Assembly: GCA_018303545.1 (NCBI GenBank)
Contig: JAGVXY010000012.1
Location: 1-37,210, forward strand
DNA: 37,210 bases
Origin: Candidatus Woesearchaeota archaeon
Lineage (GTDB): Archaea; Nanobdellota; Nanobdellia; SCGC-AAA011-G17; JAGVXY01
Reading direction: 5' to 3'
Shown: piece after piece, positions 1-37,210 of the stretch
Numbering within the stretch: position 1 is the first letter of the stretch
Layout of the letters: every line of letters begins with the position of its first letter
Position numbers and translations under genes: made by a program
Notes under the pieces: generated by a model
Told to the model about the DNA's origin: nothing
Databases searched by the model: none
Seen by the model: the letters and a program-made list of their open reading frames with translations, nothing else

Positions 1-336
1 ATTTTTTCTCAATATTTTTTCCGTGTCGCAAATATCAATCGCCACAACGCTTTTTGCGCCAGACAGCAATGCCCCGATTGTCATATACCCCACCCCGCAT
101 CCTATATCCAAGACTGCTTTTCCATTCAAACCGGAAATGGCAGAAGCAACATTTTTACTAGATCTTGAAACTCCGATATTTTTTAAGGATACGCCATCCA
201 GCTTTATAATTTTATCCCTAAAAACATTTGGATTATATTCTAGATAAGCATTCATTTCTTTTTCAATATCATGGTATTGTGTATAGAACTCATCGTTTTT
301 TGCAAGCTTCGCCTCTGCTAAATTAGATTGTGCCAT
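1..336 (-). CDS. Partial class I SAM-dependent methyltransferase with an EcoRI-methylase-like N-terminus (truncated by window edge)
   Basis: Reverse-strand reading from CAT at 334-336: MAQSNLAEAKLAKNDEFYTQYHDIEKEMNAYLEYNPNVFRDKIIKLDG...GKAVLDIGCGVGYMTIGALLSGAKSVVAIDI. Contains SAM motif I (VLDIGCGVGY) and the NDEFYTQ..DIEKE motif. The + strand ORF 23..247 is antisense to it. Confidence 0.8.
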   Translation of the reverse strand, partial: MAQSNLAEAKLAKNDEFYTQYHDIEKEMNAYLEYNPNVFRDKIIKLDGVSLKNIGVSRSSKNVASAISGLNGKAVLDIGCGVGYMTIGALLSGAKSVVAIDICDTEKILRKN

Positions 337-360
337 ATTTAAATAAAATAGTTATATTCA

Positions 361-370
361 TATATAAATG
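361..370 (-). promoter_or_regulatory. Putative TATA box for the leftmost methyltransferase gene
   Basis: CATTTATATA on the minus strand, about 28 nt upstream of the ATG at 336, consistent with a leaderless archaeal transcript. Confidence 0.45.
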
Positions 371-411
371 TTCTTCTGTTTTTGATTTTAGACGCCCCTT
401 CATATAAATTT

Positions 412-789
412 CTTTTTCCGCAGAAAAAGGCACTCTGTCCGTAGGACTCGGAATTCCCCCCCGTCGTTTCTTTTTTTTAGTTTAGTTTTTTAGAAAATTG
501 CCCCCTTCGTTAGCCCCTGAAATTATTGAATAGAATCTTTGTTATACGGCCGAGTCTGAAAGACGAGGTAAAATCCGCAGGATTTTATGTTTTTTTCAAT
601 CCAGTGAGCGAAGCGAACAAAATAATTTATTATTTTCGTGAAAAAAATACTGTATAACGCATCGTATGCGTATTTCCTTATTTTCCTGCTAGTTTAGACC
701 ATTCTTTTATCGATTTTAAGAAATCGTTTCAAAAAATTTAATGCAACTAAATAGTAATTACCTCCATTTTTGTCCCGTAAAATTTACGG
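412..789. repeat. Cluster of short perfect inverted repeats in an intergenic region
   Basis: CTTTTTC-CGCA-GAAAAAG (412-429), GTCC-GTA-GGAC (437-447), GTCT-GAA-AGAC (554-564), TAAAATCC-GCA-GGATTTTA (569-587), AAAATAA-TTTA-TTATTTT (619-636), ACGCAT-CGT-ATGCGT (657-671), CCGTAAA-A-TTTACGG (775-789), and the outer pair GTTATAC (541-547)/GTATAAC (652-658). Confidence 0.7.
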
Positions 790-836
790 TTTTTTATGAA
801 AAAGCATTATAAACAGGGGTTTTTAAAAATTAAGTA

Positions 837-1649
837 ATGGACGTAATAGAAAATATGAAAAGAGAAATGTTCAGAAGGAAATTAAGTCCAAGAACAATTA
901 AAACTTATTTGGAATATGTTAAGAAATTTTTACTTTTTTGCAAAAAAGAACCTAAAAAATTTTCTAAGGTGGATATAAAGTACTTTTTAGATCAATATGC
1001 CTGCAGAGGCGCATCTGGCAACACAATTAATGTTGTTAACAATGCATTGAGATTTATGATGGTCGAAGTTTTGAGAAAAAGTTTAAGATTAAATATCCGA
1101 TATTCAAAGAAGCCAAAGTGTCTGCCAACAGTTCTTACAAAAGAAGAAGCCTTAATGCTAATAAATTCAATAACCAATGCGAAACATAGGCTAATGGTTT
1201 CCTTGATGTATGGGGCAGGATTAAGAGTCAGCGAAGTTTTAAAATTGAAGAAAGAAAACTTAGACTTAGAAAATAATTTTGGATGGGTCCGAAGAGGCAA
1301 GGGAAATAAAGATAGGCCATTTATAATCCCCTTAGCAATAAAAAATGAGCTTTATAATCACTTAAATAATATTGATTCTTATTTATTTAAAGGCAGAAAT
1401 AATGGACCTTTGTCAGTTAAATCTGCCCAGGTAATAGTAGAAAAGGCAGCAAAAAAGGCAGAAATAAACAAAAATGTGCACCCTCATACCTTAAGACATT
1501 CATTTGCAACGCATTTGATAGAATCAGGCAATTCATTAACTGCGGTGCAGTCATTAATGGGCCATTCAGAAGCAAGAACGACAATGACTTATATCCATTT
1601 AGCTGCGCCAAAATTGATTAATATTAAAAGCCCGCTTGATGAAATTTAA
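837..1649 (+). CDS. xerA: Tyrosine recombinase/integrase, XerA-like
   Basis: SAM-like N-terminal domain; catalytic signatures GAGLRVSEVLKLK, HPHTLRHSFATHL, LMGHSEARTTMTYIH. No integron-integrase extra domain seen. Confidence 0.9.
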   Translation: MDVIENMKREMFRRKLSPRTIKTYLEYVKKFLLFCKKEPKKFSKVDIKYFLDQYACRGASGNTINVVNNALRFMMVEVLRKSLRLNIRYSKKPKCLPTVLTKEEALMLINSITNAKHRLMVSLMYGAGLRVSEVLKLKKENLDLENNFGWVRRGKGNKDRPFIIPLAIKNELYNHLNNIDSYLFKGRNNGPLSVKSAQVIVEKAAKKAEINKNVHPHTLRHSFATHLIESGNSLTAVQSLMGHSEARTTMTYIHLAAPKLINIKSPLDEI

Positions 1650-1745
1650 TTGATACAATGTATATATTAAAAAACTACTTGACAAATACTCATAAAATTT
1701 ATATACTATTCAAGTTTCAGAATTATCGGGTGAGGAGGGCTTTAG

Positions 1746-3776
1746 ATGATTTCTTCGGTTTCGGAGCAAATAGAAAAATTTCAGGGATTCTTTGAGCAAG
1801 AATTCAAGAATGAATTGAATGAAGTTATAAGTGGAGAAGTCAAGTCCTTACAAGTTGATTTTCTAAAACTGACTGTTTTTGATATGGAACTTGCCGAAAT
1901 GCTACTAGAAAACCCTAAAGATTTGATACGAGCAGGAGAATTAGCATTAAATAATATTGATGGTCTGGAAGAGAAACAATTAAGATTAAGACTTTTTAAT
2001 CTGCCAAAAGCCCAGCAAAAAGAAATTAGAGATATAAGGAGCAAACATCTAGGAAAATTTATTTCTTTTAGGGGATTGATAAAACAGGCTTCAGATGTAA
2101 GACCTCAGGTTGTTTCTGCAAAATTTGAATGTCCTAGCTGTGGAAATACAATAAATATTTTACAGGTAGATGTAAAGTTTAAGGAACCAAGCAGGTGCAG
2201 CTGCGGAAGACGAGGAAGCTTCAGAATATTATCGAAAGAACTGGTAGATGCACAAAGAATTGTTATTGAAGAATCTCCTGATGCATTAGAGGGCGGTTCA
2301 CAGCCTAAGAAGTTAGCTGCATTCTTAAGAGAAGACTTGGTTGATCCGAAAATGGAGAAGAGAACTACACCTGGAAGCAAAGTCGAAGTGTGCGGAATAA
2401 TCGTTGAAATTCCTGTGCCGGATAAATCTGGCGGATTAACGACAAGATTTGATATTGTTATGGAAGCAAATAATATTATACCTCTAGAACAAGATTACAG
2501 CGATATTTCTGTTTCGGAAGAAGATAAAAAAGAAATAATTGGGCTAAGCAAGGCTCCTAATTTAATGCAGAAATTCATCAATTCGATAGCGCCATCAATT
2601 TATGGACATGAGAATGTAAAAAAGGCATTGGTTCTGCAGCTTATGGGTGGTGTTAAAAAAGAAAGAGCAGACGGCACAAGGACTAGGGGAGACTTTCACA
2701 TATTATTAATTGGTGATCCTGGTTGTGGAAAATCACAATTATTGAAATTCATAGGCGCTGCTGCACCGAGAGCGAGATATGTTTCTGGAAAATCTGCTTC
2801 TGGAGCTGGCCTTACTGCCGCTGTCGTGAAAGATGAGTTCATTCGAGGATGGAGCTTAGAAGCAGGAGCTATGCCTTTAGCTAATAAAGGAATATGTGTG
2901 ATAGATGAAATGGATAAAATGAGCAAAGAAGATACCAGTGCGTTGCACGAGGCTATGGAAATGCAAACCATTACCGTATCAAAAGCAAATATTCAGGCAA
3001 CTTTAAGAACCGAGACAACAGTTTTAGCTGCAGCGAACCCTAAAAATAGTAGATTCAATCCTTACCAGACTTTAGCAACCCAAATTGATATGCCCTCAAC
3101 ATTATTGGACAGATTTGATTTAATCTTTCCTGTTAAAGACCAACCTACGAAAGAGAAAGATACATTAATAGCAAATCATATTCTTGAAATGCAAACTTCA
3201 AAAGCAAAAGAGCCAGAAATAAATGCAAAATTATTAAGAAAATATATCTCTTACGTTAAACAAAATATAAATCCAGAACTGACCGATGAAGCAAAAGAAG
3301 AAATAAGGAGCTTTTATGTTAATCTTAGAAACACAACCCCTAATGGAGAGGATGAAATCAGATCAATACCTATTACGGCAAGACAGCTTGAAGGACTGAT
3401 AAGATTATCAGAGGCTGCGGCGCGATTAAGATTATCTGGAAAAATAACTAAAGCCGATGCAAGAACAGCAATAGAACTGACAACATATTGTTTGATGGAA
3501 ATTGGACTTGATCCTGAGACTAAAGAATTGGATATTGATAGAATCGGCTCCGGAACTTCTGCTTCTGAAAGAAGAAAAAAAGCTGTTGCACAACTGATAA
3601 TTGAGATAATTGACGGACTAGCTAAATCCGGAATGAAAACGATACCTATAGCAGATATATTCGGAAAAGCTGCGGAGAAAAGCATAACTGAAGATAAGGT
3701 TCTTGAAGTTGTTGAGCAGATGAAAAGAAATGGAGATATATTTGAACCGAAGCAAGGATATATTGAGAAAATATGA
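1746..3776 (+). CDS. mcm: Replicative minichromosome maintenance (MCM) helicase
   Basis: Zn-binding CPSC..CSCG, Walker A GDPGCGKSQLL, Walker B CVIDEMDKM, arginine finger region LLDRFDLIF, C-terminal winged helix. SD-like GAGGAGGG upstream. No intein. Confidence 0.97.
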   Translation: MISSVSEQIEKFQGFFEQEFKNELNEVISGEVKSLQVDFLKLTVFDMELAEMLLENPKDLIRAGELALNNIDGLEEKQLRLRLFNLPKAQQKEIRDIRSKHLGKFISFRGLIKQASDVRPQVVSAKFECPSCGNTINILQVDVKFKEPSRCSCGRRGSFRILSKELVDAQRIVIEESPDALEGGSQPKKLAAFLREDLVDPKMEKRTTPGSKVEVCGIIVEIPVPDKSGGLTTRFDIVMEANNIIPLEQDYSDISVSEEDKKEIIGLSKAPNLMQKFINSIAPSIYGHENVKKALVLQLMGGVKKERADGTRTRGDFHILLIGDPGCGKSQLLKFIGAAAPRARYVSGKSASGAGLTAAVVKDEFIRGWSLEAGAMPLANKGICVIDEMDKMSKEDTSALHEAMEMQTITVSKANIQATLRTETTVLAAANPKNSRFNPYQTLATQIDMPSTLLDRFDLIFPVKDQPTKEKDTLIANHILEMQTSKAKEPEINAKLLRKYISYVKQNINPELTDEAKEEIRSFYVNLRNTTPNGEDEIRSIPITARQLEGLIRLSEAAARLRLSGKITKADARTAIELTTYCLMEIGLDPETKELDIDRIGSGTSASERRKKAVAQLIIEIIDGLAKSGMKTIPIADIFGKAAEKSITEDKVLEVVEQMKRNGDIFEPKQGYIEKI

Positions 3777-4438
3777 CGGAAACATTTAGAAGACAGGTGG
3801 CATGCAAAATATGGATAAGCGATTTAGTTACGGGGCAATATGTCAAGAGCAAAGGTGATTACGAACCGAATTTTGTGATTGTTAGGGATAAAAATATTTC
3901 TAGGGTCAATCTGATTGCTAATGTAATAATGAAATATGATTCTGAAAATTTTGTTTCAATTACCTTAGATGATGGTAGCGCTACAGTTAAGGTCAATGCA
4001 TGGAGAGAAGATGTGAAAATGATGAGCGCTTTGAAGATTGGCGATATTGTGAATGTGATTGGCAAGGTGCGAGAAAATAACCTGGAGATTTTTCTTGCTC
4101 CTGAAATTGTCAAGGTGCTTGATAATCCAAACTGGGAACTTGTAAGAAAATTAGAGCTGTACAAAGAGTACGGAAAGCCTTCATTCAATGAAACTACAAC
4201 CGTTGTTGTACCTAAAGACGTAAAAGAAGATGTTATTGAAGAGATTGTTGTTACTGAAGCTGTGAGGAGCAAAATATTAAGGGCGATTGAGAAACTTGAT
4301 GCTGCTGATGGGGTCCTTGTTTCTGATTTGTTAAAAGAATGCGGTGATGACGGATATGCAACTGCTGCGCTGAGAGAGCTCATTATAGAAGGTGAGATAT
4401 ACGAGCCAAGACCCGGAAGGGTCAAATTATTGGATTGA
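3773..4438 (+). CDS. OB-fold single-strand DNA-binding, RPA32-like protein with C-terminal winged helix
   Basis: OB-fold region (NFVSITLDDGSATVKVNAWRED..IGDIVNVIGKVR) and C-terminal wHTH-like segment; start overlaps the mcm stop (ATGA). Confidence 0.75.
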   Translation: MTETFRRQVACKIWISDLVTGQYVKSKGDYEPNFVIVRDKNISRVNLIANVIMKYDSENFVSITLDDGSATVKVNAWREDVKMMSALKIGDIVNVIGKVRENNLEIFLAPEIVKVLDNPNWELVRKLELYKEYGKPSFNETTTVVVPKDVKEDVIEEIVVTEAVRSKILRAIEKLDAADGVLVSDLLKECGDDGYATAALRELIIEGEIYEPRPGRVKLLD

Positions 4439-4478
4439 GGGAAACCTTTAAAAAGCTCAGTTAAGTTCTTTCTTTTAT

Positions 4479-4892
4479 ATGGAATATTCGGATATGTTAA
4501 AGCGTGGAAGGGCAAATTTGCCTGAGAAGCTGCTAAATCCTACTGGGGAAAGATTCGAAATACCCAAAGTAAAAGGCTTTATTGAAGGAAACAAGACTAT
4601 AATGACAAATTTTTCCCAGATTGTTGATGCTTTTAGAAGAGAGGGAGATTTGTTCCTTAAATTCTTGCAAAAAGAATTAGCAACCCCTGCACAAGTTGAT
4701 GGCCAGAGGCTGATTTTAGGCAGGAAATTGCCCGCTAATCTGATAAACCAAAAAATCGAAGAATTTGCTAAGACATATGTTCTATGTCCTGATTGCGGAA
4801 AGCCCGATACAGTGTTAATAAAACAGGATAGACTCTTATTCTTGAAATGCCAGGCTTGTGGTTCTAAACACCCTGTAAAAGCAAAAGTTTAA
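4479..4892 (+). CDS. Translation initiation factor aIF2 subunit beta
   Basis: Characteristic N-terminal helix region and C-terminal zinc ribbon CPDCGKPDT...LKCQACGSKHPVK; TATA-like TTTAAAAAG about 30 nt upstream. Confidence 0.93.
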   Translation: MEYSDMLKRGRANLPEKLLNPTGERFEIPKVKGFIEGNKTIMTNFSQIVDAFRREGDLFLKFLQKELATPAQVDGQRLILGRKLPANLINQKIEEFAKTYVLCPDCGKPDTVLIKQDRLLFLKCQACGSKHPVKAKV

Positions 4893-4921
4893 TTAATTAA
4901 TTTAAATTAAGGGTTGTTAAA

Positions 4922-5215
4922 ATGAAATTTTACGTAAAGATACATAAAGATAAAATGCACGAAGTTGTGGCAATAGCTGATGAAGATGTAATCGGCAAGA
5001 CTTTTGAAGAAGGTGAATTATGCATAACTATTTCCGAAAGATTCTACAAAGGAGAATTAAAAGATGAAATGGAAGTGAAAAAAATATTTATGGAAGAAGA
5101 CAATATCAATATTGCAGGAAATAAAGTTGTTGATTTGGCAATAAAATCAGGTATAATCTCAGAAAAAAATGTGATTAAGATTCAAGGAGTTAAGCATGCC
5201 CAAATCGTCAGATAA
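4922..5215 (+). CDS. DUF424 family protein
   Basis: Short conserved archaeal protein (VKIHKDKMHEVVAIADEDVIGKTFEEGELCITISERFYKG) next to aIF2-beta. Confidence 0.7.
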   Translation: MKFYVKIHKDKMHEVVAIADEDVIGKTFEEGELCITISERFYKGELKDEMEVKKIFMEEDNINIAGNKVVDLAIKSGIISEKNVIKIQGVKHAQIVR

Positions 5216-5507
5216 ACATGCAAAATATTATGAAGCCATAATCCAGCTTAGGCCGGAAAAACAGGAAGTTTTAGATTTTATTTTGAGCGAGGTTGAAAGG
5301 AGAGATGATGTTTTTATTTCTAAAATTGAAAAATTAAAGACCGGCATTGATATTTATATAAGCAGCCAGAACTTTGCAAGATCATTAGGAAAAAAATTGA
5401 AAAATAAATTTAAAGGCGATGTAAAAATAACAAGGACTATATTTGGAATGCAAAGAGATACAGGAAAGATAATATACAGAGGGACAGTATTGTTCAGGTT
5501 AAAATGA
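5196..5507 (+). CDS. NMD3-like protein, short form without the zinc-binding N-terminal region
   Basis: KYYEAIIQLRPEK..VFISKIEKLKTGIDIYISSQNFARSLGKKLKNKFKGDVKITRTIFGMQRDTGKIIYRGTVLFRL resembles the archaeal NMD3 domain; only 103 aa. Confidence 0.7.
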   Translation: MPKSSDKHAKYYEAIIQLRPEKQEVLDFILSEVERRDDVFISKIEKLKTGIDIYISSQNFARSLGKKLKNKFKGDVKITRTIFGMQRDTGKIIYRGTVLFRLK

Positions 5508-6214
5508 GCAAGAAGAAGTTTTCAACTTTTGGAAATGTTTTTGATGATTCTACTTTGAGGATATTATTCAAACTTTCTTCGCAGGGATATTTCGATGAAA
5601 TGTTAAGCCCGGTTTTAATTGGAAAGGAGGCAAATGTGTTTACTGCTTCCAAGGGCAAGGGCAAAGTCATTGTTAAAATTTATAGAACTCAGGCGTGTGA
5701 TTTCAACAAAATGTACGATTATCTTGCACCAGATCCAAGATTCCCCAAACTAAAGAAAAATAGAAGAGAGATAATTGTGACCTGGGCAAGGAAGGAATAT
5801 AGGAATCTGTTAATTGCGAGAAAGGCAGGAATTAATGTGCCTACGCCTTATGCTGTGAACGGCAATGTTCTGGTAATGGAAATGATTGGTAAGGATGAGC
5901 CGGCAAAAAGGCTAAAAGATCGGTTGCCCGAGGATATAGAACTGTTTTACGAAAGCTTTATAAAAGATGTCCGGAAATTATACAAAGAAGCAAAACTCAT
6001 ACATGCAGATTTATCGGAGTATAATGTGCTTATACTTGATGATAAGCCTTATATAATTGATTTTTCGCATGCTATTTCAATGAAATATCCAAGATTTGTG
6101 GATTTTCTTGAACGAGATTTGAAAATAATGACCAAATTTTTCAATAGGAAAGGTTTAAATTTAGAATATGAAAAGGTGCTAAAATATGTCACAGATGGAA
6201 CTGAAGATAAATAA
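5504..6214 (+). CDS. RIO-type serine/threonine kinase, RIO1
   Basis: LIGKEANVFTASKGKGKVIVKIYR, LIHADLSEYNVL, PYIIDFSHAI motifs. Confidence 0.93.
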   Translation: MSKKKFSTFGNVFDDSTLRILFKLSSQGYFDEMLSPVLIGKEANVFTASKGKGKVIVKIYRTQACDFNKMYDYLAPDPRFPKLKKNRREIIVTWARKEYRNLLIARKAGINVPTPYAVNGNVLVMEMIGKDEPAKRLKDRLPEDIELFYESFIKDVRKLYKEAKLIHADLSEYNVLILDDKPYIIDFSHAISMKYPRFVDFLERDLKIMTKFFNRKGLNLEYEKVLKYVTDGTEDK

Positions 6215-6710
6215 GAAAAGAATTGCGGTCTTGATAGGCATTAAAGGAGAGACTAAAGCAAGACTTGAAGAGCTTTCAGGCTGTGAAATTGAAATAGATT
6301 CTGATGAAGGGGATGTTTTAATTGAAGGTGAAGATGGCGTGATGCTAATGGATCTTAGGAGTGTGATCTATGCTATTGGAAGAGGATTCAGCCCTATGAC
6401 GGCTGAAAAATTATTTGATGAAGAGTATATGATGGAGATTATCAATATTCTTGAATTTACTGGGAAATCTAAGAAAAAATTATTGAGAATGAAAGGCCGA
6501 GTTATCGGTGCTGAAGGCAAGGCAAGAAAAATGATTGAAGCTTTAACTGATACTGAAATTTCTGTTTTTGGAAAGACTTTAGCAATAATCGGAAAACATG
6601 AAGATACAGCCATTGCTAAAAGGGCTTGTGAGGCTTTATTATCTGGTGCGCCACATAGTAATATATTTTTAGCTCTTGAGAAACATAAGAAACAAGGAAT
6701 GAGATTTTAA
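6186..6710 (+). CDS. KH-domain RNA-binding protein (archaeal Pno1/Dim2-like)
   Basis: Two KH-like segments (VLIGIKGETKARLEELSGCEIEID and GRVIGAEGKARKMIEALTDTEISVFGKTLAIIG); adjacent to RIO1 as commonly in archaea. Confidence 0.85.
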   Translation: MSQMELKINKKRIAVLIGIKGETKARLEELSGCEIEIDSDEGDVLIEGEDGVMLMDLRSVIYAIGRGFSPMTAEKLFDEEYMMEIINILEFTGKSKKKLLRMKGRVIGAEGKARKMIEALTDTEISVFGKTLAIIGKHEDTAIAKRACEALLSGAPHSNIFLALEKHKKQGMRF

Positions 6711-6892
6711 AATTTAATCTAAAACCGCATAAAGTGTTTATCTAAGGTTTGTTGCGTTATTGATAAATTGTTTTCTTGCATGGGTGAATTTTCTATTCTA
6801 TATCGTTTTGATGATTTAATTTATTCTTTTAAGGATAAAAATATTTATAAAGGGATGATTGAATAGGATTAGTATAGATTTTCTATTATGAG

Positions 6893-8548
6893 GTGAGCAG
6901 AGTCGCACAAACTAAATTATCTGAAACGAAAGAGAAAAAAAAGTATGATACAAAGGCAGATGAACTTGCGACTAAGCAGAGGGAAATTTCTGTCTCTGAG
7001 TTCTTTCTTAAAAATAGACACTTATTGGGTTTTGATAATCCAAGGAAATCGATTTTAACTGCAGTAAAAGAAGCGGTTGATAATTCCCTAGATGCTTGTG
7101 AAGAAGCAGGCATATTGCCTCATGTGATAGTAAGGGTCAAAGCTGCAGAGGGGCAAGATAAATTCAAAGTCGTTGTTCAAGATAATGGGCCAGGAATAAT
7201 ACCTGAACAAGTTCCTAGAATTTTTGGAAAGTTATTATATGGGAGCAAGTTCCACAAATTGAGCCAGACAAGAGGACAGCAGGGAATTGGAATTTCTGCA
7301 ACTGCAATGTACGGGCAATTGACAACGGGGAAACCATTAAAGGTAATAACGAAGACTAATCCCAAGAAACCTGCCTACTATTGTGAGATTGTTATCAATA
7401 CAAAAACAAATGAACCCCAGATTATCAAAGAAGAATATAAAGAATGGGATGAAGTTCAGACTGGAACTAAATTGGCTGTTGAAATGGAAGCCATATATCA
7501 GAAAGGCAAAAGGTCTGTTGATGAATATTTAAAATTAACAGCAATATCAAATCCGCATACAACAATAACTTATTATCCTCCTGACAGCAATGATGCGATA
7601 GAATTTCCAAGAGTTACGGATAAAATGCCAAAAGAGGCTAAAGAGATAAAACCGCACCCTTATGGCGTTGAATTAGGAATGCTCATGAAGATGCTGCAGG
7701 ATACTAAAGCTACAACATTACAATCTTTCTTGCAGACTGATTTCTGCAGAGTTTCTGCGCATGTTGCGAAAGAAATATGTGATAAGGCTAAATTATATGA
7801 GAAAGCAAGACCTGCAAGAATTGCCAGACAGGAAGCAGAGGCGTTGTATAAATCAATTCAAGAAACTAAAATTATGGCTCCACCAAGCGACTGCGTCTCT
7901 CCTATTGGAGAAGAGTTACTTGTTAAGAGTTTGCAGAAAGAAGTAACTGCAGATTTCTATGCCGCGATTACAAGACCGCCTTCTGTTTACCGTGGAAATC
8001 CTTTTGTTGTTGAATGTGCCATAGCTTTTGGAAATGGATTGCCACAAGATGAGCTTGTGCAGGTTTTTAGATATGCAAATAGAGTTCCATTGCAATATGA
8101 GCAAAGCGCTTGCGCTGTTTCTAAATCTATTGTTGATACTACTTGGAGAAATTATGGGCTACAGCAAAGCAGAGGCGCACTGCCTTTAGGTCCGATGGTC
8201 TTAATGGTGCATTTGGCATCTGTATGGGTGCCATTCACTTCAGAGAGCAAAGAAGCTATTGCAAGCTATCCTGAAATTGTCAAAGAAATCAAACTTGCGC
8301 TACAAGAATGCGGAAGAAAATTAGGAATCTATATCAGAAAAAATATCAAAGCTAAAGAGCAGAGGGATAAAGCTAATTTATTAGAGAGATTTATTCCTGA
8401 AGTTGCTGGTGCCTTACATAGTTTGACTGGGGAATCTAAGAGCGCAATAGAAGAAAAATTAAAAATGATATTAGCAAGAGGATTACCTGCTTTATTGAAA
8501 GCAGGAGATGAGGAGAAGGAAGAGGAAAAAGATGGTGGACAAAAATAA
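6893..8548 (+). CDS. top6B: DNA topoisomerase VI subunit B
   Basis: GHKL ATPase motifs: [42 protein letters not shown] start. Confidence 0.95.
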
Positions 8549-9620
8549 ACTTGCAAGGCAGAGGCTGAAGCTGTTTGGAGAAGGGATAGTTGCGGATATA
8601 TTAAAAAAGAAGCAGCCAGTAATTGATTTGCCTGTGAGGTCTGTGACAAATGTAAAATTCAATGAGAAATCTGGGACGGTACAGCTGGGAAACAAGATGG
8701 CTCAGAGGTTCTTGTTTAATTTAGCACATGCTAAAAAGTTTATGCAGACAGTTGAAGTCGCAAAGATAAGCAATGATTTACTGAAAGAAGAGAAGCATGC
8801 AAGTTTAAGAGACGTATTCTATATGGCTAAGAGATCAATTGCTGGAACTAAAACAAATATCGTTGATGACCAAGTTGAATCTGATAAAGTTATTGAAGAT
8901 TTGGAATTAATTTCAGATATGTCCAGAGAACAATTGAATATCAATGCCAATAAAATGGGCTCTGTGGCAGGAAAAGTAATTGTAGAAGATAAGGGTGATA
9001 AAATCGACTGGTCTAAATTAGGATCTGGGGGATGGTCGATTCCTTCGAATGTTGAAGAGATTCAATTTGCTAAAGTGAATGCCCAATATGTCATTTATAT
9101 GGAGAAAGCCGCCGTATGGGAAAGATTGCATGAAGATAAATATTGGGACAAACATAATTGCATAATAATGTGTTCGCAGGGACAGAGTACGAGAGGAATA
9201 AGGCGGTTGCTGCAACGATTGCATCAGGAGCATGGTTTGCCTGTTTACATATTAACTGATTTTGATCCTTGGGGATTTTATATATACTCTGTGTTGAAGT
9301 TCGGTTCTATTAGTTTGGCACATATTTCTGACCAGCTAGCAATACCTGAGATTAAATTCTTAGGGATAACTGCTGATGACATTGAGAAATATGATTTGAA
9401 GAAACACTTTATCAAATTGAAAGATACTGATACTGCAAGACTGAAACAGATGGGTAGCTACGAATGGTTCACTAAAAATAAATTATGGCAGAGACAGTTC
9501 AAGATGATGAAAGATTTTGGGTCTAAAGCAGAAATCCAAGCTTTAAGTGCTCGCGGAATATCCTTTATTTCTGAAAAGTATCTGCCAGAGAAGATTAAGA
9601 ATAAGGATTTTATTGATTAG
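8532..9620 (+). CDS. top6A: DNA topoisomerase VI subunit A
   Basis: 5Y-CAP region [11 protein letters not shown] and Toprim DFDPWG; start taken at the second ATG ([10 protein letters not shown]), overlapping top6B. Confidence 0.94.
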
Positions 9621-9649
9621 ATTAAAATGAGATTGCTGAATAAAAACAC

Positions 9650-10810
9650 TTAACCAAACATCAAGTTTCTAGAATCATTGTGCTCTTCGCAATCTTCCAA
9701 GTTGCAGCAGAGCTTATTCAATGCGTATTCAAAATCTGACTCTTCAATAGACTCCGCATTCCTTCTAATAGCGGAATATCCTGCTTCTGTGCAAATAGAT
9801 TTTATTTCAGCACCCGTCAATCCTTTAGTCTTTTCTATATATTTGTCCAAGCTAAATTCGGCAAGCTTCATGCCTGCGATATGTATTTTGAAAATTTCCG
9901 TTCTTGATTTCTTGTCCGGAAGCTCCATTTCCACTACGCGATCCAAACGACCAGGCCTTAAAATCGCAGGATCAATTATATCTATACGATTTGTCGCACC
10001 TATTATTTTTACATTCTCTAAATCTTCGAAGCCGTCAATCTCGGCTAACAGCTGCATGAATGTCCTTTGCACCTCTCTTTCCCCGGAAGTTGAATCATCT
10101 GTTCTTTGACCCGATATAGAATCTAATTCATCAATGAATATAATTGCTGGAGCACGCTCTCTGGCCAGTTTAAATAAATCCTTGACCAATTTGGCACCTT
10201 CGCCGATGTATTTCTGCACTAATTCAGAACCCACTAATTCAATAAATGTGGAGTTTGTAGATGCTGCTGCGGCTTTTGCCACCAAAGTTTTTCCCGTGCC
10301 TGGAAGGCCATACAATAATAATCCCTTATGAGGTTTTACACCTAATTTTTTAAATAGTTCGGGCTTGGTCATTGGCAGTTCAATAACTTCCTTGATTTCT
10401 TGAATTTGCTTTTTTAACCCGCCAATATCTTTCCATGAAATTTTGGGTTTTTCTATTACGACATAATCTTCAACATTGAATAGCTTTTCTTTTTCCACCT
10501 TGGAAATAATTGTGAATGATTTCTGCTCTGTCAAAACCACATCATTGGCTTCTATTTTTCCTTCTAATTCTTTTGCGATATGAACGTATAATGAATGACC
10601 GTTTTTTAATCTAATAATTGCTTTATTATCCAATATTTTATCCACTGTGCAGACCACCAATGGCAGACTTGAAAACTTGTTAAGTTCTGTTTTCAGATTT
10701 AATATAGTGCGCTTGAGTTCTTGATTTTCGTCGTAAAGCGGAAGAACTTCTCTTAGTGCTTCATCTGGACCAGAATCACCTCTTATATTAAAATTTAAAT
10801 CATTCCTCAT
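9650..10810 (-). CDS. Proteasome-activating nucleotidase-like AAA ATPase
   Basis: N-terminal coiled coil and OB region, KISWKDIGGL, Walker A GLPGTGKT, pore loop KYIGEG, Walker B IIFIDELDSI, SRH ATNRIDIIDPAILRPGRLDR. Confidence 0.9.
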   Translation of the reverse strand: MRNDLNFNIRGDSGPDEALREVLPLYDENQELKRTILNLKTELNKFSSLPLVVCTVDKILDNKAIIRLKNGHSLYVHIAKELEGKIEANDVVLTEQKSFTIISKVEKEKLFNVEDYVVIEKPKISWKDIGGLKKQIQEIKEVIELPMTKPELFKKLGVKPHKGLLLYGLPGTGKTLVAKAAAASTNSTFIELVGSELVQKYIGEGAKLVKDLFKLARERAPAIIFIDELDSISGQRTDDSTSGEREVQRTFMQLLAEIDGFEDLENVKIIGATNRIDIIDPAILRPGRLDRVVEMELPDKKSRTEIFKIHIAGMKLAEFSLDKYIEKTKGLTGAEIKSICTEAGYSAIRRNAESIEESDFEYALNKLCCNLEDCEEHNDSRNLMFG

Positions 10811-10908
10811 TACTTTTGATTAAATGAGGCGCTATTATAAGCATATCGATAGTATAAAAGTTATATTTTTTTATTTGAATTATTGTGCTAACTGAAAGTA
10901 GTTACTCG

Positions 10909-10925
10909 AAAATCTTGCGGATTTT
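10909..10925. repeat. Isolated hairpin AAAATC-TTGCG-GATTTT in the divergent PAN/OB-fold intergenic region
   Basis: Its reverse complement AAAATCCGCAAGATTTT differs by one base from AAAATCCGCAGGATTTT at 570-586. Confidence 0.5.
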
Positions 10926-10967
10926 TTAGGATAAACAATATAAACATTATTTGTTAGTGGTTGTTAT

Positions 10968-11315
10968 ATGGATGAAACTTTGATTTTGAAGGTATCTTTG
11001 GTCTCTGCTTTGTTTGGGGTGCTAATATTGCTATTTTTATGTGATAGTTACGTCTCTGATTCTACGGCATTTGAAAATATGAACGAAAATATAGGCAAGA
11101 ATGTGCGCGTTACAGGATTAGTAAGTTCAATAAGAGAATATCCTACCGTTAAAATAATTAAAATAAAAAATGGGGATAGGGGCATAGATATTATTGCATT
11201 TACTTCTGAAAATATTTCCATTAAAGAGAACGATATAATTGATGCAGAAGGAGAGGTCGTTGAATACAACAATCAAACTGAAATATATGCGGATTTACTT
11301 AGGATATATCACTGA
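10968..11315 (+). CDS. Membrane-anchored OB-fold (tRNA_anti-like) protein
   Basis: N-terminal TM helix followed by an OB-fold-like pattern (NVRVTGLVSSIREYPTVKIIKIKNGDRGIDIIAF..DIIDAEGEVVEYNNQTEIYADLLRI). Confidence 0.65.
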   Translation: MDETLILKVSLVSALFGVLILLFLCDSYVSDSTAFENMNENIGKNVRVTGLVSSIREYPTVKIIKIKNGDRGIDIIAFTSENISIKENDIIDAEGEVVEYNNQTEIYADLLRIYH

Positions 11316-11722
11316 GATTCGCGTTTTAGGTAATCCCCTCTGTTGAAAAGATTTCTTATACCTGTTTTTGTTATTTTTCCTATACCTAAGTTCTCATCTC
11401 GCCCATTTTGAATCAATTTATAATCAATGCCTTTACCTAGAATCTTAATTTTCTTATCTAAAAAAATATCTCTGCCGCATAAAAATAACCATTCACGCTT
11501 CTCATCTACAATTGCTTTATCTTTTGAATCTTTTGCGATTAATTCTAATAAAGCTAAAGACGGATTAAATTGATTATTTTTTTCTTCTCCTAGATACAAA
11601 CCGAATGAAGAGGGGGAATTATTTAATTTTACTAATTTATTATTCTTTAAGAAATATTTACTTCCTATTTTAACATAATCGATTTCTTTATTCGTGAATT
11701 TTTTTATGAATCTTTCAATCAT
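11309..11722 (-). CDS. PUA/pre-PUA (NIP7-like) RNA-binding protein
   Basis: NPSLALLELIAKDSKDKAIVDEKREWLFLCGRDIFLDKKIKILG..NLGIGKITKTGIRNLFNRGDYLKRE. Start taken at MIERFIKKF, which overlaps the upstream methyltransferase stop (ATGA). Confidence 0.7.
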   Translation of the reverse strand: MIERFIKKFTNKEIDYVKIGSKYFLKNNKLVKLNNSPSSFGLYLGEEKNNQFNPSLALLELIAKDSKDKAIVDEKREWLFLCGRDIFLDKKIKILGKGIDYKLIQNGRDENLGIGKITKTGIRNLFNRGDYLKRESQ

Positions 11723-12558
11723 TTTCTTATTTTTGCGATGAAAAATCCTTGGGTCCCATTGGGCCAGATTCTTCTGCATTTTTTTATCTCCTCATTAAGT
11801 TTTTTTCCGTTAAATTCTATGATGCCTGGAGCACCTATTGTGTTTACTTCTTCTAATTTGATTTTGAAATTAGTTAATGCCCAATCAATTACCAATTCAT
11901 CCTCTTCAGGCTCTAAAGAGCAAGTAGAATAGACTAAAGTGCCGTTTTCATTTAAGTGATTTATTGCTGTTTTTAACAACTCTTTTTGGAGCTCTGAGTT
12001 TTTTTCTGCATCTTTTATTGTTCGTTTTTTGAACCAATCTTCTTGGCTTAAGAAATTGCCAGAGCAAGGCGCATCTAATAGAATAAAATCAAATTTTTTA
12101 TTTACTTTATTTGCGTCTAAAAGATAGGTTGAAACATTTTTCAAACCCAATCTTTCCAAATTATTATCTAAAGAGATTAATCGTTCTTTTTTTTGTTCTG
12201 TTGCGATTACTGCTTCTGCATAAGTTGCTAATTGCGATGTTTTTGAACCCGGAGCGGCGCACATATCCCACACTAACCCGTTTGGATTTAATATTTCCAC
12301 AGGGATTTGAGATGCGGCTTCCTGCAATTGCAATAATCCTAATAAGTATTCTGGCGAGGCACCTAATGAGAAATCTGATTCATACCAATAACCCTGTCTT
12401 AAGAATGGTATTTTTTCTACTATCACTCCTTTTTTCTTTAGCCTCGAAATCAATAATTCGGGCTGAATTTTTGCAGTGTTAATACGAAATGATTTTCTTG
12501 GAGCTATTTTTTTATACTCATATCCTAATTTCTGATATCTTTCTATGAATGGATTCAT
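11719..12558 (-). CDS. NOL1/NOP2/Sun-family RNA m5C methyltransferase
   Basis: VWDMCAAPGSKTSQLA, LLDAPCSGNF, VYSTCSLEPEEDE catalytic motifs. Confidence 0.95.
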   Translation of the reverse strand: MNPFIERYQKLGYEYKKIAPRKSFRINTAKIQPELLISRLKKKGVIVEKIPFLRQGYWYESDFSLGASPEYLLGLLQLQEAASQIPVEILNPNGLVWDMCAAPGSKTSQLATYAEAVIATEQKKERLISLDNNLERLGLKNVSTYLLDANKVNKKFDFILLDAPCSGNFLSQEDWFKKRTIKDAEKNSELQKELLKTAINHLNENGTLVYSTCSLEPEEDELVIDWALTNFKIKLEEVNTIGAPGIIEFNGKKLNEEIKKCRRIWPNGTQGFFIAKIRK

Positions 12559-13628
12559 TTTAGATCCAAAGTGACTATACCTTTTTTTGCATTCACTTTA
12601 ATGTTTTTTGTGGCTAATTTCTGCTCGATTTCAATCCAAGATATTTTTTTATCCCGGGCTTTTTTTATTACGTCTAAAATTTCTTTGATATACTGATAGT
12701 TCTGGTAAATTAAATCACCTTTAATTCTGTCTTTTTCCGAAGTTTCTTTTATTTCTTCTAAATGGATTAATTGCTGGGCTTCTATATTTTTCCATGTATT
12801 TAGTTTTTCTTCGAATTTAATATCTATGTCTGATTTTTCTTCTTCGGCCAAGTCTTTTCTTGAGTAATTATCTATGATCTCATTGAAACTTTGAAAATTT
12901 GTACAATTTTCATCGAACTTGAAAGGCAATGCTTCTCCATTGCATAGATTTGGCTCTATTTTTAATGATTTTAACTTTTCTATTAGCTTGAATAGTTTAT
13001 CTATATCTGGATTTTTCTCATTTTTATCTATTTTTAAATATTCGCAAATTTTTTCAGCATAGAATCGGCCTAATGAGAAATCTTTGGCTAATACCTTTAC
13101 AGTTTCCTTACTGCCGATTAGATTCTTTAAATCTTTTTTTTCTAATTCAAAAAAGTTTAGACTCGCAGAAGGAGGCAATTGATATTTTTGCTTTGGCATA
13201 ACATCGCGGTCTTTCCATTTTTGTTGCTTTAATGGTGAGATTATTATAAGATTTTCATCACAAAGGATTATATTTCCTTTACTGAATAATTCTAGGATAA
13301 GATTAAATCTTGCTTCCTTTGCTTCGATTTCTATGATAACAATTCTTTCTGAGTTTACTTGTGAGATCTTTCTAATGAATGCGTTTTTTATTCTTCTTCT
13401 TAAGAATTTGCAGAATCCATACTCTCTATCTGCTTCTTTTTTATAAGTTGATAAATATATGATGTTTGGAGTGATTCTTAATAGAAATCTGCCTTTGCTG
13501 GATTTGAATATAGATAGGAAGAGCTCATCTTCTGAGACCTGATGAATATTGTCTATTTTGCCATCTAATAAAACTTGGAGCTCCTTAACGATACAGGCTA
13601 TATCTATAAATGAATAATCTCTTGACAT
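12555..13628 (-). CDS. NFACT (Rqc2/FbpA-like) protein, N-terminal domain and coiled coil only
   Basis: DIACIVKELQVLLDGKIDNIHQVSEDELFLSIF..KGRFLLRITPNIIYLST typical NFACT-N; ends at KKGIVTLDLK, before where NFACT-R would start. Confidence 0.85.
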   Translation of the reverse strand: MSRDYSFIDIACIVKELQVLLDGKIDNIHQVSEDELFLSIFKSSKGRFLLRITPNIIYLSTYKKEADREYGFCKFLRRRIKNAFIRKISQVNSERIVIIEIEAKEARFNLILELFSKGNIILCDENLIIISPLKQQKWKDRDVMPKQKYQLPPSASLNFFELEKKDLKNLIGSKETVKVLAKDFSLGRFYAEKICEYLKIDKNEKNPDIDKLFKLIEKLKSLKIEPNLCNGEALPFKFDENCTNFQSFNEIIDNYSRKDLAEEEKSDIDIKFEEKLNTWKNIEAQQLIHLEEIKETSEKDRIKGDLIYQNYQYIKEILDVIKKARDKKISWIEIEQKLATKNIKVNAKKGIVTLDLK

Positions 13629-13661
13629 AAATTAAAAAATATTAGAAAAAGTATATAAATA

Positions 13662-14168
13662 TTAGGGTTTAATGCTCAAAATTAAGGATTCTTCATTATC
13701 CAAACCCTCTGATGCGCCAATTACCCGAATATTACAAATGGCATTTCTTACGCCTCCACCATTTTCTTCAATAACTATAAAATCATTAAACTTTGCTAAA
13801 GAATTTAAAGTCTTCATTGGTGTTTCTGTATTACCAGAACTTGAGAAATAACATTTTATTTTTGGGTCTTTTGACTCTGCCTTAAGTTTATATTCCAATA
13901 TTTCTGCCTCTGTGTTGTAAATTATTACACCTACAACCCGAGTACTTCTACTTGTCAATTCTTTTTGATTTGTAGTAAGAGTGATTAATGTGTCTGGTTC
14001 AATATTTTGTAAATCTTTTCTTGCCTGATCCAACATATCATCTGTCATAGGGGCGATTTTTTCAAATATGCTTCTAACAAAAAATAATCCCATGCTTAGA
14101 ACAACTACACCTATTACTATAACGATAATTACATTCATTGACAATTCAATTGCTGCTCGTTTATTCAT
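13662..14168 (-). CDS. Type IV pilin-like single-TM protein
   Basis: MNKRAAIELSMNVIIVIVIGVVVLSMGLFFVRSIF N-terminus, paralogous to the next gene. Confidence 0.6.
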   Translation of the reverse strand: MNKRAAIELSMNVIIVIVIGVVVLSMGLFFVRSIFEKIAPMTDDMLDQARKDLQNIEPDTLITLTTNQKELTSRSTRVVGVIIYNTEAEILEYKLKAESKDPKIKCYFSSSGNTETPMKTLNSLAKFNDFIVIEENGGGVRNAICNIRVIGASEGLDNEESLILSIKP

Positions 14169-14183
14169 CTTGTTTTCCTACCT

Positions 14184-14705
14184 TTATTCTACCCGCACTA
14201 TAACTGATCCAGTGTTCTCTTCCCCACCAGTATCTCCGATAACTTCAATATAACAACTAGTTGTCCTTAAGCTACCGCCGTTTTCCTTTACGAGCAAAAT
14301 GTATTCATTTTTACCCCCAGAAGCTAAGGTTTTTTCATCTGTTTTTGCATTCATTCCACCTTTGACGCTAAAAACACAGTTTAAATCTTTGTCTCCTGGA
14401 GTTGCTTCAAGGTGATATTTTAATGGTGTTTCTAATGTGTTAAAAACGACGACACCAATGCCCTTATCTGCGCTTTGACTTATCTTTATGTTTAAAGGAG
14501 AGATTGTCAATAAAGAGTCTATCTGACCTAAACCCCCTAATGCAGACTGCGCTTCTTCAAAAGCCCCCTGGGAGATTTCACTAACTCCAGAAAATATGCT
14601 TCTAACGAAGACCAAACCCAAACTTAAAAGAACAACACCTATAACTATGACTATGATAGTATTCATTGACATTTCAATTGCAGCTTTTCTATTCAATATA
14701 ATCAC
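14184..14705 (-). CDS. Type IV pilin-like single-TM protein (tandem paralog)
   Basis: NRKAAIEMSMNTIIVIVIGVVLLSLGLVFVRSIFSG N-terminus nearly identical to the downstream gene; shared C-terminal layout with an EENGG/KENGG motif. Confidence 0.6.
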   Translation of the reverse strand: MIILNRKAAIEMSMNTIIVIVIGVVLLSLGLVFVRSIFSGVSEISQGAFEEAQSALGGLGQIDSLLTISPLNIKISQSADKGIGVVVFNTLETPLKYHLEATPGDKDLNCVFSVKGGMNAKTDEKTLASGGKNEYILLVKENGGSLRTTSCYIEVIGDTGGEENTGSVIVRVE

Positions 14706-14735
14706 CTCTTGAAAATATAGAAAATTCGGTTATAT

Positions 14736-15887
14736 TTAAATGTTATTGTAATTTTTGCTCAAGATTTCTTCATGCGAGGGGCGCATCAACTGTATTCCAT
14801 GCTTTTTGAAAAGCTCTTCAAGGCTATTATGGCCATAATGTTTTATATAACTTTCTTTCATTTCAGTATGATTTAGAAATATTTGTTTTAATGTGAATTT
14901 ATATGAACGCTCTGCAATTTCACCCATCTTTTCGGATTTTTGTGGATTCTCAAAAAGACCCCAATCATTTTTAGACGGCTCAAAAAGGAGAATATCTATA
15001 TGGGGGTATTTAATTTTATAATTTATTAATGAATGATGCAATCGAGAATGATTTGCAGCCCTTAATGATTGTTGCAAAATCTTACCTTCGCTAAGAATTT
15101 TTCCGGGTGAGGTTTTTATTGGCCTGAGGGGATTTATGCAGATTATAAATTCGGCACCATTATTTATAACATTTTGTATATAGGTGGTGTTATTCAGTGC
15201 CCCATCAGTGAAGCATTTAAGGCAATTATCACTGAAATATTTTCCAGGAATAATTGTTGGTTCAAAATAACCGGGCAGAGAGCAAGATGCTTTTACTGCT
15301 AGAGAAATTGGGACATTGTTATAATTCTTGTTTCCAAAAACTATAGGCTCTGTTAATTCTCCGTTATCTGTATCTGTTGCACAGATGTACAATTCTTTTT
15401 CCAATTTACTGAAATCATCAGTTCTAGAATCTTTTGAGAATAAATCTTTTAAATAAAGCTCCAGTCCTCTGCCGGAATGAATGCCCTCTGAAAGTATCTT
15501 TTCACCCATATCAAAAATAAGATTATAAGCAAATTCAAAACTTATGGGGTTTTTCATATCTAATGTCCAATCAATAAACTTCTTTGCCGGAAACAATGAT
15601 ATTTTTGCCAGCTTCAACAAAAGGTCCAGGTTAAACTTTTGAAGTTTCATGCCGTTGAACATTTTTACGTTCTTTGTATCATTGAATAATGAGGCATATA
15701 TTTCATCTATGGGGAGTTGATTTGCAAGCAATGATGCAACAAATGCGCCGGCGCTTAAACCCTGATAAATATCAAACTTATTTATAGAAAAATTCTGCAT
15801 TTGCTGATTTAGAGCTTTCAAGGTGCCGATTTCATATGCCGCACCAAGAAAACCTCCGCCGCATAGGATTATTGCTTTTTTGCCCAT
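14736..15887 (-). CDS. Patatin-like phospholipase
   Basis: GGGFLGAAYEIGTLKAL oxyanion loop, GLSAGAF nucleophile elbow, TDGALNN Asp motif. Confidence 0.88.
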   Translation of the reverse strand: MGKKAIILCGGGFLGAAYEIGTLKALNQQMQNFSINKFDIYQGLSAGAFVASLLANQLPIDEIYASLFNDTKNVKMFNGMKLQKFNLDLLLKLAKISLFPAKKFIDWTLDMKNPISFEFAYNLIFDMGEKILSEGIHSGRGLELYLKDLFSKDSRTDDFSKLEKELYICATDTDNGELTEPIVFGNKNYNNVPISLAVKASCSLPGYFEPTIIPGKYFSDNCLKCFTDGALNNTTYIQNVINNGAEFIICINPLRPIKTSPGKILSEGKILQQSLRAANHSRLHHSLINYKIKYPHIDILLFEPSKNDWGLFENPQKSEKMGEIAERSYKFTLKQIFLNHTEMKESYIKHYGHNSLEELFKKHGIQLMRPSHEEILSKNYNNI

Positions 15888-15981
15888 ATCCTTTAAAATA
15901 TAGATTAGAATATTTATAACCTTTGTCTGGATTAAGACATAAAAACTTTAGATTTTTTTATATGTCCTTCTTGAGTTTACA

Positions 15982-16512
15982 CTAGAAACCTTTAGAGATT
16001 AATCTTACTGCTTGAGCAGCGATAGCCAGGATTAAGAATGCCCCTAAAACACGAGGGTCAAATAAAATCTTTCCAATAGTACTACCAAAAGTCTGATTTC
16101 CTGAATCATCAGGGCTTGTTAAATTACGGATGTCTTCCCCGAAAACTTGTGTAATTGCTATTCCCCCAATGATGAAAAGCATTATCATTATTAGCCAAAC
16201 ATTTGTTGATTCTTGTGCGAATTCTGAAATAATGTCCGGCTTGACTCCGAGCATAAGAAAGAAAAGCATGGCTATGACAACAAACATAAGCAATAAAATA
16301 AACCAAGGTGTGGCAACTTCTACTAGTTTGCTTGCACCAGGCATAATTATGAAAAGCAAAGCTATGGTTACTGCAGCTATACCATCTAACCCCTTATTAC
16401 CACCAAGGATTTTTGTTTTCTGCATTACTCCATACATTAAACCAAATATGAATACGAAGGTAATTATTGGGGAAAAGAATTTCAATAGCCCTACGTCAAG
16501 TACTGTTGCCAT
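15982..16512 (-). CDS. Multi-TM membrane protein, family C of a tandem paralog set
   Basis: Several hydrophobic segments; shares the LKFFSPIITFVFIFGLMYGVMQKTKILGG layout with its neighbours. Confidence 0.65.
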   Translation of the reverse strand: MATVLDVGLLKFFSPIITFVFIFGLMYGVMQKTKILGGNKGLDGIAAVTIALLFIIMPGASKLVEVATPWFILLLMFVVIAMLFFLMLGVKPDIISEFAQESTNVWLIMIMLFIIGGIAITQVFGEDIRNLTSPDDSGNQTFGSTIGKILFDPRVLGAFLILAIAAQAVRLISKGF

Positions 16513-16988
16513 TATTTCCCTCCTTTACGAACTATTGACCAGATTACAACAAATGGGGCGCCAATTATTAAAAGCCAAACAAGATTACGAGCGTCTAAAC
16601 TTAACCAATAAGGCAATTTGAATCCTGCGCCTGCAACTAATGCCCATATTAAACCTATTGTGGCAACTACAATTGCAACTGAAAACAAAGTATCATGAGT
16701 GGTTTTTCCTGTGAATAATCCTAAAATAAGCAAAAATGCCAATATCGCTAATAGAACCATTGAAACATTTGGCAGGAAACGCTGAATCATGTTGTAAAAA
16801 AATGTTGTTCTGATAACTAAGAATGCAATGACTAAAGCGATTATTGGGTTGACTTTATTGCTTGCGTCACCGAAAATATTTATTTTATCTAAAATACCGT
16901 AGATTATTGCAAAGACTAATAAGAAGGGCAGTAATATTTTGAAGAATCCTAATTTATCCAATTGCCCCATTATTTGATCTAAGGTCAC
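16512..16988 (-). CDS. Multi-TM membrane protein, family B of a tandem paralog set
   Basis: LDKLGFFKILLPFLLVFAIIYGILDKINIFG matches the N-terminal motif of the adjacent gene. Confidence 0.65.
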   Translation of the reverse strand: MTLDQIMGQLDKLGFFKILLPFLLVFAIIYGILDKINIFGDASNKVNPIIALVIAFLVIRTTFFYNMIQRFLPNVSMVLLAILAFLLILGLFTGKTTHDTLFSVAIVVATIGLIWALVAGAGFKLPYWLSLDARNLVWLLIIGAPFVVIWSIVRKGGK

Positions 16989-17548
16989 TTTCCATCACCT
17001 GTTTTATTGCTGCCACCGACAATATAAGTTACTGCAAATGCTACCACTAATAATATGAATACTCCTAAAACCGCATCTTTTGAAAGCCAATGCGCCATAA
17101 AACTATAAACTGGGTCCCACCATCCTAGAGAGAAGATGAATACTCCTATTAATCCTATGAAAATTAAAACACCAAAGAAGATGACCCAGCCTTGGCCTAA
17201 GTATTCCTTATCAAATATATTTTTTCCTTGGCCTAACAGCATTCCAACAAGCATCATAAATGAAACAATGATTATTAATCCTAAAGCCACTTGAGGCATT
17301 GAGGTTTTTATTGTTTGTACAATCTTTGTTGCGCTTACGACAAATAATGCAATTGCAAAAGCAATCATTGAATTCAAATCTTTTCTTGGAACGTCATTGT
17401 CTTTTAATTTTACAGTTCCAAAAAGTCTTGTTTTTTCAAGAACCCCAAAAACAATTGTGAATACGAGAAGAAAAGGAAGGACTACATCGAAGAAGCCTAA
17501 TTTATTTAGGAACTCAATAGCAACTCCTAATGTAGTCGTATCTGCCAT
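16985..17548 (-). CDS. Multi-TM membrane protein, family A of a tandem paralog set
   Basis: LNKLGFFDVVLPFLLVFTIVFGVLEKTRLFG matches the next gene; 4-nt overlap with it. Confidence 0.65.
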   Translation of the reverse strand: MADTTTLGVAIEFLNKLGFFDVVLPFLLVFTIVFGVLEKTRLFGTVKLKDNDVPRKDLNSMIAFAIALFVVSATKIVQTIKTSMPQVALGLIIIVSFMMLVGMLLGQGKNIFDKEYLGQGWVIFFGVLIFIGLIGVFIFSLGWWDPVYSFMAHWLSKDAVLGVFILLVVAFAVTYIVGGSNKTGDGK

Positions 17549-17817
17549 TATTCTGTTTCCTCTTTCTCATATGAAGGCATTGCGGCTTTTGAAATTATCA
17601 TTACGTCACCTATAGCTTTCACAAAGTTATGGGGCACGATTACGCCTTTAGCTCCGCCTAAAACATTCAAGAGATATGATTGTTTTGTGGCCTTTATGCG
17701 CCATGCATGGACTTTGTTACCTGCTAGGACGCTCTCTTCAATTTCTCCAAAGTAATCACCTGCATCGGTGAACACTTTCATATTCAACATTTCAGAAACA
17801 AATTTTGTGTTTAACAT
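17548..17817 (-). CDS. PRC-barrel domain protein
   Basis: MKVFTDAGDYFGEIEESVLAGNKVHAWRIK...GVIVPHNFVKAIGDVMIISK pattern; SD-like GGGAGGCGAT upstream. Confidence 0.8.
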   Translation of the reverse strand: MLNTKFVSEMLNMKVFTDAGDYFGEIEESVLAGNKVHAWRIKATKQSYLLNVLGGAKGVIVPHNFVKAIGDVMIISKAAMPSYEKEETE

Positions 17818-18021
17818 ACTTATATCGCCTCCCTTTTATACTTCCACCTCTATGCTAAAATTAATTGATTACAATATAAAAGCTTTTCGGATTAAAAATT
17901 AGTTTAATAAATTTTGATTGAATTTAAATAGTTTCTGTAATATATATGATTGAGATTGATATATATATCCTTGAAGGTTAAAGTTTATTTATAATCATTT
18001 ATAAAATTGGAGGTGATTATT

Positions 18022-18591
18022 TTGAAAAAGATAATGTTAATTGGAGTTTTAGTTATTTTGCTTGCAGTGGTTTTTTCTGGCTGCAGCAGTATAAATAGTA
18101 TCATTGGTCAACGGCCTGGTGGTCAAAGCTGCGCACCAGGATGCAGATGTGTTTGTGAGGGAGATATTTCAGATGCAGGAGAATTGGATACTGACAGTGC
18201 TTGTGAAATTACCAGCATAAAGATAAATGATTTGACTAATGTGATTTTGTCTACTGGGGATGCGATGCAAATAAAAGTTACCACCAATAATCAGATTGCC
18301 TGCAATAATAAGGTTGCACTGATTTATTTTGACCTTTCTAATCAAGGCAATTATTGGAATAATGGACCTTACGCAAATGGCATATGGGTAAACTTAGAGC
18401 AAAGTGGAAAGATTTTGAATGGAGAGGCATTAGGCGCTCGTTCAATTACTGCCGGAGCAAATGGACTTCATCCTTACCTTGCTGCAAATTATAAGGTTAA
18501 GGTAAGATTTCCCGACCAGAATCCACAAGGGGGCCAAGTGATTTTAAAAATTAATCCGCCTTCAGCAATACCTAGTGGGGGTTTTAACTAA
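18022..18591 (+). CDS. Secreted lipoprotein, Cys-rich N-terminus
   Basis: LKKIMLIGVLVILLAVVFSGCSS lipobox; TTG start 5 nt after GGAGGTGAT (18009-18017), chosen over the 18007 ORF start. Confidence 0.65.
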   Translation: MKKIMLIGVLVILLAVVFSGCSSINSIIGQRPGGQSCAPGCRCVCEGDISDAGELDTDSACEITSIKINDLTNVILSTGDAMQIKVTTNNQIACNNKVALIYFDLSNQGNYWNNGPYANGIWVNLEQSGKILNGEALGARSITAGANGLHPYLAANYKVKVRFPDQNPQGGQVILKINPPSAIPSGGFN

Positions 18592-18684
18592 CCAATTCTT
18601 TTTTTCTTTTTTTTAATAATCTTTATATACCCCCTCATTCTCTCAGCATTATAATATCATTAAACAATATAGGGGGTGTTTAAT

Positions 18685-19347
18685 TTGGGGAAAATTACGA
18701 TGGTTATTTTAGCAGTGGTATTTTTATTAGTTATTTCTGGATGCTCAAAAGAGACCATAAGTGAAAATATACAGACACAAGATGGAACTTCTGATGAAAC
18801 AAATAATGAGAATTTGGACACAGGCTATGTGAGTGCAGTTTGCAAAATAGATAAAATTGAATTCAAAGATGAGGCAAGCATGACTAATGCGGGGTGGGGT
18901 GCTGTGGACAATGAAGCAATGCATATTTATCATTACCATAAGGATTTGCCTAAAGATGCAGTGAATATGGATATATTTGTGAATGGGTGCAGTGGATGGG
19001 ATCTGAGGTTGGATTTTAATCCAGATTCTCATAGACAGCTTTGCACTTATGGAAAGCAATATGTTGTTGAAAATAAAGAGATTACTGGACCGATTATCTT
19101 ATTGAGAGATGAAATTTATCCAGATACATGGTGCAATGGCAGAATCGCATGTGAAAATGATCCTCAAACTTGTGAGTGCATAGCAGGTGCAACATGTACT
19201 TCAACAGCTGCAACAAAAGCTGAATGCAGAGGACCATTATGCGAGTCATATTACAAAGTTACAGCTACTGCAACAAGCCCTGATGGTCAAAAGGTTGAAT
19301 CTGAAGGATATTATTACGTAAATGTAATAGACTACAAATATTATTAA
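18685..19347 (+). CDS. Secreted lipoprotein with Cys-rich segment
   Basis: LGKITMVILAVVFLLVISGCSKE lipobox; TTG start preceded by GGGGGTGT; CENDPQTCECIAGATCTS Cys cluster. Confidence 0.65.
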   Translation: MGKITMVILAVVFLLVISGCSKETISENIQTQDGTSDETNNENLDTGYVSAVCKIDKIEFKDEASMTNAGWGAVDNEAMHIYHYHKDLPKDAVNMDIFVNGCSGWDLRLDFNPDSHRQLCTYGKQYVVENKEITGPIILLRDEIYPDTWCNGRIACENDPQTCECIAGATCTSTAATKAECRGPLCESYYKVTATATSPDGQKVESEGYYYVNVIDYKYY

Positions 19348-19413
19348 TTTTTTTATATTTTAAATAATTCTTGAGCAATACTTTTTTAAAGGCATTGGAT
19401 TTATTAATTTGCT

Positions 19414-20106
19414 ATGGAAAGATACAAGAACCTGATACTTATTGGAACATCACATATTGCCATTGAATCTGTAAACACCGTTAGAGAAATTATTGAGTCC
19501 GAGAAACCCGATGTTGTTGCATTAGAGTTGGATTATAATCGATTTGCTGCTTTGATGTCTAAGAAAAAAGATTCACATTCTTTCTGGAAAGCAATAAGAA
19601 CTTTAGGTATAAAGGGATTTATTTTTAATTTACTTGGTGCCTGGGTTGAGAATAAACTTGGAAAAATTGTCGGAGTAAAACCTGGATCTGAAATGAAACA
19701 GGCTGCAATATCGGCTAAAGGAACAAATGCTAAGATTGCGATGATAGATCAGGATATAAGAATAACAATAAAAAAACTTATTAAAGGAATAACCTGGAGA
19801 GAGAAATTCAGGTTTATTGGAGATATTTTTAAGGCAATATTATTTAGGAAACCGATAATTGAACCTTTTGATTTGAGAACTGTCCCAAAAAAAGAAACTG
19901 TAAAAAAATTGACAATGATGCTGAAAAAGAGCTATCCTTCAGTTTATAATACACTAATAAAAGAGAGAAATGAAATTATGGCAAAAAATTTATATAATCT
20001 AATGAACTTTGGAAAGATTGTGGCTGTTGTAGGAGCAGGCCACGAAGATGAGATTATTGGATTGATAGAAAAAAATGTTCAACATGACAAAAAAAGAAGT
20101 GATTGA
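19414..20106 (+). CDS. TraB/PrgY-family protein
   Basis: ILIGTSHIAIES..PDVVALELD..GSEMKQAAISAK..IDQDIRITIKKL..VVGAGHEDEI; both GxxH motifs present. Confidence 0.85.
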   Translation: MERYKNLILIGTSHIAIESVNTVREIIESEKPDVVALELDYNRFAALMSKKKDSHSFWKAIRTLGIKGFIFNLLGAWVENKLGKIVGVKPGSEMKQAAISAKGTNAKIAMIDQDIRITIKKLIKGITWREKFRFIGDIFKAILFRKPIIEPFDLRTVPKKETVKKLTMMLKKSYPSVYNTLIKERNEIMAKNLYNLMNFGKIVAVVGAGHEDEIIGLIEKNVQHDKKRSD

Positions 20107-20848
20107 ATCTCTAGTTATTGTTTTATTTTTAACACTGTTTTTTGGCTTCAATGACGGAAGAGAAACTTTTGTAGCTTCATACTGGTTTGCGAATTTGCTG
20201 AGAATATTTGTTATTGTAATGATTACATTTATGGTTCATGTTTTTGGGCACAAGGTTGTTGCAAGCATCTATGGCGCAACTGTGACGACGAAAAATTGGG
20301 CTATACAGAGATATTGGATAACTCAACGAGCTCATTTGCCTATAGCAATGAATTTTTTTGGTGCAAGATACAAAATTAATTCTCTTTACATTGGTGTAGT
20401 TATAGGAATAATTGTAACTTTGATATCAAACGGAAAATTTTGGTTCGCAGGGCTTGAAAGCCAGGAATTATCAATAGACCGATTCAAGAGATTGGGCAAA
20501 GGAGGAATTGCGATATCAAAATGGGAAGTGGCAAAGATTGCAATAGCTGGTTCTATGGCTAATGTGATTTTGATTTTTTTGCTAGGGATATTTAATTCAT
20601 CAGGGATATTTGATAAATTTATTTTGATTGGAGGATTATTTGCAATTTATTCAATGTTTCCTTTGCCTGGGTTGGATGGCAATACTGTGTATTTTGAATC
20701 AAAACCATTGTATATATTTGGATTCTGCTTCATTGTGCTTTCATTCTTTTTATTGCAGTTCTTAACTGCGGGAGCGACATTGTTTATGACCTTGTTGCTG
20801 ACGTTTGTAATAGGCACCACTTGGTTTTATTTTAGAATGTTCAAGTAA
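20084..20848 (+). CDS. Peptidase M50-like integral membrane protein with non-canonical active site
   Basis: Multi-TM; HVFGHKVVASIYG at the HExxH position and MFPLPGLDGNTVYF at the NPDG-like position; overlaps the TraB gene 3' end. Confidence 0.7.
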   Translation: MTKKEVIESLVIVLFLTLFFGFNDGRETFVASYWFANLLRIFVIVMITFMVHVFGHKVVASIYGATVTTKNWAIQRYWITQRAHLPIAMNFFGARYKINSLYIGVVIGIIVTLISNGKFWFAGLESQELSIDRFKRLGKGGIAISKWEVAKIAIAGSMANVILIFLLGIFNSSGIFDKFILIGGLFAIYSMFPLPGLDGNTVYFESKPLYIFGFCFIVLSFFLLQFLTAGATLFMTLLLTFVIGTTWFYFRMFK

Positions 20849-20850
20849 AT

Positions 20851-21117
20851 TTATGAAAGCAGGCTTATCAAACCTTTCTGTAAAAACCAAACTAAGAAAA
20901 GCCAAGTTATTATCGAAAAAGATCCTGATAATGCTAAGAAAATAAAGATTACCCCGATGATATCTATGATACTAACTATATCTTTTATAAAAATTAAACT
21001 TTTAATAAGAACTAAGATTGCAATTAAAGTGATAAATCCCGGTGCTACTTCTGCCCTTGCTAGTATTATTGAGACTGAAGCCAAAAGATCAATCATGCCG
21101 AACAGCTGAACTACCAT
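20851..21117 (-). CDS. Small multi-TM membrane protein of unknown function
   Basis: 88 aa, mostly hydrophobic, convergent with the M50-like gene. Confidence 0.5.
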   Translation of the reverse strand: MVVQLFGMIDLLASVSIILARAEVAPGFITLIAILVLIKSLIFIKDIVSIIDIIGVIFIFLALSGSFSIITWLFLVWFLQKGLISLLS

Positions 21118-21177
21118 CTATAGTATATTTTGGGTCTTGCTTTAAAAAAGTTTTGCTACTTGACAAACGTGCGCAGA

Positions 21178-21187
21178 GTTTATAAAC
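21178..21187 (+). promoter_or_regulatory. Putative TATA box for hef
   Basis: GTTTATAAAC about 27 nt upstream of the ATG at 21209. Confidence 0.5.
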
Positions 21188-21208
21188 ATTAAACTTCTGC
21201 GATAAATT

Positions 21209-23392
21209 ATGATTAAAGATTTTAAGCCTAGATTGTACCAGGAGACCATATTAAACACGTGCGCAAACAAGAATACATTAGTAGTTCTGCCTACAGGTTT
21301 AGGAAAAACCGCGATTTCTTTAATGCTTGCTGTAAATAGAATAACCAACTATCCAAATTCCAAAGTTTTAATCCTGGCTCCAAACAGGCCATTAGTTGCG
21401 CAGCATATGGGTTCTTTTAAGAAGTATATTGAAACGGAAGAAGAAAAATTTGTTTTATTTACTGGTGCTGTGAAACCGGAAAAAAGAGCCGAATTATGGA
21501 AACGGGCGCAGTTCATATTCTCTACGCCGCAAGGTTTAAGCAATGATATTATAAACAGAAAAATAAATTTGGAAGAAGTTTCTCTTTTAGTTTTAGATGA
21601 AGTACAGCATGCTATAGGAGATTATGATTATGTATGGATTGCAAAACAGTACCATACTACTGCGAAGTATCCAAGAATTTTAGGATTATCTGCTTCACCT
21701 GGAGCTAATAAAGATAAAATTGAAGAAATATTAAAAAATACATTCATTGAAGACATTGAAATTAGAACGCATGATGATGAAGATGTAAAAATATACATTA
21801 AGGAAAAAGAGGTAACGAAAGAGTTTGTTGAATTGCCAGAAAATATAAAAGAAGTCAAGAAATTTTTAGAAGAGAGCTATAAGAATAAATTAAAACAATT
21901 AAAAGAAACAGGACATTTAAATTCCAGCTCTAATGTAACCAAAACCCAGCTTTTGGAAATGCAAAGAAACTTGCAGGGAATGATTGCTCGTGGCGAAAAA
22001 GATTTTGGAATATGGCATGCTATTTCAATGAATGCACAGGCAATGAAAGTTGCCCATGCAATTGAATTGATTGAGACACAGGGAATAAAATCTCTTCATA
22101 GCTATTTATCTGATTTATTTTCCAATGCTGAGAAATCAAAAGTTAAAGCAACTAAAAATCTTGTGAAAGATGCAGATTTTAAAATGGCCTATATGAAAAC
22201 TGCCGAAATGCTTGAAAAGTCTGTTGAACATCCAAAATTAATAAGATTAAAAGAAATAATCAAAAAAGAAATTGATGAGGATGAAAATAAAAAAATAATT
22301 GTTTTTACAAACTATAGAGATTCTGCAAAAACATTGACTGAAGAATTATGCAAAATTGACAAAGTACAAGCTAAAATATTTGTCGGACAGACAAAGAAAA
22401 ATGGTACAGGTATGTCGCAAAAAGATCAATCTAATGTTTTAGAAGATTTCAAAAATAGTTTATTTAATGTGATTGTGATGACTTCTGTAGGGGAGGAAGG
22501 AATTGATATTCCTGCGGTGGATTTGGTCATTTTCTACGAGCCTGTGCCTTCTGCAATAAGAAGCATACAAAGAAAAGGCAGAACAGGAAGACTGGAAAAA
22601 GGCAGAGTTATTTATTTGATTGCAAAAAATACAAGAGATGAAGTAAATTACTGGATTTCTTTAAATAAAGAAAGAAAAATGAAAGATTTGCTTGCTAATA
22701 TGAAAAACAGATTATTTTCAAATCTTAAAACAGAGAAAACATTGAAAGATTTTTCTGAATTTAAGGTCCTTATTGATGTGCGAGAAAAGGGATCACAATT
22801 GGCAAAGCATATTTTTGATTTAGGATTAGAAGTGGATATGAAAACCTTGCCTTGCGCAGATATTATAATTAATAATGAAATTGGAATAGAAAGAAAAACC
22901 AAGCAGGATTTTGTTGATTCGATGATTGATAAAAGACTTTTGAATCAGCTTTCGGCACTGAAATCTAATTTTTCAAAGCCTATTTTATTATTAGAAGGCG
23001 AAGAGGATATTTATTCCTTAAGAAATATCCATCCAAATGCAATAAGGGGAATGTTTGCGGCTATAGCTACTGCTTTTCAGATACCGATAATATGGACAAG
23101 AAATGCAAAAGAATCTGCAGATTATGTAAAAGCGATAGCAGAGAGAGAAAGGAATAGGGAAAGGGATTTTGGCGTAAGATTTGAAAGAAAGCCAATGTCA
23201 ACAAAAGAGCAACAACAATTCATAATTGAATCCTTGCCAGGGATAGGCCCTTCTTTGGCGAAAGCTTTGCTTAATGAATACAAGACGGTCAAGAACGTGA
23301 TAAACGCGGATGATCTGGATAGAGTAGATAAGATTGGATCTAAAATAAAAGAAGAGATAAACAGAATTTTAAACGAAGAATTCGAAGATTAA
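21209..23392 (+). CDS. hef: Hef (XPF/FANCM-family) helicase/nuclease
   Basis: SF2 helicase (LPTGLGKTAI, LDEVQH, QRKGRTGR), ERCC4 nuclease (IDVREKGSQLA..IGIERKTKQDFVDSMIDKRLLNQL), C-terminal HhH (LPGIGPSLAKALL). Confidence 0.95.
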   Translation: MIKDFKPRLYQETILNTCANKNTLVVLPTGLGKTAISLMLAVNRITNYPNSKVLILAPNRPLVAQHMGSFKKYIETEEEKFVLFTGAVKPEKRAELWKRAQFIFSTPQGLSNDIINRKINLEEVSLLVLDEVQHAIGDYDYVWIAKQYHTTAKYPRILGLSASPGANKDKIEEILKNTFIEDIEIRTHDDEDVKIYIKEKEVTKEFVELPENIKEVKKFLEESYKNKLKQLKETGHLNSSSNVTKTQLLEMQRNLQGMIARGEKDFGIWHAISMNAQAMKVAHAIELIETQGIKSLHSYLSDLFSNAEKSKVKATKNLVKDADFKMAYMKTAEMLEKSVEHPKLIRLKEIIKKEIDEDENKKIIVFTNYRDSAKTLTEELCKIDKVQAKIFVGQTKKNGTGMSQKDQSNVLEDFKNSLFNVIVMTSVGEEGIDIPAVDLVIFYEPVPSAIRSIQRKGRTGRLEKGRVIYLIAKNTRDEVNYWISLNKERKMKDLLANMKNRLFSNLKTEKTLKDFSEFKVLIDVREKGSQLAKHIFDLGLEVDMKTLPCADIIINNEIGIERKTKQDFVDSMIDKRLLNQLSALKSNFSKPILLLEGEEDIYSLRNIHPNAIRGMFAAIATAFQIPIIWTRNAKESADYVKAIAERERNRERDFGVRFERKPMSTKEQQQFIIESLPGIGPSLAKALLNEYKTVKNVINADDLDRVDKIGSKIKEEINRILNEEFED

Positions 23393-24096
23393 ATCAATTC
23401 TTTCATAATCTTTGCCGCAAGTTTGACTGTCATTCCATTAATATCTTTGCTAGGAACCACCTCTACTATATCTGCGGCTTTTAAGTTTCCAATTCTTTTG
23501 ATTCTCTGCAGAAAATAAATCAATTCTCTTGAAGATAACCCCGCAGGTTCGATATGACTTACACCAGGAGCGAATGCGGGATCTACAGAATCAATATCTA
23601 CTGAAATATACAATGCACTGAAATTTCTTGCAAGTTCCATGACTGCATCGCAGATTTCCTGCAGATTATTGAATATCTGCCTGCAGGTGTAATATTTAAT
23701 ATTATTTTCTTTCAAGTATTGAATCTCTTCCACTGAAGGATTTCTTATCCCTATTAAAATAATATTTTCTTTTGCGATAATGTTTTCATCAACAATATGC
23801 TTAACCCAATCTTGATAAGAAACAGTCTCAAATTCTTGGAAAACATCTGGATGCGCGTCGAAAACAATCAAACCGGGGTTTTTATTCTTTTTTGCAAATT
23901 TTTTTATACAATCATAAGATATGACATGGCTGCCACCTAGAGCAATAGTTTTTTCAGAATAATCTGAACTTTCTTTAACATCTATTTTTTTGTCCGTTTC
24001 ATCTTCATTACTCCAGATTTGTTCAAAAGCTTCCAATATCTTATCAGGCGCTTCATTAGCTTTATTATAATCTGAATAGGGTATTTTTATTATCAT
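23389..24096 (-). CDS. Arginase/agmatinase-family ureohydrolase
   Basis: LGGSHVISYD, IVFDAHPDV, SVDIDSVDPAFAPGVSHIEPAGLSSRE. Confidence 0.88.
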   Translation of the reverse strand: MIIKIPYSDYNKANEAPDKILEAFEQIWSNEDETDKKIDVKESSDYSEKTIALGGSHVISYDCIKKFAKKNKNPGLIVFDAHPDVFQEFETVSYQDWVKHIVDENIIAKENIILIGIRNPSVEEIQYLKENNIKYYTCRQIFNNLQEICDAVMELARNFSALYISVDIDSVDPAFAPGVSHIEPAGLSSRELIYFLQRIKRIGNLKAADIVEVVPSKDINGMTVKLAAKIMKELI

Positions 24097-24213
24097 AATT
24101 AATAACTCATCAGGTTTATTTATAAATCTTTAGATGAGCCAAATTTAGGCTATTGGTTTGTAAATAATAACTTTTAAATAGTCCCTTATTTTATAATTAA
24201 TTGAGGTGATAAT

Positions 24214-25668
24214 GTGAATCCTGCTGCGAAATTATTGAAGTCCTTGAATTCAAAGCAGAGGGCGTATGTAAATTTAGATCTTAAAGCTCCAAAAAATGGA
24301 GAATACATGCTTGTAGTCTTTCATCTTATTCCAGGTGAAAAGCTGAATATTCTGCAAGCCGCAAGTGAAGTTGCGGCGGAATCATCTACTGGAACAAATT
24401 TTAAGGTAAGTACTGAGACTGCTTTTTCGAGAGAGCTTAATGCTTTAGTATATAATGTAGATTTAAAGAGAAATTTAATATGGGTTGCTTATCCTTGGAG
24501 AATTTTTGACCGTGGCGGAAATGTACAGAACATCTTGACCTTTGTTGTAGGGAATGTTTTGGGGATGAAAGAGATTTCTGCATTGAAAATGCTAGATGTC
24601 TGGTTTCCCACAGAGATGCTTGAACACTATGACGGACCTTCGTATACATTGGATGATATGAGAAAGTATTTGGGGGTTTATGGCAGGCCTATATTGGGTA
24701 CAATTATAAAACCCAAGATTGGTTTGACTGCTGCTGAATATGCTGAAGTATGTTATGATTTTTGGTCGGGAGGAGGAGATTTTGTCAAGAATGATGAGCC
24801 TCAAGCCAACCAGGATTTTTGCGATTATGAAAAGATGGTCAAGTTTGTTAAAAAAGCTATGGATAAGGCGGTTAAGGAGACAGGCCATAAGAAGGTTCAC
24901 TCTTTCAATGTTTCAGCATCGGATTTTGATGAGATGATTAGAAGGTGCGAACTAATAAGGAAAACAGGTTTTGAAAAGGGAAGTTATGCTTATCTAATAG
25001 ATGGGATAACTGCAGGATGGATGGCAGTGCAGACCTTGAGAAGAAAGTACCCTAATGTGTTTTTGCATTTTCATAGGGCTGCGCATGGTGCTTTTACCCG
25101 ACCTGAAAATCCTATTGGATTTTCGGTATTGGTTTTATCGAAATTTGCAAAATTGGCGGGAGCTTCAGGGATACATACAGGCACAGCTGGCGTTGGAAAG
25201 ATGAAAGGCTCACCTGATGAAGATATCACTGCAGCGAAGAATATTTTGCATTTAATATCTAAGGGACATTTCTTTGAACAGAGCTGGGCTCAGGTGCCCC
25301 AGAATGATGAACAAGTTTTGAAAATTGCAAAGGAAGATTATGCCAATCATGTGATATTGAATGATGATTCTTGGAGGGGTATGAAAAAATGTTGCCCGAT
25401 AATCTCCGGGGGTTTAAATCCCACTAAACTAAAATCTTTCATAGATATTATGGGGGAAGTTGATTTTATAACTACGATGGGAGCAGGTGTGCATGCGCAT
25501 CCTCGCGGGACTTATTATGGGGCTAAGGCTTTGATACAAGCTTGCGAGGCTTATAATAAAGGAATTAATATCAGGGCCTATGCAAAAAGCCACAAAGAAT
25601 TAGCGGAAGCGATAAACTTTTTTGAGAATAGAAAAGAAACAAAGGCATTGTCTAATGAGAGGAGTTAA
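24214..25668 (+). CDS. rbcL: RuBisCO large subunit, archaeal form (II/III-like)
   Basis: GTIIKPKIGL, GGGDFVKNDEPQ, HFHRAAHGA, ASGIHTGTAGVGKMKG, PIISGG, MGAGVHAHPRG; GTG start after GAGGTGAT. Confidence 0.9.
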   Translation: MNPAAKLLKSLNSKQRAYVNLDLKAPKNGEYMLVVFHLIPGEKLNILQAASEVAAESSTGTNFKVSTETAFSRELNALVYNVDLKRNLIWVAYPWRIFDRGGNVQNILTFVVGNVLGMKEISALKMLDVWFPTEMLEHYDGPSYTLDDMRKYLGVYGRPILGTIIKPKIGLTAAEYAEVCYDFWSGGGDFVKNDEPQANQDFCDYEKMVKFVKKAMDKAVKETGHKKVHSFNVSASDFDEMIRRCELIRKTGFEKGSYAYLIDGITAGWMAVQTLRRKYPNVFLHFHRAAHGAFTRPENPIGFSVLVLSKFAKLAGASGIHTGTAGVGKMKGSPDEDITAAKNILHLISKGHFFEQSWAQVPQNDEQVLKIAKEDYANHVILNDDSWRGMKKCCPIISGGLNPTKLKSFIDIMGEVDFITTMGAGVHAHPRGTYYGAKALIQACEAYNKGINIRAYAKSHKELAEAINFFENRKETKALSNERS

Positions 25669-27036
25669 TTATCTTAAGTTTCTGCACGCAGAATCGTTTT
25701 CTATGTGGGGATTTATTTGGTGCATCCATCCCTGGTGATTATTAATGTCAGTATTATCATAATGTAAACGTTTCCATTCCCTGACCCAATTGACTTGTTC
25801 ATCTTGCCTGTAATTCCAGCTTAATCCAAAAAGACCCCCCAATAATTCATTATGGCTGTCTTTTTCGCCAACATAAACGTTTTTATAGACTGTTCCTTCT
25901 GGTGCAACTGTTGCTAATATGTAGAAGAACTGATAGCCATTAGTTGTGTAATGTCTTATTGTTGTTCCTGTGACTTCGTGGGTATTCCCGTTCGAATCTG
26001 TTTCTATGGTGGTGTAGCTTTCTGTTTCCCAATGACTGAATGTTTTTGATTTCTTGTCATGAGAAGAGACAAAAATGAAATACTGCTCATGCAATTCTTT
26101 GAAATAATTGTCTAAAGCCCTGATATTCTCATCTCCTAAATGAATAAATGAAATCGGTTCGTTCTGTTTCTGCAATAACTCTTTATAATCCGAGGTTAAG
26201 AATTTGCCATCGTGCTGCTCTGCCCTATACCAAGTAAGAGCATCATTCTTTTCTCTGACTTTCATGTAAGCAGAAAATGCGGCATCATACATCCTTCTTG
26301 CATTTGCAGATATTTTTGGAGTTTTGCCGAATTCTGCAATATGCGAAAATAATGGATTTATTCTGATGATATTTGCACCTAAACTATTGTTTAGTTCAGG
26401 AAGCAATTGACTAAGTTTTAATTCTAAATCCGGGTTTGCTATTGGAATCATGTCAATAAATTTTTTTGGTATAACCTTTACTTCTTCCATATTATCAGGA
26501 GTCAAAGGTTTTTTTAATCTAGCTTTTAGGTACCATTCATTATTTACTGTTGTGTCTCGGGCTTCGCGCTTTTCCTGGCAAATCCTTATGACTTTCGTAT
26601 CAAGATCGCCCTTTTCTTCTTTTGCAATTATTGAAGGGGTGATTCTTGTCTTAGATTTCAATCCAAATTTTGGGTCTAAGGTTTCACGCACAATATCGTA
26701 ATCTTTGCTTTGAAATTCATTTTTTGTTTCTTGCAATGTTTCCTTAATTTGAACTGTTTTTTTTAGAGTGTCTTCTAATTCAGCGTACAAAGGGGCAATC
26801 TCTTCAGGACCAGTCATTAAAAATTTATTATTTTCTATTATATTTACGGCGTTTGAATAGGTTTTTTTTAAAGTTTCTAGATCTTGTGATGTTGACTCAA
26901 TCAGAGTGTTTGCAGAATGTTTCTGATACGCTGTTTTCAGGTAAGGAAATGAGATTATGCCCCCTAAGGCAAACAATGCGGAAGTGACTAATGCAATCAA
27001 TTTTTTATTTGACTTTTTTTGTGAATAGCTGTACAT
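25669..27036 (-). CDS. Uncharacterised membrane-anchored, coiled-coil secreted protein
   Basis: MYSYSQKKSNKKLIALVTSALFALGGIISF signal/anchor; start at 27036 supported by TATA-like GTTTATAAAC at 27061-27070. Confidence 0.6.
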   Translation of the reverse strand: MYSYSQKKSNKKLIALVTSALFALGGIISFPYLKTAYQKHSANTLIESTSQDLETLKKTYSNAVNIIENNKFLMTGPEEIAPLYAELEDTLKKTVQIKETLQETKNEFQSKDYDIVRETLDPKFGLKSKTRITPSIIAKEEKGDLDTKVIRICQEKREARDTTVNNEWYLKARLKKPLTPDNMEEVKVIPKKFIDMIPIANPDLELKLSQLLPELNNSLGANIIRINPLFSHIAEFGKTPKISANARRMYDAAFSAYMKVREKNDALTWYRAEQHDGKFLTSDYKELLQKQNEPISFIHLGDENIRALDNYFKELHEQYFIFVSSHDKKSKTFSHWETESYTTIETDSNGNTHEVTGTTIRHYTTNGYQFFYILATVAPEGTVYKNVYVGEKDSHNELLGGLFGLSWNYRQDEQVNWVREWKRLHYDNTDINNHQGWMHQINPHIENDSACRNLR

Positions 27037-27110
27037 TTTAACCCTTAATTTATAGGCTCTGTTTATAAACATTTCTTTTTTTTGAAATTAAGGCTGGTTC
27101 CAGGAAAACA

Positions 27111-27119
27111 TTTATATAT
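27111..27119 (+). promoter_or_regulatory. Putative TATA box for ileS
   Basis: TTTATATAT about 28 nt upstream of the ATG at 27144. Confidence 0.5.
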
Positions 27120-27143
27120 CAACTGTATTCTTAAAAAACTAAT

Positions 27144-30035
27144 ATGTATGATTTTAAGCTAATAGAGAAGGAGATGCTTGCGCATTGGAAAAAAATAAAA
27201 CTTCTTGAGAAATTGGAAAAGAAAAATAAAAATGGCACACCCTATTTTCTTCTTGATGGTCCACCTTATGCAAACAACATGCCCCATGTAGGGCACATAA
27301 GAAATACAGTCTATAAAGATTTGAATTTAAGAATTGCTTTTATGAAAGGTCAAAATGTTCTTTTTCAGCCAGGTTTTGACACACATGGGTTACCTGTTGA
27401 AAATATGGTTGAAAAGAATTTTAAAATGCATTCAAAGAAAGATATTCAGAAATTAGGGGTTAAAAAATTCTGTGAAGAATGCAAAAAATGGGCTGCAACA
27501 TATAAAGATTTGTGGATGGAAGTTTATGATAAATTAGGATCATGGTATTCATGGAAAGAACCTTATCTAACCTATGATAATTCTTATGTTGAATCCGGAT
27601 GGTGGACATTCAAACAACTCTGGGATAAAAATTTAGTTTATGAGGGTCAGAGACCTGTGTTTTGGTGCCCTAGTTGTGAAACCGCTTTGGCAGGTTATGA
27701 AGTCACTGATTCTTACACCCAATTGAAGGACCCATGCATATTTATAAAGTTTAAATTAAAGGGAAAAGAAGAATATTTAGTTGTTTTTACAACAACCCCT
27801 TGGACATTGATTGCCAATGTAGCTATTGCTGTAAATCCCGATGAAGAGTATGTAAAAATTGAAACTGCAAAAGGGGTTTTAATATTAGCTGAAAAGAGAT
27901 TACAATTATTGGTAGGATTGGAAATTGGATATAAGATACTTGAAAGATTCAAGGGCAAGGCAATGGATGGATGGGCTTATGAACCCCTAATTGATGTGCC
28001 ACAGCAGAAAGAACTGCAAAAAAATCCAAATGCCTTGAAGGTATACCTCTCTATTCCAATATTAAAAGAAAGAATACCTTCTAAGTTAGCGGTAAAAAAA
28101 GAAGGCGTTGAATCAGGGGATATATTTGAAGATTTTGTAAATGTTAATGAAGGGACAGGATTAGTGCATACTGCCCCAGGGCACGGGAAGACTGATAATG
28201 AAATTGGAAAACATTATAATTTGCCCGATCCTTCACCGTTGGATGATTCCTGTAAGTATACTGCGCTTGCAGGTCAGTTTGAAGGAATTTTTGTAAAAGA
28301 TGCAGATGCTAAAATAATAGAATTACTTGAAGAGCAGGGAAAACTATTACATTCTGAAACTGTAGAACATAAATATCCTGTATGCTGGAGATGCAAAAAA
28401 CCATTGATATTCAGAATGAGCAAACAATGGTTCTTGAAAGTTGATCCTATAAGAAAGAAAATGCTTGCCGGCAATCAAAACGTAACATGGCTTCCAGAAT
28501 ATGCGGGTGAAAGATTCGCTGCTTGGGTTGCTAATGCTGATGATTGGAATGTTTCTCGGCAGAGATATTGGGGAATACCTATGCCTATTTGGAAATGCAA
28601 CTGCGGGGAGATTAGAGTAATTGAATCAATGAAAGAACTGCAAGCCAGTGCAACCAATAAAATTCCTAAGGATTTTGACCTTCATACAGCTGCAGATATT
28701 AAAATTAAATGTAAATGCAAAAAAGAAATGGAAAAAATAAATGATATTTTTGATGTATGGTTTGATTCTGGAATTGCCCCATGGGCTTCATTAGGTTATC
28801 CATTTGCGAATAAAAAAGAATTTGAAGGACATTTCCCGGTTTCGAGAATTAATGAATCTCAGGATCAAATAAGAGGATGGTTCTATAGCCTTATGTTTTG
28901 CGGTATTGCGACGTTTGATAAAGTTCCTTACAAAGAAGTTTCTATGCCTGGATGGGTTTTAGATGAAAAAGGAGAAAAGATGAGTAAGAGTTTGGGTAAT
29001 GTTGTTTGGGCCAAAGAAGGGATGGAAGAAATGGGCGCTGATAATCTAAGATTCTACTATATGTGGGACATTGCCCCTTATGATACTCAGAAATTCAAGG
29101 CAGACAATGTTAAAAAAGAGGTCTACAAAATATTTAATATTTTATTAAACATCAATACTTACTTGCTGAATCAGGCTGAAAAAATTAATGAAGTTAAAGT
29201 GAAAGAAGTTGAGGACAAATGGCTGCTTTCCAAATTAAATTCTTTTGTAAAAGTATATACTGGTGCCTTGGATAATTTTGAATATCATATAGCCGGAAGA
29301 GCATTTGAAGATTTTGTGATAAATAAAATGAGCCGGGGATATATTCAGCTAATAAGAGAGAGAGTTGATGAAAAAGATGGGGCTGTTTTCTTTGTTTTAG
29401 AAAAATGTTTAAAAACTACTTTGGCCTTACTTGCGCCTGTTGCGCCATTTATTGCAGATAAAACTTTTTTGGAACTTAAAGAGAAATTTAAATATAAAGA
29501 AGATAGCGTACATTTGCTTGAATGGCCTTCTGCTGACAAAAAGATAATTGATTTAGAGCTTGAAAAGGCATTTGATATTTTTAATGATATCTTGCAAAAA
29601 GGACTGGCCGCAAGAGAAGAATTAAAAATGGGAATAAGGTGGCCATTGAAGTCCGCAAAAATTTCTGTGCCGGAAGTTGGAGATATCTTGAAATTTGAGG
29701 AATTGATAAAAAAACAGCTGAATGTTAAGAATGTTAGCATAATTAAAGGCGAAGTATTTGTTGAATATGATACTAAAGCAGATGAAGAGCTTGAAAGAGA
29801 AGGATTTGCAAGAGAAGTGATGAGAAGAGTGCAAATGATGAGAAAATCTGAAAAACTAAAGTCCGAAGATGAAATAAAACTTAGCCTCGCTTCTGAATAC
29901 GATTTGTCAAAATGGAAAAAAGAAATTGCAAAGAAAGTTGGAGCTTCTGAGATATTCTTTGAAGACAAAGGATATGATAAGAAAATTATAGAGACAATAA
30001 AAGGCAAAACTTTTGTTATTGGATTTGTAAAATAA
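27144..30035 (+). CDS. ileS: Isoleucyl-tRNA synthetase
   Basis: PYANNMPHVGHIRN (HIGH), GEKMSKSLGN (KMSKS), editing domain FTTTPWTLIANVAIAV, GFDTHGLPVE. Confidence 0.96.
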   Translation: MYDFKLIEKEMLAHWKKIKLLEKLEKKNKNGTPYFLLDGPPYANNMPHVGHIRNTVYKDLNLRIAFMKGQNVLFQPGFDTHGLPVENMVEKNFKMHSKKDIQKLGVKKFCEECKKWAATYKDLWMEVYDKLGSWYSWKEPYLTYDNSYVESGWWTFKQLWDKNLVYEGQRPVFWCPSCETALAGYEVTDSYTQLKDPCIFIKFKLKGKEEYLVVFTTTPWTLIANVAIAVNPDEEYVKIETAKGVLILAEKRLQLLVGLEIGYKILERFKGKAMDGWAYEPLIDVPQQKELQKNPNALKVYLSIPILKERIPSKLAVKKEGVESGDIFEDFVNVNEGTGLVHTAPGHGKTDNEIGKHYNLPDPSPLDDSCKYTALAGQFEGIFVKDADAKIIELLEEQGKLLHSETVEHKYPVCWRCKKPLIFRMSKQWFLKVDPIRKKMLAGNQNVTWLPEYAGERFAAWVANADDWNVSRQRYWGIPMPIWKCNCGEIRVIESMKELQASATNKIPKDFDLHTAADIKIKCKCKKEMEKINDIFDVWFDSGIAPWASLGYPFANKKEFEGHFPVSRINESQDQIRGWFYSLMFCGIATFDKVPYKEVSMPGWVLDEKGEKMSKSLGNVVWAKEGMEEMGADNLRFYYMWDIAPYDTQKFKADNVKKEVYKIFNILLNINTYLLNQAEKINEVKVKEVEDKWLLSKLNSFVKVYTGALDNFEYHIAGRAFEDFVINKMSRGYIQLIRERVDEKDGAVFFVLEKCLKTTLALLAPVAPFIADKTFLELKEKFKYKEDSVHLLEWPSADKKIIDLELEKAFDIFNDILQKGLAAREELKMGIRWPLKSAKISVPEVGDILKFEELIKKQLNVKNVSIIKGEVFVEYDTKADEELEREGFAREVMRRVQMMRKSEKLKSEDEIKLSLASEYDLSKWKKEIAKKVGASEIFFEDKGYDKKIIETIKGKTFVIGFVK

Positions 30036-30123
30036 TTAAATTTGTTCTAAACTGGACTTAAAATCACTTAGGTTATTTAAACTTGAAAGATATACTCTAT
30101 GTTAAGCTTTTGAGAATAAAAAC

Positions 30124-31413
30124 ATGAAGAACAAAAACTCAAGCTGGCAAAAATCATTAATGCTGGGGTCTGCTGTATTTCTTTTCGCATATGGCCTTGT
30201 TTCTTCTGTGCCCGTAATGATAGATTATGCAAGGAATTTATCTCATAGGCCTGAAACCACGGCTCAAAGCAAACCTACAAATAAGATCGGAAAAACAAAT
30301 ATTGAAAAACAACCAAGTCATGGCTATGCTTTTCCAGACAAAATTAAAAGTTCAAATTTAGAAAAAAAAGTTGATGATTATAGTTCTTTGCAGCCCCTTA
30401 AATCAATTGAAAAAAATAAAATTAATTATAGTTCTTTTGATACTGATGATTTTGAATCAATGGGGCAATTTGTGGGCCAAGATTATGAAGAATTTAAGAA
30501 AAAAATTGAAAACTTAATTAATAATTGTGATATGATTGGTGCAATAAACTTTGCAGGGGATATTGATAAGAAACAAGTAGAATTTATTATTAAAAATGCA
30601 TTGGATGAAATTAGCCCCGAACAGCTTAATTTTTGCATTGAAGGGCAGTCATTGGCTCGAGGGGGCCTGATCCATGGAGATTTAAGTTTGTTTAACCGAA
30701 CAATAAGGGCAATGTATAACTATGATTTAGATTTATTGAATATTTATATTAATGCGATTGATGAAAAATTATGCATTAGTGTCGAATCTTCTTCAAGATA
30801 CTTTATGAATATAATGATAAATGACCCTGAATTTGACGAGATAACTGCAAAAAAATATATTCATTTATATGCTACGCTCTATAACCCGGGATTTGATGAA
30901 AAAGAAAATTTTTTGAGACTTATTACCAATTATAATCTTAAATACGATAAAAATATTTCTTTAGGGGACATTGCTAGGGAAATTATATTGCCTGTTGATG
31001 AGATTATGTCTTATTACCTTGATTTTGATAAAGATTATGAATCTGCATTTCTATTTGTGGATGATATGGTCTATGGTTCTTTCGATGCTTCAATATACAC
31101 TTCTGAAAAATTTTCCCTTTTGGAAAAAGCATTGGTTGAAAGTAAAGATGAATATTTTGCTTATGCAATAATTGAATCTGCTATGCGCGCGGAGGCGCTA
31201 GAAATTAGATCAAAACTTAAAAATGGAAATTTAGGTATAGAAGATTATTGCGAAACTGTTGAAAGACTCATTTCTATCGAAAATGAATTCAAATATCGTA
31301 ATTTTGAATCGCCGATTGAACAAGAGTTTTTGGTTCAAAAAAGAGAAGATTGCAATTCTTTTTGGTCCGAAAGAGACGAGGACATAGTTCTTTTGAATAA
31401 CAATATTTATTAA
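30124..31413 (+). CDS. Uncharacterised protein with N-terminal TM anchor
   Basis: 429-aa ORF, hydrophobic segment SLMLGSAVFLFAYGLVSSVPVMI followed by an acidic, helix-rich region. Confidence 0.55.
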   Translation: MKNKNSSWQKSLMLGSAVFLFAYGLVSSVPVMIDYARNLSHRPETTAQSKPTNKIGKTNIEKQPSHGYAFPDKIKSSNLEKKVDDYSSLQPLKSIEKNKINYSSFDTDDFESMGQFVGQDYEEFKKKIENLINNCDMIGAINFAGDIDKKQVEFIIKNALDEISPEQLNFCIEGQSLARGGLIHGDLSLFNRTIRAMYNYDLDLLNIYINAIDEKLCISVESSSRYFMNIMINDPEFDEITAKKYIHLYATLYNPGFDEKENFLRLITNYNLKYDKNISLGDIAREIILPVDEIMSYYLDFDKDYESAFLFVDDMVYGSFDASIYTSEKFSLLEKALVESKDEYFAYAIIESAMRAEALEIRSKLKNGNLGIEDYCETVERLISIENEFKYRNFESPIEQEFLVQKREDCNSFWSERDEDIVLLNNNIY

Positions 31414-31436
31414 TAAAATTTATTATCTCTCTTGTA

Positions 31437-32342
31437 ATGAAGATTGGAAATGTTAAAATTGAAGGAAAATATGTTTTAGCCCCAATAGCCGACATTACTG
31501 ATGTAGCCTATCGAGTTTTATGCCGAAGATATGGTGCTTCTTTAGTATTTTCTGAAATGGTTTCTATTAATGCTCTGATAAGGAATAATAAGGCTACATT
31601 AAAACTTACCAAAATAGCAGAAGAAGAAAGGCCTGTGGCAATACAATTATTCGGCACTAAATTAGAATATTTTGCAAAAGCAGTGAAATTATTGGATTCT
31701 GATATAATTGATCTGAATCTTGGCTGCCCTGCAACAAATATATTAAAACAAGGGGCTGGAGGCGCATTGCTTATTAGGCCTGGCAAAATTAAAGAAATCA
31801 TTGAAACCTTAGTTAAAAATACAGACAAGCCTGTAACAGTTAAAATGAGGTCTGGAATGAAAAAAGTGAACGCTGTTGAAATTGCCCGAATTGCAGAAGA
31901 AGCAGGAGCCTCAGCGATAACATTACATCCCCGATTGGTTGTACAGGGCTATTCTGGGAAAGCAGACTGGTCTTTAATAAAGGAAGTTAAAGAGAATGTT
32001 TCTATACCTGTGATTGGGAACGGGGATGTTGTTGATAGGGCCAGCGCCGAAAAGATGTTGAAAGAGACTAAATGTGATTTAGTAATGATTGGTAGGGCTG
32101 CAATAGGGGATCCTTCGATATTTTCTAGACTAGTTAATGAAAAGGAAAAACCCAGTTACGAAGAGAATATCAAATTGCTTTTTGATTATTATGAGCTTGC
32201 TAAACAATATAGAGTGTATAATTTCGATGCTTTTAAACGAAGGGCTATGGATTTTACTAAGAGTTACCCTAATTCTACTAGGACAAGGCTTAAAATGGCC
32301 AAATTAGGAACAATTGAACAAATTAAAGAAATATTAGTGTAA
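31437..32342 (+). CDS. tRNA-dihydrouridine synthase
   Basis: LAPIADITDVAYRVLCRRYGA, DLNLGCPATNILKQGAGGALL, VKMRSGM, VIGNGDV, MIGRAAIGDP. Confidence 0.93.
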   Translation: MKIGNVKIEGKYVLAPIADITDVAYRVLCRRYGASLVFSEMVSINALIRNNKATLKLTKIAEEERPVAIQLFGTKLEYFAKAVKLLDSDIIDLNLGCPATNILKQGAGGALLIRPGKIKEIIETLVKNTDKPVTVKMRSGMKKVNAVEIARIAEEAGASAITLHPRLVVQGYSGKADWSLIKEVKENVSIPVIGNGDVVDRASAEKMLKETKCDLVMIGRAAIGDPSIFSRLVNEKEKPSYEENIKLLFDYYELAKQYRVYNFDAFKRRAMDFTKSYPNSTRTRLKMAKLGTIEQIKEILV

Positions 32343-32428
32343 CTTTTTAGGGGTTATGCTTTTTTTGGCTCACATTTATAAACTTTTTGTCCTTATTTAT
32401 AAGATATATAAACGCCGGAGGAATAAAA

Positions 32429-33013
32429 ATGGTCGTGAAGAAAAAAGTCGAAATATCCGCGAATGGCCCTATTGCAAAGCCAATGACAGTTCAGAATATT
32501 GTTGCAACAACCTCTTTGGAAAGAGACATATCGTTGATAAAGCTGGCTGAGACACTGCCGAATACAGAGTATAATCCTGAGCAGTTTCCTGGTTTAGTCA
32601 TGAGAATTAAAGAGCCTAAATCTTCTGCATTGATATTTAGCTCTGGAAAAGTTGTATGCACTGGAGCAAAGTCCCTTGAGAAGGTAGGCGATGCTATCAA
32701 AGAGATTATAAAAAATGTTGAAAAGATAGGCGTAAAAATTAATATAAAACCAGAAATCACTGTACAAAATATTGTCGCCTCTGGTGATGTTGGATTAGCT
32801 TTAAATCTGAATAAACTTGCAATACAATTGGAAAATACAGAATATGAACCCGAACAGTTTCCCGGCCTGGTCTATAAGTTGGCAGGTACAAAAGCGACGT
32901 TTTTGTTATTTGGAAACGGAAAAATTGTATGCACTGGAACCAGAAGCGAGCAATTGCTAAAAGAAGCAGTAGAAAAGCTTGTTGAGAACTTGAAACATAC
33001 TTCCAATAAATAA
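32429..33013 (+). CDS. tbp: TATA-binding protein
   Basis: Two direct TBP repeats (TVQNIVATTSL..EYNPEQFPGLVMRI and TVQNIVASGDV..EYEPEQFPGLVYKL). Start at MVVKK, preceded by GGAGG (32417-32421). Confidence 0.96.
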   Translation: MVVKKKVEISANGPIAKPMTVQNIVATTSLERDISLIKLAETLPNTEYNPEQFPGLVMRIKEPKSSALIFSSGKVVCTGAKSLEKVGDAIKEIIKNVEKIGVKINIKPEITVQNIVASGDVGLALNLNKLAIQLENTEYEPEQFPGLVYKLAGTKATFLLFGNGKIVCTGTRSEQLLKEAVEKLVENLKHTSNK

Positions 33014-33025
33014 TTTTTTTATATT

Positions 33026-33604
33026 ATGAGAGAATTTATTCTTAGGGCCCTGAAAGCAAAAACTAAAGGATTTAATGTAAATGATTTAGTGAATGCCGGA
33101 AGGATGGATATTGTTGCAAGATGCGTTTCTAATGCGTTATTTGTTGCAGGGGATGTTAGGAAAGATGTGGTCTTTCATGCAGTGCTCGAAGGTGCGGATG
33201 ATCCTCCAAGAACTATAACCTTTATCGGTGCTGAAGTGAGGGGTTTGGATTATGATGAGAAATCAATTGCTTGTAAAATAAATGAAGCTTTGGTTAAAGG
33301 AAAACAACTTAAACGCGAAGAATTCTTGGTTTTAGAGCCAGGAATAAAAATTTCTAAATTAAGTTTTGAATCTTTAATTCGGGAAAGAAAAAATGTTTTT
33401 TATTTGCATTCTAAAGGGGAGAAAATTTCTGATTTTAAATTTTCTGAAAATGTTGTTTTTGTCTTTGGGGACTATATTGGGATGCCTCGAAAGACTGAAG
33501 GACTTTTGGATAGAATAGGGGCTATAAGGATCTCTTTGGGTAAGAAAGAATTATTTGCGGCTTCTTGCGTTACGATAGTGAATTATGAATTAGATTTACA
33601 TTAA
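33026..33604 (+). CDS. trmY: tRNA pseudouridine(54) N1-methyltransferase, TrmY-like
   Basis: MREFILRALKAKT..NDLVNAGRMDIVARCVSNALFVAGDVRKDVVFHAVLEGADDPPRTITF; VFVFGDYIGM SPOUT-like segment. Confidence 0.85.
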   Translation: MREFILRALKAKTKGFNVNDLVNAGRMDIVARCVSNALFVAGDVRKDVVFHAVLEGADDPPRTITFIGAEVRGLDYDEKSIACKINEALVKGKQLKREEFLVLEPGIKISKLSFESLIRERKNVFYLHSKGEKISDFKFSENVVFVFGDYIGMPRKTEGLLDRIGAIRISLGKKELFAASCVTIVNYELDLH

Positions 33605-33678
33605 GAAAATTTACTGTAAAAAATTCTGATTGTTGAAATTAAGCTGAAAAAATAGGATGTATGACCCATTAGATTTAA

Positions 33679-33951
33679 CTATAACCCAAAGGCATCTTGA
33701 AATTCTTTCATTTTTCTAAATTCGCTTAAGAAAACTACTCCTTTTTCGGTTATTATAAGGTATTTTGAAGGGCCTTTCTGGATTTCAGAAACCATCTCCT
33801 TAGAAACTAATTCATCTAAATATGTATTTAAAAGTTTATGAGAAAGATTAGCTTTATACATCAAATGAGTGGGTTTGATTTTTCCTCCTTTATTTTGTAT
33901 GGATATGAGCATATCGCCGATTATATCCATTTTTGTTCTGCGCATGTTCAT
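33679..33951 (-). CDS. Winged-helix transcriptional regulator
   Basis: DIIGDMLISIQNKGGKIKPTHLMYKANLSHKLLNTYLDELVSKEMVSEI..YLIITEKGVVFL wHTH pattern. Confidence 0.75.
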   Translation of the reverse strand: MNMRRTKMDIIGDMLISIQNKGGKIKPTHLMYKANLSHKLLNTYLDELVSKEMVSEIQKGPSKYLIITEKGVVFLSEFRKMKEFQDAFGL

Positions 33952-34637
33952 TTTCTAGTTGGCAGAACTAATGAGACATAGCTGTAAAGAAGCATAATGT
34001 ATCCCACTAATTGAAAAAACCCTCCTATTGCATATAAGTGCTCCCAACAAAATATTGTTAGGAAACATAATTGTGCGATAAATATCATAAAAAAAGCCAA
34101 AGCTACTAGGATTAGTTTATTATTTTTTGGATTTAGGGTATAGTTTTTATAATAAAAGAAAACAATATAACCTAAGAATAAAGCCATAGTTATGTAAAAT
34201 ATGAAATAACTATTGTTACTAAATAATGCAGCTAATAGTATAAAATATGTGAACAGGATTAACTGGCTTTTTAATTTAGATTTGCTCAAAAGAATGTAAA
34301 TTCCGGCAAGTCCAAAAAGCATCAAGATTCTGTGCGCATCAAAACCAATTACGTAAAACATCGCTTTATTTATGCCCGTGATATCAATATTTAGGGCGCC
34401 AATCTGTTCTTTAATGATATAAGGATAATAAACTGTGAAGTTCATGGCTATTTTTGCTAAGGATCCTAAAGCTAATGCCAAGAAAGACAATGAGAAGTAT
34501 TTGTATTTGCGCTCAAATGAAAATTTATAGAACTTGTATGCATAATAGGCTATTAACAATGCAGTTAAAAATGAAAAACTCTCAATAATCGTATCTATGC
34601 CATAAAACCACTGTGGGGCGTAAACTATGCGTATCAT
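33948..34637 (-). CDS. Multi-TM (about seven helices) membrane protein
   Basis: Successive hydrophobic segments; 4-nt ATGA overlap with the downstream winged-helix gene. Confidence 0.65.
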   Translation of the reverse strand: MIRIVYAPQWFYGIDTIIESFSFLTALLIAYYAYKFYKFSFERKYKYFSLSFLALALGSLAKIAMNFTVYYPYIIKEQIGALNIDITGINKAMFYVIGFDAHRILMLFGLAGIYILLSKSKLKSQLILFTYFILLAALFSNNSYFIFYITMALFLGYIVFFYYKNYTLNPKNNKLILVALAFFMIFIAQLCFLTIFCWEHLYAIGGFFQLVGYIMLLYSYVSLVLPTRK

Positions 34638-34737
34638 CGTGTTATAATAGTAACATATTGGTTTAAAAAGCTTGTGGAAATTGCTTCTCTATTAGCTATT
34701 CATAACGTATTAATAAAGGCAGGGCTAATGATATTGT

Positions 34738-34833
34738 ATGGAAGGTCACTTTGAACTAAAACAAGATGAGGTCGAATATCTTAAGTGGCTTGAAATTAAA
34801 AGAAGGCCTCAACAGCGCAAAGGGAAAAATTGA
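34738..34833 (+). CDS. Possible small protein (31 aa)
   Basis: ATG..TGA reading MEGHFELKQDEVEYLKWLEIKRRPQQRKGKN; TTAATAAAGG about 25 nt upstream could be a TATA box. Not in the supplied ORF list. Confidence 0.35.
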   Translation: MEGHFELKQDEVEYLKWLEIKRRPQQRKGKN

Positions 34834-34961
34834 GGAGAAAATCATTTTTATTAAACACCTCTCAAACCTCTTTTTCCACCTTGGTTTTCCCCCTGCGAAT
34901 TTTTTTATTTTTTAATTAAAAAGACAATGTTTTTAAATGAATGTGTTGTATTCTTTATATT

Positions 34962-35648
34962 ATGAATTTTATCAACAAAATATTTCACGGAAATTTTGAT
35001 GAAATGGTGCATAACCAGTTTATCCGATTTGGCAAGGGCATGTACAATGATAGGGCCGTACTTAAGATAACAAACGGCAAAAGCATTAAGATGACTTCCG
35101 GGTTTGAATACGCTAATGATTTTATTGAATTTATTATTGCCCATTGTCATGACCATACCTATAAGGTTAAAGGTACAGTATATTCTAAAGAGAAGGTAGA
35201 ATCGGATTTTTTTTCTGAAATAGTAAAAAAGAAGGGGTTCTTTATTGGTGAGGTTAATCAAGAAATGAGCAAAGAAGAGCTTTCAGAGTTTTATGAGCTG
35301 TTCAAATTACAATATATCCTGGTGGGAATTGAATCTGAATCTGTGGTTTTAAAAACAAATAAAGTACCACATAACCCGAGAGGAAAGTATAAAGAAAATT
35401 TCTGTTCGTTTGCCGTTGATTCTTACATGAGAGATAAAGCATTAGAAGATTTTGCTTTTGATTTGGATGATGACTTTAAAAAAGCTTTACTTAAGCATCA
35501 TTTTCGTATTGATGGAGTAGACATACCTAAAGAATATGAAGATGATCCATTGAAGATAAGAATCTATGCCCGAAGAAAAGGTTTTATTAAAAGGATTATC
35601 GACCAAGATGGAAAACTTTTAGATAAAGAAACTGAACTTTTAGCATAA
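34962..35648 (+). CDS. Uncharacterised protein
   Basis: 228-aa ORF; start at 34962 fits the TATA-like TTTTAAATG at 34931-34939 better than the longer ORF start at 34941. Confidence 0.6.
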   Translation: MNFINKIFHGNFDEMVHNQFIRFGKGMYNDRAVLKITNGKSIKMTSGFEYANDFIEFIIAHCHDHTYKVKGTVYSKEKVESDFFSEIVKKKGFFIGEVNQEMSKEELSEFYELFKLQYILVGIESESVVLKTNKVPHNPRGKYKENFCSFAVDSYMRDKALEDFAFDLDDDFKKALLKHHFRIDGVDIPKEYEDDPLKIRIYARRKGFIKRIIDQDGKLLDKETELLA

Positions 35649-35697
35649 ATTATTCGAGAATTCTATCTTTTTATATTTCTAAATAGAGAATAAGCAG

Positions 35698-35901
35698 TTA
35701 TTTTGCTGCTAATTTAATATCTGCTGCTTTTATTGTCTTCCTTCCAGAATGTTTTGCCATTCGAAGTGCTTTTTCACAAATCTCATCTGCAACCTGCTCA
35801 AGAATCTCTCGAAGTGCCTGTTTGCCATCTTCTCCGACACGAGAAGCACCGGCTTTTTTAATTAATTTTTCCATTGCAGCTAAAGGTAAAATGCTTTTCA
35901 T
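35698..35901 (-). CDS. Archaeal histone
   Basis: LPLAAMEKLIKKAGASRVGEDGKQALREILEQVADEICEKALRMAKHSGRKTIKAADIKLA histone fold. Confidence 0.95.
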   Translation of the reverse strand: MKSILPLAAMEKLIKKAGASRVGEDGKQALREILEQVADEICEKALRMAKHSGRKTIKAADIKLAAK

Positions 35902-36096
35902 TGTAAGTTATTTTGTTTTATAATTATTTAAAGGTTATGTTTTTTATTTTTCATATAAGTTTAATTTTGCTGTAAACGCGAAATGTGTTGTTAAATGGGT
36001 TAATTCTTGCATTAACTTACATCTAAAACGAAATCTATTTAAATCTAATTTAACCTACGAATAGTATTGTGGGCTGTGTTGTAAAGAGGTAGTTTA

Positions 36097-36888
36097 ATGG
36101 GGTTTATGTTAGAAAGTGTGGGGAGGTATCCCGAAAAAAAAAAGAGTGTAATTTTTCAATCTGACCTGTTTAATAAAATAGGGTATAATTGTTTGAAAAT
36201 TAATAGGAAAATAAGATATAACTTAATTTTGTTTGCCCTTTTTCTCATAATATTTCCAACAGTAGTATCTGCTTTTCTTATTTCGGATCAAGGAACAAAT
36301 GTCAGAGAAGTTGCAACAGGTAATCTAACAGCTTCAGCTAATTTATCAATTTCAATATATGATAGCTCTATCGGGGGAAACTTAATTTTTGAACAAACTT
36401 TAATCAATGCCATAATAAATGGTTCATGGAATGTTATGATAAATCCTAATTTATCTTATGGAGTAATTTACTGGAAGGATTATAGTATTAATGCAGAAGA
36501 TTTAGATTTTGACGGAATAGAAAGATTAGAATTACAATCTTCTGTTGGAAAAATAAATAATATTTCATTCATTAATTTTTCTTTAATTAATTCCTGCCCA
36601 GAAGGAAGTTCAATAAGATTAATTTATGAAAATGGAAGTGTATTGTGTGTTTTAACAAATACTTCTTTTAATCAAACATTTACAGATTTATTTTATGCAG
36701 GAATTCAATGGGCCTATAATATGACAACCCCGTTTACAAACTGGTTGACTACATTTAATTATGATTACAATCAAACTACTCCAGCAATTGCATACACAGA
36801 TGCAGCACTAGTAGCAAATAATAATTCCTTCAGATCAACTTACAACGAAACATACAACGCATCTATAATCTGGGCATACAATCAATAA
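36097..36888 (+). CDS. Secreted Asn/Thr-rich repeat surface protein, 5' part (frame ends at 36888)
   Basis: Signal-like YNLILFALFLIIFPTVVSAF, N-terminal beta-rich domain, then NQTTPAIAYTDAALVANN repeats; SD-like GAGGTAG upstream. Confidence 0.75.
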   Translation: MGFMLESVGRYPEKKKSVIFQSDLFNKIGYNCLKINRKIRYNLILFALFLIIFPTVVSAFLISDQGTNVREVATGNLTASANLSISIYDSSIGGNLIFEQTLINAIINGSWNVMINPNLSYGVIYWKDYSINAEDLDFDGIERLELQSSVGKINNISFINFSLINSCPEGSSIRLIYENGSVLCVLTNTSFNQTFTDLFYAGIQWAYNMTTPFTNWLTTFNYDYNQTTPAIAYTDAALVANNNSFRSTYNETYNASIIWAYNQ

Positions 36889-37210
36889 CTAATGAATCAA
36901 TGTATAATGCATATGGAAATTTCTGGTTTAATCAAACTACTCCAGCAATTGCATATACAGATGCAGCATTAGTAGCAAATAATGATTCTTGGAGTTCAAC
37001 ATATAATGCAACTTATGACAAATGGTCTTACAATCAAACAACACCTGCAATTGCATACACAGATGCAGCATTAGTAGCAAATAATAATTCTTGGAGTTCA
37101 ACATATAATGCAACATACAATGCATCTATAATCTGGGCATACAATCAAACTATTGTAACAAATGAATCAATGTATAATGCATATGGACATTTCTGGTTTA
37201 ATCAAACAAC
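36775..37210 (+). repeat. Coding tandem repeats of a surface protein, alternating unit sizes
   Basis: CAATTGCATA-containing unit starts near 36781, 36942 and 37044, with the next unit's ATCAAACAAC starting at 37201; spacings 161, 102 and 168 nt. Confidence 0.85.
36888..37210 (+). pseudogene. Continuation of the repeat surface protein in a shifted frame, open to window end
   Basis: Frame from ACT at 36888: TNESMYNAYGNFWFNQTTPAIAYTDAALVANNDSWSSTYNATYDKWSYNQTTPAIAYTDAALVANNNSWSSTYNATYNASIIWAYNQTIVTNESMYNAYGHFWFNQT, no stop. Confidence 0.75.

Follow-up and report, generated by a model that had tools for sequence, protein, structure and literature searches.

According to Hamm et al. (2024; PMC11291902), type IV pilus loci of DPANN archaea, from Woesearchaeota, Pacearchaeota, Nanoarchaeota and others, encode a CpaF-like ATPase, a TadC-like platform and coiled-coil proteins. 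Pilus loci with coiled-coil genes are also reported for Nanohaloarchaeota, Aenigmatarchaeota and Undinarchaeota. The archaeal pilus loci described by Makarova (2016; PMC4858521) are mostly simpler, and some of them carry one or two extra membrane proteins. The genes for the attachment organelles of Nanobdellota are not known (PMC11104419, PMC11420986), and archaeal PRC-barrel proteins have been tied to SepF/FtsZ division (PMC10936438, PMC12186497).

Here we analysed a contig of 37,210 nucleotides, termed the window, which is a whole contig of a 0.9-Mb genome of Candidatus Woesearchaeota archaeon; the named relatives within its phylum are Woesearchaeota/Nanoarchaeota. It holds a block of four genes and, downstream on the same strand, two short genes that might belong to the same system:

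17548-17817, minus strand: PRC-barrel protein (PRC), 89 aa, PF05239
16985-17548, minus strand: membrane protein A, 187 aa, about five transmembrane (TM) helices, invariant G18, L24, P25, F26, L28, F30 and G44
16512-16988, minus strand: membrane protein B, 158 aa, GTG start, about five TM helices, paralogue of A
15982-16512, minus strand: membrane protein C, 176 aa, paralogue of A and B, TPW and HP(K/R)xLG-type motifs
14184-14705, minus strand: class III pilin-like protein, 173 aa, tentative candidate for a filament subunit of the same machine
13662-14168, minus strand: class III pilin-like protein, 168 aa, tentative candidate for a filament subunit of the same machine

The coordinates of the block, 15982-17817, bear out the four overlapping minus-strand frames described in the earlier note, with overlaps of 1 nt between PRC and A (17548), 4 nt between A and B (16985-16988) and 1 nt between B and C (16512). 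The first of these overlaps is peculiar to the window's genome; in the relatives PRC and A are separated by a gap of 10 to 396 nt. After C, in place of the coiled-coil and ATPase genes of the relatives, the window has a patatin-like phospholipase (14736-15887; PF01734, 79.9 bits). Elsewhere it encodes a RuBisCO large chain (24214-25668; PF00016, 316 bits) and two large proteins that match nothing in Pfam and carry a hydrophobic segment at the N-terminus (25669-27072 and 30124-31413).

Paralogy, structure and distribution of A, B and C

Proteins A and B share 37% identity across 167 aa (E 3e-12). Profiles were built from aligned sequences of A (81), B (76) and C (75), and their comparison gave E values of 9e-43 for A-B, 1e-20 for A-C and 7e-21 for B-C, with hhalign scores of 273, 134 and 135, respectively, against a maximum of 31 for shuffles in which columns were permuted inside hydrophobic classes. 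The similarity of the three is far beyond chance, and they are genuine paralogues, just as they had been described from the window. A tree of 77 rows places A in one clade (support 92) and C in another (support 100), and B requires two changes, so that the trio looks like a set of old, distinct subunits. An extra B-like paralogue lies on another contig of the window's genome (C32; L067:8669-9202) next to Alba and an rpS17e-like gene, and is the sister of the window's B (support 95); a third match, beyond these two, is present only in some relatives. A 221-aa membrane protein encoded after T2SSF in locus L036 was tested as a fourth member of the family and rejected.

Searches of Pfam, NCBIfam and PHROGs with A, B and C returned no match above cut-off. 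A search of A against PDB sequences likewise gave nothing above cut-off, and relatives of A sought in viral contigs yielded none. The AlphaFold2 models of A and C have a mean pLDDT of 86 and pTM values of 0.58 and 0.64, respectively, and both are all helical except for a short hairpin in A. The fold search that had been proposed as a check against known complexes returned no match in the PDB for either model, and no match for A in a viral fold library (best E 0.8). Most A, B and C sequences have five hydrophobic segments, with a strongly basic loop 1 and K/R-poor loops 2 and 4. Taken together, the model, the hydrophobicity and the loop charges point to an N-out/C-in orientation, with loop 1 inside. 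Residues 56-104 of A form a 49-residue helix in the monomer model, which is compatible with either one helix or two TM segments. The conserved charges lie at the membrane ends, including D21, E38 and K39 at the ends of TM1 of A, with none in mid-membrane.

Relatives of A were found in 92 of the 103 genomes of the window's order (45 of 47 high-quality ones) and in 346 of 371 genomes of the phylum (233/243 high quality), nearly always as A-B-C. A second draw of genomes was searched by profile and gave 39 of 40; a scan of genome contigs with a single sequence had no match where the profile scan succeeded. Among the 81 loci with A, adjacency was counted for A-B in 78, B-C in 75, C and a coiled-coil gene in 63, the two coiled-coil genes in 58, and a coiled-coil gene and the ATPase in 44, the many contigs that end before the later genes being included in these counts. 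Conserved co-occurrence, whose absence had been set beforehand as grounds for refutation, thus strongly favours a conserved system. A locus named Aenigmatarchaeota (L138) was considered as spread beyond the phylum and rejected: it seems to fall in the window's own genome group, as loci of the window's phylum recur in the sample of its group.

The linked type IV pilus-like machine

Where the contigs of the relatives are long enough, C is in most cases followed by genes for two soluble coiled-coil proteins and a FlaI/CpaF-like T2SSE ATPase; a tandem T2SSF platform and class III pilin-like proteins are encoded with them. One locus (L210) holds all of these genes together, the platform and ATPase being divergent from the coiled-coil genes, PRC and A-B-C, and distant families have the same genes in other arrangements. 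In the window's genome, the ATPase, platform and coiled-coil genes are on a separate contig, C15 (locus L066), and the A-B-C half and the ATPase/platform half are likewise apart in four other genomes (G182, G203, G107 and G110). The window's genome also has a second, conventional pilus cluster on contig C29, in the 12 kb of which no A-B-C gene was seen.

The ATPase (L066:4926-7196) is of the T2SSE class (PF00437, 48.3 bits against a cut-off of 24.9) and matches GspE2 in the PDB (2oap, E 5e-27), as well as CpaF and FlaI; its score against the FlaI equivalog model NF058587, 125.4 bits, is far under the cut-off of 550. The platform, of 737 aa, has two T2SSF domains: both halves of the protein match canonical T2SSF profiles at hhalign 96.8% (E 2e-10) and 96.7% (E 4e-10). 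By Pfam alone it falls under the cut-off in the window's genome and over it in one relative, and comparison with single TadC sequences gave no match, whereas profile-versus-profile comparison did. In a survey of 18 sources (17 relatives and the window's genome), the pilin-like family pil250 follows the platform in 15, and short class III-like proteins were found in most. The window's own proteins at 14184-14705 and 13662-14168 match the profile of pilin-like proteins following T2SSF in relatives with E values of 1.5e-11 and 7e-15, respectively. What they have in common with it is mainly the signal helix at the N-terminus, so that both are only tentatively assigned as filament subunits of the same machine. 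A T2SSE/VirB11-class ATPase, a T2SSF platform and class III pilin-like subunits, three of the features of the type IV filament superfamily, are present.

Among 52 members of the coiled-coil proteins, neither a hydrophobic segment nor a signal helix was seen, and a cytosolic location is thereby indicated. They have no match to FlaC or FlaD/E in Pfam and NCBIfam, a more remote homology being possible. Viral-fibre-like PDB matches of a coiled-coil protein were put down to coiled-coil composition.

Two features of individual loci are recorded here. In genome G097, the pilus ATPase gene (L040:1473-5321) is interrupted directly behind the IED motif by an intein, with matches to Intein_splicing (85 bits) and LAGLIDADG, and oversized ATPase frames with split matches in G011, G038, G072 and G372 suggest further inteins. 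In genome G272, a 253-aa protein encoded directly after the platform (L275:199-960, the same as L208:13434-14195) combines a pilin-like N-terminal helix with a transglycosylase SLT domain (47.7 bits). Such a domain is odd in an archaeon, as peptidoglycan is absent, and the protein might act on bacterial cell walls.

Association of the trio with its neighbours

We tested 42 genomes for A by profile and for an ATPase orthologue at E < 1e-100, 29 of which had been picked as A-negative by single-sequence search. Both genes were found in 22, A only in none, the ATPase only in 10 and neither in 10 (p = 1.3e-4), a co-occurrence inflated by incomplete assemblies and physical linkage, since adjacent genes go missing together. 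Among the genomes at least 90% complete, the corresponding numbers are 11, 0, 2 and 5 (p = 0.0025), and the five without both (G037, G158, G208, G253 and G284) are 90-98% complete. Half of the tested A-negative genomes retain the ATPase.

These data establish that the three proteins are paralogues and form an ordered trio throughout the phylum, that the trio is linked to the ATPase and tends to be absent together with it, and what the ATPase, platform and pilin-like genes are. They make it likely that the trio supplies membrane subunits to a single type IV pilus-like machine, nearly universal across the phylum (Nanobdellota, or Nanoarchaeota sensu lato). The trio, to which the earlier note could assign no function, is in this way tied by linkage and co-occurrence to a pilus-like machine. 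An alternative that we regard as unlikely is that A-B-C is an independent membrane complex, such as a channel, a transporter or a lipid-handling system, that merely shares the neighbourhood of the pilus locus, since blocks of genes in archaea may be conserved in the absence of functional coupling. It would fit the genomes that hold A-B-C apart from the ATPase, the example of PRC, from which adjacent genes of these genomes are seen to be separable at times, and the weak matches of A to Ion_trans and acyltransferase models, for all of which the window protein is under the curated cut-offs. Against it stand the absence of any genome with A but without the ATPase orthologue, the five nearly complete genomes that lack both, a linkage that recurs across many families in different arrangements, and the lack of the conserved mid-membrane charge that a transporter or channel would often have.

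PRC is a stand-alone PRC-barrel (PF05239, 25.8 bits against a cut-off of 21.2). Its best PDB matches, 8qzo and 8onw (E 2.5e-15), are named there only as PRC-barrel domain-containing proteins and presumably come from archaeal division work. An orthologue is present in 21 of the 23 genomes tested. The earlier note had seen in PRC a cytoplasmic regulator of the complex; on that reading, PRC would bind A-B-C from the cytosolic side and control the complex. In the window's order, nearly every locus sampled does have PRC ahead of A, and families f60, f85 and f73 share this arrangement, with gaps that are mostly short and compatible with one transcript. However, PRC is beside A in just 28 of the 81 loci and encoded elsewhere in most other lineages; the genomes tested from beyond the order of the window encode it apart from A-B-C, several of them with TraB and M50 genes beside it, and its orthologue is kept in G158, G253, G284 and G208, all without A and the ATPase. 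A four-gene complex regulated by PRC is therefore improbable. In the window, TraB/PrgY and M50 protease-like genes lie at 19414-20848, and in several distant genomes they form a block with PRC that is independent of A-B-C. Given its persistence without A-B-C and the ATPase, its place with TraB/M50 and the published division link of PRC-barrel proteins, we treat PRC as a separate neighbour, probably with a division-related job of its own. As the adjacency of PRC and A recurs in several families, shared regulation is possible. Like CdpB1 and CdpB2 of Haloferax (PMC10936438, PMC12186497), PRC is a small PRC-barrel protein widely conserved in archaea; SepF binding and a requirement in FtsZ division are known from the literature on the former, and PRC may share them.

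An ion-driven stator of the MotA/ExbB/TolQ kind that powers the machine, although suggested by small multi-TM paralogues next to a motor ATPase gene, is very improbable, as counting of charged residues found no conserved acidic one within the TM segments of A, B and C, and A and C lack a fold match in the PDB.

Proposed role and comparison with known systems

Without a conserved charged residue in mid-membrane, A-B-C is probably structural. That it forms a hetero-oligomeric membrane complex, as proposed earlier, is likely, since the three multi-TM paralogues are conserved together. The machine would comprise A-B-C, the two cytosolic coiled-coil proteins, the diverged FlaI/CpaF-type ATPase, the double-T2SSF platform and the class III pilin-like subunits. 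We propose that A-B-C may encircle the tandem T2SSF platform within the cytoplasmic membrane as a hetero-oligomeric ring or collar, with the N-termini outside and the basic loop 1 and C-termini inside. The trio would dock the coiled-coil scaffold and the hexameric ATPase beneath, and hold the platform during pilin extraction from the membrane. The genetic links are observed directly, whereas the stoichiometry, the contacts and the direction of action of the trio are what we infer. Because the PDB holds no fold match for A or C, the role of the trio inside the machine is without structural precedent, and the membrane part of a near-universal machine falls in no described protein family.

These archaea are tiny, mostly symbiotic and presumed to live on other cells. 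The trio gives concrete genes with which to test how they hold on to a host and how exchange with it takes place; a link between A-B-C and the attachment organelles of Nanobdellota is a conjecture.

By gene content, the loci resemble the published DPANN loci (PMC11291902) in bringing ATPase, platform and coiled-coil genes together. A locus with pilus and coiled-coil genes had thus already been reported in DPANN; the A-B-C membrane trio is not mentioned in the available portion of that text. There, the coiled-coil proteins are compared with viral attachment proteins, whereas the count of 0/52 given above suggests a place in the cytosol. With the Aap, Ups and Pil type IV pili of archaea (Makarova 2016, PMC4858521), the machine has an ATPase, a platform protein and pilins in common, and differs from them in its ordered, near-universal paralogous membrane trio and its fused double platform. 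The archaellum motor (ArlCDE, F, G, H, I and J) shares the FlaI/CpaF-class ATPase, the T2SSF-type platform, coiled-coil proteins and class III pilin-like subunits, but the ATPase here scores 125 bits against the 550-bit FlaI equivalog cut-off, and the coiled-coil proteins have no FlaC/D/E match in Pfam. We know of no archaellum counterpart of A-B-C. Altogether, these comparisons suggest that the pilus machine of this phylum differs in architecture from the archaellum and from other archaeal pili.
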